This document shows, piece by piece, positions 1-46,875 of a stretch of 46,875 nt of DNA. Position 1 is the stretch's first letter; the number at the start of each line of letters is the position of its first letter. The position numbers and the translations under genes were made by a program. A model generated the notes under the pieces. That model saw only the letters and a list, made by a program, of their open reading frames with translations. It ran no database searches and was not told where the DNA came from. Origin of the DNA: Vulcanimicrobiota bacterium (GTDB lineage Bacteria > Vulcanimicrobiota > JAJTBE01); NCBI GenBank assembly GCA_021107945.1, contig JAIORV010000120.1, positions 1 through 46,875 on the forward strand, read 5' to 3'.

Positions 1-225
1 TACCTGCAAGGAGATCTGATAAAATTCTATTTTACAGTTGACATAAAATATCTGTAATAAATTCTTCATTATGCAATAATAAAGGATATTCATGATTTTA
101 ACTAAAAATGCATTTTATCGCCGGTATAAAAACATATCTGGGAATGTCTGAAAATTGATGCGATTAATTAACAGGAACCCTCGATATAATAAGTTCTCTG
201 CGACCTCCGCGATCTCTGCGTTGAA
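1..225. other. Intergenic region with one degenerate 'ctctgcg' repeat
   Basis: No open frame with coding character is visible. Positions 196-229 carry a copy of the dispersed degenerate repeat (ctctgcgacctccgcgatct then ctgcgttgaa), which reaches the stop codon of the minus-strand gene that follows. A TTGACA hexamer lies at 38-43 but no good -10 box follows it, so I do not call a promoter. Confidence 0.5.
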
Positions 226-1662
226 TTAAAAAGCATCATTAGAGTTTAACATTTTCATCCTGCGATTGTCATAATCGAACCGCTTTTTCAGTTCTTTCAT
301 GTTTTTGTCAAGTCCATGGATATATTCATCAATTATTTCTTCAAATCCCTTCGCTTCTTCACTGTCCTCTTCCAGTATTTCAAATCCACGAATGAACCCC
401 ACCAGGATCGTTTCATGCTCCATGCATAAATTGCAAAAATTATCGTAGATCTCATCGTCTTCCAACTCCGATCCCAGGCGCATACCGTCAAAGAGCATGA
501 AATCAAAATAATCGGAAGTAATTTTTGCAAACATTAATTTCGCATTCAGGCGGCATAAAATATGATACCTGTTGAATATAAGATCAAGAAGGTAATGTCC
601 CAACTCTGTCAGTTTTATTTCATCGCAAGATCCCTCTACCTCTCTCCTTTGGATAATTCCAAACTTTTGAAAGTGTCTTATTTCCGTATCATCAAATTCG
701 TGTGAAATTCTCTGCAGTTCTCTCAGTCCTTTTTCACCGCCCCCGTGTTCTTCAAGGACTATCCCCACATCATTATTACCCAAAGCCATCATGGGGATAA
801 AAGCATCCTCGACATTAATCCATTCTTTGCCGATTTGCAAAAGACTGTAAACCGGGCGGATCCCTTGATGGGAATAATCAAACTTAAATGAACCGATTTC
901 TTTAGAGAAAATAACCAGGGGATCTTTATAATTAATCCATTTTATTAATAGTTTTGGAAATAGTTCGTCGAGATTTTCCCCGCTTATAAACTGGTGTCCT
1001 TTGGCGGTCAGGGTGATTTTCTTGGCTTTTTTACCCTTTTTACCCTTTTTTTTCTTTTTCTCCGTTAATTGAGCCATGAATGAGATGTCATTTAAAAAAT
1101 TAATATACATATCATTTGTTTCAGGCTTTTTCATGGTTTTCTTGTTTTCTTCGCTTTTTGGAAAACCTGATTCGTCTATCTGAATACGCCCGTCCCCGTC
1201 CCCGGACATGTGTTTCAGGAATTTCTGTAAATCTTGTGTGAGAGGAAAATTTGCTATCTCATTGTGGAATAAAGACAGGTCATACTTATTTTTACTGATC
1301 TTTTTCTTACTATATTCATTTTTATTATCCAGGATCTCCGACGCTCTTTCGAAGGCATACATAAAATCCTCATCCGCCATATTCGCCAACTCTTCCATGA
1401 GCGTCTCCTCATCCTCGTCAAGCTCTACTCCCATTTCCCGGGCAATCGATTTTTCCATAAAGTCTCTCGGCGAATTTCCCAATAGATTTTCCCGGGGAGT
1501 CTCCATCCATACTGAAATGAGGTAATCCATCAATTCTTTTGCATCCTCATCGCTCTCGAAATCCATTACCTCTTTCAATTGCTCGAACACATCCAATGGA
1601 CTGTCGCATTCCTTAACCATCTGGTCAATTCTTTTCTTTAAAAAACTATTTATAACACTCAT
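226..1662 (-). CDS. Hypothetical protein with winged-helix-like segments
   Basis: A 478-residue soluble acidic protein with no signal peptide or membrane segment. The start is supported by a GAGGGG ribosome site six bases upstream of the ATG. Residues 20-75 contain a VWMETPRENLLGNSP-like stretch that recalls the N-terminal region of SEC-C-type and pRiA4b-like bacterial proteins, but the SEC-C cysteine motif is absent. A lysine run (EKKKKKGKKGKKAKK) near residues 200-215 precedes ITLTAKGHQFI. A second similar strand-helix motif, IKLTELGHYLLDLI, lies near residue 355; both look like the ends of winged-helix units. The gene stands alone. A function is not recognised, and the family resemblance is from memory and weak. 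Confidence 0.75.
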   Translation of the reverse strand: MSVINSFLKKRIDQMVKECDSPLDVFEQLKEVMDFESDEDAKELMDYLISVWMETPRENLLGNSPRDFMEKSIAREMGVELDEDEETLMEELANMADEDFMYAFERASEILDNKNEYSKKKISKNKYDLSLFHNEIANFPLTQDLQKFLKHMSGDGDGRIQIDESGFPKSEENKKTMKKPETNDMYINFLNDISFMAQLTEKKKKKGKKGKKAKKITLTAKGHQFISGENLDELFPKLLIKWINYKDPLVIFSKEIGSFKFDYSHQGIRPVYSLLQIGKEWINVEDAFIPMMALGNNDVGIVLEEHGGGEKGLRELQRISHEFDDTEIRHFQKFGIIQRREVEGSCDEIKLTELGHYLLDLIFNRYHILCRLNAKLMFAKITSDYFDFMLFDGMRLGSELEDDEIYDNFCNLCMEHETILVGFIRGFEILEEDSEEAKGFEEIIDEYIHGLDKNMKELKKRFDYDNRRMKMLNSNDAF

Positions 1663-1817
1663 TTTGCGCCCCTCAATTGAATATATTTCGTTATTTTTAC
1701 TGCCATTAAGGATGGTTGTTTTGCCACCAGTACCCGGACTATTCTTTTTTGAAGCCTCATTTTTTCCTGCAAATGATGTTGATTTTGTGTGGAATGTTGA
1801 ATTAATAGTGATTTTCT

Positions 1818-2026
1818 GACAAACCGCAAAGAAGCAAAGAGCGCAAAGATTCGCAAAGAAATTTTACAAACTATTCTTAACTGATAAGGATGATTGCCGA
1901 CTATCCGGATAATATCATTTTATTATGGGGAGCATGAAAACATGATGTGTAAACGGAATATAGATCATTGGTCTATATTTCCCTTATACCCTCTGCGGCT
2001 TCCGTGGTCTTTGTGGTGAATTGGTA
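1818..2026. repeat. Two copies of the degenerate 'ctctgcgg / ccgcaaag' repeat
   Basis: Positions 1819-1858 read accgcaaagaagcaaagagc followed by gcaaagattcgcaaag. Positions 1988-2025 read ctctgcggcttccgtggtct followed by ttgtggtgaatt. Both consist of roughly nine-base units (ctctgcgNN, or its complement) typical of this window's most abundant dispersed repeat. The rest of 1663-2067 shows no gene or recognisable structure. Confidence 0.7.
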
Positions 2027-2067
2027 TAAGTTAACAATATTGTAACAATTGAGAAGCATGATTTTAC

Positions 2068-2095
2068 TTAACATGTTAACTTTTTGTGGTATAAT
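2068..2095 (+). promoter_or_regulatory. Promoter of the EEP gene with a palindrome over the -35 box
   Basis: TTAACA at 2068-2073 and TATAAT at 2090-2095 are 16 bases apart, and a TG one base upstream of the -10 makes it an extended -10 (TGGTATAAT). The -35 lies inside the perfect 12-base palindrome TTAACATGTTAA (2068-2079), a plausible repressor site. Predicted transcription start is near 2102, about 30-40 bases before the start codon. Confidence 0.65.
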
Positions 2096-2130
2096 CTGAA
2101 ATAGAGAAAGTCTTATCTTATTGGGAGAAG

Positions 2131-3453
2131 GTGGACTGTTTGTCAGTTGAAAACATAGGACGGGTAAATAATCAACCAAGAGAAGTCACTCTGTCTGAGC
2201 TCAGAGAAAATCGAGGAACTGCGAAAAAGAAAGAGTGGACTAATGAGAATGTCCAGGTCGTAGCTGAGCCAAAAGATGAGTTTATGGCTGATTCTGCACG
2301 TGAGCCTCGCATGAAGAGGGATTTTAAAAGATCCCAGACAGGCAAAGCCAGGCATGATTTGAATAAAACCCTGGGGGATATTGTAGGTATAAGCGAGGAT
2401 GAGAAAAAAGGAAAATTATCTTCTCCTTTCAAGGCGCATCTTTTAAAAAAAACAATAACTGCGAAGGAGTTCCTCTCAAGCGAGAGAGCGATAGTAACCG
2501 ATGAATCCTCCACTGTACTGTCCCAGGGAGAAATAAAGGAAGATTTTGTCTCCATCACCGAGTTGTCAAGCGCGCCAACTTCTCTTGTTATGGACGAAAA
2601 CGGCAGATTCATGGAGACCACCGCTCCAAAATCCCGGGGAGAGATAGAATCCCGGATGAACCTGAAAAAGGATGACCTGGATAAAAAGGCAACCATAGGC
2701 ACATTCAACATAGAGTGGCTCGGAGTCAAAAAAAGAAGCGAGGAAGATTACAAAAACATTGCACAGGTTATCAAGGATTCAGGCGCATCGCTTCTCGGAA
2801 TACAGGAAATTGCCAGGATTGACGGCCTTCGAAGAGTTATGAAATACCTACCCGATTTTGGCTACATCCTGGGTAAATCGGGACAACAGATGGTGGGCGT
2901 TCTTTTTGACAAGGATAGGGTAAAATACGATGTCAACTCCATAGAACAACTTGAGGATGTTACCCTGGGGAATCCCGGTCTCCGACCGCCGATTTCGGTT
3001 GACATGAAGGTTGACAATTTCGACTTCAATTTCGTAGTCATGCACCTTAAATCGGGATTTGACGGCGATGATTTAGACAAAAGGGAAAGGCAAGCCGCTA
3101 TTGTAAACAAATGGCTTAAAAATCACCTGGAAACCAAAGTGGACAAGGATGTTATAGTTGTGGGGGATTACAACGACTTCATCGACAGTGAAGCTCTGGG
3201 AATTATCGACAGGGGAAACACCGTTCACTATGCCACATCGGAAGCCAAGGAAAAGGGTATATATTCCAATGTCCGTTATAAAAATACAATTGATCATGGC
3301 GCGCTCTCCGAAGGGAAGGGCGGCGCAATTGAGGAATATGTACATGGAAGCCTTCGCACTGTGGATGAAAATGATTATCATAATTATTTGCGCGGCATTT
3401 CAGACCACAAACCCATTGTGTTCGATGTGAGATCCGGCGTGGATAATGATTAA
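2131..3453 (+). CDS. Endonuclease/exonuclease/phosphatase (EEP) family protein
   Basis: The C-terminal half (about residues 187-432 of 440) is an EEP fold, the family of DNase I, exonuclease III and inositol phosphatases, which cleaves phosphodiesters with a divalent metal. Visible motifs in order are TFNIEW (N193), GIQE (E226), VMHLKSG (H305), VVGDYND (D346, N348) and ISDHKPIVF (D425, H426), so the active site looks complete. The first ~185 residues are charged, low in hydrophobics and unrecognised. There is no signal peptide, which argues for a cytoplasmic role. The listed start is a GTG; a TTG at 2140 has a better-spaced AAGGTGG five bases upstream and is equally likely. Substrate (DNA, RNA or lipid phosphate) cannot be told. 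Confidence 0.85.
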   Translation: MDCLSVENIGRVNNQPREVTLSELRENRGTAKKKEWTNENVQVVAEPKDEFMADSAREPRMKRDFKRSQTGKARHDLNKTLGDIVGISEDEKKGKLSSPFKAHLLKKTITAKEFLSSERAIVTDESSTVLSQGEIKEDFVSITELSSAPTSLVMDENGRFMETTAPKSRGEIESRMNLKKDDLDKKATIGTFNIEWLGVKKRSEEDYKNIAQVIKDSGASLLGIQEIARIDGLRRVMKYLPDFGYILGKSGQQMVGVLFDKDRVKYDVNSIEQLEDVTLGNPGLRPPISVDMKVDNFDFNFVVMHLKSGFDGDDLDKRERQAAIVNKWLKNHLETKVDKDVIVVGDYNDFIDSEALGIIDRGNTVHYATSEAKEKGIYSNVRYKNTIDHGALSEGKGGAIEEYVHGSLRTVDENDYHNYLRGISDHKPIVFDVRSGVDND

Positions 3454-3667
3454 ATCTGTAGGAGGGACGTCCCCGTCCCGATAAAAGGATAATGGAAAAA
3501 GGATAATGGAAAAAGGATAATGGAAAAAGGATAATGGAAAATGGATAACGGATAATGGATCTCGTTTCCCACATCCCCTTTCCCTAGAGGACACAGAGAT
3601 ATAAATATTTTGTAACCATTCAGACCTCCCACTGCAGGAGAGGTTTCCAGCCTCGATTTTCACGGAT
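3454..3667. repeat. Cluster of three dispersed repeat families
   Basis: Positions 3456-3489 are a 'gggacgtccccgtcccgata' palindrome copy. Positions 3487-3560 are tandem units of ggataatggaaaaa (period 14). Positions 3618-3660 (cagacctcccactgcaggag then aggtttccagcctcgatttt) are the reverse complement of 38086-38128. The cluster lies between two converging genes; no gene is visible. Confidence 0.8.
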
Positions 3668-5035
3668 TTATTCCACATTAATCCCCAGATCCCTCAATAC
3701 ATTAACCAGATTATCGGGCTTTCCCGGTATGGGAATTTCATATTCAGTTTTCTTGCCGTCCTTTATAAATATCTTGAAAAGGTATTCGGTATTATATATC
3801 TCGTATATAACTTTGTCGATTGTGGAAAGTGGAATCCGGGCAATAATTTTCGTGAATTTTTCAAATGAATATCTGGGACAAAATCTTGCGAGAAAGTAAG
3901 GTGACGACACCCGCTTGAATAAAAGACCGTTATCATATATTTCGAGGACACTTCTTTCCGACCTACGAATCAAGTAAATGAACAAAGTAAGTACTATGAT
4001 TAAAGAAATAAAAAAAATCTTATTTGATGCTATCTTCTCTAATTCAAAGAAAAGACTTTCTCTTGAACCTTTCCCACCAATCTCCGCGCCAGGCAAAGTC
4101 CTGATAAAGGTCATTATGGAAAACCATATAATATACGTGACCAACAGATTCAGCATACTTACAACTTTCATACTCCCCCCGAACACGCCGATAAGCTCAC
4201 CCTCCAGACCCTTGTCGAATTTTGTCGTTCTCAGAGTCTCCAGGACAACCGCTGCTCCCTTATACCTCTTGTCAGGGTCAAGATCCAGGCACTTCATCAC
4301 AATGTCCGACAATCTCTCGGGTATCTTGCCGTCAAAATCCACCGGAGGCTTGAATTTGAAAGGGTGATCCTCGGGGTTCTCACCGGTCAGCATATAGTGC
4401 ATTATCGCCCCGAAAGCATATATATCGCTTCTCTGATCCGTCTGAGTCCTGTTATACTGCTCCGGAGGCGCATACCCCGGCGTGCCGAGCTCGATTGTGT
4501 CGCCTTTCTTCTCGGGTGAATAGAAACGGGCGGTGCCAAAATCAAAAAGAATGAATTTACCCTCTTTTGTCACCATAAGATTCGAGGGTTTCAAATCCCT
4601 GTAAACCACACCTTTTTTATGAAGGTAAATAAGGATCTCCAGGATCTCCTCGCCAAACAATATCGCCTTCCAGTGTTGAAGAGGCTGTCCCAGCAAATCG
4701 GAGAAGAGCGTCCCCTCGATGTATTCCCTTGCAAAATAAACTCGCTTGTTCTCGTCGAAAAGATCGTATGCTTTCGTTATTTTTTCGTGCTTCAACCCCT
4801 GCAGAGTGCGAAACTCCCGCTCGAATGTGAACCTTATCTCGTTAAACTTGCTGTAGTCCTCTATCACATCCCTGGATTCCTTTATAATCAGGGGCTTTTT
4901 AATCCTGTCATCCGGGTCGCCGGGATTACCCATATCCCTTGCGCGGTAAAGAATCGAAAACCCGCCCTCACCGATTTTCTTCTCGATACGATATCGGTTT
5001 TTTAATATGTAACCGGGCTTCAATATATCGTGCAT
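3668..5035 (-). CDS. Membrane-anchored Ser/Thr protein kinase
   Basis: A 455-residue Hanks-type kinase. The catalytic domain covers about residues 14-270: glycine loop IGEGGF (21-26), lysine in LIIKES (K52), catalytic loop VYRDLKPSN (D147; Tyr replaces the usual His of HRD), DFG at 165-167, and GTPGYAPPEQY for the activation-segment end. Two transmembrane helices follow (about 291-312 and 339-357). A C-terminal ~95-residue cytoplasmic segment of alternating strands resembles a bacterial PH-like domain. The kinase therefore faces the cytoplasm, with only a short loop outside and no sensory ectodomain such as PASTA. Start supported by GGGGG seven bases upstream of the ATG. Targets are unknown; no phosphatase is nearby. 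Confidence 0.9.
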   Translation of the reverse strand: MHDILKPGYILKNRYRIEKKIGEGGFSILYRARDMGNPGDPDDRIKKPLIIKESRDVIEDYSKFNEIRFTFEREFRTLQGLKHEKITKAYDLFDENKRVYFAREYIEGTLFSDLLGQPLQHWKAILFGEEILEILIYLHKKGVVYRDLKPSNLMVTKEGKFILFDFGTARFYSPEKKGDTIELGTPGYAPPEQYNRTQTDQRSDIYAFGAIMHYMLTGENPEDHPFKFKPPVDFDGKIPERLSDIVMKCLDLDPDKRYKGAAVVLETLRTTKFDKGLEGELIGVFGGSMKVVSMLNLLVTYIIWFSIMTFIRTLPGAEIGGKGSRESLFFELEKIASNKIFFISLIIVLTLFIYLIRRSERSVLEIYDNGLLFKRVSSPYFLARFCPRYSFEKFTKIIARIPLSTIDKVIYEIYNTEYLFKIFIKDGKKTEYEIPIPGKPDNLVNVLRDLGINVE

Positions 5036-5052
5036 AAGAATACCCCCATGGC

Positions 5053-5061
5053 ATTATATCA
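5053..5061 (-). promoter_or_regulatory. Extended -10 promoter of the kinase gene
   Basis: On the minus strand this reads TGATATAAT, a perfect extended -10 element, about 18 bases upstream of the kinase ATG. No matching -35 is seen, as is common for extended -10 promoters. The leader would be about ten bases. Confidence 0.5.
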
Positions 5062-5367
5062 TAAAAATCAATTCTGCCTCCAGGTGTTACTTTCGAAATA
5101 TCCGGTGATTGCTACTATTTCAGAAATATGGACAACCATGACGAATGCCTGAAAAATCCCTGAGACACATTGAAAAATAGAGGAGTTAATTATCTGAAAG
5201 TGAAAGAAATGTCCAAGGATTTACATTTTCTGCAAAGTACCATTAAGGCACGAAAAGTATAAAAAAATTGAAGATGGATTGCGTAGGCAAGAAGTCGGGG
5301 GGCGGATCCCGTTTCCCACTTCCCACTTCCCGCATCCCACTTCTATTAAAAGAGGAGAACTTAATAA
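5062..5367. other. Intergenic region with a short 'cccacttcccacttccc' tract
   Basis: Positions 5310-5343 repeat tcccacttcccacttcccgc, the complement-type partner of the 'gggaagtgggaa' tracts found after other genes (35500-35530, 36999-37060). Nothing else is recognisable. The ribosome site of the next gene is AGGAG at 5353-5357. Confidence 0.5.
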
Positions 5368-7011
5368 ATGGATCAAAAATTAGATAAACTTTCCCAAAAC
5401 TTTCTCAACTATCTCATGAAATCAATTCCTCCACTCGCCACACAGATTGGCGTGCACGACTATGATGAGGAAATGCCACAGGGAGATTTAAAATGGATGG
5501 AAGATTTCATGTCAACCCGACAAAAATTTTTCGAAGATATCAGGGCAATTGACCCTGAAAAACTTTCGTTTGACAAAAAGATCGACAGAGGAGCGGTATT
5601 AAACACATTCTCGGTACAGATTTTTGAAGATGAAGCCCATGGCAGATGGAAATCTCACCCCCAGGCGCAGGAATTATTGGGACTTGCCCTACACACTTTG
5701 TTTATAAAAGAATTTGCACCGTTTGACGAGCGTATTAGAAGAATAGCGGCAAGACTCGAAAAAACCCCGGAATTCCTCGAAAAATCAAAGGAACTTATAA
5801 CCGACCCGGTTCTGTTATGGGTGAAAATGGCCGCAAATGAGACATCTCAACTTAAAGGCTTCATTACCCTCATTCAGAAAACCGCTGAAAAAGAAGGTGT
5901 GGATGAGAAGATAAGAGCAAGACTGAATAAAGCTTCGGAATCGGCGATAGAGGCGCTTGCCGGCTACGAGAGGTGGCTTGTCACAGAAAAGATTCCGTTT
6001 GCAAGGAAAGACTTCGCCATGGGTCCCGAAAATTTCGATAAGTTCATTGAGTTAAGAGAACTGGATATGACAACCGATGAGATTTATAAGTTCGGCGAGG
6101 AAACTCTCAAACATTCCAGAGAAAAATTGGCGGAAGTGGCGAAAAAGATTGCTCCCGACAAGACCCTGAAACAGGTTAGAAAGATGATGATGGAAAATCA
6201 TCCGCCCACATTCGAGGATGTCCTCAGAGAAGGACAAAAGGCCGTGGAGGAGTCCCGGCAATTTGTTATCGACAGCGGCTATGTGACATTACCTGAGAAC
6301 GAGAAGCTCCATATTGTAGAGACACCGGGCTTCCTCAGGGAGCTTATTCCATTCGGAGCATACGACCCTCCCGGCAAGTTTGATGAGAAACAGATTGGAT
6401 TCTACTATATGTCTCCACCAATAAATGGTGATCCGTCGGGACTGGAGATACATAACTACGGATCGATCCTGAACACATCGGTTCACGAGGGATACCCGGG
6501 GCATCATGTCCAACTGGTCTGCGCCAATAAAAACCCTTCATATTCCCGTATGCTCACCCAGGGAGACGAGTTTGCCGAGGGATGGGCGCACTATTGCGAG
6601 GAAGCCGTGGCGAACATGGGCTTTTGCACGGAACTTCCCTCGATGTTCGAGAGATATTCGGATATGGCCTGGCGAGCAGTGAGGATTATTGTTGATGTAA
6701 AACTCTCAAGGGGAGAAATGACGCATAGCGAAGCTATGGACTTAATCGAAGAGGTTGCAGGCTTTGATCGTGAATCCTGCAAGATGGAAGTTGATCGCTA
6801 CACATTCACCCCGGGATACCAGTTGAGCTACCTCGTGGGAAAACAAAAAATAATGGACCTCAGGGATTACGTGGAGAAAAAGACAGGCGATAAATTCTCA
6901 TTGAGAAAATTCCACGACGCCATGCTGTATGCGGGAACTCTGCCTTACAAGTATATTGAGAAGGTAGTCTATCACGCGTTCGGATTGGATAAAGTGGAAG
7001 CTGGATTGTAA
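5368..7011 (+). CDS. DUF885-family metallopeptidase-like protein
   Basis: A 547-residue protein of the DUF885 family, zinc-peptidase-like proteins of bacteria. The diagnostic motif HEGYPGHH lies at residues 373-380 and is followed by EFAEGWAHYCEE (401-412), which should supply the third metal ligand. The N-terminal ~230 residues are helical. Most family members are exported and begin with a signal peptide, but none is visible here, so this copy is probably cytoplasmic. Length is typical. An AGGAG lies ten bases before the ATG. It has no clear operon partner; a hairpin-forming repeat follows immediately. Peptidase activity is inferred from the motif only. Confidence 0.85.
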   Translation: MDQKLDKLSQNFLNYLMKSIPPLATQIGVHDYDEEMPQGDLKWMEDFMSTRQKFFEDIRAIDPEKLSFDKKIDRGAVLNTFSVQIFEDEAHGRWKSHPQAQELLGLALHTLFIKEFAPFDERIRRIAARLEKTPEFLEKSKELITDPVLLWVKMAANETSQLKGFITLIQKTAEKEGVDEKIRARLNKASESAIEALAGYERWLVTEKIPFARKDFAMGPENFDKFIELRELDMTTDEIYKFGEETLKHSREKLAEVAKKIAPDKTLKQVRKMMMENHPPTFEDVLREGQKAVEESRQFVIDSGYVTLPENEKLHIVETPGFLRELIPFGAYDPPGKFDEKQIGFYYMSPPINGDPSGLEIHNYGSILNTSVHEGYPGHHVQLVCANKNPSYSRMLTQGDEFAEGWAHYCEEAVANMGFCTELPSMFERYSDMAWRAVRIIVDVKLSRGEMTHSEAMDLIEEVAGFDRESCKMEVDRYTFTPGYQLSYLVGKQKIMDLRDYVEKKTGDKFSLRKFHDAMLYAGTLPYKYIEKVVYHAFGLDKVEAGL

Positions 7012-7013
7012 CT

Positions 7014-7133
7014 AAGAATAGGAGTTATGCATTTTTAAGACGGAATGGTTTGGAATAGTCATCCTGAACTTGCCTGCCCTGGCGAAGGTCAGGGTTCGGA
7101 ATGACTTTTGCGTAACTCCTGATTAGTATTCTT
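7014..7133. mobile_element. 120-bp miniature inverted-repeat element
   Basis: The ends are inverted: aagaat..aggagttatgca at 7014-7031 against tgcgtaactcctgattagta (through ttctt) at 7109-7133. A nested inverted pair, gtcatcctgaac (7056-7067) and gttcggaatgac (7094-7105), lies inside. The end sequence gcgtaactcctg recurs at 41049-41060 beside another gtcattccgaac / gttcaggatgac pair. This looks like a non-coding MITE-like unit placed just after a stop codon, where it may also act as a hairpin. Confidence 0.6.
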
Positions 7134-7330
7134 CCATTAAGGTGGAGGAGTATGGCTCCTTATGGAAATAAGTTGGGTGTCCGCAATTTATGCCCGCAAA
7201 TCTGCATCATTACTGGATTTACCTGATAATAAATTATGTTTTCAGAAAGTTGGGATTATGTTTTTTCCAGAAGAAAAAACAAGAAAATAAAAAAGTATTT
7301 ATCATCATATCTCATATAGGATTTGAAATA

Positions 7331-7339
7331 TGCTATAAT
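7331..7339 (+). promoter_or_regulatory. Extended -10 promoter of the toxin-antitoxin pair
   Basis: TGCTATAAT is a perfect extended -10 element. Transcription would start near 7346, giving a leader of only about 15 bases before the GTG at 7361. The 7134-7330 stretch upstream is AT-rich and holds nothing else I recognise. Confidence 0.55.
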
Positions 7340-7360
7340 AAAATAAAAGAACCTTAAGGG

Positions 7361-7660
7361 GTGTCAGAAACGTCTATCAAAGAATTAAAACAGGGAATCA
7401 GCTATATATTAAATAACCTTATCCCGGAGGATAAAATAATATTTCTTCGTGAATTGGGAGAAATTTACATAGAAATATTACTTGGTAAGAGAGGAGAAGT
7501 ACCTATAGATTTTTGGCAGGAATGGTATGATGTAGCTGAGTTTGAAGAAGATAAAGAAAGATTGAAAAGAATAGATGAAATTGAAGAAGAATATAAAAAA
7601 AATCCAGAAGAAGGAACAACCTGGGAGGACTTATGCCGACTTACAGGTTACAACTCATAA
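7361..7660 (+). CDS. Putative antitoxin of a RelE-type module
   Basis: A small acidic 99-residue protein, predicted mainly helical, with a charged C-terminal half (EFEEDKERLKRIDEIEEEY) that would suit wrapping a basic toxin. It overlaps the RelE-like toxin gene by 28 bases in another frame, a coupling typical of type II toxin-antitoxin pairs with the antitoxin first. No DNA-binding fold (RHH, HTH, PHD) is recognised. The start is a GTG with AAGGG touching it, so the true start is not certain. The antitoxin call rests on the partner gene and layout. Confidence 0.65.
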   Translation: MSETSIKELKQGISYILNNLIPEDKIIFLRELGEIYIEILLGKRGEVPIDFWQEWYDVAEFEEDKERLKRIDEIEEEYKKNPEEGTTWEDLCRLTGYNS

Positions 7661-7920
7661 AATCAAAAATAAAGCGATATATAGAAAAACAACAGCCCAA
7701 AATACAAAAACAGATAATGAATGCAATAAATAATATTTTGAAATCTCCACGTGATCATTCAATAAAATCCGGTGGCATAAAACACTTAAAAAAGGGGAAA
7801 TATTATTGTAAATGGCAATCAAAAGAGATTTACAATTTTCGAATCATTTATCATATATCCGATGCTGATATGAGTGTTAGATTACTTGATATAGAATCTC
7901 ATCTGGATCGTCAGAGATAA
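7633..7920 (+). CDS. RelE/ParE-superfamily toxin
   Basis: A basic 95-residue protein with RelE-superfamily architecture: an N-terminal helical hairpin (residues 1-45, IEKQQPKIQKQIMNAINNIL) followed by strands in GIKHLKKGKYYCKW, YNFRIIYHISD and MSVRLLDIESH. The family either cleaves mRNA on the ribosome (RelE) or poisons gyrase (ParE). The NFRIIYHI and LLDIESH strands fit the RelE-like mRNA-interferase branch better. A strong GGGAGG site sits four bases before the ATG inside the end of the antitoxin gene. Exact class is not resolved. Confidence 0.75.
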   Translation: MPTYRLQLIKSKIKRYIEKQQPKIQKQIMNAINNILKSPRDHSIKSGGIKHLKKGKYYCKWQSKEIYNFRIIYHISDADMSVRLLDIESHLDRQR

Positions 7921-7955
7921 ACCAACAATAAAATACGAAAAAAACCAAAAACATA

Positions 7956-9017
7956 ATGAACCATAACATAAACAACATCCTCATAATCCATACCCACGGC
8001 GGGCTGGGTGATCTTCTCCTTTCAACGCCTGTTTTCCATAGTCTGAAGGCGGAATTTCCTCATGCCAAAATAACCGCCATGGTCAAAAAATCATTTGTGG
8101 ATGTGGTGTCGGGAAACCCGAAGATTGACAATATTATTCCAATCCCTCCGGACATGTGCGAAGGATTCAAACGGTTCGGCGAGCAGAGGAAGATGATACT
8201 GGAAGGGAAATACGATATGGCGATTGTCCTCTGGAGCACCGCAAGGGAGGCATATCTGACGTACCTGTCGGGAATTCCCATCCGTGTCGGCCAGGCAGGC
8301 AGGCTTCTCTATTCGTTCATGTTCACCCACAAAGTTACGCGCAGGTCGGACAAGGGTGACGAGGAAAGCCACTGGGTCGAGAATCAGCTTGATTTTGTGA
8401 GATCGCCGGGGATTGAGCCCAGGGACAAAAGCATCTTTTTCCATATACCGGAAAAGGCGAAGGAATTCATAGACAAGCTTTTGAAAGAAGAAGGAGTGAA
8501 GGAAGATGATTTTCTCATAGGCTTTCATTCCACAAAGGGGCTTGCAGTTGACGGCAAAAGGTGGCCTGTTAAAAAATTCGCATCATTTGCCCGGGGGCTT
8601 GCCGAAAGGTTTGATGCAAAGGTAGTATTCACGGGGTCGCCCTCGGAGAAGGATCTTGTTGAGGAAATTCGCAGCCATGTGCCGGCTCCATCGCTCAGTG
8701 TCGCCGGGAGGACGGACATTAAACAGATGGGCGCATTGATTAAGCGATGCAGGTTGTTCGTATGTCCAGACTCGGGACCCATGCACATTGCCGCCGCCCT
8801 GAAAACACCGGTTGTGGGGATTTATGGACTGAAAGAGGATTACCCAAAAAGATGGGCTCCTTATGACTGCGAGCATGAAATTGTGCGCCTGGATAAAATC
8901 CCATGCAGCCAAAAGTGCATAAAAGCCGATTGCCCCAGGTTTTCCTGCTATGAGGCGATTCCAGACGATATGGTAATTGACTCTGCAGTCAAACTGATGA
9001 ATAGAATTGGAAAATGA
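7956..9017 (+). CDS. GT9-family heptosyltransferase
   Basis: A 353-residue glycosyltransferase of family 9, the ADP-heptose:LPS heptosyltransferase group, which adds heptose to the LPS inner core on the cytoplasmic face. The N-terminal Rossmann half shows HTHGGLGDLLLSTPVFHSL (about residues 13-31). The C-terminal half has LIGFHSTKG and RWPVKKFASFARGLAERF, then the nucleotide-sugar motif CPDSGPMHIAAALKTPVVGIYG. A C-terminal cysteine cluster (IPCSQKCIKADCPRFSC) is also typical of the family. The ATG lacks a clear ribosome site. It opens a run of envelope genes and is followed after four bases by a GT4 gene. A heptose-7-phosphate kinase at 17321 fits this substrate. Confidence 0.9.
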   Translation: MNHNINNILIIHTHGGLGDLLLSTPVFHSLKAEFPHAKITAMVKKSFVDVVSGNPKIDNIIPIPPDMCEGFKRFGEQRKMILEGKYDMAIVLWSTAREAYLTYLSGIPIRVGQAGRLLYSFMFTHKVTRRSDKGDEESHWVENQLDFVRSPGIEPRDKSIFFHIPEKAKEFIDKLLKEEGVKEDDFLIGFHSTKGLAVDGKRWPVKKFASFARGLAERFDAKVVFTGSPSEKDLVEEIRSHVPAPSLSVAGRTDIKQMGALIKRCRLFVCPDSGPMHIAAALKTPVVGIYGLKEDYPKRWAPYDCEHEIVRLDKIPCSQKCIKADCPRFSCYEAIPDDMVIDSAVKLMNRIGK

Positions 9018-9021
9018 TTAC

Positions 9022-10167
9022 ATGAAAAGCGTACTTCACATAATTACAGATTCGCACCCGTTCGGCGGAGCTCAGAGAAACACATGGCTTTCCGTCAGCG
9101 AATCCGCCCCGGAATTCCAGCAACATCTCGCTTGTGGAAAGGGAGACGAGTTTCCCGCGATTTGCAAAAAAAATAAAGTCCCATTTCACCGCATAGACGG
9201 GCTTACTAACAGTTTCGCCCCACTGTCGGATCTAATGGCGATATATAATATGTGGAAATTGATGAGGGAGAAAAAATTTGATATCGTTCACTTGCATTCA
9301 AGCAAAGCGGGGATCCTGGGAAGAATCGCCGCGAAGCTTGCCGGAACTCCCCTGAAAATTTTCACGATTCATGGAGTATCATTTGATTTTGAGCTGAGAC
9401 CCAAAAGTGCGCCGATCCTCCTTTTTATGGAAAAATTTGTCGCCCGCTTTACCGACGGCATAGTCTCGGTGGCACAAAATTGTAAGGACGATTTTGTGAA
9501 AAAGGGAGTCTGCAGTTCCGATAAAATTCGTGTCATATACAGCGCTATTGAGTTCGAGCCTATCGATAACGCAGCAGGCGGAGACGAAAAACGGGCGGAA
9601 TTGGGCATATCTCCTGATGAATTTGTAGTAGGCGCAGTGGGACATTTTCGAAAGGCGAAGGGATATGAATACCTTGTGGAATCTGCCCCCATAGTGCTTG
9701 AGAAATACCCGGACACCCGTTTTGTCATAGTGGGGGACGGGCCTGAAAAACCTGATATAGAGAGAAGAATAAAAGAAGCAAATCTTGAAGATAAATTTAT
9801 ATTAGCTGGCAATCGTGATGATGTGCCGGATCTGCTGAAGATAATGGACATCTTCTGTCGGCCTTCGATTCACGAGGGGCTGGGACGTGCCCTGACCGAG
9901 GCGATGTATGCGGAATTGCCCCCGGTTGTAACGGATATTTGGGGAACAAGGGAGATATGCCAGGACGGAAAAACAGGGATTTTAGTGCCGATAAGAGAGC
10001 CCGAAGCCCTTGCCGAAGGTATAATCAAGTTAAGGGAAAATCCGGATCTTGCAGACGAAATAGGAAAAAACGCAAGGGAAAAGGTTGGGGGAATGTTCGC
10101 CGTCGAAACAATGGTAAGGGGCATTGAAGATTATTACCGTGAATTGATGAGGGAGGAAAACAATTGA
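9022..10167 (+). CDS. Glycosyltransferase family 4
   Basis: A 381-residue retaining GT-B glycosyltransferase. Visible signatures: the acceptor-side loop FGGAQRN near the start, HLHSSKAGILGRIAAKLAG, the donor-domain opening VGHFRKAKGYEYLVES, the VIVGDGPEKPDIE strand, and the E-x7-E motif in IHEGLGRALTEAMYAE. I chose the ATG at 9022, four bases after the upstream stop, over an in-frame TTG at 9007 that lies inside the preceding gene; GGAAAA lies seven bases before 9022. It overlaps the next gene by four bases. It probably builds an envelope or surface polysaccharide; donor and acceptor sugars are unknown. Confidence 0.88.
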   Translation: MKSVLHIITDSHPFGGAQRNTWLSVSESAPEFQQHLACGKGDEFPAICKKNKVPFHRIDGLTNSFAPLSDLMAIYNMWKLMREKKFDIVHLHSSKAGILGRIAAKLAGTPLKIFTIHGVSFDFELRPKSAPILLFMEKFVARFTDGIVSVAQNCKDDFVKKGVCSSDKIRVIYSAIEFEPIDNAAGGDEKRAELGISPDEFVVGAVGHFRKAKGYEYLVESAPIVLEKYPDTRFVIVGDGPEKPDIERRIKEANLEDKFILAGNRDDVPDLLKIMDIFCRPSIHEGLGRALTEAMYAELPPVVTDIWGTREICQDGKTGILVPIREPEALAEGIIKLRENPDLADEIGKNAREKVGGMFAVETMVRGIEDYYRELMREENN

Positions 10168-11348
10168 AAATAGCTTTTGTTGTTCAGAGATATGGTCTTG
10201 AGGTTAACGGCGGAGCGGAATTGCTTGCCCGCTGGCTTGCCGAGCATCTCTTGAAATACTTTGACATCGATATCATCACCACAACGGCGATGGATTATAA
10301 TACATGGAAGCCACATTACCCGGAGGGAAAATCGGAGATAAACGGGGTGACCATCCACCGGTTCAATGTTTCAAAACCCAGGAATATGTTTTATTTCGAC
10401 CTTCTCTCGAAATTCGTGTTCCATTTAGGCCACCCGGCATTCCTTGAGAAAGCCTGGATGGATGCCCAGGGTCCTTACTGCCCCGATATGATTGAATTTA
10501 TAAAGAAAAATTATGACAATTACGATATTTTTCTATTTATTACATACCTTTATGCACACACACACATGGGACTTCCCGCCGCAGAAGGAAAAGTCGTGCT
10601 GATACCCGCCGCCCACGACGAGCCACCCCTGAGATTGTCCATATTCAAGGATGTGTTCAGGATCCCGTCGGGGTTTATATACAACACAATCGAGGAAAAA
10701 GAACTCCTGTCCAGGCGTTTTGATGTAGAAGAAAAACCGGGAATAATTGCAGGAGTCGGTATAAATCTGCCCGATAATGTTGACCCGGAAATTGCATTTG
10801 AAAAATTCCCTCAATTGAAAGGGAAGGATTATATCATCTTCGTGGGCAGAGTATCAACATCCAAGGATGCTGATGTTCTGGTGGATTATTTCCTGAAGTT
10901 CAGAGAAGAAACAGGACGTGAAATTTATCTCGTTATACTTGGCAAGGGAGAGATGATCGTGAAAGAGCATCCTGCAATCGTGCTGCCGGGTTTTGTCTCG
11001 GAAGATGAGAAGTTCTCGTTTATTAAAAACGCAAGGGCGCTTGTCAATCCGTCACGGTTTGAAAGCTTGTCTATGGTGCTGCTTGAAGCCTGGCTTATGG
11101 AAACCCCGGTTATGGTGAGCGGTAAATGCGAAGTAACGAGAAACCAGACCGTCAGAAGCGGTGGCGGTCTTTCTTTTGCCGACTACGATTCATTTCAAGA
11201 GGGACTTATCCAAATTCTTGACAACCGGGAAAAAGCGCATGAAATGGGTGTGTCGGGAAGGAAATATACCGAGGAAAATTATTCCTGGCAACATATAGAA
11301 GAGAAGATAAGCGAGTTTTTAAAAAGCATCCTGAAAAGTTTCGATTGA
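10164..11348 (+). CDS. Glycosyltransferase family 4
   Basis: A 394-residue GT-B enzyme. The N-terminus reads MKIAFVVQRYGLEVNGGAEL, with the GGAE loop of GT4. The donor half shows IIFVGRVSTSKDADVLVDYF, LVILGKGEM and the E-x7-E motif in RFESLSMVLLEAW. The start is a TTG, fixed by a GGGAGG ribosome site at 10149-10155 and a four-base TTGA overlap with the preceding stop, so translation is probably coupled. It belongs with the upstream GT9 and GT4 genes in one glycan-assembly operon. Specific sugar unknown. Confidence 0.88.
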   Translation: MKIAFVVQRYGLEVNGGAELLARWLAEHLLKYFDIDIITTTAMDYNTWKPHYPEGKSEINGVTIHRFNVSKPRNMFYFDLLSKFVFHLGHPAFLEKAWMDAQGPYCPDMIEFIKKNYDNYDIFLFITYLYAHTHMGLPAAEGKVVLIPAAHDEPPLRLSIFKDVFRIPSGFIYNTIEEKELLSRRFDVEEKPGIIAGVGINLPDNVDPEIAFEKFPQLKGKDYIIFVGRVSTSKDADVLVDYFLKFREETGREIYLVILGKGEMIVKEHPAIVLPGFVSEDEKFSFIKNARALVNPSRFESLSMVLLEAWLMETPVMVSGKCEVTRNQTVRSGGGLSFADYDSFQEGLIQILDNREKAHEMGVSGRKYTEENYSWQHIEEKISEFLKSILKSFD

Positions 11349-11382
11349 AGGAAATAAAATATATTCATAAAAACAGGCCGAT

Positions 11383-12348
11383 ATGAACATCAATAAGCAA
11401 AATATAACATTCTTATCATCGTTATTCCTGTTCGCCCTGTTTTTATTGCTGATATCTAATTTGTCTTGTACGCAGAAGGAAAAGGACAATCATCCAAAAC
11501 TGACTTCCACTGGTCCCAATATTTCTTCTGCCACACCGATAACCACATCGCCCTCCCTGTCGTCAAACCTGCCAGGGGAAATTGAGAATCCGAAAGACGG
11601 CGCGGTTATGTTTCTTGTGCCGGCAGGTGAGTTCATTATGGGCGCACAGAAGTCGGACAAGCAGGCGCATAAAAATGAGAAGCCCGCCCATAAAGTCAAT
11701 CTGGATGCTTTTTATATATACAAATACGAGGTAACATACCGGCAGTTCAAGAAATTCATGAAAGAGACGGGATACAAGCCCGGGGGCAACTGGGACAGGT
11801 TCGACAAGCCCGAGTTTCTGGATCACCCCGTGATGAATATTACATTTATCGATGCTATGCAATATTGCAAATGGGCCAAAGTAGAGCTTCCCACAGAGGC
11901 GCAATGGGAAAAAGCAGCCCGGGGAGCCGACGGCAGGCTATACCCCTGGGGGAACGATTGGAACCCCAACAAGTGTAACAACAGTGAGCTTGAAGATCCG
12001 GACCTGATTGCAAAGATGAACGCAATAACATCGGGCAGGGGAAGCCTTCCCGTGGGATCAATAAAAGCCGACACCTCGCCGTACGGAGTGATGGATATGG
12101 CGGGGAATATAAACGAGTGGTGCAGTGACCGGTACAAGGCCAGCTATTACAAGAAATCTCCATACAATAACCCGCCTGGACCCGACAAGGGATTCGAGCG
12201 CTCCACAAGAGGCGGCGCATGGAGCCTTCCGCCAACGAGGAGCAGGACAACTTCCAGATGGAGCGGCTCAGTTGAGAGCGAATTGGACGACTATGGCTTC
12301 CGTTGCATCCTCGATAAGGAAATGAGGAATTTTCCTCTAAGGAAATGA
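11383..12348 (+). CDS. FGE/SUMF1-domain lipoprotein lacking catalytic cysteines
   Basis: A 321-residue lipoprotein: a hydrophobic leader ends in the lipobox ISNLSC, with acylated Cys29, then a Ser/Thr/Pro linker to about residue 65. The rest is a formylglycine-generating-enzyme (FGE-sulfatase) domain: FLVPAGEFIMGAQ, KVNLDAFYIYKYEVTYRQF, VELPTEAQWEKAARGADGRL, YPWGND, GVMDMAGNINEWCSD, RGGAW and YGFRC. In active FGE two cysteines follow the RGG(S/A) motif; here that segment is SLPPTRSRTTSRW with no Cys, so formylglycine synthesis is unlikely and a binding role is more probable. The final ten residues are encoded by a dispersed repeat. It lies 34 bases after the glycosyltransferases. Confidence 0.85.
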   Translation: MNINKQNITFLSSLFLFALFLLLISNLSCTQKEKDNHPKLTSTGPNISSATPITTSPSLSSNLPGEIENPKDGAVMFLVPAGEFIMGAQKSDKQAHKNEKPAHKVNLDAFYIYKYEVTYRQFKKFMKETGYKPGGNWDRFDKPEFLDHPVMNITFIDAMQYCKWAKVELPTEAQWEKAARGADGRLYPWGNDWNPNKCNNSELEDPDLIAKMNAITSGRGSLPVGSIKADTSPYGVMDMAGNINEWCSDRYKASYYKKSPYNNPPGPDKGFERSTRGGAWSLPPTRSRTTSRWSGSVESELDDYGFRCILDKEMRNFPLRK

Positions 12349-12361
12349 GGAAATAAGGAAA
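12313..12361. repeat. 'cctctaaggaaatgagg' repeat running into the FGE-like gene
   Basis: The sequence gataaggaaatgaggaattt then tcctctaaggaaatgaggaa recurs at 34230-34282 (inverted), 35424-35466 and 45108-45147 (inverted). Here the repeat starts inside the upstream gene and supplies its last ten or so codons and its TGA. Confidence 0.8.
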
Positions 12362-12838
12362 AGGAAAACGGATAGCGGATTTGTTTCCACCACAGAGGAC
12401 ACAAAGTCCACAGAGGGTAATAGAGAACAGAACGCAGCGAACTGCGAACGGTTCTATATGAGGGACATTCCAGTCCCGATAAACGGATGACGGGTGCCAG
12501 ATCCCATTTCCTACTTCCCACTCCCATAAGATTAACCCCCGGATTTATCCGGGGGAAGAAGAGAATACACACACACCACTACCTCAGCCGCTTCAGCGGC
12601 TTCCCCATAAAAATAATGGATCTCGTTTCCCATTTCTCACCTCCCGATTGACAGGGAAAAATCAATGATTAGGGAAATAAACAAGAGACGACTTCAAGCT
12701 AGTCCTTATAGGTAATGAATTAATTATTTCATCATCTATAGCTTCAAAAACCGCCGGAAGCGACTGACCACGACTGACCGAACGATGGTGTTTTATTTTC
12801 ATGGGAAAACATAAAGCAATTTCGAAAGGAAAATCATA
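12362..12838. repeat. Repeat-filled gap with a 90-bp composite palindrome cassette
   Basis: In order: a degenerate accacagaggacacaaagtc copy (12391-12420), a gcgaac-type tract (12431-12450), a gggacattccagtcccgata copy (12457-12488), and a composite cassette (12523-12610). The cassette holds two perfect palindromes, CCCCCGGATTTATCCGGGGG (12536-12555) and AGCCGCTTCAGCGGCT (12586-12601). The same cassette recurs at 16954-17042. Positions 12620-12822 hold no recognisable gene; GAAAGGAAA before 12839 serves rtcB. Confidence 0.8.
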
Positions 12839-14296
12839 ATGGTGAAATGGTCTCAGATACTCGAGAGAATTGATGAGAATAGATGGAGACTCCCAAAATC
12901 GTACAAGGAAGGAATGCGGGTTGACGGCATAATTTTCGCTGACTCTCAATTGATGGAGATTATTGATCAGGAAAACGCCGTTGAGCAGGTGGCAAATGTC
13001 GCTTTCCTCCCGGGAATCGTTGGGCAATCCCTCGCAATGCCCGACATACACTGGGGTTATGGATTCCCTGTCGGGGGTGTCGCCGCAACCGATTATCATA
13101 AAGGTATTATATCGCCCGGTGGAATAGGGTTTGATATTAACTGCGGAGTCAGGCTTCTTTGCACGGACCTCACCCGGGAGGATGTGAAGAACCGTATTGA
13201 CACCCTGATTCGTGTGATATACAGCAATGTGCCTTGTGGCGTGGGAAAAGGCGGTAATATCCATCTTTCGCCGACAAAGGAATTATCAGGAGTTCTTGCA
13301 AAGGGAGCGAAATGGGCGGTTTCCAACGGTTACGGCACAAAGGAAGACCTGGAGCATACCGAGTCAAAGGGCAGGCTTATGGAAGCGGACCCGGATAAAG
13401 TGAGCAAGAAAGCAAGAAAAAGAGGAGCGGGACAGCTTGGCACTCTTGGTTCCGGCAACCATTTCATCGAGATTCAGGAGGTAAGGGAGATATTTGACGA
13501 GGAGGCGGCAAGTGCATTCGGTATTGAAAAGGGAATGATCACAATAATGATTCATACCGGGTCGCGCGGACTGGGGCATCAGGTTGCCACTGATTACCTT
13601 GAAATAATGGGGAATGCCCGTCGAAAATATGAGATTATCCTGCCGGATCGCCAGCTTGCATGCGCCCCCATAAAATCGGACGAGGGCAGAGACTACTTCG
13701 CTGCAATGGCTGCCGCCGCGAATTACGCCTGGGCAAACAGGCAGATGATCACCCACCTGGTTCGTGAGTCGTTTGAGAAGGTATTCAATAAGTCTGCTCA
13801 CAATCTGGGAATAAGGCAGGTTTATGACGTCGCCCACAATATCGCCAAGTTCGAGGAATACGAGATAGAAGGCAGGAAAAAGATGCTCTGTATTCATCGA
13901 AAAGGAGCGACAAGGTCGTTCGGTCCGGGTTCTTCAGAACTTCCGAAAGATCATAGGAAAATCGGGCAAGCTGTTTTAATTCCCGGTGATATGGGGCGTT
14001 ATTCATATCTGTTAAAAGGGACCGACTCCTCGGCAAAACTGAGTTTCTCCTCAACATGCCATGGCGCGGGCCGCATCATGAGCAGGAGAGCGGTTCTCAA
14101 AAAGTATAAGGGACGAGATGTCGCCGCGGAGCTCGAAGAGAGAGGAATTTTTGTTAAAGGTGCATCAAGACGGGGACTGATAGAAGAATCACCTGAAGCA
14201 TACAAAGATGTGGCAAATGTTGTAAATACTGCACATTCCGCAGGACTTGCGAAAAAAGTGGCAAAATTAAAACCCCTGGGAGTAATGAAGGGATAA
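12839..14296 (+). CDS. rtcB: RtcB-family RNA-splicing ligase
   Basis: A 485-residue RtcB ligase, which joins RNA 2',3'-cyclic-phosphate (or 3'-phosphate) ends to 5'-OH ends using GTP and Mn2+, repairing or splicing cleaved RNA. Visible metal and active-site motifs: MPDIHWGYGFPVGGVAA, GIGFDINCGVRLL (C102), LGSGNHFIEI (H208), HTGSRGLGHQV (H239), and HRKGATRSFGPG, whose H353 is the expected guanylylated histidine. The C-terminus SSTCHGAGRIMSR and ENVVNTAH-like segment (DVANVVNTAHSAGLA) are also typical. Length is normal. smpB begins one base after the stop, so the two are almost certainly co-translated. No archease partner is in the window. Confidence 0.95.
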   Translation: MVKWSQILERIDENRWRLPKSYKEGMRVDGIIFADSQLMEIIDQENAVEQVANVAFLPGIVGQSLAMPDIHWGYGFPVGGVAATDYHKGIISPGGIGFDINCGVRLLCTDLTREDVKNRIDTLIRVIYSNVPCGVGKGGNIHLSPTKELSGVLAKGAKWAVSNGYGTKEDLEHTESKGRLMEADPDKVSKKARKRGAGQLGTLGSGNHFIEIQEVREIFDEEAASAFGIEKGMITIMIHTGSRGLGHQVATDYLEIMGNARRKYEIILPDRQLACAPIKSDEGRDYFAAMAAAANYAWANRQMITHLVRESFEKVFNKSAHNLGIRQVYDVAHNIAKFEEYEIEGRKKMLCIHRKGATRSFGPGSSELPKDHRKIGQAVLIPGDMGRYSYLLKGTDSSAKLSFSSTCHGAGRIMSRRAVLKKYKGRDVAAELEERGIFVKGASRRGLIEESPEAYKDVANVVNTAHSAGLAKKVAKLKPLGVMKG

Positions 14297-14297
14297 C

Positions 14298-14771
14298 ATG
14301 GAAAAAAGAAAAGAAAAAACAATAACAACAAACAGGAAGGCGCGGTACGATTATCATATCCTGGATCGTATAGAAGCCGGCATCGCATTGACAGGCACAG
14401 AGGTGAAATCCTTGAGGGAAGGCAAGGCCAGTCTTATAGATGCTTACGCACGGATTGACGACGATGAAATTTGGCTTATTAGTTGCCATATTTCCGAATT
14501 TAAGCAGGGATCAATATTTAACCACGAGCCCCGCAGAAAACGAAAACTGCTCCTTCATAAAGCACAGATAAAGAGGTTGAACGGAAAAGTCATTGAGAAA
14601 GGCTTGACCTTGATACCCTTGCGTCTCTATTTCTCGGGACCATATATCAAAGTGGAGATTGGAGTGTGTCGCGGGAAACAGCAGTATGATAAGAGAAAGA
14701 CCATCAAGGAGAGAGAGGCGAAAAGGGAGATTGAAAGGGGGATGTCCTCCGGGAGGAAAAAGAATGGGTAA
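14298..14771 (+). CDS. smpB: SsrA-binding protein SmpB
   Basis: A 157-residue SmpB, which delivers tmRNA to ribosomes stalled on truncated mRNA for trans-translation. Signatures include TNRKARYDYHILDRIEAGIA, LTGTEVKSLREGKASLIDAY, the LHKAQIKRL helix region, LYFSGPYIKVEIGVCRGKQ and the basic tail DKRKTIKEREAKREIER that enters the mRNA channel. It starts one base after rtcB, and its last eight bases overlap the next gene. The tmRNA (ssrA) gene was not found in this window. Confidence 0.95.
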   Translation: MEKRKEKTITTNRKARYDYHILDRIEAGIALTGTEVKSLREGKASLIDAYARIDDDEIWLISCHISEFKQGSIFNHEPRRKRKLLLHKAQIKRLNGKVIEKGLTLIPLRLYFSGPYIKVEIGVCRGKQQYDKRKTIKEREAKREIERGMSSGRKKNG

Positions 14772-15756
14772 AAAGACAGGGAAAAAATTAAAAAGTCTTC
14801 TCGGTTTAATATTTGCTTTTGCACAGCAAGAGCGGTTCAGTCAGTCTTATGAAAAATCTCTCCGTCTTTTTATGGATCTGCCGCCACATAAAGGAATCGA
14901 GGCAATTAAATGGCAGGATCAAGATAAGAAAAATTTCCTCATGTGGTTCTGTTTCGAAGTTCTCCACAAGGATAAAACAATATGCGATCTATGGATAGAG
15001 GAAAATAAGGATAAATCAGGGGACATCCTGAATCTGGCAGGTAAGCTGAACAGGTCGAACCTTGCCCTGTATTACGTGGTTCACGAAAAGTGTAGCAGGG
15101 ACAAGTTGTATATGAGTGATCTCCTGTCACATACGGACATTCTTTTGTGGGAGCCTGTGATTTATCAACTGAGGGATAAGCCCCTCGTTTTTGGACTTCG
15201 TATAATCGACCTGGGAAAGGAGCTTCTTTCCACGGGTGATTTTTATGTCTTCCCGCGGGAAATATCAGAAGATATTCTCGGGTTTTTCCACAGGCATCTT
15301 CAGGGGTATTACGGGGAAGAGATCGAATCTCCCAGAGGCTTTCCCAGGGGAGCCGGCTATCTTCTCAACCACCTTCGCCTTACACTACAGCGCTCCGATG
15401 AATTTATAAGGCAAAAGAAGCAAAGAGAAAAAGAAATGGAAAAAGCCAAGATAAAAAAGCTCTGTTCCCATTTCATGGTGGAGGACTTTGAACTTGCCAT
15501 CCAAAAACTTGAGGAGCTTCCCAGTATTACATTCCTGGGGGAGGAGTCGGGATACAGATTTTACGAATGGTATCATGATCCAATGCTTACAGGAAAGGAT
15601 TATCCGAATGCAGGAATAGTCCTGACCCGTCAGAAACTCGTGATTCATTGCCTGGATATCAAATGCTTTGATGAATTAAAATCGAATATTATTGAGGTTA
15701 TGAAAGATGTCGCAAGCCATGTTTATGATATGGTAATCAGGAAGAAACAAGAGTAG
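14764..15756 (+). CDS. Hypothetical protein in the rtcB-smpB operon
   Basis: A 330-residue soluble protein. I place the start at the ATG at 14764, which has GGGAGG eight bases upstream and begins MGKKTGKKLKSLLGL; a longer in-frame reading from 14659 would overlap smpB by over 100 bases and is unlikely. The N-terminal half is helical. A central stretch, LYMSDLLSHTDILLWEPVI then FGLRIIDLG and GDFYVFPREI, forms a strand-rich unit reminiscent of the middle of SEC-C-type proteins. A coiled coil (RQKKQREKEMEKAKIKKL) follows near residues 220-237. The C-terminal part (GIVLTRQKLVIHCLDI) ends in a helix. It sits in a four-gene operon with RNA-repair and ribosome-rescue genes. Function unknown. Confidence 0.8.
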   Translation: MGKKTGKKLKSLLGLIFAFAQQERFSQSYEKSLRLFMDLPPHKGIEAIKWQDQDKKNFLMWFCFEVLHKDKTICDLWIEENKDKSGDILNLAGKLNRSNLALYYVVHEKCSRDKLYMSDLLSHTDILLWEPVIYQLRDKPLVFGLRIIDLGKELLSTGDFYVFPREISEDILGFFHRHLQGYYGEEIESPRGFPRGAGYLLNHLRLTLQRSDEFIRQKKQREKEMEKAKIKKLCSHFMVEDFELAIQKLEELPSITFLGEESGYRFYEWYHDPMLTGKDYPNAGIVLTRQKLVIHCLDIKCFDELKSNIIEVMKDVASHVYDMVIRKKQE

Positions 15757-15779
15757 GAATGAGAGGCAACGGTTAATTG

Positions 15780-16715
15780 ATGATAGACCCAGAAAAAATC
15801 AGCACTTATCCATTATCTGAGAGAAAAAACAAGGTTAAAATCGATGATTTTGTCGATCCCATAAAATCAGGAGAAGCTCGTCGAAATATTATAGATATAT
15901 TTCCGGATATTCTTGCCGGTAAAGATATAAAAGATTTGATAAAAGCAATATGTAAATGCCACAGGGAAAAAAAAGAGTTTATCCTGATGATGGGAGCGCA
16001 TGCCATAAAATGCGGGCTTTCACCCTTGATCATCGAGATGCTGAAAAGGGGCATTATAACACACCTTGCCGGGAATGGTGCGGTTGCGATTCATGATTTC
16101 GAAATCTCACTGATTGGACAGACAAGTGAGGATGTCGCCTCTGCCATCGAGGACGGCTCATTCGGGATGGCCTATGAAACTGGACACCACCTGAACCAGG
16201 CATATATCAGGGGAGCGATGGAAAACAAGGGCATGGGAGAGTCTGTGATTGACCTTATAAAAAGAATGTCCCCACCATACAAGGAATACAGCATTTTGCA
16301 CGCCGCAGGTGAATCGGGGGTTCCCCTGACAATTCATACATCAATTGGCACAGACATAATTCATCAGCATCCCGGTTGCAGCGGCGAAGCTCTGGGGAAA
16401 ACATCATACCAGGACTTTTTGAAAATTGCGGATACCCTGTCACGACTTGAGGGAGGTATAATTTTCAACCTGGGAAGTGCGGTAGTCTTGCCCGAGGTCT
16501 TTCTAAAAGCTTTGACAATTGTAAGAAATCTGGGGCACGAAGTGAGAAAATTCACAGCAGTAAACCTGGATATAATAGATCATTACCGCCCCCGTGTAAA
16601 TGTCCTCAACCGTCCCACTCAATCGGGAGGGAAAAGAATTTTCTTAAGAGGATCAATGGAAATTCTGGTTCCTTTGATTTTTTATGGTATATTTGAAGAA
16701 ATGGAGAACGGATAA
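15780..16715 (+). CDS. Deoxyhypusine synthase-like protein
   Basis: A 311-residue protein of the bacterial deoxyhypusine-synthase-like family, an NAD-binding Rossmann fold. Visible segments: ILMMGAHAIKCGLSPLIIEM, HLAGNGAVAIHDFEISLIG, SEDVASAIEDGSFGMAYETG, VPLTIHTSIGTDIIHQHP, and GGIIFNLGSAVVLPEVFLKA. Deoxyhypusine synthase modifies eIF5A in eukaryotes and archaea; bacteria lack that target, and related bacterial proteins include homospermidine-type enzymes, so the substrate here is open. I prefer the ATG at 15780 over a TTG three bases earlier. It lies 23 bases after the preceding gene, and the heptose kinase follows after a repeat-filled gap. Confidence 0.75.
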   Translation: MIDPEKISTYPLSERKNKVKIDDFVDPIKSGEARRNIIDIFPDILAGKDIKDLIKAICKCHREKKEFILMMGAHAIKCGLSPLIIEMLKRGIITHLAGNGAVAIHDFEISLIGQTSEDVASAIEDGSFGMAYETGHHLNQAYIRGAMENKGMGESVIDLIKRMSPPYKEYSILHAAGESGVPLTIHTSIGTDIIHQHPGCSGEALGKTSYQDFLKIADTLSRLEGGIIFNLGSAVVLPEVFLKALTIVRNLGHEVRKFTAVNLDIIDHYRPRVNVLNRPTQSGGKRIFLRGSMEILVPLIFYGIFEEMENG

Positions 16716-17320
16716 ACAACCCGGACCTGTTTTTTTACCACGAAGCCACGGAGGGCACGGAGAAAAGAATCGATAACGGAAAATGGATGATGGATGATGG
16801 ATAATGGAAGATGGAAGATGGATAATGGATAATGGATCTCGTTTCCCCTTTCCCTTACAGGAAGGACATTCCCGTCCCGATAAAGGGATAATAGAAGCCA
16901 AATTCCATTCCGACTACTGGCTTCCATCGAGGTAGCGGAGGTTTTTAAACCTCCCATGAGATTAACCCCCGGATTTATCCGGGGGAATAAGGGAATACAC
17001 CAACCCCTACTGCCTTAGCCGCTTCAGCGGCTTCCCGATAAGGGTGTAATGATAGCAATGGTATAGGATTTTTATAAGAATTAAGGAATTATACCGCTGA
17101 GAAAATCAGAAAAACGGATGACGGATGTATTATTTCGCCAAAAAGACCAAGAGGGGCGAACTGAGAACGGCGAACGTATGTGCAGGTGTGACTCCACAAC
17201 TCCAACAATACGGCGAACGGCGAGCGAAGGAAGGGCGAACGGACCCGCAATTATAACTCGGTGCTCTCCATACTCCTCGTGCCTTCGTGGTTAATAGAAC
17301 TAACTTAAAAGGAAATTGAA
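16716..17320. repeat. 605-bp gap packed with dispersed repeats
   Basis: In order: accacgaagccacggagggc (16737-16766); period-8 ggatgatg/ggataatg tracts (16782-16836); gggacattcccgtcccgata type (16857-16888); the palindrome tagcggaggtttttaaacct (16932-16955), a compensated variant of the 'gcgggtttttaaacccgc' family; the composite cassette (16954-17042) with CCCCCGGATTTATCCGGGGG (16966-16985) and AGCCGCTTCAGCGGCT (17017-17032); gcgaacg units (17155-17245); and ctcgtgccttcgtggttaat (17275-17298). No gene is visible. Confidence 0.85.
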
Positions 17321-18286
17321 ATGAAGGAAAAAATAAAAAAAGTAAACAAATTCAAAAACGCCGATATATTAACCATCGGCGATGTCATGCTTGATAAATA
17401 TATCTGGGGAGATGTAAACAGGATATCCCCGGAAGCCCCCGTCCAGGTAGTGGAAGTAAAAAAGATAACCTATACTCCCGGTGGTGCCGCCAATGTCGCC
17501 AACAACATCGCTTCTCTTTCCGGCCGGGCGAGGATACTGGGAATAGTGGGAGATGACGAATCCGGTGAAATATTAAAAAAAGAACTTATATTAAGAAAAA
17601 TAGACCCCATCCTGATTGCCGGAGAAAGACCCACGACGAAAAAGGTTCGAGTGATCGGCCACAGTCAACAGCTTCTCAGACTTGATTTCGAGGAAAGGCG
17701 GCCGGTTCACACGAAAATCAGAAAGAAAATTATCAACTATGTCAAAGAGCTTCTCCCCCAAATTGATTGCGTAGTCATTTCCGATTATGCAAAGGGACTC
17801 ATTACAAAAGAGCTGATAAACGAATTGAGAGGAATTATTCTGCCTGCGGGAAAGAAACTTATTGTTGACCCCAAGCCCAGGAATATGAAATATTACAAGG
17901 GCGCAAGTCTGATAACGCCAAATCATAAAGAGGCGGCTCAATTCGCCGGTATTGAGGAAGAAAATGAAAGTGATCTTATAAAAATCGGGAAGAAATTGAT
18001 GAAATCACTGGAATCAAACATGCTCATAACCCGCGGAGAGAAAGGAATGTCGCTATTTGAGCAGGACGGCAGGATAACTCACATCCCCACAAAGGCACGG
18101 CAGGTTTATGATGTCACAGGCGCAGGGGATACGGTCGTCGCAACTGTTGCGCTGGCGCTTTCAGTCGGCGCGGACTATGCAGAAGCCGCAGCTATCGCGA
18201 ACTATGCGGCAGGAGTTGTCGTGGGAAAAGTAGGCACAGCAACATTGAATCTTGATGAATTGAAAGATGCCATAAGGAGGGATTAA
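17321..18286 (+). CDS. rfaE1: D-glycero-beta-D-manno-heptose-7-phosphate kinase
   Basis: A 321-residue PfkB-type sugar kinase matching the N-terminal domain of HldE/RfaE, which makes heptose-1,7-bisphosphate for ADP-heptose used in LPS core. Signatures: LTIGDVMLDKYIWGDVNRIS, the near-invariant SPEAPVQVVEV, YTPGGAANVANNIASL, DYAKGLI, the VDPKPRN strand and the catalytic DVTGAGDTVVATVALAL (general base Asp in GAGD). The C-terminal cytidylyltransferase-type domain of fused HldE is absent, so a separate RfaE2 would be needed; none is in the window. The Nudix gene begins directly at its stop codon. It fits functionally with the GT9 heptosyltransferase at 7956. Confidence 0.93.
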   Translation: MKEKIKKVNKFKNADILTIGDVMLDKYIWGDVNRISPEAPVQVVEVKKITYTPGGAANVANNIASLSGRARILGIVGDDESGEILKKELILRKIDPILIAGERPTTKKVRVIGHSQQLLRLDFEERRPVHTKIRKKIINYVKELLPQIDCVVISDYAKGLITKELINELRGIILPAGKKLIVDPKPRNMKYYKGASLITPNHKEAAQFAGIEEENESDLIKIGKKLMKSLESNMLITRGEKGMSLFEQDGRITHIPTKARQVYDVTGAGDTVVATVALALSVGADYAEAAAIANYAAGVVVGKVGTATLNLDELKDAIRRD

Positions 18287-18793
18287 ATGCCCGAATTTCG
18301 ATTTTGCCCCGTATGCGCAGGGCAACTTGAAATGAAAAAGAGAGAGGACAAGGTAAGGCTTGTATGTAATAAATGCGGATATGTATTATATCGGAACTCC
18401 AAGCCCTGCACAGCGGTTCTTGTGGAAAATGATGGAAAGGTAATGCTCACCCGCAGGGGAATTGAGCCTTATAAAGACTGGTGGGATCTACCCGGCGGAT
18501 TCCTTGAAAACGGGGAAGCTCCCGATGAGGGAGCCAAAAGGGAACTACTCGAAGAAACAGGAATGGAAATTGAGGTTGTTGAGCTTCTTGATATCAAGAT
18601 TGACGAATATGGCGATATGGGCATATACACCCTGAATTTTCATTACCTTGCAAAGCCCCTGGGAGGGGAAATCCGGCCGAAAAGCGATGTTATCGAAATC
18701 GGTTGGTTTTCTCCCGGCGAGATCCCCGACAATGTAGCTTTTGAAAACTGCAGGCTTGCCCTGGAAAATTGGAAAAAGAGGAAATTAAATTAG
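18287..18793 (+). CDS. Nudix hydrolase with N-terminal zinc ribbon
   Basis: A 168-residue protein with a zinc ribbon (FCPVCAGQLE, residues 6-15, and LVCNKCGYVLYRN, residues 25-37) followed by a Nudix fold. The Nudix box reads GGFLENGEAPDEGAKRELLE then ETG, with the REL-x-EE-x-G core intact, so it should hydrolyse a nucleoside-diphosphate-linked compound using Mg2+. The ribbon-plus-Nudix layout resembles NADH pyrophosphatase-like and small ADP-sugar hydrolases. Its ATG follows the heptose kinase stop with no gap, which suggests coupling and perhaps a nucleotide-sugar substrate, but that is inference. Confidence 0.9.
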   Translation: MPEFRFCPVCAGQLEMKKREDKVRLVCNKCGYVLYRNSKPCTAVLVENDGKVMLTRRGIEPYKDWWDLPGGFLENGEAPDEGAKRELLEETGMEIEVVELLDIKIDEYGDMGIYTLNFHYLAKPLGGEIRPKSDVIEIGWFSPGEIPDNVAFENCRLALENWKKRKLN

Positions 18794-18983
18794 CAATTAT
18801 TCACCGCAGAGGACGCAGAGGACGCAGAGTTTTTTCATGAGATTATTCCCGATGAAAATCGGGGGATCTGAGAATATTAATAACTGTCTTCAATAACTCA
18901 AACTCAACTGTTTTAACGGTTTCAGGAGTCTCGACTACCGGGTAACATTGTCAAGATAATGGCAGATTATTTAGGAGATTATT
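18794..18983. repeat. Degenerate 'cgcagagga' repeat and palindrome
   Basis: Positions 18801-18832 read ttcaccgcagaggacgcaga then ggacgcagag, a clear nine-base direct repeat. Positions 18838-18872 (atgagattattcccgatgaa then aatcgggggatc) are a degenerate copy of the 'agattaacccccggattta' palindrome unit. AGGAG at 18973-18977 serves the next gene. Confidence 0.7.
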
Positions 18984-19892
18984 ATGGATAGTATATTTAA
19001 AGGCGACAACGGTGATGACGATAAACCGAAGCAAAAGGAGCTCGAAAGCTCAGAAGAAGAGAAGGAAGAAGATGTCGTCTTTTACCGTGAGGGAGTAGCG
19101 TTTGAAAAAGAGCGGAAAAAGGAAGTGAAAGAAAGAATCGCTTCCATGGTTCCCGACGAATATTTTGAAAAGTTGAAATGTAAGTCCTCCGGAAAAAAGC
19201 CTGCCTGTTTCAATTGTGTTATTATCTTTTTCGTCGGTTTTGTTGTTGTTCTCTTGCTTCTTCTTATATGGGGGAGAAAAGTTCTTGAGAATGATATTCT
19301 GTCCAAAACTCCATTCTCATTTGAGTCTGTTGAACTAAATGATGAAGAAAAAGAAAGCCTGGAAATACAGTTAAGCAAGTATGAAAATGCACTTAAAAAG
19401 AGTGAGGAGTCGGCGGAGGAGCAGAAAGTTGACCTTGTATTCACACAAAACCAGATAAATTATATCTTCCAGGAATACGAGAAAAGCAATAGACCGGGAA
19501 AAAAGCTTTTTATGCGTATATATACCGACGGAAGCCAGGCGACGCTCAAGATTTCATCTATATATAGTAAGAAGAATTATATAAATATTCAATTGATAGG
19601 GATACCTCAGATTGAGCATTATCATTTCAAGATGGATGTTGTAAATATAAGGTTCGGAAAATTAAAAAATACAACAAGCTTCAAGGAAAAAATCCTGACT
19701 CGCATTAACAGGGAATTGGATCAATATCCCCAGGAAGCAAATTTACCTTTCAGGATTAATACGATGAAGATAGAGTCTTCAAAGATTAAAGTCACATTGG
19801 CAATACGTCGGAAGGCGGAGGTTGGAAGTCAGAAAACGGAAGGCGGAGGTCAGAGGTCGGATGACGGAGGTCAGACTATTGAAGAAATATAA
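18984..19892 (+). CDS. Single-pass membrane protein with extracytoplasmic domain
   Basis: A 302-residue protein: an acidic cytoplasmic N-terminus (residues 1-60, rich in Glu and Lys), one transmembrane helix at about 79-97 (IIFFVGFVVVLLLLLIWG), then a ~175-residue outer domain with alternating strands (ATLKISSIYSKKNYINIQLI, RINTMKIESSKIKVTLAI). The outer part loosely recalls YpmS-like proteins, but I would not assign a family. The last ~25 residues (from AEVGSQKTEGGGQ on) are encoded by a degenerate tandem 'ggaggtcaga' tract, so the original C-terminus seems to have been replaced by repeat sequence. AGGAG lies six bases before the ATG. Function unknown. Confidence 0.75.
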   Translation: MDSIFKGDNGDDDKPKQKELESSEEEKEEDVVFYREGVAFEKERKKEVKERIASMVPDEYFEKLKCKSSGKKPACFNCVIIFFVGFVVVLLLLLIWGRKVLENDILSKTPFSFESVELNDEEKESLEIQLSKYENALKKSEESAEEQKVDLVFTQNQINYIFQEYEKSNRPGKKLFMRIYTDGSQATLKISSIYSKKNYINIQLIGIPQIEHYHFKMDVVNIRFGKLKNTTSFKEKILTRINRELDQYPQEANLPFRINTMKIESSKIKVTLAIRRKAEVGSQKTEGGGQRSDDGGQTIEEI

Positions 19893-19970
19893 AATCACCA
19901 CGAAGACACGAAGTGCACGAAGGATCAAAAAAAACTCCGTGTCCTCCGTGGCTTCGTGGTAAATTCCAAC
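19893..19970. repeat. Inverted pair of degenerate repeats forming a long hairpin
   Basis: accacgaagacacgaagtgc (from 19897) and its opposing arm ctccgtgtcctccgtggctt then cgtggt (to 19962) face each other around an A-rich loop. Pairing is extensive though imperfect. It lies between the two membrane-protein genes and could act as a hairpin in the transcript. Confidence 0.65.
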
Positions 19971-20032
19971 CATTCACATCCCGCATCTCGTCTCCCGCAT
20001 CCAGCAAGAAGGAGGTTTGGATAACTTAAATA

Positions 20033-20632
20033 ATGGATATTGAATATAAAAACGGACTTATAATAAGCAAACAATACAGGAAAATGCTCCTCTATATGTC
20101 CGCGCTAATAATAGGCATGTGCGCCTTCGTAGTGGGGCTTTCTTATTTCAGGCTTTCGAGAATAAAACCTAAGGTGAGTCCCGAAAAATACATCGTTGAA
20201 ACAAAGAGAGTCCAAAAAGTCTCTTTTTCTCAAACAGGACTTGCTTTCTTTGTGGTAGCTTCAATGTTTGGGATAGCCCATATTAAGAAAAAAACAAGCA
20301 TCATAACAACGAAAAATGGAATAGAATATAAAAATATATTAGGGTCCACTTTTATTCCATGGGATGATATCAAGGACATCAAAGTTAAACTTACAGGAAC
20401 TTCATCGGAAAGATGCACAATAAGGGGCAATGACGGCAAGAGAATTTCGTTCAACTCATTTATGCTGGATAAAACGAAGGATTATGACTATTTAAAAGAT
20501 GGCATTTTCGATGAGCATGGCAATAAGATCACATACAGCATTAAAAAAAGCAAGCTTTACAAAGAGGTGAAGATGAAGGCGAGAATAAAGCCCGGAAAGA
20601 AGAAACAGATTAGTTCAGATCCCCCGGAATAG
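20033..20632 (+). CDS. Two-helix membrane protein with PH-like domain
   Basis: A 199-residue protein with two transmembrane helices (about residues 18-38 and 66-83) and a cytoplasmic C-terminal half whose strands (GIEYKNILGSTFIPWDDIKD, KVKLTG, RISFNSFML) resemble a bacterial PH-like domain, including the typical 'I.W.DI..I' step. Residues 85-199 are basic at the end. The ATG is the first possible start because an in-frame TAA lies just upstream; the nearest GGAGG is 17 bases away, unusually far. The C-terminal region is comparable in style to the tail of the kinase at 3668. No specific function is recognised. Confidence 0.7.
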   Translation: MDIEYKNGLIISKQYRKMLLYMSALIIGMCAFVVGLSYFRLSRIKPKVSPEKYIVETKRVQKVSFSQTGLAFFVVASMFGIAHIKKKTSIITTKNGIEYKNILGSTFIPWDDIKDIKVKLTGTSSERCTIRGNDGKRISFNSFMLDKTKDYDYLKDGIFDEHGNKITYSIKKSKLYKEVKMKARIKPGKKKQISSDPPE

Positions 20633-21078
20633 GAGAAGGGAGAGCTAAGACTTTCCGCTGCCGGCATATTGAAAAAAGAAGTGCAAATTGTCATTCTGAG
20701 CGGATCAAGAATGAATTACTTGACTCCGATGACTTTCTCACTAAAGGAATAAGGAAGATGGAAAGAGGAAGAAGGATAGCGAATCGCGCTCCCATTTTCT
20801 CCTTTCTTTTGTCCATTATCCTTTAGCGAAGAATCTCAACCCCGGTGATGTACAGGGAGCAAGTCTCGATTATACTCTGCGAAATTTCTCTTTATCATTA
20901 TCCAGGATTGACGAAAGACTTGTAGCATAGGCCTTCAGGTCTGCCAATTAAGATGACAATTATTATATGGAATGAGGATTATTCTGAAGGAGAACCCCAG
21001 GGTAGAGCTCCTGTGAAATTTTCCGTTACAGGCATATGAGGATAATGTAACATTGTCAAAATAGTTACTTTTACTTAT
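20633..21078. repeat. Degenerate copy of the 381-bp element (copy A)
   Basis: Positions 20691-21010 share blocks in the same order with 26335-26510: gtcattctgagcggatca, gaatgaatta..gactttctca, agcgaagaatctcaaccccg, agggagcaagt and gaaggagaaccccagggtag. About 110 bases of unrelated sequence separates the last two blocks. Terminal inverted repeats are not recognisable. No gene is seen. Confidence 0.6.
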
Positions 21079-21113
21079 ATCTCTGCGTCCTCTGTGCCTG
21101 CTGCGGTGAATAA
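21079..21113. repeat. Degenerate 'ctctgcg' repeat abutting the acyltransferase start
   Basis: The copy tctctgcgtcctctgtgcct followed by gctgcggtgaat ends seven bases before the ATG at 21121. It contains an in-frame GTG (21094) that would falsely extend the gene by nine codons. Confidence 0.75.
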
Positions 21114-21120
21114 TAATATA

Positions 21121-21789
21121 ATGAAATATAAAAAGAACAAGACATTACTGAATATCGTGAGAACTCTTCTCTTAAAACCATTCCTTTGTCTCGCCTATGA
21201 CTTTCAGTTGAAAAATGTCGATAACATCCCCATGGAAGGTCCCGCGGCAATAATTATGAAACATCAATCCTGGGTTGATATTATCGCGGCGGGAGGTATT
21301 ATTCCCCGGGCGGCGACATATATGGGAAAGTATGAGCTTATGGAGAACATCTTCGGCGATTTCCCCGGATCACTGCTCTTTCATATTGGCAAGATTATCA
21401 ATCCTTTTTCTTCGTGGGTTCTGAGGAGCCTGGGGATGATTCCCATAAACCGGGACAATCCCGCCCGTATGATTTCCTCATTCAAGGAAATGAGAAAAAT
21501 GCTTGAAAAAGGCGATTGTATTGTGGTATATCCCGAGGGAAAAGTCGTAAAAAATCGGATGGGCGATTTCAAATCGGGGCTTATAAGAATGTTTCAGCGA
21601 TTTCAGAAAAAATCCGGGATAAAAATAAAGTTTGTCCCTGTGGGGATTTCATATGGAAGAAAGCATTCTTTCAGAAAGAAAATGATCGTCAAGGTGGGAG
21701 AGCCAATGGAGTTCGACTGGAATGACAAGAGCGCAACCGACAAGATTAAAGAGAGAGTTGCAGAGCTGACCGATTTTAATTTGGAATGA
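21121..21789 (+). CDS. 1-acyl-sn-glycerol-3-phosphate acyltransferase (PlsC type)
   Basis: A 222-residue membrane-associated acyltransferase that would acylate lysophosphatidic acid to phosphatidic acid in phospholipid synthesis. The catalytic HX4D motif is HQSWVD (about residues 50-55). The second block GMIPINRDN and the third block YPEGKVVKNRMGDFKSG (PEG motif) follow, then FVPVGISYGRK. A hydrophobic N-terminal segment, LLNIVRTLLLKPFLCLAY, would bind the membrane. I start at the ATG at 21121 because the upstream in-frame GTG lies in a dispersed repeat; no ribosome site is visible for either. Length is typical for PlsC. Confidence 0.9.
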   Translation: MKYKKNKTLLNIVRTLLLKPFLCLAYDFQLKNVDNIPMEGPAAIIMKHQSWVDIIAAGGIIPRAATYMGKYELMENIFGDFPGSLLFHIGKIINPFSSWVLRSLGMIPINRDNPARMISSFKEMRKMLEKGDCIVVYPEGKVVKNRMGDFKSGLIRMFQRFQKKSGIKIKFVPVGISYGRKHSFRKKMIVKVGEPMEFDWNDKSATDKIKERVAELTDFNLE

Positions 21790-22096
21790 GCGGGGTATTA
21801 TTTTTCACCGCAGAGATCGCAGAGTTCGCAGAGGAAAAAAAGATTAATTCTTTTTCACTGTAGGAGGGATGTCTCATCCCGATAATTCTCCTTGCGTTCG
21901 TCGTTCGCCATTACTCTCTGTGTCCTCTGTGGTAAAAAAACACGGACATTCTGCACTATCCATATATCGGGACGAGGACGTCCCTCCTACAGATTTGGCC
22001 TGCATTATCCATTCTCCGAATAACTTTGTGGTCTCTGTGGTCTTTGCGGTTAATAAACAGGTTCGTTCGCCGTTCGCCCTGTTCGTTCGCCCTGTT
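21790..22096. repeat. 307-bp repeat cluster between convergent genes
   Basis: Contains ttcaccgcagagatcgcaga (21806-21837), gggatgtctcatcccgata (21859-21886), a gcgttcgtcgttcgcc tract (21891-21909), ctctgtgtcctctgtggtaa (21917-21940), the inverted gggacgaggacgtccctcct (21968-21990), actttgtggtctctgtggtc (22024-22055) and cgttcgccgttcgccctgtt (22064-22090). Five families occur within about 300 bases; no gene is visible. Confidence 0.85.
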
Positions 22097-23512
22097 TCAC
22101 TTTCTCTTTAAAGTAAGATAGATTATCAGGTCGAGGCATTTAATATAGTTTTTGAATGTATTGAAATTCATAACCTTCTTGAATTGCCGCCATAGTATTT
22201 TAGGGCGCCAGTAAAATTCGTGGTAAAATTTGCGATGCAATTCAATAAGCTGCTCCTCGCTCATGCCTTTGGGGACAAAAACGGGATCGAAAAACGAAAA
22301 TTTTAGATAATCTTTAGCATCTAAAGTTCCATACTTATCGGCAAGGTGAAACTGCTCCGTGTTTGGAAGCGGCGTGTTTATCTGAACGGTTATATCCGTC
22401 AACGGCAGGCTCTTTGCGAAATCGATGGAATCCCTTATGGTCTGCGGGGTGTCGATGAGATGACCTATCATAAAAAATCCCTTCGTGTGAATCCCCAACT
22501 CTTCGCAGGTGGTAATAGCTTTTCTCACCTGCTCTTTCGTAATTTCTTTTTTTATAAAATCGAGAACTTTCTGATTGCCGCTTTCTATGCCGAAACGGAT
22601 TGACCAGCATCCTGCGTGTTTCATCCTTTCCAGGAGGGGTCTGTCAACAACATCCACCCTTGTCGAGCATGTCCAATATAAATCCAGGTTCCTGCTTTCA
22701 AGCTCGTCCAGAAATTGCAGAGTTTTCTCCTTGCTTACGGTGAATGTGGTTCCCACGAAGAAAATTTCTTTTGCCCCGAATTCTTTTACAAGATGTTCCA
22801 TTTCATCCACAAGGTATTTTGGCGAGGGTGAACGGTATTTTTTTCCTACAACGGCGGAATCGCAGAAAATGCAGTGGAACGGACACCCTCTGTTCGCAAG
22901 TATGCTGAATTTTGGCATTCTCTTCACATCGGTGGGAAGGGAAGAATAGTTATCTGCCTTTAGAAGATGTCTTGCAGGAAACGGTATCGTATCAAGGTTT
23001 TCAATAGGCGGTCGTGCGCCTGTAAAAATAAGCTCGCTGTCTTTACGGTAATAAATACCCTTCACTTTCGAGAGATCTTCTCCCCTGTCCATCGCCCTCA
23101 AAAGCTCGATAATTGTTTCCTCGGCTTCCCCATACACACCTATGTCAAAAGCTTCCTCAACCATCGCCTGATTCGGCACCGCGCTGATATGTGCTCCTCC
23201 CAGAAGAACAGGAATCGACTTGCCGAATTCCTTCTTCGCCATTCTTGCAAGCTCAATGGCTCTGTGATATGAAACCGTCGTGGTCGATATGCCCAGGACA
23301 TCGAAATTCCCGTTTTTGACCTTGTCTATTATATCTTTTTGCGTTAACCTCTCCGCCGCTCCGTCAACAAGCTCAACATCAATTCCCTCCCGGATAAGAA
23401 CTGCGGCGAGATAACATATTCCAAGCGGCATGGCATTTGAGAAGAGATTTGATACAACCGGATTTTTCTGTTCTTCCATCGATAATGCAGGACTGGCGAG
23501 AAGTATTTTCAT
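22097..23512 (-). CDS. B12-binding-domain radical SAM protein
   Basis: A 471-residue protein of the class with an N-terminal cobalamin-binding Rossmann domain (residues 1-135: PLGICYLAAVLIREGIDVEL, FDVLGISTTTVSYHRAI, VLLGGAHISAVP) and a radical SAM core. The 4Fe-4S ligands are C210, C214 and C217 in NRGCPFHCIFC. Further core motifs are FVGTTFTVSKEKTL, CSTRVDVVDRPLLERM, FGIESGNQKVLDFIKK and KGFFMIGHLIDTPQTI. The family includes methylases and lipid-modifying enzymes such as hopanoid-type radical SAM proteins; the substrate cannot be inferred. GGAGGTT lies about eleven bases before the ATG. It converges on the acyltransferase gene. Confidence 0.92.
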   Translation of the reverse strand: MKILLASPALSMEEQKNPVVSNLFSNAMPLGICYLAAVLIREGIDVELVDGAAERLTQKDIIDKVKNGNFDVLGISTTTVSYHRAIELARMAKKEFGKSIPVLLGGAHISAVPNQAMVEEAFDIGVYGEAEETIIELLRAMDRGEDLSKVKGIYYRKDSELIFTGARPPIENLDTIPFPARHLLKADNYSSLPTDVKRMPKFSILANRGCPFHCIFCDSAVVGKKYRSPSPKYLVDEMEHLVKEFGAKEIFFVGTTFTVSKEKTLQFLDELESRNLDLYWTCSTRVDVVDRPLLERMKHAGCWSIRFGIESGNQKVLDFIKKEITKEQVRKAITTCEELGIHTKGFFMIGHLIDTPQTIRDSIDFAKSLPLTDITVQINTPLPNTEQFHLADKYGTLDAKDYLKFSFFDPVFVPKGMSEEQLIELHRKFYHEFYWRPKILWRQFKKVMNFNTFKNYIKCLDLIIYLTLKRK

Positions 23513-23798
23513 TTATGTTTTGAACCTCCATGACATGAAAAGGGAAAGGGGAAAGAGGAAAAGAGAAATGGGATTCTTCCTCCGTTCTCCGTCCTCTGGC
23601 CTCCGTTATCCATTCTCCGTACCACCCTAAGTATAATTTAAATACAACCCATAATCAAGACGAAAAAGTTAATATGATTATGAGGAAAAGGATTTATGCA
23701 TATAAAATTAAAATTAACCTATATGTTTTCTCTGCGTCTTCTGCGAACTCAGCGTTGAGAAGAAAAAATTCAAGCTTAAATCCAGGGGGGAAATTAAA
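23513..23798. repeat. Divergent intergenic region with repeat tracts
   Basis: Positions 23534-23570 hold a gggaaaggggaaagaggaaa purine tract like those at 37000-37060. Positions 23728-23758 are a degenerate ctctgcgtcttctgcgaact copy. A strong G6 ribosome-site-like run (23785-23790) precedes the reading frame of the next gene. No promoter was identified with confidence. Confidence 0.6.
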
Positions 23799-26096
23799 AT
23801 AAAGAAAAATACGAAAGAAATCATTTGCCTTGTTGCTTTTGTTATCCTTCTTCTGTTTTTCTTTCGGGATCCCGTTTTTACAGGCAGGGTGTTTTTCCTT
23901 GACGATATCGAGTCACAATATTTCCCCATGCGGCATTTTCAGCACAGAATGACGGAAGCGGGCAGGATTTTTTTGTGGAACCCGTTTATCTTCTCCGGCA
24001 CTCCTTATCTTGCCGATATTCAAACCGCCCTTTTTTATCCGCCGAACTGGATATATTTCCTTATTAATCCCGCAAGGGGAATTGTATATTACATCCTGCT
24101 CCACTATTTTCTGGCAGGCTTTTTTGCATTTCTATTCCTTCGAAAACTTGATTTCGAGCGTTTCGCATGCCTTGCAGGGGCAATATTTTATGCATTTTCG
24201 GGGTTCATGATACTTCATACAATTCACCTCAACATGATTGCTGGGTATGCCTTAATTCCCCTTGCGCTTCTACTCACGCACAACCTTACAAGGAAAATCA
24301 ACCTTTTGTCGGCATCTTTATTGGGATTGGTGCTGGGAATTCATATCCTCGCAGGTGCGCCGCAAATGTCCCTATTCCTCTATATCATCGTATTCGTCTA
24401 TTTCGCTGGGCAATTGAGCGTGCGGGATCTCTTCCAAAAAAACCAAATTCGCCTGGTTGGGCTTTTCGTCCTGGCGGTGATTATATCCATATTGTTAGCG
24501 TCAATTCAGGTTGCACCTACTTTTGAATTTTACAGGAATACTTTCCGTAGCGAATCGATAAACTTCACCGACGCAACCAAAGGCTCCCTCACTTTAAAAG
24601 ACACGCTTCTCTTTGTAGTTCCCGATTATATGGGACATCCCCTCGTTACAAAAAGTTTTTCGGGAAACACGTTTTATTGGGAAGAGTGCTTTTATGTGGG
24701 AATATTTCCCCTCATATTGACATTAATCGGGATATTCATTTCACCATTGAGGGAAAAGAGAAGACTCCGGATATTTGTATTTATAGGTATTCTGGGATTT
24801 CTATTCGCACTGGGTAATAATACTCCAATCTATCTGTTTTTCTACAAATTCTTACCGTTCTTCAAATCATTCCGCGCTCCAATACGATTTCTGCTTTTCC
24901 CGCTTCTATCCATGACATACTTTATTACTCTTGCAATAGATCAATTGCCCGATGTTTATGCAAGCGTTAATAAGAAGATGAAAACTGTCACTTTTAGCAT
25001 TGTCTCCATAATGACAATTATTACCGTTGTTTTGTCGTTGTTATTGCTCAGAATTCCACATATTCCCTCAAAGGCGGGGCTCGTTTTCTTTGTAACAACA
25101 GGATTCGCCGGAATCTTCCTTGTACTTCTTAGTATATATGGAGCATTGAAAGGGAACGCCGTGAGATTCACCGCTATTGCCATTCTCGTTGTCTCCGCAT
25201 TCTCATTCGGATTTACCTGGAAACCCACCGCGCCGGGCAATTATTACGAGAAAAAAACCGCTCTTTTCGCACATCTTCAGAACAAATTTCCACCTGAAAG
25301 AGTTCATTACTATCCGCCCTTGAAATTCAAGGATACATTAAACCTGCCTTCAACGAAGAACCTGTCCAATATTATCGGGTATAATCCCCTTGCTCTCTCC
25401 CGTTATCTTGATTTTCTCATATACAGCGATTTTGAGATCCCCATCGATAACAAGCTAAAGCGCTCACTGGCAAGAAACGGCAACATCTTCGGGATGAGAA
25501 AAATTGACAACAAGATGATCGAGCTTCTTAATCTTACAATCAATTTCAGGACAGCCGACATCAAGGGGAACCTTGCAGGCGAAGCTATACCTGTCGCCGA
25601 AAGTGGGCCAAGGGCATTTGTTGTCCCGGAATACCGGGTTGTCCGGGATAAAATGAAGACCCTGGAAATACTGAGGTCTCCCGGATTTGATTACAGCAAG
25701 AAAATTCTATTGCACGAAAAACCGCAATTGAAAGGATTCGAGACAGCCGCCAAAGAGGCTTCAGCCACATCATCCAGTGACAGAGGAGTTCAGTTTGTCG
25801 AATACTCGCCCGACAGAATGAAGATCAGGGTCAATCCCACCCGTAACTGTTGGCTTTTCCTGTCCGAGATATATTACCCGGGGTGGAAAGCGAAAGTGGA
25901 CGGCGAACAGCGAAAAGTTTTCAGGGCAAATTATACATTCAGAGCAATTCCGTTGAAACGGGGAGAAAGAGAAGTCGAAGTGTATTTCAAGCCTGACAGC
26001 GTGAAGATAGGGGCATTGGTCACAGTCGCCACTTTTATCTTCCTGGTATTATCCTGGTGTTTGCCCGTGTTGATGAAAAAAGAAAATGGAAGATAG
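23799..26096 (+). CDS. YfhO-like multi-pass membrane protein, apparent ATA start
   Basis: A 765-residue membrane protein of the YfhO/GT-C-like type linked to glycan transfer. It has an N-terminal helix, then FFLDDIESQYFPM (the acidic DxxxQ-type first loop), about a dozen hydrophobic helices, and a C-terminal strand-rich domain with the family signature YYPGWKAKVDGE..FRANYTFRAIPLKRGE, plus a final helix. No ATG, GTG or TTG occurs in frame upstream of the GTG at 23889, yet the frame upstream encodes an essential-looking first helix (EIICLVAFVILLLFFF). A G6 run ends eight bases before an ATA at 23799, so I place the start there; ATT at 23793 is another option. With the GTG start, 30 residues and helix 1 would be lost. 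Confidence 0.75.
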   Translation: MKKNTKEIICLVAFVILLLFFFRDPVFTGRVFFLDDIESQYFPMRHFQHRMTEAGRIFLWNPFIFSGTPYLADIQTALFYPPNWIYFLINPARGIVYYILLHYFLAGFFAFLFLRKLDFERFACLAGAIFYAFSGFMILHTIHLNMIAGYALIPLALLLTHNLTRKINLLSASLLGLVLGIHILAGAPQMSLFLYIIVFVYFAGQLSVRDLFQKNQIRLVGLFVLAVIISILLASIQVAPTFEFYRNTFRSESINFTDATKGSLTLKDTLLFVVPDYMGHPLVTKSFSGNTFYWEECFYVGIFPLILTLIGIFISPLREKRRLRIFVFIGILGFLFALGNNTPIYLFFYKFLPFFKSFRAPIRFLLFPLLSMTYFITLAIDQLPDVYASVNKKMKTVTFSIVSIMTIITVVLSLLLLRIPHIPSKAGLVFFVTTGFAGIFLVLLSIYGALKGNAVRFTAIAILVVSAFSFGFTWKPTAPGNYYEKKTALFAHLQNKFPPERVHYYPPLKFKDTLNLPSTKNLSNIIGYNPLALSRYLDFLIYSDFEIPIDNKLKRSLARNGNIFGMRKIDNKMIELLNLTINFRTADIKGNLAGEAIPVAESGPRAFVVPEYRVVRDKMKTLEILRSPGFDYSKKILLHEKPQLKGFETAAKEASATSSSDRGVQFVEYSPDRMKIRVNPTRNCWLFLSEIYYPGWKAKVDGEQRKVFRANYTFRAIPLKRGEREVEVYFKPDSVKIGALVTVATFIFLVLSWCLPVLMKKENGR

Positions 26097-26228
26097 AATA
26101 TAGAAAATGGAAGTTGGAGATTAGGCTATTTCTAATAAGTATTGTCCTTTTTGATCTGCGGCGAGACGCCGCAGCTACCGAGATTATAAATAATTGTGGG
26201 GGTGGCGTCCCGCCGCCCAAATACCAAG
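26097..26228. repeat. Palindromic repeat with 'gcggcg' arms
   Basis: TGCGGCGAGACGCCGCA (26157-26173) is a perfect 7-bp stem with a three-base loop. It is followed by gtggcgtcccgccgccc (26202-26218), a second GC-rich hairpin. They lie between the YfhO-like gene and the 381-bp element and might terminate or stabilise the upstream transcript; no T-run follows. Confidence 0.55.
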
Positions 26229-26609
26229 AAATTATTTGGGTGCATTTACTTTTTGTCAAAGGTTCAAGCGTAATTATTCAGTCTCCCAAGGCTTCTTGTC
26301 CTTCTGAGCGAATCAAGAAAGACTTGAGTATGTCATTCTGAGCGGATCACGAGAGAATAACTTTACTTCTATGATTTTCTCAAAGACGGGATTACCTTGA
26401 TCTACGAGGATTAACACAGCGAAGAATCTCAACCCCCGTGGCATGGAGGAGCAAGTATTAATAAGAATGATTGTTGTGAGGAGAACCCGGGAGAGGAGAT
26501 CCTTCGCTGATTTATACATCGGAGGCAAGCTTTGTGAAAGAATGACATGGTGGTGGGATCTGAATAGTAATAAATATTTTGACAGGAAACATGTGCACCC
26601 GAATTATTT
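26229..26609. mobile_element. 381-bp non-autonomous element with terminal inverted repeats (copy B)
   Basis: The left end aaattatttgggtgcattta (26229 on, through ttttgtcaaa at 26260) and the right end tttgacaggaaacatgtgca (26578 on, through attattt at 26609) are inverted copies matching at about 24 of 32 positions. No transposase lies inside. The right half (26440-26609) is found inverted at 33845-34162, and inner blocks recur at 20691-21010. The remaining 26610-26805 has no recognisable gene. Confidence 0.65.
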
Positions 26610-26805
26610 TGTAGAAATTGCTTAGAGGTGAGGGTCTCGAAAAAATGGGATATTTAAGGAAACGGAAGGAGGCACAACATATACCCGCTCCTTGCCAAAA
26701 ACAGGTCGCCGCCCCCCTTCTTTTGCAGTGACAGGCCTGAACAAATACAATTATTTTTATATAAAAAAAAGGATTCAGGGAATAATGTGTTAATTATGTA
26801 ATTTG

Positions 26806-26828
26806 ACCAATCGGTTAAACCGAATGGT
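26806..26828 (+). promoter_or_regulatory. TetR operator upstream of the efflux operon
   Basis: ACCAATCGGTTAAACCGAAT then GGT forms a 23-base palindrome around a central A with only one mismatched pair. Size, symmetry and ACCG/CGGT cores are typical of TetR-family operators. It sits 28 bases before the preferred TetR start, so the repressor probably controls itself and the pump genes downstream. Confidence 0.75.
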
Positions 26829-26856
26829 TAATTGCATGAAGGAAAGTGATTCTACA

Positions 26857-27477
26857 ATGTCTCGTGATTTAGAGAGTAAGGAGCCGGGAGTAAAGGAAAA
26901 AATAATTAAATCTGCAAGATTGCTTTTTTCCGAGAAAGGTTATCATGGAACATCTGTGCAGGATATAGCCGGAAGCGCAGGAGTAAACAAGTCAATGTTG
27001 TTTTATTACTTCACCACCAAGCAGAACCTGTACCTGAGCATTCTGACAGACATGTTCGAAAGCACCGGATTAAGGATTCGGAAGGAAATCGAATCGGCGG
27101 AAGGATGTCTGGAGAGGTTAAGAAAAGCTGTCGGCGCTTACGCATATTCATTTGTAGAAGGAAGACACACGGCAAGGATGTTTTTATATTCATATCTGGG
27201 ACTTGGTCCCGAGTTTCCCGTACCCCTTGAAGAAGCCTTTGAGCAACAACGACAGCCTCTTGTTTCCGTTCTTGAAGAAGGAGTGAAAAAGGGGATATTC
27301 AAAAAAATGGATTGTAAGTTTATGGCGCAAGCGATAGTAGGCATGCTCAATATTTTATTTAAGATGCCCTGTCAGATGCAAAATGAATTATCTGATGATG
27401 AAATATTGAAGTATGTGCTTGATCTAATCGAAAACGGCATATTGGGCGGGAGAGTAACAGATGAAGAAGTTATTTAA
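26857..27477 (+). CDS. TetR/AcrR-family transcriptional repressor
   Basis: A 206-residue TetR-family regulator. The N-terminal helix-turn-helix is clear: IIKSARLLFSEKGYHGTSVQ then DIAGSAGVNKSMLFYYFTTK, the latter ending in the recognition helix. The C-terminal ligand domain is helical and of usual length. Of three in-frame starts (TTG 26803, ATG 26836, ATG 26857) I prefer 26857, which has AAGGA upstream; 26803 lies in the operator. Its 3' end overlaps the tolC-like gene by 17 bases, so all four genes form one operon. It should respond to a pump substrate. Confidence 0.9.
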   Translation: MSRDLESKEPGVKEKIIKSARLLFSEKGYHGTSVQDIAGSAGVNKSMLFYYFTTKQNLYLSILTDMFESTGLRIRKEIESAEGCLERLRKAVGAYAYSFVEGRHTARMFLYSYLGLGPEFPVPLEEAFEQQRQPLVSVLEEGVKKGIFKKMDCKFMAQAIVGMLNILFKMPCQMQNELSDDEILKYVLDLIENGILGGRVTDEEVI

Positions 27478-28969
27478 GTTTCCAACAGCATTATCAATTA
27501 TACTTGTTATTATCATGCTTACAACAATGCCGACATTTGCCGGTGAGATTAAGAACGCTCCCACAAAGATAAAAAAGATAAAAAAATCAAGCAAGCAAAC
27601 AACAAAAGCCAGTACAAAAGGCAAAAAAGCAAAAAAATCTAAAAAGCAAGGTTGCGGGAAGACCCCCTTGAAAAAGGAGGTCGAGGAAAAACAGCCTGTC
27701 AGGAATGTAAATTTCAAAGTAAATCCGGAAGAAACCTGTGTTCCTTTAAAATTAAACCTTGATAAATGTGTCAAGCTTGCTCTTGAAAGTCATCCTGACA
27801 TAAAGATCGCAAGGGCAAAAGTTGATTACGCCCGCGGGCAGTATAATGAGACAAAAAGCTCATATAATATGAAATTCGACCTCCAGGGAGGATACATGAG
27901 GATGGATCCTGTATCGAAAGTCAATGTGGGAAAAACTACAATTAAATTGGGCGATGAGAATAATTTTTCCGGAAAAGCAATTCTTGAGAAAGTCATCACC
28001 ACATTCGGGAATCTGGAAAACCTGATTGCCGCCTCCGCCCTCAATATTCTTTCAGCCGAGGAGAACTATCTGAAAACCCGTCAGGATGTTCTTTTCACCG
28101 TAAAAAAGAATTATTTTAATGTTCTTCGAACTGCGGGTAGGACGAGAATTACCCGTGAAAACCTGGACATTGTGAGACAACAGTTAAAGATTACAAATGA
28201 TATGTATGATGCCGGGATAGTCCCCCTGTTTGAGATAGTTCAGAATAAGCTCTACCTTTCACGTTCAAGACAGGCGCTCACATCAGCGGAGAAAAGTCAC
28301 AAGATTGCCATTTCAGCTTTGCTGGAGTCACTCAAACTTGATATTAACCTGCCTGTAAAGTTGAATAAGAAGTATGATTATCGGCCTATAAAGGTTGACT
28401 TGAAGAAAGCGCAGGAATTGGCCCACAAGAACAGGTATGAGATAAAATCCCTGGATATAAGTTTGAAGGCGGCACAAAAGATTCTCCTGAGCGCACAGTG
28501 CGGACGCAATCCCACTCTATCATTTCAATCCACAATTGAAAATAAGACAATCAGCGGCCTGTCCACTGAGCCGACAACAGTAACATCAATGCTTGTTCTA
28601 AGCATACCGTTATCAGACGGCGGTGAATCTTATGCAAAGATTGAGCAGGCAAAAGCTTCCATAAAAGAGCTTAAGGAAACCCTGGACAAGACAACAAGAC
28701 TCATCGAATTGGAAGTGAAAAATGTTGTGTTGACAATTTGGGAGCTTGAGTCGAAACTGGATGCGGCGAGACAGGACCTTGAGACTGCACGAATTGGTTA
28801 CAACATAGCCCTTGCGAGATATGAAAACGGAATATCCACAAGCCTGGAGCTTAACAATGCAAGAAGGTTGTTGAATGAAACCAGAATTAATTATAATAAT
28901 GTGGCATACGAATATTTAATTGAACTTGCCAATCTTGAAAAAGTTACCGCTAATACCTGGAAGGAATGA
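27461..28969 (+). CDS. TolC-family outer membrane efflux protein
   Basis: A 502-residue outer-membrane channel of tripartite pumps. A signal peptide ends near TFA-GE (cleavage after residue 27). An unusual lysine-rich segment follows (about residues 30-73, with STKGKKAKKSKKQ). Two OEP repeats come next: LNLDKCVKLALESHPDIKIA to about 290, and KKAQELAHKNRYEIKSLDIS to the end. Long coiled helices such as TRITRENLDIVRQQLKITND and ETLDKTTRLIELEVKNVVL fit the periplasmic barrel. The gene overlaps tetR and is followed by the adaptor gene after a short palindromic repeat. Confidence 0.92.
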   Translation: MKKLFKFPTALSIILVIIMLTTMPTFAGEIKNAPTKIKKIKKSSKQTTKASTKGKKAKKSKKQGCGKTPLKKEVEEKQPVRNVNFKVNPEETCVPLKLNLDKCVKLALESHPDIKIARAKVDYARGQYNETKSSYNMKFDLQGGYMRMDPVSKVNVGKTTIKLGDENNFSGKAILEKVITTFGNLENLIAASALNILSAEENYLKTRQDVLFTVKKNYFNVLRTAGRTRITRENLDIVRQQLKITNDMYDAGIVPLFEIVQNKLYLSRSRQALTSAEKSHKIAISALLESLKLDINLPVKLNKKYDYRPIKVDLKKAQELAHKNRYEIKSLDISLKAAQKILLSAQCGRNPTLSFQSTIENKTISGLSTEPTTVTSMLVLSIPLSDGGESYAKIEQAKASIKELKETLDKTTRLIELEVKNVVLTIWELESKLDAARQDLETARIGYNIALARYENGISTSLELNNARRLLNETRINYNNVAYEYLIELANLEKVTANTWKE

Positions 28970-28975
28970 TCCCTC

Positions 28976-29001
28976 ACGTAGCGCGGGTTTTTAAACCCGC
29001 T
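28976..29001. repeat. 'acgtagcgcgggtttttaaa' palindromic repeat inside the efflux operon
   Basis: Sequence acgtagcgcgggtttttaaa then cccgct: GCGGG pairs with CCCGC around tttttaaa. Identical palindromes occur at 46464 and 46506 and a compensated variant at 16932. It lies six bases after the tolC stop and before the adaptor ribosome site AAGGAG, where a transcript hairpin could tune expression. Confidence 0.8.
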
Positions 29002-29042
29002 GAAGACCTGTTTTAAAGTTATCATTAAGGAGAGAATGGTGG

Positions 29043-30485
29043 ATGAAGAAATATAAAGCTAATACAATTCCGGCATTTATTTTAATTATATTTGCTTTTG
29101 TTTTTTGCTGTGGATGTCAGAAAAAAGAAGAGGTTAAAATCGAAAAGAAAAAGAACCTGATAAGACTTTCCAGGCTAAAAGAAGGAAAAATCGATAAGGA
29201 GATCACGTTCACCGGGACTTTAATATCCAAAAACGAGGTGAGTTTGATTTCCAAAATAGCCGGGAGAGTTGAGGCCGTCTATGTTGAAGAAGGGGACAAG
29301 GTCAGCAAGGGGCAGCTATTGATAAAGCTCGAAGATAAAGAGATGATGGCGCAATTGGAACAAGCTGAGGCGGCGCTCCAGATGGCCGGGGCACAGACTG
29401 CACAGGCAAGGTCAAATTATGGACTCACCACAGCCACAACAAACACACAGGTTGACTTCGCAAAGCAGGGCATTGACCAGGCGAGTGAAGTTGTTGAACA
29501 GGCAAAGTACAATTTCCAGAATATAAAGCTTGATTATGGCAGGACTAAAAATCTGTATGACAGAGGAGCGGTTTCGAAGCAATCCCTTGACAAGGCGAAA
29601 ACAAGTTTTAATGTGGCAAAAAGCCAGGTAGAGGCGGCCCAGAGCAGACTAAGACAGGCAAGAGAAAGCTACAATCTTGCAAGGGCAAACACGAATCTGC
29701 AAGCGGTCAAAAGGGACAGCATTGCCGTTGCGGTAGCAGGCGCAGGCCAGGCCGGAGCTAATATTGACTATATCGAGACTTTATTAAGCTATACAAGAAT
29801 TCGTTCTCCTATCAACGGTGTTGTGACATGGAGAAATACCGAGCCGGGACAACTCCTTGCACCGGGAGATAAAAAATCGGCAATTTTAATAACCGACAAT
29901 TCAATTTTGCATGTTGAAGCCGATGTGCCCGAATCAGAAGTGTTTGGCTTGAGAGAGGGCGAAAAGGGTGAGATTTTTGTGGATTCCGTATCAAGCAAGC
30001 CTTTTATAGGAAAAATTAAGACAATTATCCCATCCGCGGATCCCGGGTCAAGGACTTTCCGCGTCAAGATTGCAATTCCCAATAAGAAAGGCGTTCTCAA
30101 AAACGGAATGTCCGCAACTGCGAAATTCGGCACAGCAAAGATGAAAGGGATAGTAGTCCCGCGGCACTGGCTCATGCAAATAGAAGGTGAATATTATCTT
30201 TCAATCGTCACGCCGGAGAAGACCCTGAAGAGGAAAAAGGTTGAAGTTGACTATATAAGCGAGGAGAATGCCCTGATTTCCGGTAAAATAAAACCTGATG
30301 AAGAGGTAATAACAACCGGGCAGGAGATGTTGAAAGACGGCGATCCTGTCGAAGTATCAGGGTATGATGATGAAGAAAAAAAATCACCCCGGGCTTCGGC
30401 CGGGAAAGAGAAAGCGGACGAAAAGAGCGAGCCGCCTCCTTCAATTGAGCCTGAGGAAATGAAAAAAAAGAGTGATCTGCAGTGA
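29043..30485 (+). CDS. RND efflux periplasmic adaptor lipoprotein (HlyD/MexA type)
   Basis: A 480-residue membrane fusion protein linking the RND pump to the TolC channel. The leader ends in a lipobox (FCCGC, Cys at about 27), so it is anchored to the inner membrane. The biotinyl-lipoyl halves are LISKIAGRVEAVYVEEGDKV and YTRIRSPINGVVTWRNTEPG, flanking a long alpha-hairpin (about residues 95-245, ARSNYGLTTATTNTQVDFAK and similar). A beta-barrel (ILHVEADVPESEVFGLREGE) and membrane-proximal domain follow. The acidic C-terminal tail (KSEPPPSIEPEEMKKKS) is longer than usual. AAGGAG lies nine bases before the ATG. The end overlaps the pump gene by four bases. Confidence 0.93.
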   Translation: MKKYKANTIPAFILIIFAFVFCCGCQKKEEVKIEKKKNLIRLSRLKEGKIDKEITFTGTLISKNEVSLISKIAGRVEAVYVEEGDKVSKGQLLIKLEDKEMMAQLEQAEAALQMAGAQTAQARSNYGLTTATTNTQVDFAKQGIDQASEVVEQAKYNFQNIKLDYGRTKNLYDRGAVSKQSLDKAKTSFNVAKSQVEAAQSRLRQARESYNLARANTNLQAVKRDSIAVAVAGAGQAGANIDYIETLLSYTRIRSPINGVVTWRNTEPGQLLAPGDKKSAILITDNSILHVEADVPESEVFGLREGEKGEIFVDSVSSKPFIGKIKTIIPSADPGSRTFRVKIAIPNKKGVLKNGMSATAKFGTAKMKGIVVPRHWLMQIEGEYYLSIVTPEKTLKRKKVEVDYISEENALISGKIKPDEEVITTGQEMLKDGDPVEVSGYDDEEKKSPRASAGKEKADEKSEPPPSIEPEEMKKKSDLQ

Positions 30486-33400
30486 ATATATTCAGTTCAT
30501 CGGTAAAACGCCCAACATCAGTAGCTGTGATAATTTTAGCTATTATAGCTATTGCATTTGTTTTTGTTTCCCGTTTAAATATCGAGGCTTTTCCACAGAT
30601 TGACATACCGGTTATATCCGTCACAACAACCTATAAGGGCGCAGGTCCCGAGGAAGTGGAAGATCAGATTACAATTCCCATAGAAGAAGCTGTCGGAAGC
30701 ATAAGTAACATTGAAGAGATTGAATCATCGTCTTCCCAGAATCTTTCGATTGTAGTCGTGCGGTTTCATTATGGAACAAATATGAATACGGCGGCGGCGG
30801 ATGTTCGCGAGAAGCTGGATCGCGCCAAGAAGGATCTTCCCGAGGAAGCCGAGGATCCCGTGATTGGGAAAGCCGACCCTGCAGACAGGCCTGTAGTGCA
30901 GCTTGCAATGACATCCAAAACAGGCGACATGAGAAGACTCAGGTCACTTGCGGATAATGAAGTCAAGAAGGAGCTTGAAAAAATTGGCGGTGTTTCCTCC
31001 GTTAAAGTATCCGGCGGAATGGAAAGGGCGATCCTGGTCAAGGTTGACAGGGATAAACTGTCGGCGTTATCTATCCCGGTCAACAAGGTTGTAAGCGCAG
31101 TGGCGAAAGAGAATGCGAATACTCCTCTGGGAAGAATAACCGCAAGCAATCTCGAATTCGGTGTTCGTTCCATGGGTGAGTTGAAATCGCCCGAAGATTT
31201 CAAAGACATCCTGGTTGGCATGGTTAATGGAAAGTCTATCTTCCTGAAAGATGTTGCAGTTATTAAAGACAGTCACAAGGAAGTTCGAAAAATCTCACGG
31301 TATAACGGTAAGCAATCCGTGACAATCGTAGTGAAGAAAAACAGGGATGCAAACATTGTCGTCATTGCAGAAGATGTAAAAAAAATAGTAAAGAAAATTA
31401 ACAAGAATCTCCCCGAAGGCTTTATCCTGAAAGTTGCCTATGATCAATCGACATTTATTAAAAAAGCCATAAGAAACCTTGAAGAAACAGGTATTCAGGG
31501 AGCGATTCTTGCAATTATCATCATATTAATATTCCTGGGTTCGGTTCGCTCCACCCTGGTTATCGGGTTGTCCATCCCATTCTCAGTCATCGCTACATTC
31601 CTGTTGATGTACTTTAACAATCTTACTATTAATATGATGACACTTGTGGGATTTATCCTGGCAATCGGAAACATTGTGGATGCTTCTATTGTTGTATTGG
31701 AAAATATATACAGGCACCTGGAGATGGGCAAGGAACCTGTGACTGCGGCTATTGAAGGAGCACAGGAAGTGGGAGGCGCCGTCTTCGGAGCCGCCTCCAC
31801 GACTATTATCGTATTTGTTCCCATGTTCCTCATAACCGGTTTGGCGGGACAGATTTTTACACCCCTTGCAAAGACATTCTGTTTTGCAATCTTCTGCTCA
31901 TTCATTGCGGCAGTTTCAGTCGTGCCGATGATGTCATCCCTCTTTCTAAAGGCGGAAGTGAAATCAGATGAAAATCGCAAGGGATTCTGGAACCTTTTCA
32001 GGCGGGGTTGGGATAAATTTTTTGGTCTATTGCTCAGTATTTACAAAGGTGTGCTTAAGTGGTGTATCAGTCATCGGGCAATTGTGGTGATAGTTGCAAT
32101 TGTATTATTTGTTATAAGTCTTGTGATGGGTTCTCGAATAAAAACCGCTCTCCAGGGCAAATGGGACAGGGGTGACTTTAATGTAAGCGTTGAAACACCC
32201 GTTGGAAGTTCTCTGAGCAGAACGGAAAAAGTTGTTGATGATGTTCAAAAATATATCCTGAGAGAATTCAGTCAAGAAAATAATTCAACCGTTACAAACA
32301 TAGGACAGGGTCCGTCGGGCAGCCAGGGAGCGGGAAGCACGTTCTCCGTTGAAAGTCCCCGGTTGGGCGGTTTCACGGTATCACTTGTGGATGCAGAAGA
32401 AAGAACCCGTTCCGTGTATGAAGTCCAGGATATTGTTACCGCTAAATTCAAAAATTACCCGGGAGCGAAGATCAAGGTTGAAGAATTATTCTCCATATCC
32501 GGTAAAAAGCCCGTGGAAATTCTCATAAGAGGGAACAACCTTGACAAGCTTTCTGAGCTTGCAACAAATATCATGAATAAGCTGGAAAAAGTAGAAGGGC
32601 TTAAAAATATTGATCTCAATTTCCGTCCCGGCGCGCCGGAGTATAAGATTCGTATTGACAGGAAGAAAGTTGCCGACCTGGGAATGGGCTCGGCGGAAAT
32701 TGCACGGATTCTGCGAATACTTTTATCTGAGGATAGGGTCAGCACTTTCCGTGAGGAGGGGAACGAATATGATATTTTCGTTCAACTTCCGGAAAAACAG
32801 AGAAACAGCATAGACAAGCTTGGAAGCCTGAAGATTGTTACTCCCGCCGGGAAACAGGTTCCCCTGAAAGAAATCGCAAAGATTACACCCAGCTTCGGTC
32901 CCAGCAGTATCACCAGAAGAGACAGGTCCCGATATGTATCTGTTCAGGCGGATATCAGTGGAGACAGGGCTCTGTCCCAGGTTATCGGAGACGTTATACC
33001 CATTATCAAGGAAGAAAAATTTCCCACGGGGTACAACTGGATTCTTGCCGGGGAGGAGCAGAAAAGGCAGGAAATATTCGGTGAGATGTTCCAGGTGTTA
33101 TTCCTTGCAATCATATTTGTATATGTTTTCCTTGCGGTTCAATTTGAATCGTTTATCCACCCCTTCACCATCATGGTGGCAGTGCCCCTGGAGTTGATAG
33201 GAGTGTTTGGTGCGCTCTATATAACCGGGCAGACAATGACAATGTTTGCCTTGCTGGGAATTATCATGTTGGTGGGAATCGTGGTATCCAATGCTATTGT
33301 CTTACTTGATTATATTCTGTCCAGGAAGAGGGCGGGAATGTCCACGAGGGAGGCGATTATGGAGGCAGCTCCATTGAGACTTCGCCCCATTATGATGACT

Positions 33401-33589
33401 GCATTTACCACAATATTTGCCATGATCCCGCTGGCGGCTTTTCCAAGACCCGGATCAGAAATGTTTCAACCTCTTGCTACGGGTGTAATAGGAGGGCTCT
33501 TTGCCTCAACAGCACTTACTCTACTTGTGATTCCCGTAGTCTATTCAATTTTCGAGGATATTAGTGAAAAAATTTCTCAAAAAAAATAA
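30482..33589 (+). CDS. RND-family efflux transporter permease
   Basis: A 1035-residue inner-membrane proton-driven pump of the AcrB/MdtB type: helix 1, periplasmic porter domain, helices 2-6, second porter domain, helices 7-12. In helix 4 the relay motif reads AIGNIVDASIVVLEN, keeping the first Asp (D400) but with Ala in place of the second. In helix 10, VGIVVSNAIVLLDY has Ser936 where AcrB has Lys940. Such single-Asp relays are known in metal-type RND pumps (CusA VDAA) and in many non-proteobacterial pumps. The start is a GTG overlapping the adaptor stop (GTGA), which implies coupled translation. Drug or metal specificity is not settled. Confidence 0.95.
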   Translation: MNIFSSSVKRPTSVAVIILAIIAIAFVFVSRLNIEAFPQIDIPVISVTTTYKGAGPEEVEDQITIPIEEAVGSISNIEEIESSSSQNLSIVVVRFHYGTNMNTAAADVREKLDRAKKDLPEEAEDPVIGKADPADRPVVQLAMTSKTGDMRRLRSLADNEVKKELEKIGGVSSVKVSGGMERAILVKVDRDKLSALSIPVNKVVSAVAKENANTPLGRITASNLEFGVRSMGELKSPEDFKDILVGMVNGKSIFLKDVAVIKDSHKEVRKISRYNGKQSVTIVVKKNRDANIVVIAEDVKKIVKKINKNLPEGFILKVAYDQSTFIKKAIRNLEETGIQGAILAIIIILIFLGSVRSTLVIGLSIPFSVIATFLLMYFNNLTINMMTLVGFILAIGNIVDASIVVLENIYRHLEMGKEPVTAAIEGAQEVGGAVFGAASTTIIVFVPMFLITGLAGQIFTPLAKTFCFAIFCSFIAAVSVVPMMSSLFLKAEVKSDENRKGFWNLFRRGWDKFFGLLLSIYKGVLKWCISHRAIVVIVAIVLFVISLVMGSRIKTALQGKWDRGDFNVSVETPVGSSLSRTEKVVDDVQKYILREFSQENNSTVTNIGQGPSGSQGAGSTFSVESPRLGGFTVSLVDAEERTRSVYEVQDIVTAKFKNYPGAKIKVEELFSISGKKPVEILIRGNNLDKLSELATNIMNKLEKVEGLKNIDLNFRPGAPEYKIRIDRKKVADLGMGSAEIARILRILLSEDRVSTFREEGNEYDIFVQLPEKQRNSIDKLGSLKIVTPAGKQVPLKEIAKITPSFGPSSITRRDRSRYVSVQADISGDRALSQVIGDVIPIIKEEKFPTGYNWILAGEEQKRQEIFGEMFQVLFLAIIFVYVFLAVQFESFIHPFTIMVAVPLELIGVFGALYITGQTMTMFALLGIIMLVGIVVSNAIVLLDYILSRKRAGMSTREAIMEAAPLRLRPIMMTAFTTIFAMIPLAAFPRPGSEMFQPLATGVIGGLFASTALTLLVIPVVYSIFEDISEKISQKK

Positions 33590-33807
33590 AAAAATAAAAA
33601 GTGTATTTTCAAATATTTGTAAATAAGAGTAATAGATAAGATGAAAACAGGAAGTCTTGAAGGAAAACTTAATTGGACGGAGAATAAATAAGCATAAAAT
33701 TAAAAGGCAGTGAAAATTTAGAATACAGGTTTGTGAAAAATTTATTATAAATGGAAAGTTTTAGAGACTAATCCCCAACCCATCCCCCTATTATACTCAT
33801 AGTAAAA

Positions 33808-33840
33808 AGTCGGATGCCCCCCATCCGACTCTTTTTTTTT
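33808..33840 (+). terminator. Rho-independent terminator of the efflux operon
   Basis: AGTCGGATG (33808-33816) and CATCCGACT (33822-33830) form a perfect 9-bp stem with a five-base C loop, followed by a run of nine T. It lies 219 bases after the permease stop with no gene between; 33590-33807 is AT-rich and featureless. Confidence 0.9.
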
Positions 33841-33844
33841 GTGC

Positions 33845-34162
33845 AAATTAAATTGGGTGCACATGTTTCCTGTCAAAAATATTTATTACTATTCAGATCC
33901 CACCGCCATGTCATTTTTTCACGAAGCTTTCCCTCGATCGGAGCGAAGGATCTCCCGCAAAAGAGCCGCCCACGCTGTCATTCCTTCACGGAGCCTGCCC
34001 TCGAGCGGAGCGAAGGGTTCAAGGACAGGCTCTGAGCGGAAAAAGATCATCTTACTTTATTCGATCAATCCCGGTAAGAATGTATTTTACTTACTTCCGA
34101 TGTATAAATCAGCGAAGGATCTCCTCTCCCGGGTTCTCCTCACAACAATTATTCATATTCTT
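33845..34162. mobile_element. Interrupted, inverted copy of the 381-bp element (copy C)
   Basis: Positions 33845-33926 are the reverse complement of about 26525-26609 including the terminal repeat (ttgggtgcacatgtttcctg), and 34095-34162 matches the complement of about 26450-26520 (atgtataaatcagcgaagga). Between them, 33930-34094 carries a different insert (cttcacggagcctgccctcg, gagcggagcgaagggttc). The distal end of the element is missing. Confidence 0.65.
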
Positions 34163-34289
34163 CGTATTCGGAGCCTGCTCTGAATTTATTTTATGGTGGC
34201 TTCGTGGTAAATACTCCCGGCATCCCCTGCGTTCTCCTCATTTCCTCATTTCCTTAGAGGTATTATTTCTCATTTCCTTATCCGAAGCA
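34163..34289. repeat. 'cctcatttccttagaggta' repeat and degenerate tract
   Basis: Positions 34193-34212 read tggtggcttcgtggtaaata, an end of the degenerate repeat. Positions 34230-34282 are the inverted copy of the 12313-12361 repeat (ctcatttccttagaggtatt then atttctcatttccttatc). Confidence 0.7.
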
Positions 34290-34318
34290 TTGTCACCATC
34301 GCTTCATTATGATATAAT
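34290..34318 (+). promoter_or_regulatory. rlmN promoter
   Basis: TTGTCA (34290-34295), a 17-base spacer and TATAAT (34313-34318), with TG one base before the -10, making an extended element (TGATATAAT). Transcription should start near 34325, about 28 bases before the ATG. This is the best housekeeping-type promoter in the window. Confidence 0.8.
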
Positions 34319-34352
34319 TCACCCCATGATAATAATGAAGCCGGTGATATAA

Positions 34353-35423
34353 ATGGAAATGATAAATTTAAAAGGAAAAACTCAGGAAGAACTCGATGAG
34401 TTCGCAAAATCAATCGGTGAGTCCGCCTTCCGTGGCAGACAACTCTTCAAGTGGATATACCACAGGGGAGAGTCCGATTTTGATAAGATGACTGATATCG
34501 GCAAGGAGCTGAAGAAAAAACTTCGAGAAACCAGCCATGTATCGGTAATCAAGCTTGTTGACAGAGTGACGGCGGATGATAAGAATACAGAGAAATTCCT
34601 CTTTCAACTTGCTGACGGCAATTTAATAGAGTCGGTACTCATGCGATATGAGGAACATTTAGGGTTCGGCAGATGTACCGTCTGTATATCAAGTCAGGTT
34701 GGATGCGCCCAGGGCTGTACATTTTGTGCATCCGGTAAAAACGGGCTTGTCAGGAGCCTTACCGTGAGCGAGATAGTCGATCAGGTCATGCAGGTTCAAA
34801 GCTCCATGAACGACACGGCGGAGAGGGTGACAAATGTTGTTGTCATGGGGATCGGTGAACCACTTGCAAATTTCAAAAATGTGGTAAAGGCAATCGGCCT
34901 CATAAACCACGGAGACGGTATCGCAATAGGGATGAGGCATATAGCGGTATCCACGGTTGGAATTCCCCGCATGATGAAAAAACTTGCCGACGAGAAGCTA
35001 AGCATCCGTTTTGCCGTGTCCCTCCACGCGCCCGACAACGAGACGAGAAGCAAGATTATACCGGCAAATAGAAAGTACCCCGTAGAAAGCATCATTGATG
35101 CAAGCAAGTATTACCAGAAAGTTACAGGAAGGCGTATTACTTTCGAATATATGTTAATCGATGGATTGAACGACTCCCTGGACCAGGCAAAGATGCTGGG
35201 AAAACTCCTGCGGGGGATACATGCAATGATCAACCTCATACCGTTGAATCCCGTGAAGGAGAGCCCATATAAAAGACCCGCAAGAAATCGCTGTTATCAA
35301 TTTGCAAAAGAAGTAGAGAAATTCGGCCACAAGGTCATATTCAGGAATGAGCGAGGGACGAGTATTGACGCGGCATGCGGTCAATTGAGGAATAGAATGA
35401 CGGAGAAGGAAAAAGGAAGTTAA
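34353..35423 (+). CDS. rlmN: 23S rRNA (adenine-2503-C2)-methyltransferase RlmN
   Basis: A 356-residue radical SAM methylase acting on A2503 of 23S rRNA and A37 of some tRNAs. The N-terminal helical part has FRGRQLFKWIYHRGESDFDK. The cluster ligands are C118, C122 and C125 in VGCAQGCTFCASGKNG. The catalytic tail cysteine is C342 in SIDAACGQLRNR. Other family marks: VVVMGIGEPLANFKNVVKAI, RHIAVSTVGIPRMMKKLA, RFAVSLHAPDNETRSKIIP and the closing NERGTSIDAACGQL. A second ATG six bases downstream is an alternative start. The last codons and the region just after the stop grade into a dispersed repeat. Confidence 0.96.
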   Translation: MEMINLKGKTQEELDEFAKSIGESAFRGRQLFKWIYHRGESDFDKMTDIGKELKKKLRETSHVSVIKLVDRVTADDKNTEKFLFQLADGNLIESVLMRYEEHLGFGRCTVCISSQVGCAQGCTFCASGKNGLVRSLTVSEIVDQVMQVQSSMNDTAERVTNVVVMGIGEPLANFKNVVKAIGLINHGDGIAIGMRHIAVSTVGIPRMMKKLADEKLSIRFAVSLHAPDNETRSKIIPANRKYPVESIIDASKYYQKVTGRRITFEYMLIDGLNDSLDQAKMLGKLLRGIHAMINLIPLNPVKESPYKRPARNRCYQFAKEVEKFGHKVIFRNERGTSIDAACGQLRNRMTEKEKGS

Positions 35424-35603
35424 AGAAATGAGGGTTAATACCTCTAAGGAAATAAGGAAATGATGAAAAAGAAGGCTGGAAGCCGGTTTCCCGCCTCTCG
35501 ATTCCCATTTCCCATTTCCCACTTCCATATTGTGAGGAAGGAAATTGTCGGAATATCATCCAAGAAACATTCAGAAACAACCACCTCTAAAGGAGCGATT
35601 TTC
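35424..35603. repeat. Repeat tract upstream of the dehydrogenase
   Basis: Positions 35424-35466 are a 'cctctaaggaaataagg' repeat copy. Positions 35490-35525 are a tttcccatttcccatttccc tract. Both are read through by an in-frame extension of the next gene, which I reject as coding. AAGGAG at 35590-35595 is the true ribosome site of the gene at 35604. Confidence 0.7.
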
Positions 35604-36998
35604 ATGGAACAAATATTCGATTTTGATCTTCTCATAATAGGATCGGGAACCGGGGGGTATGTGGCGGCAATAAGGGCGTCCCAACTCGGATTGAAAACAG
35701 CGGTTGTTGAAAAGGACAAACCCGGAGGAGTATGCTTGAACTGGGGATGTATTCCCTCAAAGTCACTCATACATCAGGCGGAAACCTACGGGTCTATCCA
35801 CGGGCTCGAAAAAATGGGGCTAAAGGTTGATGTGAGCGGATTCGATTACTGCAAAGTTTACAAGAAATCGAGAAAAACCTCCGAGACACTTTCCAGGGGG
35901 ATAACATATCTCTTAAATAAGAACAATATTGAATTTATCAAGGGTGAAGCCAAAATTGTAAGAAATCACGAGATTATTGTGAACGGTGAAAAGAAAATCA
36001 CGGGAAAGAATATCATTGTCGCCACGGGATCCAGGGCGAGAGAGATCCCGTCCTTTCCCATCGACGAGGATACAGTGCTTTCATCGACAGGCGCGCTGAT
36101 GATGCAGGAACTTCCAGAAACAATGCTCATCCTGGGCGCGGGGGCTATCGGCGTGGAGTTCGCCCATATATTTAACGCATTCGGCGTGAAGATTCACCTG
36201 GTGGAGATGTTGGATCAGATTCTCCCCCTTGAGGATGCCGAAACCGCAGCCGTTCTAAACAGGGAGTTCAGGAAGAGAAAGATAAAGATATACACGGGGA
36301 CGAAAGCTTCATCCATGGAGAAAAAGGATGATGTGATCGAGGTTGTTCTGGAGGCAAAAGACGGAAAACAAAAAATAGTAGAGGTTGAGAAAATTCTTGT
36401 CGCCGTGGGACGCACTCCCAATAGCGAAAACCTGGGACTGGAAAACGTGGGGATAAAGACGGATAGAGGATTCATCCCTGTGGGGGACTATTACAAAACA
36501 GTGGTGCCGGAAATATTTGCCGTCGGCGATGTCATCGAATCATCCCAGCTTGCGCATGTCGCTTCGAAAGAGGGAGAGATTGCGGTGGAGTATATGGCGG
36601 GGTTGAAACCGGAGTCAAGAATTGACCCCGATACCATCCCCGGAGCGGTTTATTGTGAGCCACAAGTGGGAAGCTTCGGTCCCACAGAGTCAAAACTCCA
36701 GGAAACGGAAGTAAAATATGAGAAATTCGTGTTTCCATACAGGGGAGCGGGGAAATCAGTGGCAATCGAAAAACCCGCAGGACTGGCGAAGGTTCTTGTG
36801 AATCCCGATACTCACGAGATTCTCGGCGCATCGGTTGTGGGAGCGGAAGCTACGGAGATTATCCACGAGCTTCTCCTGGCGAAATCAGCCAAGCTTCTGC
36901 CCCGTGATATCGCAGAGATGATCCATGCTCACCCGACGCTCTCCGAGGTAAATATGGAGCTTATGAGGGGAATCGAGGGATGGGCGATACATGTATGA
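35604..36998 (+). CDS. lpdA: Dihydrolipoamide dehydrogenase (E3)
   Basis: A 464-residue FAD-dependent disulfide oxidoreductase that reoxidises the lipoyl groups of 2-oxoacid dehydrogenase or glycine-cleavage complexes with NAD+. FAD site: LLIIGSGTGGYVAAIRASQL (from residue 9). Redox pair: GGVCLNWGCIPSK (C44, C49). NAD site: MLILGAGAIGVEFAHIF. FAD second motif: IFAVGDVIESSQLAHVASKE. Catalytic His-Glu: HAHPTLSE (H443, E448). The start at 35604 is supported by AAGGAG eight bases upstream; an upstream in-frame ATG at 35460 would add 48 residues encoded by repeats. No E1, E2 or H-protein gene is nearby. Confidence 0.94.
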   Translation: MEQIFDFDLLIIGSGTGGYVAAIRASQLGLKTAVVEKDKPGGVCLNWGCIPSKSLIHQAETYGSIHGLEKMGLKVDVSGFDYCKVYKKSRKTSETLSRGITYLLNKNNIEFIKGEAKIVRNHEIIVNGEKKITGKNIIVATGSRAREIPSFPIDEDTVLSSTGALMMQELPETMLILGAGAIGVEFAHIFNAFGVKIHLVEMLDQILPLEDAETAAVLNREFRKRKIKIYTGTKASSMEKKDDVIEVVLEAKDGKQKIVEVEKILVAVGRTPNSENLGLENVGIKTDRGFIPVGDYYKTVVPEIFAVGDVIESSQLAHVASKEGEIAVEYMAGLKPESRIDPDTIPGAVYCEPQVGSFGPTESKLQETEVKYEKFVFPYRGAGKSVAIEKPAGLAKVLVNPDTHEILGASVVGAEATEIIHELLLAKSAKLLPRDIAEMIHAHPTLSEVNMELMRGIEGWAIHV

Positions 36999-37147
36999 CT
37001 GACGGGAAAAGGGAAAGGGGAAAGGGGAAACGGGAAATAGAAAGGGGAAGGGGGAAATAGGAATAAGGATAATGGATCCATTTTCCAATTTCTTTTTTCT
37101 TTTATTCCTTTGTGGTCTTTGCGGTGAAAAAACAAATCTGCCATCCG
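36999..37147. repeat. Purine-rich 'gggaaagggg' tract and degenerate repeat
   Basis: Positions 37002-37055 are gggaaaagggaaaggggaaa-type tandem units. Positions 37104-37127 are cctttgtggtctttgcggtg. Positions 37143-37168 are gttatccgttatccgttatc units (period 8) that run into the 3' end of the DtxR-type gene. Confidence 0.7.
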
Positions 37148-37900
37148 TTATCCGTTATCCGTTATCCTCTTCACATATATCTCGGAAACCAGGGCATGAT
37201 CCATTGCTATCTCGGTTTCGTCCACATGAATCACGACTGTGGGCAGTTTCTGATTTACCGTGACAATTCCCTCCGGGTTAATTCCCAGGGATGAGAGTCT
37301 TCTAAGGCGTCTTCTGTCCTTTGTGGCAATGAATACAATTCTTCCCTTTTCCCCCGGCATAAGATCCACCAGGGGAATTACAAGAGGCGTTATTGTTTTT
37401 GTCAGTTTTTTACAGCATTCCCCCGGCGGTATGGGCCTTCCGTGGGGGCATGTGGATGGATGCCCCAGGAATGAGCATATAGAATCCGTGACCTCCTCGC
37501 TCAGGATATGCTCAAACTGACATGACGGTGCCTCGATTCTCCCCCGGGGAATATCAAAGAGATCCGTCAACATTCTTTCAGTGAGGCGATGTCTTCTTAT
37601 CAGGTCGCGAGCGTGTTTCTCCCCGCCATCCGTGAAAGTGACATGACCTTCCTTTAAATATATCAGATTCATTTTTTTCAGCCTGTCGAGATTATCAAGA
37701 ATTACATTCCCCGCTCCGGATTCTCTGTAATGATTTTCCGTAACCTTACCCTTTTCCCTGAGTACCCATATTGTTTCCAGAAGCTCATCAATCTCGGTGT
37801 CTATTTCAACAGCATGGTGCTTGCATATATCACAAAGTGGGCTTTCCAGGCTTTGATCCCGCTCGTCTTTGTCGATCATTCCTTCACCGTTTCCTTTCAT
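37148..37900 (-). CDS. DtxR-family metal-dependent repressor with FeoA-like domain
   Basis: A 250-residue iron/manganese-dependent regulator. A short N-terminal CDICKHH segment (residues 23-29) is followed by a winged helix (about 34-95), then the metal-binding dimerisation domain. There CQFEH (C127, E130, H131) matches DtxR's primary site, and H104/E108 in RHRLTERM match the ancillary site; the DtxR His98 equivalent is Glu here. The family motif CPHGRPIP follows at 151-158. Residues 172-246 form a FeoA/SH3-like domain (VDLMPGEKGRIVFIATK, LSSLGINPEG). The neighbouring FeoB lacks a separate FeoA gene. A second ATG at 37879 is a possible start. It probably represses the ferrous-iron locus when Fe2+ is plentiful. 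Confidence 0.9.
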   Translation of the reverse strand: MKGNGEGMIDKDERDQSLESPLCDICKHHAVEIDTEIDELLETIWVLREKGKVTENHYRESGAGNVILDNLDRLKKMNLIYLKEGHVTFTDGGEKHARDLIRRHRLTERMLTDLFDIPRGRIEAPSCQFEHILSEEVTDSICSFLGHPSTCPHGRPIPPGECCKKLTKTITPLVIPLVDLMPGEKGRIVFIATKDRRRLRRLSSLGINPEGIVTVNQKLPTVVIHVDETEIAMDHALVSEIYVKRITDNG

Positions 37901-37914
37901 TGTAAAGAGTGTTG

Positions 37915-37929
37915 ATAATCGTTATTATA
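37915..37929 (-). promoter_or_regulatory. Putative -10 box overlapped by an inverted repeat upstream of the DtxR gene
   Basis: ATAAT and ATTAT (37915-37928) form an inverted repeat with a four-base centre. On the minus strand a TATAAT (37929-37924) overlaps it, placing transcription start near 37917. An AT-rich inverted repeat over the -10 fits autoregulation by a metal-dependent repressor. No convincing -35 is seen. Confidence 0.4.
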
Positions 37930-38069
37930 ATGAAAATTTCCAGATATGTATGTGATTGTCCTTTAAGGGTATCCTCCTGTTTGTCGTTTGATAGTACACC
38001 TCTTGATTTGGGTGGAAGCCGGTCTCCCGACCAGTCTGGAAATGGTATGAAATCGAACTGTTTGTAGGG

Positions 38070-38128
38070 GTGGCATCTTGCCACGAAAATCGAGGCTGGA
38101 AGCCTCTCCTACAGTGGGAGGTCTGAAT
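38070..38128. repeat. Two hairpin repeats, one shared with 3618-3660
   Basis: GTGGCATCTTGCCAC (38070-38084) is a short hairpin. Positions 38086-38128 (aaaatcgaggctggaagcct then ctcctacagtgggaggtctg) are an inverted near-identical copy of 3618-3660. The sequence ends just before the stop of the zinc-ribbon gene. Confidence 0.75.
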
Positions 38129-38130
38129 AT

Positions 38131-38331
38131 TTACGAATCGGAATTACTTTTCCCGGAAAAAACATCTTTAAACCACTTGATTATTTTCGACTCTCCCGTG
38201 ATTTTATAACCACAATTCGGGCAGCAAAACTTTGAGCATCCACTACATAGCTTTGTGTCACTGCAGTAGCACGTGGCATCTTCCATGTTGAATTTGTACC
38301 CGCACAGGGGGCATTTCATTTCATCTGTCAT
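38131..38331 (-). CDS. Small cysteine-rich zinc-ribbon protein
   Basis: A 66-residue protein with nine cysteines. CPLCGYKF (C7, C10) and CPNCGYKI (C37, C40) look like the two knuckles of one or two zinc ribbons; between them CYCSDTKLCSGCSKFC adds five more cysteines (21, 23, 29, 32, 36). The C-terminal 20 residues are basic and amphipathic (IIKWFKDVF). It lies on the same strand between feoB and the DtxR-type regulator. The density of metal-type ligands suggests Fe or Zn binding, perhaps a role in Feo function like FeoC, but it is not a recognised FeoC. No clear ribosome site precedes the ATG. Confidence 0.7.
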   Translation of the reverse strand: MTDEMKCPLCGYKFNMEDATCYCSDTKLCSGCSKFCCPNCGYKITGESKIIKWFKDVFSGKSNSDS

Positions 38332-38570
38332 AACTGTTCAATCCCATTGTTTTTTATTGCAAAAGCCTGCCCTGAATTCATTTCAGGGAATCTTTTCAGG
38401 GTACGCTGAGATCACTGAAACAAATTCAGTGCGGCGCAGAGGATTAGAAGCATTGTCTGCCATTCATTAAATTCTGAATGCCAATTTTCAAGTATGAAAA
38501 CTAAATTATCTCAAAGATCTACTCTTTTCCTTCCTCTGCGATCTCTGCGGTGAATAGTAACCTTCCGACA
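38332..38570. repeat. Hairpin and degenerate repeat between feoB and the zinc-ribbon gene
   Basis: CCCTGAATTCATTTCAGGG (38370-38388) is a perfect 7-bp stem. A related inexact pair, actgaaacaaattcagt (38414-38430), follows. Positions 38529-38557 read cctctgcgatctctgcggtg, the degenerate repeat. No gene is visible. Confidence 0.65.
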
Positions 38571-40562
38571 TTATAAAACCACTCCCAGGGCATTTAATGC
38601 AAAGTTAAGGAGTCCGCCCACAATAAACGCGAAAGTGAAGACAAAGGCCGCCACAGCTACGGCGGTCTTCAGTCCTTTCTCCTTGATAATAACAAACATC
38701 TGAGCGACACAGGGGAGGAAAAGAGTAATTGTTACCATGCTGACAAGAATCTGGTTGTTGCTCAACATTCCTTTCCTTGCCATTTCCAGCAATCCCGCCG
38801 CTCCGTAATCTCTTCGAAGAAATCCCATCATGAACGAATCTGTGACTTCCGGGGGAAGTGAGAGGATTTTCGCCATAACGGGAGCCGCCATATCGCGGAT
38901 AATCTGGAGAATACCCACTTTATCAATAAAAAACAGGAATAACGTCGCCAGGAGGAAAATGGGGACAGCTTCCCTGAGATACCATTCAATCCGGGCAAGT
39001 GTCTTGACGGCGATATTCTTCAAGCTTGGAAACCTCAGAGGCGGAATTTCGAGGATAAAATCGGATGTCTCCCCGGGAATCAGCTTGTTGGCGATAAATC
39101 CCACCAGTATCATCGATCCCAGGACAATAAAGAGCCATATGAAAAAGGCGTATGATTTCAACCCTGCAAGCATCCCCATTATTAAGCCCAGTTGAGCGGA
39201 GCATGGCACCCCCAGGGCAAGCAGAAGAATCACGAGCATTCTCTCTTTTGGCGAATCAAGTATCCTTGCGGATATTGTAGCCATAGCTCCGCATCCCAGT
39301 CCCAGTATCAGGGGAAGCACCGCTTTGCCGTTCAACCCCGCCCATTTGCATACGCGGTTTGCTATTATTGCAAGACGGGGAAGGTAGCCCGAGTCCTCGA
39401 GGATTCCAAAGAAAAAGAAAAAGGCGGCCACAATGGGCAGGACAATTGCGATGGCATAAGTTATCCCCACGGATATGAGTCCATATTCGCCCACAAGTAA
39501 ATCCTGAACAAATTTTATCGGTATTATTGATTCCAGTACCCTTGCTATGAAAGGATTGATTATTCCGGTACCCTCGACAGCGTTCCCGAATACCGTTCCC
39601 ATAAAGAAATCGACAACTGTGCCGGCCGCAAATTTTCCTACGAAAAAGTACATTAAAGTAAGCACTGCGATCAAGATAGGCACTCCCCATACAGGATGCA
39701 TACATATCCTGCCCGCATTGTACATGAATCCCTTTCGGGGAGCTTTCTCAATAACTGCAACTTCTTTTATTAACCGGTCGGTATTTTGAAGTCTTTCCTT
39801 GTTAATAACAATTTCCAGGGGATCCGGGTATCTTTTTCTTGTATCTCTTATTATCCCCTGTATCTCTTCCCTGCCTTGCGGCGTTAACTTTTCATCAAGC
39901 CATTTGTTTAACGACATATCCTCGGACAGGAGCATGATCGCAACCGAGCGTTTCGAAATGGGAAAATCGGGAAGGTAGCCCTCGATTTTTTTTACCGCGT
40001 CTTCGATGAAGGGATCATATTTGAATTCATAAGTCGAGACATCAGCTTTTTCAATAGCGGGAAGGATTTTGTCGGTTCCTGTTCTTGATATTGCCACGGT
40101 CGGAAAAACCTGTGTCCCGAGCATTTTCGACAGCTTCTTGAAATCAATATTTATTCGCCTTTCCCGGGCCTCGTCCATCATATTCATCACGAGGATAAAA
40201 GGGATCTTCATCTCTGCAAGTTGAAGCGTGATAAGGAGAGTTCGGGCAAGGTTCTTTGAATCCGCTACCTGAATAATGACACTGTCCTTCTCCTCGAAGA
40301 GAATATCACGGGTTACAACCTCGTCCGTTGACATGGGCAGGAGGTTGGCAATACCCGGCGTGTCAATCACTTGGTATTTATTGCCGTGGAATCCGGCGTT
40401 TCCTCTTGATATCTCCACCGTTGTCCCGGGGTAGTTTGAAACCACAACATATTGTCCCGTGAGAATTCCAAAAATGACGCTTTTTCCCACGTTCGGATTG
40501 CCGATTAATATAATATTTTTGATTTGCTCTTCACTTTTCTTTTTTTGTTTAATGAATGACAT
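38571..40562 (-). CDS. feoB: Ferrous iron transporter FeoB
   Basis: A 663-residue inner-membrane Fe2+ transporter. The N-terminal G domain shows G1 GNPNVGKS (21-28), G2 region VVVSNYPGTTVEISRG, G3 DTPG, and G4 NMMDEA. A helical spacer (about 165-270) follows. The membrane part has the duplicated Gate motifs FFFGILEDSGYLPRLA, then LILGLGCGAMATISAR with the conserved GCG cysteine, LGVPCSAQLGLIMG, and later LFLPCVAQMFVI. AAGG lies about eight bases before the ATG. There is no separate feoA, but the downstream regulator carries a FeoA-like domain. This is the main ferrous-iron uptake system in the window and fits an anoxic or reduced habitat. Confidence 0.95.
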   Translation of the reverse strand: MSFIKQKKKSEEQIKNIILIGNPNVGKSVIFGILTGQYVVVSNYPGTTVEISRGNAGFHGNKYQVIDTPGIANLLPMSTDEVVTRDILFEEKDSVIIQVADSKNLARTLLITLQLAEMKIPFILVMNMMDEARERRINIDFKKLSKMLGTQVFPTVAISRTGTDKILPAIEKADVSTYEFKYDPFIEDAVKKIEGYLPDFPISKRSVAIMLLSEDMSLNKWLDEKLTPQGREEIQGIIRDTRKRYPDPLEIVINKERLQNTDRLIKEVAVIEKAPRKGFMYNAGRICMHPVWGVPILIAVLTLMYFFVGKFAAGTVVDFFMGTVFGNAVEGTGIINPFIARVLESIIPIKFVQDLLVGEYGLISVGITYAIAIVLPIVAAFFFFFGILEDSGYLPRLAIIANRVCKWAGLNGKAVLPLILGLGCGAMATISARILDSPKERMLVILLLALGVPCSAQLGLIMGMLAGLKSYAFFIWLFIVLGSMILVGFIANKLIPGETSDFILEIPPLRFPSLKNIAVKTLARIEWYLREAVPIFLLATLFLFFIDKVGILQIIRDMAAPVMAKILSLPPEVTDSFMMGFLRRDYGAAGLLEMARKGMLSNNQILVSMVTITLFLPCVAQMFVIIKEKGLKTAVAVAAFVFTFAFIVGGLLNFALNALGVVL

Positions 40563-41207
40563 TTTATCTACCTTATAAAATTTATGTTAATATTCACCGC
40601 AGAAGCCTGCGGTGAATTTGTTTCAGAGTTCACAGAGATTTAAACGAGATAGACATTAAAGTGCGGAGTATAATATTTGTTAAACTTCTGTTATGTTGTT
40701 TTATTATCTGAGGTATTAAGAAATCCTTTTTGAAATTGACATTTATTCTCAAAATAACCTGAAAGTGGTTTTTAATGAAGAGATCGCAGAGTCCGCAGAG
40801 TATAAGCGGAGAAAAAATATTGGTTACTCCGACAAAGATGTTAGAAGAGGGAAAAATGAAACGGGAAAAGGGAAAAAAGGAAAATACTGTGATTTTGAGG
40901 TTTTTTGATACCCTCACCTCGCAGGTCTGGAAGAAAAGAAATGCCTGAAACTGTCATTCCGAACTTGTTTCGGAATCCAATAACAACGACACCGTTTGAT
41001 TAATAGATCCTGAAACAAGTTCAGGATGACGAATTCAAGCCATTCTGCCTAAAGAATGCGTAACTCCTGTTAGAATTTTAATAAAACCGCAAACCTGCAA
41101 AGAACCCTGGCCTTCGCCAAGGCAGGCGCAAAAAAAATATTTTTACCTTTGTGGTCTTTGCGATGAAAAAAATGTCATTAATAACTATAAACAGCTTAAT
41201 GAGTAGC
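40563..41207. repeat. 645-bp gap with several dispersed repeats
   Basis: Positions 40592-40637 (ttcaccgcagaagcctgcgg then tgaa) form a hairpin variant of the degenerate repeat. Positions 40783-40815 read gagatcgcagagtccgcaga. Positions 40855-40885 are a purine tract. Positions 40954-41031 hold gtcattccgaacttgtttcg and its facing arm cctgaaacaagttcaggatg, followed by gcgtaactcctg (41049-41060), the end sequence of the 7014-7133 element. Positions 41088-41170 include gccttcgccaaggcaggcg and tttgtggtctttgcgatg. No gene is seen. Confidence 0.75.
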
Positions 41208-41239
41208 AAATCGCCCCCCATAAAGGAGAGCGATTTTTT
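41208..41239 (+). terminator. Orphan terminator-like hairpin on the plus strand
   Basis: AAATCGC (41208-41214) and GCGATTT (41230-41236) pair, extended by partly paired CCCCC/GGAGA, and a run of six T follows (41234-41239) on the plus strand. Both flanking genes are on the minus strand, so no annotated gene uses it in that direction. On the minus strand the hairpin lacks a T-run. Confidence 0.6.
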
Positions 41240-41271
41240 ATATTATAGTTATTGCTTCTCTTGATTCGAAA

Positions 41272-44082
41272 TTATATTGATATATCCGATGACATGTCCA
41301 TATTGTCCATATTATCTGCCATCATGTTGTCACCAACGCCGCCGAATTCCACATCTCCGACTCCGCCACCGGTATCGTCGCCGGCATCGCCGGCATCCAT
41401 GTTGGTATCAATTCCAAACGACTGGGCTTCTTTTTGTTCCTGAGCGGAAAGCTGCCCTTCTTTGCTCATGCCTTTTTGCATTTTGTTATCACGGCCAAGC
41501 TGGTTGAAACTGTTCTGGTCAAACTTGCCTCCATCGACAGATCCAGCCTCGCTGTCATTGCTCGCAATCTTTGCCCTGACAGAGGGTTTGTTGGGGGAAT
41601 CTTCAAGCGCCCTGTGAACATTCTGATCCACATTCGCGCCTATTTGAACTTTCTCCTGCACCGCCTGCTGGTAGAGAACGGACAACGATCTCTGATCCGC
41701 CCGGTACCTGTTTGCCAATGATTCGTTATCCTGACCTGGTTTCACATTTCCTGTTTTTGGCATTGCGTTACCGGCCTTTGGCATTGCGTTACCGACTTTT
41801 GGTATTGCATTACCGACTTTTGGCATTGCGTTTGCCATCCCCGGTACCGCGTTTGCTCTTCCGGGAACCGCGTTGGCGGTTCGGGGTCTTGTGTTACCCT
41901 TGTTGGTGAGTTTCTCTCCCGTCGCCGCTTTTTTGACCGCGTCGTCTCCGCCGACTTCCCGGATTTTCTGCTTGTCGCCAAGAATGGACTGTGACAGTCT
42001 TTCCAATTCCTGCTCATAATATTTCTGCTTATTGGAACCCTGTCCTTGCTCTGTGCCCTTGCCTTCTCCAGCCTTTCCGTCGGACGCTTTCTTTGACTGA
42101 CGACGCTTTTGTAATTCCTTCTTCTTGTCGTTCTTCTTTTTTTCCTTAGCTTCTTCTTTCTTCTTGGCCTCTTCCTTCTTCTTAGCCTCTTCCTTCTTTT
42201 TGGCCTCTTCCTTCTTCTTAGCTTCTTCCTTCTTATTGGCCTCTTCCTTCTTCTTGGCCTCATCCTTTTTCTTTGCTTCTTCCTTCTTCCTGGCATCCTG
42301 TTGTTTCTTTGCATCCTGCCCTTTTTTGGGATCGGTTACTTTCCTCTTATCATCCTTCTTGTCTTCCCGTCCTGCTTTTTCCGAAGGCTGATTCGCTTTG
42401 CCGGGTATTGCATTCGCTTTTCCCGGGTGCGCGCTTCCCTTTCCCCGATGTGCGTTCGCATTGCCGTGTACTGCATTTATCCTTCTCGGATGTGCGTTTC
42501 CAAGACCCGGCAGTGCGTTGTCCTGTGCCGGCGCGGCATTTGCTTCTACCGGCGGTGGGGGTGCATTGGGTGTGGGCATTGCAGGCATCGCGGGCATCAC
42601 AGGCATCGCAGGCATAACGGGCGCGGCGGACATTGTAGGTGCGGCGGACATTACAGGAGCAGATCCAATTCCTCCTCCGCCGCCTCCTGCGGACATTGAC
42701 ATACCGCCACCGCCTCCCGCGGACATTCCACCACCGAAGCCGCCTCCTGTTGACATGCCTCCACCAAAGCCTCCGCCCATGGACATTCCACCACCCATTG
42801 TCGGCATCACCATCGGCATTGAAGCTCCCATTGAGGGCATAGGCATTGCCTGTGGCATCGCCGAGGACTGTGTTGCGGCCATTCCGGCTCCAAGTATTCC
42901 CGCTCCCAGTATTCCCGCAGTCATGGCTTTTTGCTGTTGGGATGCTTGCCCTTGTTGTTGCCCCGCACGCGTCTTGGCAAACGGGTCGGACATTCTCTGA
43001 AGCGGATTTTTGCCCAAATTAACTTTCTTGCCAAGTTCTGAAAGTCTTCCCCGAATTGCTGATTGGTGCTCGTAATTTTTTCCGAGACCTTCCATGAGTT
43101 TGGAACGCTCCCTCTGGATTCTCTCCATGGTGCGCATGCCTTTCTGGAGTTTCTGTTTACTGGCCAATTTCTGTGCTTTTGCTCTTGTTTTCTTATTCTT
43201 ATTGAGCTTCTGCTGTTGCCCCATTTGTTTTGACTTCATATCCATCTGCTTTGACTTATTCTGGAGCATCTTGCCCATATTCTTGAGCATTTTGGCTATC
43301 ATTCTCAGCACCTTGGCAACCGCTCTCAAAGCCGCCGCAATTGCAGGACCCACAAACGGTATTCCCTGCACTGCGTTTGCCGCCGCCTCAATTGCCTTTG
43401 CCGCCATATTGAGTGCTTTCGCCGCAAGGTTGAGTGCCTTCGCCGCAACTTTCAATGCTTTCGAAATACCCTTGAACATCACCTTTTTAACCCCAGAGAG
43501 CTTCTCCTTGATACCAAAAGCTTTTTCCATTTTACCAAACTTCGTCATTCCAAGTTGGTTCATCTTATTCATTTTCATCTGTTGCATGCCCTGACGGTTT
43601 GTCTGACCGAGAGCCTGGGCGATCTTCCCTTGTTGAGAACGCTGTGAACCCATCATATCCATCAATTGGCTAACATCATTAACGCCTTGATAATTGGGTG
43701 AGCCTCCGAGGAGAGTGGCTCCCATTCCTCCTTTGCCCATCATGCCGGACATGGCCATCATATTGCCGGACATGGACATCTGGTTCATGAGCTTTGCGCC
43801 GTCCGTACCTGTCTGATTCTGAAGATTCCCGCCAAGAGCCTGTTTGGCATGGGGAGAGCCTTTGATAACGTTTCGTCCACCTCTGTTTGCCCCTACAGCT
43901 TTTGTCATGCCTTCAACTGATTTTTTACGACCACTTTTCAGGCTTTTATAATGGTGGGATTTTACCTTCTTCCTTTGCTCCTTGCCAAGTCCCTTGAGCT
44001 TGGACCTGGCCATTGCAAACCTGTTATCAATACCTTTTATCATGTCCTGTTTAAGTTCTGGAACCTCACCAATTCCATCCAT
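41272..44082 (-). CDS. Large low-complexity protein built of tandem repeats
   Basis: A 936-residue protein of unknown function. I start at the ATG at 44082, which has GAGGTG six bases upstream; a GTG nine bases earlier lies in that site. In order: a basic Met/Gly/Gln-rich region; a helical alanine array of seven-residue units (AAKALNLAAKALNMAAKAIE) ending in IPFVGPAIAAALRAVAKVLR; a Lys/Gln-rich coil; a Gly/Met-rich stretch (GGGMSMGGGFGGGMS); a first heptad array of NAxPGxx units; a KKEEAK array; a second NAxPGxx array (NAVPGRANAVPGMANAMPK); and an acidic Asp/Met C-terminus. There is no signal peptide. The IPFVGP segment with its alanine helices recalls tape-measure or translocator-type proteins, but that is only a resemblance. 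Confidence 0.8.
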   Translation of the reverse strand: MDGIGEVPELKQDMIKGIDNRFAMARSKLKGLGKEQRKKVKSHHYKSLKSGRKKSVEGMTKAVGANRGGRNVIKGSPHAKQALGGNLQNQTGTDGAKLMNQMSMSGNMMAMSGMMGKGGMGATLLGGSPNYQGVNDVSQLMDMMGSQRSQQGKIAQALGQTNRQGMQQMKMNKMNQLGMTKFGKMEKAFGIKEKLSGVKKVMFKGISKALKVAAKALNLAAKALNMAAKAIEAAANAVQGIPFVGPAIAAALRAVAKVLRMIAKMLKNMGKMLQNKSKQMDMKSKQMGQQQKLNKNKKTRAKAQKLASKQKLQKGMRTMERIQRERSKLMEGLGKNYEHQSAIRGRLSELGKKVNLGKNPLQRMSDPFAKTRAGQQQGQASQQQKAMTAGILGAGILGAGMAATQSSAMPQAMPMPSMGASMPMVMPTMGGGMSMGGGFGGGMSTGGGFGGGMSAGGGGGMSMSAGGGGGGIGSAPVMSAAPTMSAAPVMPAMPVMPAMPAMPTPNAPPPPVEANAAPAQDNALPGLGNAHPRRINAVHGNANAHRGKGSAHPGKANAIPGKANQPSEKAGREDKKDDKRKVTDPKKGQDAKKQQDARKKEEAKKKDEAKKKEEANKKEEAKKKEEAKKKEEAKKKEEAKKKEEAKEKKKNDKKKELQKRRQSKKASDGKAGEGKGTEQGQGSNKQKYYEQELERLSQSILGDKQKIREVGGDDAVKKAATGEKLTNKGNTRPRTANAVPGRANAVPGMANAMPKVGNAIPKVGNAMPKAGNAMPKTGNVKPGQDNESLANRYRADQRSLSVLYQQAVQEKVQIGANVDQNVHRALEDSPNKPSVRAKIASNDSEAGSVDGGKFDQNSFNQLGRDNKMQKGMSKEGQLSAQEQKEAQSFGIDTNMDAGDAGDDTGGGVGDVEFGGVGDNMMADNMDNMDMSSDISI
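41735..41895 (-). repeat. Coding array of 21-bp NAxPxxx units (second array)
   Basis: Seven consecutive heptads: NAVPGRA, NAVPGMA, NAMPKVG, NAIPKVG, NAMPKAG, NAMPKTG, NVKPGQD. The DNA period is 21 bases (for example ggcattgcgttaccgacttt), with near-identical middle units that suggest recent duplication. Confidence 0.85.
42145..42300 (-). repeat. Coding array of 18-bp KKEEAK units
   Basis: About eight 18-base units (ttcttcttggcctcttcc on the plus strand) encode alternating KKEEAK / KKDEAK, a charged, probably single-alpha-helix segment between the two NAxP arrays. Confidence 0.85.
42390..42545 (-). repeat. Coding array of 21-bp NAxPGxx units (first array)
   Basis: Heptads NAAPAQD, NALPGLG, NAHPRRI, NAVHGNA, NAHRGKG, SAHPGKA, NAIPGKA. 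They share the Asn-Ala-x-Pro core with the second array but are more diverged. Confidence 0.8.
43368..43466 (-). repeat. Coding array of alanine-rich helical heptads
   Basis: Consecutive seven-residue units SKALKVA, AKALNLA, AKALNMA, AKAIEAA and ANAVQGI form an amphipathic or hydrophobic helix leading into the IPFVGP turn. Confidence 0.75.
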
Positions 44083-44385
44083 GTTAAACACCTCACAAAT
44101 AGTTATGACTTCTTACTATTACTATCACGCATGATTTATAAAAGTATAGGGTTGTCAAAGAAAAAAATATTTTTTGAAAAGTATGTAATATATTTCACAA
44201 TATGTGAATTTTAATGATGTTGTTTTTGGCTATGTCGTGTTTTTAAAGTCATTACTGTTCAGCCCTCTGTTTTTTCACCACAGAGAACTCTGCGGTGAAT
44301 AGCCGGATTTACAATAATAACAACATAATCCTCCGGCAATCAAGGGCAGGATAAAACTGTCTGCTTCATAAAATATAAAACCGAC
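44083..44385. repeat. Divergent intergenic region with a palindromic degenerate repeat
   Basis: TTCACCACAGAGAACTCTGC then GGTGAA (44274-44299) is a 12-bp stem with one mismatch made from two facing halves of the degenerate repeat. The rest is AT-rich. The minus-strand text upstream of 44082 contains TTGACA (plus-strand tgtcaa at 44153-44158) but no well-spaced -10. Confidence 0.7.
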
Positions 44386-45057
44386 ATGCCATACAAGAAA
44401 AACATACTCTCACAACCACATAACTGGCTTACAAAACATTATTACATAAGGAACCTGGAGGCAATATCGGAGAATATCGGCGGAAGGGTTCTGGATGTGG
44501 GATGTGGCGTGAAGCCATACTCTTTTATGATTGAACCTCATGCCGATGAATATATCGGATTGGATTGCGAGAATGCAACATATGGAAAGTCGAAAGTGGA
44601 TGTGGTGGGAAATGCCGAGATTCTCCCGTTTCCCGACTTGAGCTTCGATACAGTCGTCTCGTTCCAGGTTATCGAACACCTGCCTGAACCGATTGAATTT
44701 TTCAAAGAAGCTTTCAGAGTGTTGAAATCCGGTGGGAAATTGATTACCGCTTCACCGTTTCAATTTGGTCTTCACGAGGAGCCACGGGATTATTACAGGT
44801 TCACGCCTCATGGATTGAGATTCCTTGCCCAAAAAGCGGGATTTGATATCATTTCGATTGAACCATCGGGTGGATTCTGGACAATATGGACAGTCAGGCT
44901 GAATTATTTTATCCGACATCACACCCCCCACAGGCTGAGGTTTATATGGACTCCTTTCTTCTATGTTGACCAGGTTATGGCGGATATTTTGGACAGGATA
45001 TTTGTAAAATACAGGAAAGATTGCGCCGGATATACAATGTTGGCGGAGAAGGAATGA
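44386..45057 (+). CDS. Class I SAM-dependent methyltransferase
   Basis: A 223-residue methyltransferase of the Methyltransf_11 type. Motif I is GGRVLDVGCGVKPYSFMI (about residues 32-49), motif II YIGLDCENA, the post-II acidic step GNAEILPFPDLSFDTVVSFQ, then VIEHLPEP and RVLKSGGKLITASPF. The C-terminal half (HEEPRDYYRFTPHGLRFLAQ) is seen in methyltransferases found in polysaccharide clusters. No ribosome site is visible before the ATG. With the pyruvyl transferase downstream it probably modifies a surface glycan or its carrier, but the acceptor is unknown. Confidence 0.88.
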   Translation: MPYKKNILSQPHNWLTKHYYIRNLEAISENIGGRVLDVGCGVKPYSFMIEPHADEYIGLDCENATYGKSKVDVVGNAEILPFPDLSFDTVVSFQVIEHLPEPIEFFKEAFRVLKSGGKLITASPFQFGLHEEPRDYYRFTPHGLRFLAQKAGFDIISIEPSGGFWTIWTVRLNYFIRHHTPHRLRFIWTPFFYVDQVMADILDRIFVKYRKDCAGYTMLAEKE

Positions 45058-45065
45058 GAGATTAT

Positions 45066-45150
45066 AATTAACCACGAAGACACGGAGGACACAAGAAATA
45101 ATATGATTTTTTCCTTATTTCCTCATTTCCTTAGAGGTGAAAATTTCTGT
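45066..45150. repeat. Degenerate repeat and inverted 'cctcatttccttagagg' copy
   Basis: Positions 45071-45098 read accacgaagacacggaggac. Positions 45108-45147 are the inverted form of the 12313-12361 repeat (ccttatttcctcatttcctt then agaggtgaaaatttc). The ribosome site AGGTGAG at 45162-45168 belongs to the next gene. Confidence 0.7.
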
Positions 45151-45176
45151 TTTTATTATATAGGTGAGAAGTTACC

Positions 45177-46469
45177 ATGAAAGATAAATTCCTAATCACG
45201 AATTCGGTCGCATTGAATGGCGGAGATGCCGCTATTTTGTTGTCTATGATCGAGTCGATAAAGCGGGAGTTTGGCGAAGATGTCGATATAAAAGTTCAGG
45301 CAAAAAAGCATGAAGCTTGCAGGAGATATTACCCGGAAGTAGATTTTATTCCCGCTCTTGAGGAGAGGGAGAAAGGAAGAAATCTATTCGAAAAAATCTT
45401 CCTCCGCCTGAAGTACTCCAGACTTCTCCTTTATGCAGCTATGGAGAGATTCCTGAAAATCCGGGTTTCCCTTCTTCTTACCGATATGGAAAGGGAAATA
45501 ACCGGGTCGTTCAGAGATAATAATGTTGTTATAAGCTGCGGAGGCGGGTTTTTAAACGATTATTACCCTCTATATAAAAGGACTGTGGGTTTTATTCTCG
45601 CCAGGCTATACGGATGCAAAACGGTTATCTATGCACAGTCGGTGGGTCCTTTCTGGAGATATATATCAAAATTGCAGGCAAGGTGGATACTGGAAAATGC
45701 ATCGCTTGTCATTCTCAGAGATGAAAAATCGTATGATATTCTTAGAAACCGGTTGAATATAAAGAATGAAAACACCCATATAACAGCCGATGAAGCTCAT
45801 CTTCTTCCATCCGTTGATCCGGGTAAAACCCCCGTTTCATCAATAAAAAAGGAATTTCCCGGAAAGTTGCTTGTGGGGATCTCGATTCGCAGGTGGGAGT
45901 TCGGGGATATACCGGACGAGATGGAGAGGCAGAGGAAAGTTTCCCTTTATATCTCCGCAGTAAAGGAGATATGCACTCATCTTGTCGATAAATATAACAC
46001 TCATATTGTATTTATTTCCACATGCCAGGGAAGACCCGAGTATTTCATTGACGACTCGAAGTTTGCCGCGGGCGTTATAAAGGATCTTCCCCGTGAGGCG
46101 AGGGATAATATTACCGTTACATCGGATGCTTATGACCCCCGGAAATTGAAGAAAATAATGGAGAATTTCGATCTGTTCGTGGGCATGAGAATGCATACGA
46201 TTATTCTTGCAATGTGCGCAGGGGTTCCATGTGTGGGATTGGGGTATGAATTCAAGACGGAGGAGTTATTCAAACAGGTCGGCTTGCCTGAATATGCGGT
46301 TGATCTGAAGTCCGACAGAATTGAAAGATTAAATGATATCGTGGATGACCTTATTGAGAACAGAGAAATCGTTTCGAAAAAAATAAAGAACAATTTGAAT
46401 GATGTAATTGCAAGAGCAAAAACGAACGCCTCGTTGCTATGCTCTAACCCAAAAAACTCAGTAACGTAG
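45177..46469 (+). CDS. Polysaccharide pyruvyl transferase family protein
   Basis: A 430-residue protein of the WcaK/CsaB-type pyruvyl transferase family, which adds pyruvate ketals to sugars of exopolysaccharides or cell-wall polymers. Visible motifs: LITNSVALNGGDAAILLSMI at the N-terminus, CGGGFLNDYYPLYKRTVGFI, TVIYAQSVGPFW, ASLVILRDEKSYDIL, ISIRRWEF, and FVGMRMHTIILAMCAGVPCV then GLGYEFKT near the end. An AGGTGAG site sits eight bases before the ATG. The TAG stop lies inside the 'acgtagcgcggg' repeat, so the last residues may be repeat-derived. The reaction is inferred from family membership. Confidence 0.87.
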   Translation: MKDKFLITNSVALNGGDAAILLSMIESIKREFGEDVDIKVQAKKHEACRRYYPEVDFIPALEEREKGRNLFEKIFLRLKYSRLLLYAAMERFLKIRVSLLLTDMEREITGSFRDNNVVISCGGGFLNDYYPLYKRTVGFILARLYGCKTVIYAQSVGPFWRYISKLQARWILENASLVILRDEKSYDILRNRLNIKNENTHITADEAHLLPSVDPGKTPVSSIKKEFPGKLLVGISIRRWEFGDIPDEMERQRKVSLYISAVKEICTHLVDKYNTHIVFISTCQGRPEYFIDDSKFAAGVIKDLPREARDNITVTSDAYDPRKLKKIMENFDLFVGMRMHTIILAMCAGVPCVGLGYEFKTEELFKQVGLPEYAVDLKSDRIERLNDIVDDLIENREIVSKKIKNNLNDVIARAKTNASLLCSNPKNSVT

Positions 46470-46537
46470 CGCGGGTTTTTAAACCCGCCAATATGTTGTT
46501 TCTTCACGTAGCGCGGGTTTTTAAACCCGCCAATATA
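46464..46537. repeat. Tandem pair of 42-bp 'acgtagcgcggg...aaacccgc' units
   Basis: Two units at 46464-46495 and 46506-46537 share acgtagcgcgggtttttaaa then cccgccaatat, spaced by 42 bases. Each contains GCGGG/CCCGC arms. The first supplies the TAG stop of the upstream gene. A fragment, aaacccgctaatat, follows at 46738-46751. Confidence 0.85.
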
Positions 46538-46875
46538 TTAGACTACGTTTAAAGATACCCGGTGCCTGAGGCGTCTCGTTGCAGAGAAAATGCATTCCAC
46601 AAATAGTTTAACCTAAAATGCTAGTCATATTGCTTTGTGGGAACCTTCTTGAAAGAAAGTTCTCAGCTTTAAGCCGCTGAAGCGGCTTGATGTAAAGCTG
46701 CCTCCCCCTAAGCCGCTTCAGCGGCTTAACTAGGAGGAAACCCGCTAATATATTAAACCACGTTTTAAGTTACCTGGTATACTCCGCGTAATTTAGTTTG
46801 TCATCATTTTACGGAACGGTGCTATCATACTTCTCAGGGACGCCGGATTGCCCTGAAAACGATTGAATCTCCTGA
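46538..46875. repeat. Terminal repeat region with head-to-head palindromes
   Basis: AAGCCGCTGAAGCGGCTT (46671-46688) lies inside a larger hairpin, cagcttta (46664) to taaagctg (46700). AAGCCGCTTCAGCGGCTT (46710-46727) is the same palindrome in the other orientation. The stretch aatatattagactacgttta (from 46532) recurs as aatatattaaaccacgtttt (from 46746), so about 210 bases are bracketed by direct repeats. No gene is seen to the window end. Confidence 0.7.

What the first reader, a model, noticed from the sequence alone, without database searches (positions are those of the whole stretch)
41272..44082. 936-residue protein made of several repeat arrays, including a NAxPGxx heptad
Two arrays of seven-residue Asn-Ala-x-Pro units flank a charged KKEEAK helix. 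A glycine/methionine-rich stretch and an alanine heptad helix ending in IPFVGP lie on the N-terminal side. I know no family with this combination. The second NAxP array is nearly identical at DNA level, so it is probably still expanding. It could be a structural, scaffold or phase-separating protein.
Basis: partly seen in the sequence, partly recalled or inferred. Interest (0 to 1): 0.65.

Follow-up and report, generated by a model that had tools for sequence, protein, structure and literature searches.

The report
Repeat-rich coiled-coil hairpin protein
This gene of an uncultured bacterium encodes a protein of a previously unnamed family, built from a long helical hairpin plus fast-changing repeats and always found with an acidic partner protein; it is probably a secreted or scaffold-like structural protein tied to a flagellum-like export machine, though that link is inferred from genomes only.

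Summary
In detail: window 41272-44082 (minus) is one intact 936-residue ORF with two NAxP heptad arrays, a KKEEAK stretch, Gly/Met-rich segments and an Ala-heptad helix around IPFVGP. It belongs to an unnamed family confined to 15 of 149 genomes of its phylum (Eremiobacterota by record titles). The conserved part is not the NAxP arrays, which no relative has. It is an N-terminal ~350-residue domain, modelled as two ~100-residue helices folded back at IPFVGP, plus two short C-terminal helices. The family is very basic (pI 9.7-10.5) and almost free of Cys and Trp. Every genome with it also has a small acidic helical protein (often with a zinc ribbon), commonly encoded directly downstream. All 15 genomes have a second flagellar-type export system, eight lack a detectable flagellin, and DUF1521 proteins (a type III-secreted domain elsewhere) occur only in these genomes. 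I favour a non-Sec exported coiled-coil structural or translocon-like protein with an acidic chaperone (0.4) over a cytoplasmic scaffold (0.33). Neither is shown. No library names the family; it fails or leaves open the defining tests for T3SS translocators and phage tape measures.

The parts
41272..44082 (-). whole gene, 936 aa, ATG start
   Evidence: homologues
44131..44158 (-). promoter-like TTGACA-16-AATCAT upstream
   Evidence: consensus match only
44089..44094 (-). ribosome-binding-site-like GAGGTG
   Evidence: read directly
43858..44046 (-). conserved basic helical segment, residues 13-75 (KARKxRKAxKKIKxxH in the family)
   Evidence: alignments A1/A3; model
43675..43857 (-). poorly conserved Gly/Met/Asn-rich linker, residues 76-136
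   Evidence: pLDDT below 50 for most of 89-127
43369..43674 (-). first long helix, residues 137-238, ending in Ala heptads
   Evidence: AlphaFold2 model, pLDDT about 74-86
43345..43368 (-). conserved turn QGIPFVGP, residues 239-246, at the most hydrophobic part of the protein
   Evidence: invariant P242, V244, G245; hydropathy; model
43027..43344 (-). second long helix, to residue 352
   Evidence: model
42565..42987 (-). Gln/Ala then Gly/Met/Pro-rich low-complexity stretch, residues 366-506
42373..42540 (-). NAxP array 1, 8 degenerate heptads, residues 515-570
42115..42294 (-). KKEEAK repeat array
41953..42033 (-). conserved short helix C1 (KQKYYEQELERLSQSILGDK)
   Evidence: alignment
41728..41874 (-). 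NAxP array 2, 7 heptads, residues 737-785
41545..41718 (-). conserved C-terminal helix-2 module (SLSVLYQQAVQEKVQIGANVDQNVHRAL)
   Evidence: profiles A4/A6, E 1.5e-23 and 6e-19; these profiles include this sequence
41275..41535 (-). acidic, Met/Asp/Gly-rich tail, pI 4.1

Best explanation
The protein is a structural substrate of a non-Sec export system, most likely the second, flagellar-type type III system of this lineage. It would be made in the cytoplasm, kept soluble by an acidic helical partner, exported, and then work outside through its long coiled-coil hairpin. The hydrophobic IPFVGP tip would contact or enter a membrane or pack against other copies, while the fast-changing low-complexity repeats act as a spacer. 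Shown here: the family, its anatomy, the hairpin (as a model), the charge complementarity with the partner, the operon arrangement in relatives, and co-occurrence with the export system and with DUF1521 proteins. Inferred: the physical complex, the export, and the role of the hairpin tip.
For: Partner found in all 15 genomes with the family and, as a strong match, in no other of 148 searched; gaps of 2-60 bases between the two genes in several relatives. Protein pI 9.7-10.5 and partner pI 4.1-4.9 in every case. Cys 0.06% and Trp 0.08% against 0.92% and 0.96% in neighbouring ORFs, a trait of many flagellar/type III exported axial proteins (own knowledge). The most hydrophobic 19-mer lies at the turn in all 11 members (Kyte-Doolittle 1.47-1.96). 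All 15 genomes lie among the 27 with an FlhA at least 56% identical to the second-system FlhA. That system has its own FliE, FlgC, FliF to FliR and FlhB. No flagellin was found in 8 of the 15, so it exists without flagella. DUF1521, type III-secreted in Bradyrhizobium (PMC6506597), occurs in 10 of 149 genomes, all among the 15 (within the 27, p = 0.0004). The C-terminal helix module also sits on the N-terminal side of peptidase-like proteins without evident Sec signals.
Against: The gene is in no case next to export-system genes. The co-occurrences follow clades; at family level the link to the second FlhA is not significant (p = 0.09), and 12 genomes have that system without this protein. DUF1521 genomes are also the larger genomes. 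The partner shows no TPR and has a zinc ribbon in many members, unlike known type III chaperones. The first 25 residues are not enriched in Ser/Thr/Asn in this member (2nd percentile). Fold searches gave nothing below E 0.001.
Confidence: 0.4

Rival explanations
1. Cytoplasmic scaffold: the coiled-coil hairpin oligomerises, the basic N-terminal segment and Lys-rich stretches bind nucleic acid or acidic partners, and the repeats form a flexible or phase-separating matrix; the acidic zinc-ribbon protein is a permanent subunit or regulator.
For: No signal peptide seen by eye; strongly basic; low complexity; zinc-ribbon partner and a GNAT-type gene follow in several operons; in one relative it follows hrcA-groEL-dnaK-dnaJ-prmA. 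Usually one copy per genome.
Against: Near absence of Cys and Trp, a conserved hydrophobic tip, and restriction to genomes with the second export system and DUF1521 proteins are not predicted by it.
Confidence: 0.33
2. A membrane-acting alpha-pore-forming or translocator-like protein that inserts the hairpin tip into a target cell.
For: Hydrophobic hairpin tip; Foldseek top hits include ClyA and AhlB/SmhB pores, but none below E 0.001.
Against: Only one moderately hydrophobic segment (1.62 in this member); no sequence match; TM-scores to these pores about 0.2-0.4.
Confidence: 0.12
3. A domesticated phage tape-measure protein.
For: Weak PHROG tape-measure matches in two relatives (E about 1e-4); a phage tape measure shares the AGIPFVGPAL turn.
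Against: No phage genes recognised beside the copies examined; no tblastn match in 50,697 phage records; the window protein itself has no PHROG match. The shared turn is short and fits convergence.
Confidence: 0.05
4. A selfish or decaying repeat-rich ORF with no conserved function.
For: Repeat arrays differ wholly between relatives.
Against: N-domain and C-terminal helices are conserved across at least six families with an intact frame.
Confidence: 0.03

Closest known systems
Type III secretion translocators SctE/SctB with class II chaperones
   Same: Coiled coils, disordered regions, a hydrophobic segment, and a small chaperone-like gene close by (features as reviewed in PMC10333785)
   Different: Not in a secretion gene cluster; partner is not TPR but zinc ribbon plus helical bundle; no sequence match; the export system here is of flagellar type
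Phage tail tape-measure proteins
   Same: Long Ala-rich helices and an IPFVGPAL turn
   Different: No phage context and no family-level match for this protein
Designed antiparallel coiled coils (sc-apCC series)
   Same: Best PDB profile matches, through Ala/Leu/Ile heptads
   Different: Compositional resemblance to synthetic proteins, not ancestry
SMC/MukB coiled-coil arms and chemoreceptor cytoplasmic hairpins
   Same: Long antiparallel hairpin of two helices (Foldseek hits, E above 0.02)
   Different: No ATPase or signalling domain; similarity not significant

Membership tests
T3SS translocator (SctE/SctB) | Sequence match to a translocator family | tested here: not met
   No Pfam or NCBIfam match
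T3SS translocator (SctE/SctB) | Gene within a type III secretion cluster | tested here: not met
   Neighbours are Feo genes, a methyltransferase and a polysaccharide pyruvyl transferase; relatives likewise not in such clusters
T3SS translocator (SctE/SctB) | Dedicated TPR (class II) chaperone | tested here: not met
   Partner shows zinc-ribbon-like matches only, no TPR
T3SS translocator (SctE/SctB) | Transmembrane helix or hairpin | tested here: inconclusive
   Hydropathy maximum 1.62 at the turn, 1.47-1.96 in the family
T3SS translocator (SctE/SctB) | Secretion through the type III machine | not testable with these tools
   Needs an experiment
Phage tape-measure protein | Match to tape-measure profiles | tested here: not met
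   None for this protein; E about 1e-4 in two relatives
Phage tape-measure protein | Located among phage tail genes | tested here: not met
Alpha-pore-forming toxin (ClyA/AhlB type) | Significant fold similarity | tested here: not met
   Best E 0.046 to such a pore, TM about 0.2-0.4
Phase-separating scaffold | Condensate formation | not testable with these tools
   Only composition is suggestive
New family described here | N-domain profile A1 with IPFVGP hairpin, acidic partner in the genome, C-terminal helix-2 module | tested here: met

The most novel reading that the evidence does not exclude
A lineage of uncultured bacteria has turned a flagellum-type export apparatus without flagellin into a dedicated secretion system. 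This protein would be its main coiled-coil extracellular or translocon component, exported with a new type of zinc-ribbon acidic chaperone, alongside a set of low-complexity, DUF1521 and peptidase-like substrates, some of which share a small helical module with it.
Probability: 0.2. Interest if true: 0.8.

Novelty: new variant of a known kind. Interest (0 to 1): 0.5.

Why it matters
It replaces a puzzling orphan with a defined family: a conserved helical hairpin, an apparently obligate acidic partner and rapidly changing repeats. If the export link is right, it opens a testable route into an undescribed, flagellin-independent use of a flagellar-type export system in a poorly cultured phylum. 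It also shows that the eye-catching NAxP repeats are the disposable part.

Tried and rejected
Profile searches in Pfam, NCBIfam and PHROGs and PDB sequence searches gave no family. Phage origin was tested by viral-contig scan and phage tblastn and rejected. A multi-effector secretion signal in the C-terminal helix was first rejected with profile A4 (one copy per genome), then partly revived with a wider profile A6, mainly in one genus; the only second candidate in the own genome is weak (E 0.016). FHIPEP presence alone proved uninformative because 138 of 149 genomes have it. N-terminal export-signal composition gave a mixed result. Comparing array length between strains was impossible: the genome is the only one held of its class. 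Literature searches found nothing on the family.

Full report
Observation. The ORF is real and intact: 936 residues, window 41272-44082, minus strand. The arrays are as described, with two corrections. Only the inner four units of NAxP array 2 are close at DNA level (0.81-0.90 between neighbours; array mean 0.59), and array 1 is degenerate (mean 0.53). The IPFVGP motif is a turn inside a hairpin, not the end of the helical region.

Family. Searching 38 genomes of the phylum found homologues at 29-37% identity over roughly the first 350-530 residues in nine other genomes. An N-domain profile found matches in 15 of 149 genomes of the phylum. One of those (G001, E 5e-5, coiled coil only, in a protein with a lytic transglycosylase domain) I discount. 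I add G028, where a contig holds the C-terminal half with the conserved helix module directly before the partner. The working set is therefore 15 genomes. Record titles name Eremiobacterota for several; a scan of 84,980 species genomes found only 11 loci, all consistent with this set.

Anatomy. Members share a basic N-terminal segment, a variable linker, the Ala-heptad hairpin with invariant P, V and G in the turn, a Gly/Met-rich stretch, variable repeats, and two short C-terminal helices. The repeats differ in each: NAxP here, LTSIGQLGGANS in rumen relatives, MPSMPS or KPAPKAES elsewhere. AlphaFold2 with 11 sequences gave two helices, 137-238 and 245-352 (mean pLDDT 74.6, pTM 0.48); the helices are credible, their packing is not established. 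The hydropathy maximum lies at the turn in all 11 members. Foldseek found no significant match.

Partner. In relatives the next gene downstream often encodes a 190-340 residue acidic helical protein, commonly with a CPxC...CPxC zinc ribbon. Its profile finds strong matches in the same 15 genomes and nowhere else in the phylum, including the own genome at G000 C82:22980-23678, unlinked and 182 bases from a contig end. An AlphaFold2 model of a relative's partner shows an N-terminal ribbon, a helical bundle and a disordered acidic tail; no significant fold match. A GNAT-like gene follows in several. Family pI is 9.7-10.5, partner pI 4.1-4.9. I infer a complex; it is not shown.

Export context. 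The own genome has a true flagellum (FlhA, FlhB, FliR, FliD and flagellin; contig C107) and a second flagellar-type system (contig C83: FliE, FlgC, FliF to FliR, FlhB, FlhA and a FlgG-like protein). Both FlhA pass the FlhA cut-off and not the SctV one. FlhA-2 orthologues (56% or more identity, against 53% or less for the rest) occur in 27 genomes, including all 15 with the family. The association is large in raw counts (15 of 27 against 0 of 122) but follows clades, and at family level it is not significant. Flagellin was not found in G003, G007, G010, G014, G016, G017, G028 or G146, although they have FlhA-2. DUF1521, an autocleaving domain of type III-secreted proteins (PMC6506597), was found in 10 genomes, all within the 15. 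Several members keep the GDPH motif and have Gly/Met-rich low-complexity stretches. The two matches in the own genome are slightly below the Pfam cut-off.

Shared module. A profile of the C-terminal helix also finds small Lys/Glu- and Gly-rich proteins and peptidase-like proteins in one genus and, more weakly, elsewhere. This module may be an export, chaperone-binding or assembly element; the data do not choose.

Judgement. Lack of Cys and Trp, the hydrophobic hairpin tip, the acidic partner and the genome-level links favour export (0.4). A cytoplasmic scaffold remains close behind (0.33), because there is no physical linkage to export genes and the partner has a zinc ribbon. The protein does not qualify as a T3SS translocator or a tape measure on the features tested. 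It is best described as a new lineage-restricted family of a known general kind: a coiled-coil hairpin structural protein with a dedicated partner.

Noticed in passing
L146 9862-11337 (-), L147 501-1970 (+), L148 17833-19611 (+), L149 8945-11179 (+), all own genome: Four proteins carry only the C-terminal cytoplasmic part of FlhA/SctV (FHIPEP), one fused to a FliG-N-like domain and one with a weak HEAT-like match. Large-genome relatives also have many FHIPEP matches.
   Followed up: partly
L145 (G000 contig C83), L150, L151, L152: A second flagellar-type export system; in several relatives no flagellin was found, suggesting a non-motility role.
   Followed up: partly
L208, L199, L201-L204: DUF1521 proteins with a GDPH autocleavage motif and Gly/Met- or His-Gly-Pro-rich low-complexity stretches, only in genomes holding this family.
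   Followed up: partly
L148 14643-17531 (+), L149 3422-4978 (-): Beta-propeller-like proteins with similar N-termini (MKIxP...) and C-termini (IGGVKLxI), encoded near FHIPEP-only proteins; possible non-Sec exported set.
   Followed up: no
L191 6197-7144 (-), L185, L186, L190, L192, L193, L195: Small Lys/Glu-rich proteins, several with a GGCCG motif, Gly/Met repeats and a C-terminal helix like that of this family.
   Followed up: partly
window 3483-3560, 16772-16837, 37004-37060: Short tandem arrays of 7-base units (GGATAAT, ATGGATG, GGGAAAG types) outside the larger ORFs.
   Followed up: no
window 37148-40562: A DtxR-type repressor with FeoA domain and FeoB lie beside the gene; relatives do not share this neighbourhood.
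   Followed up: partly
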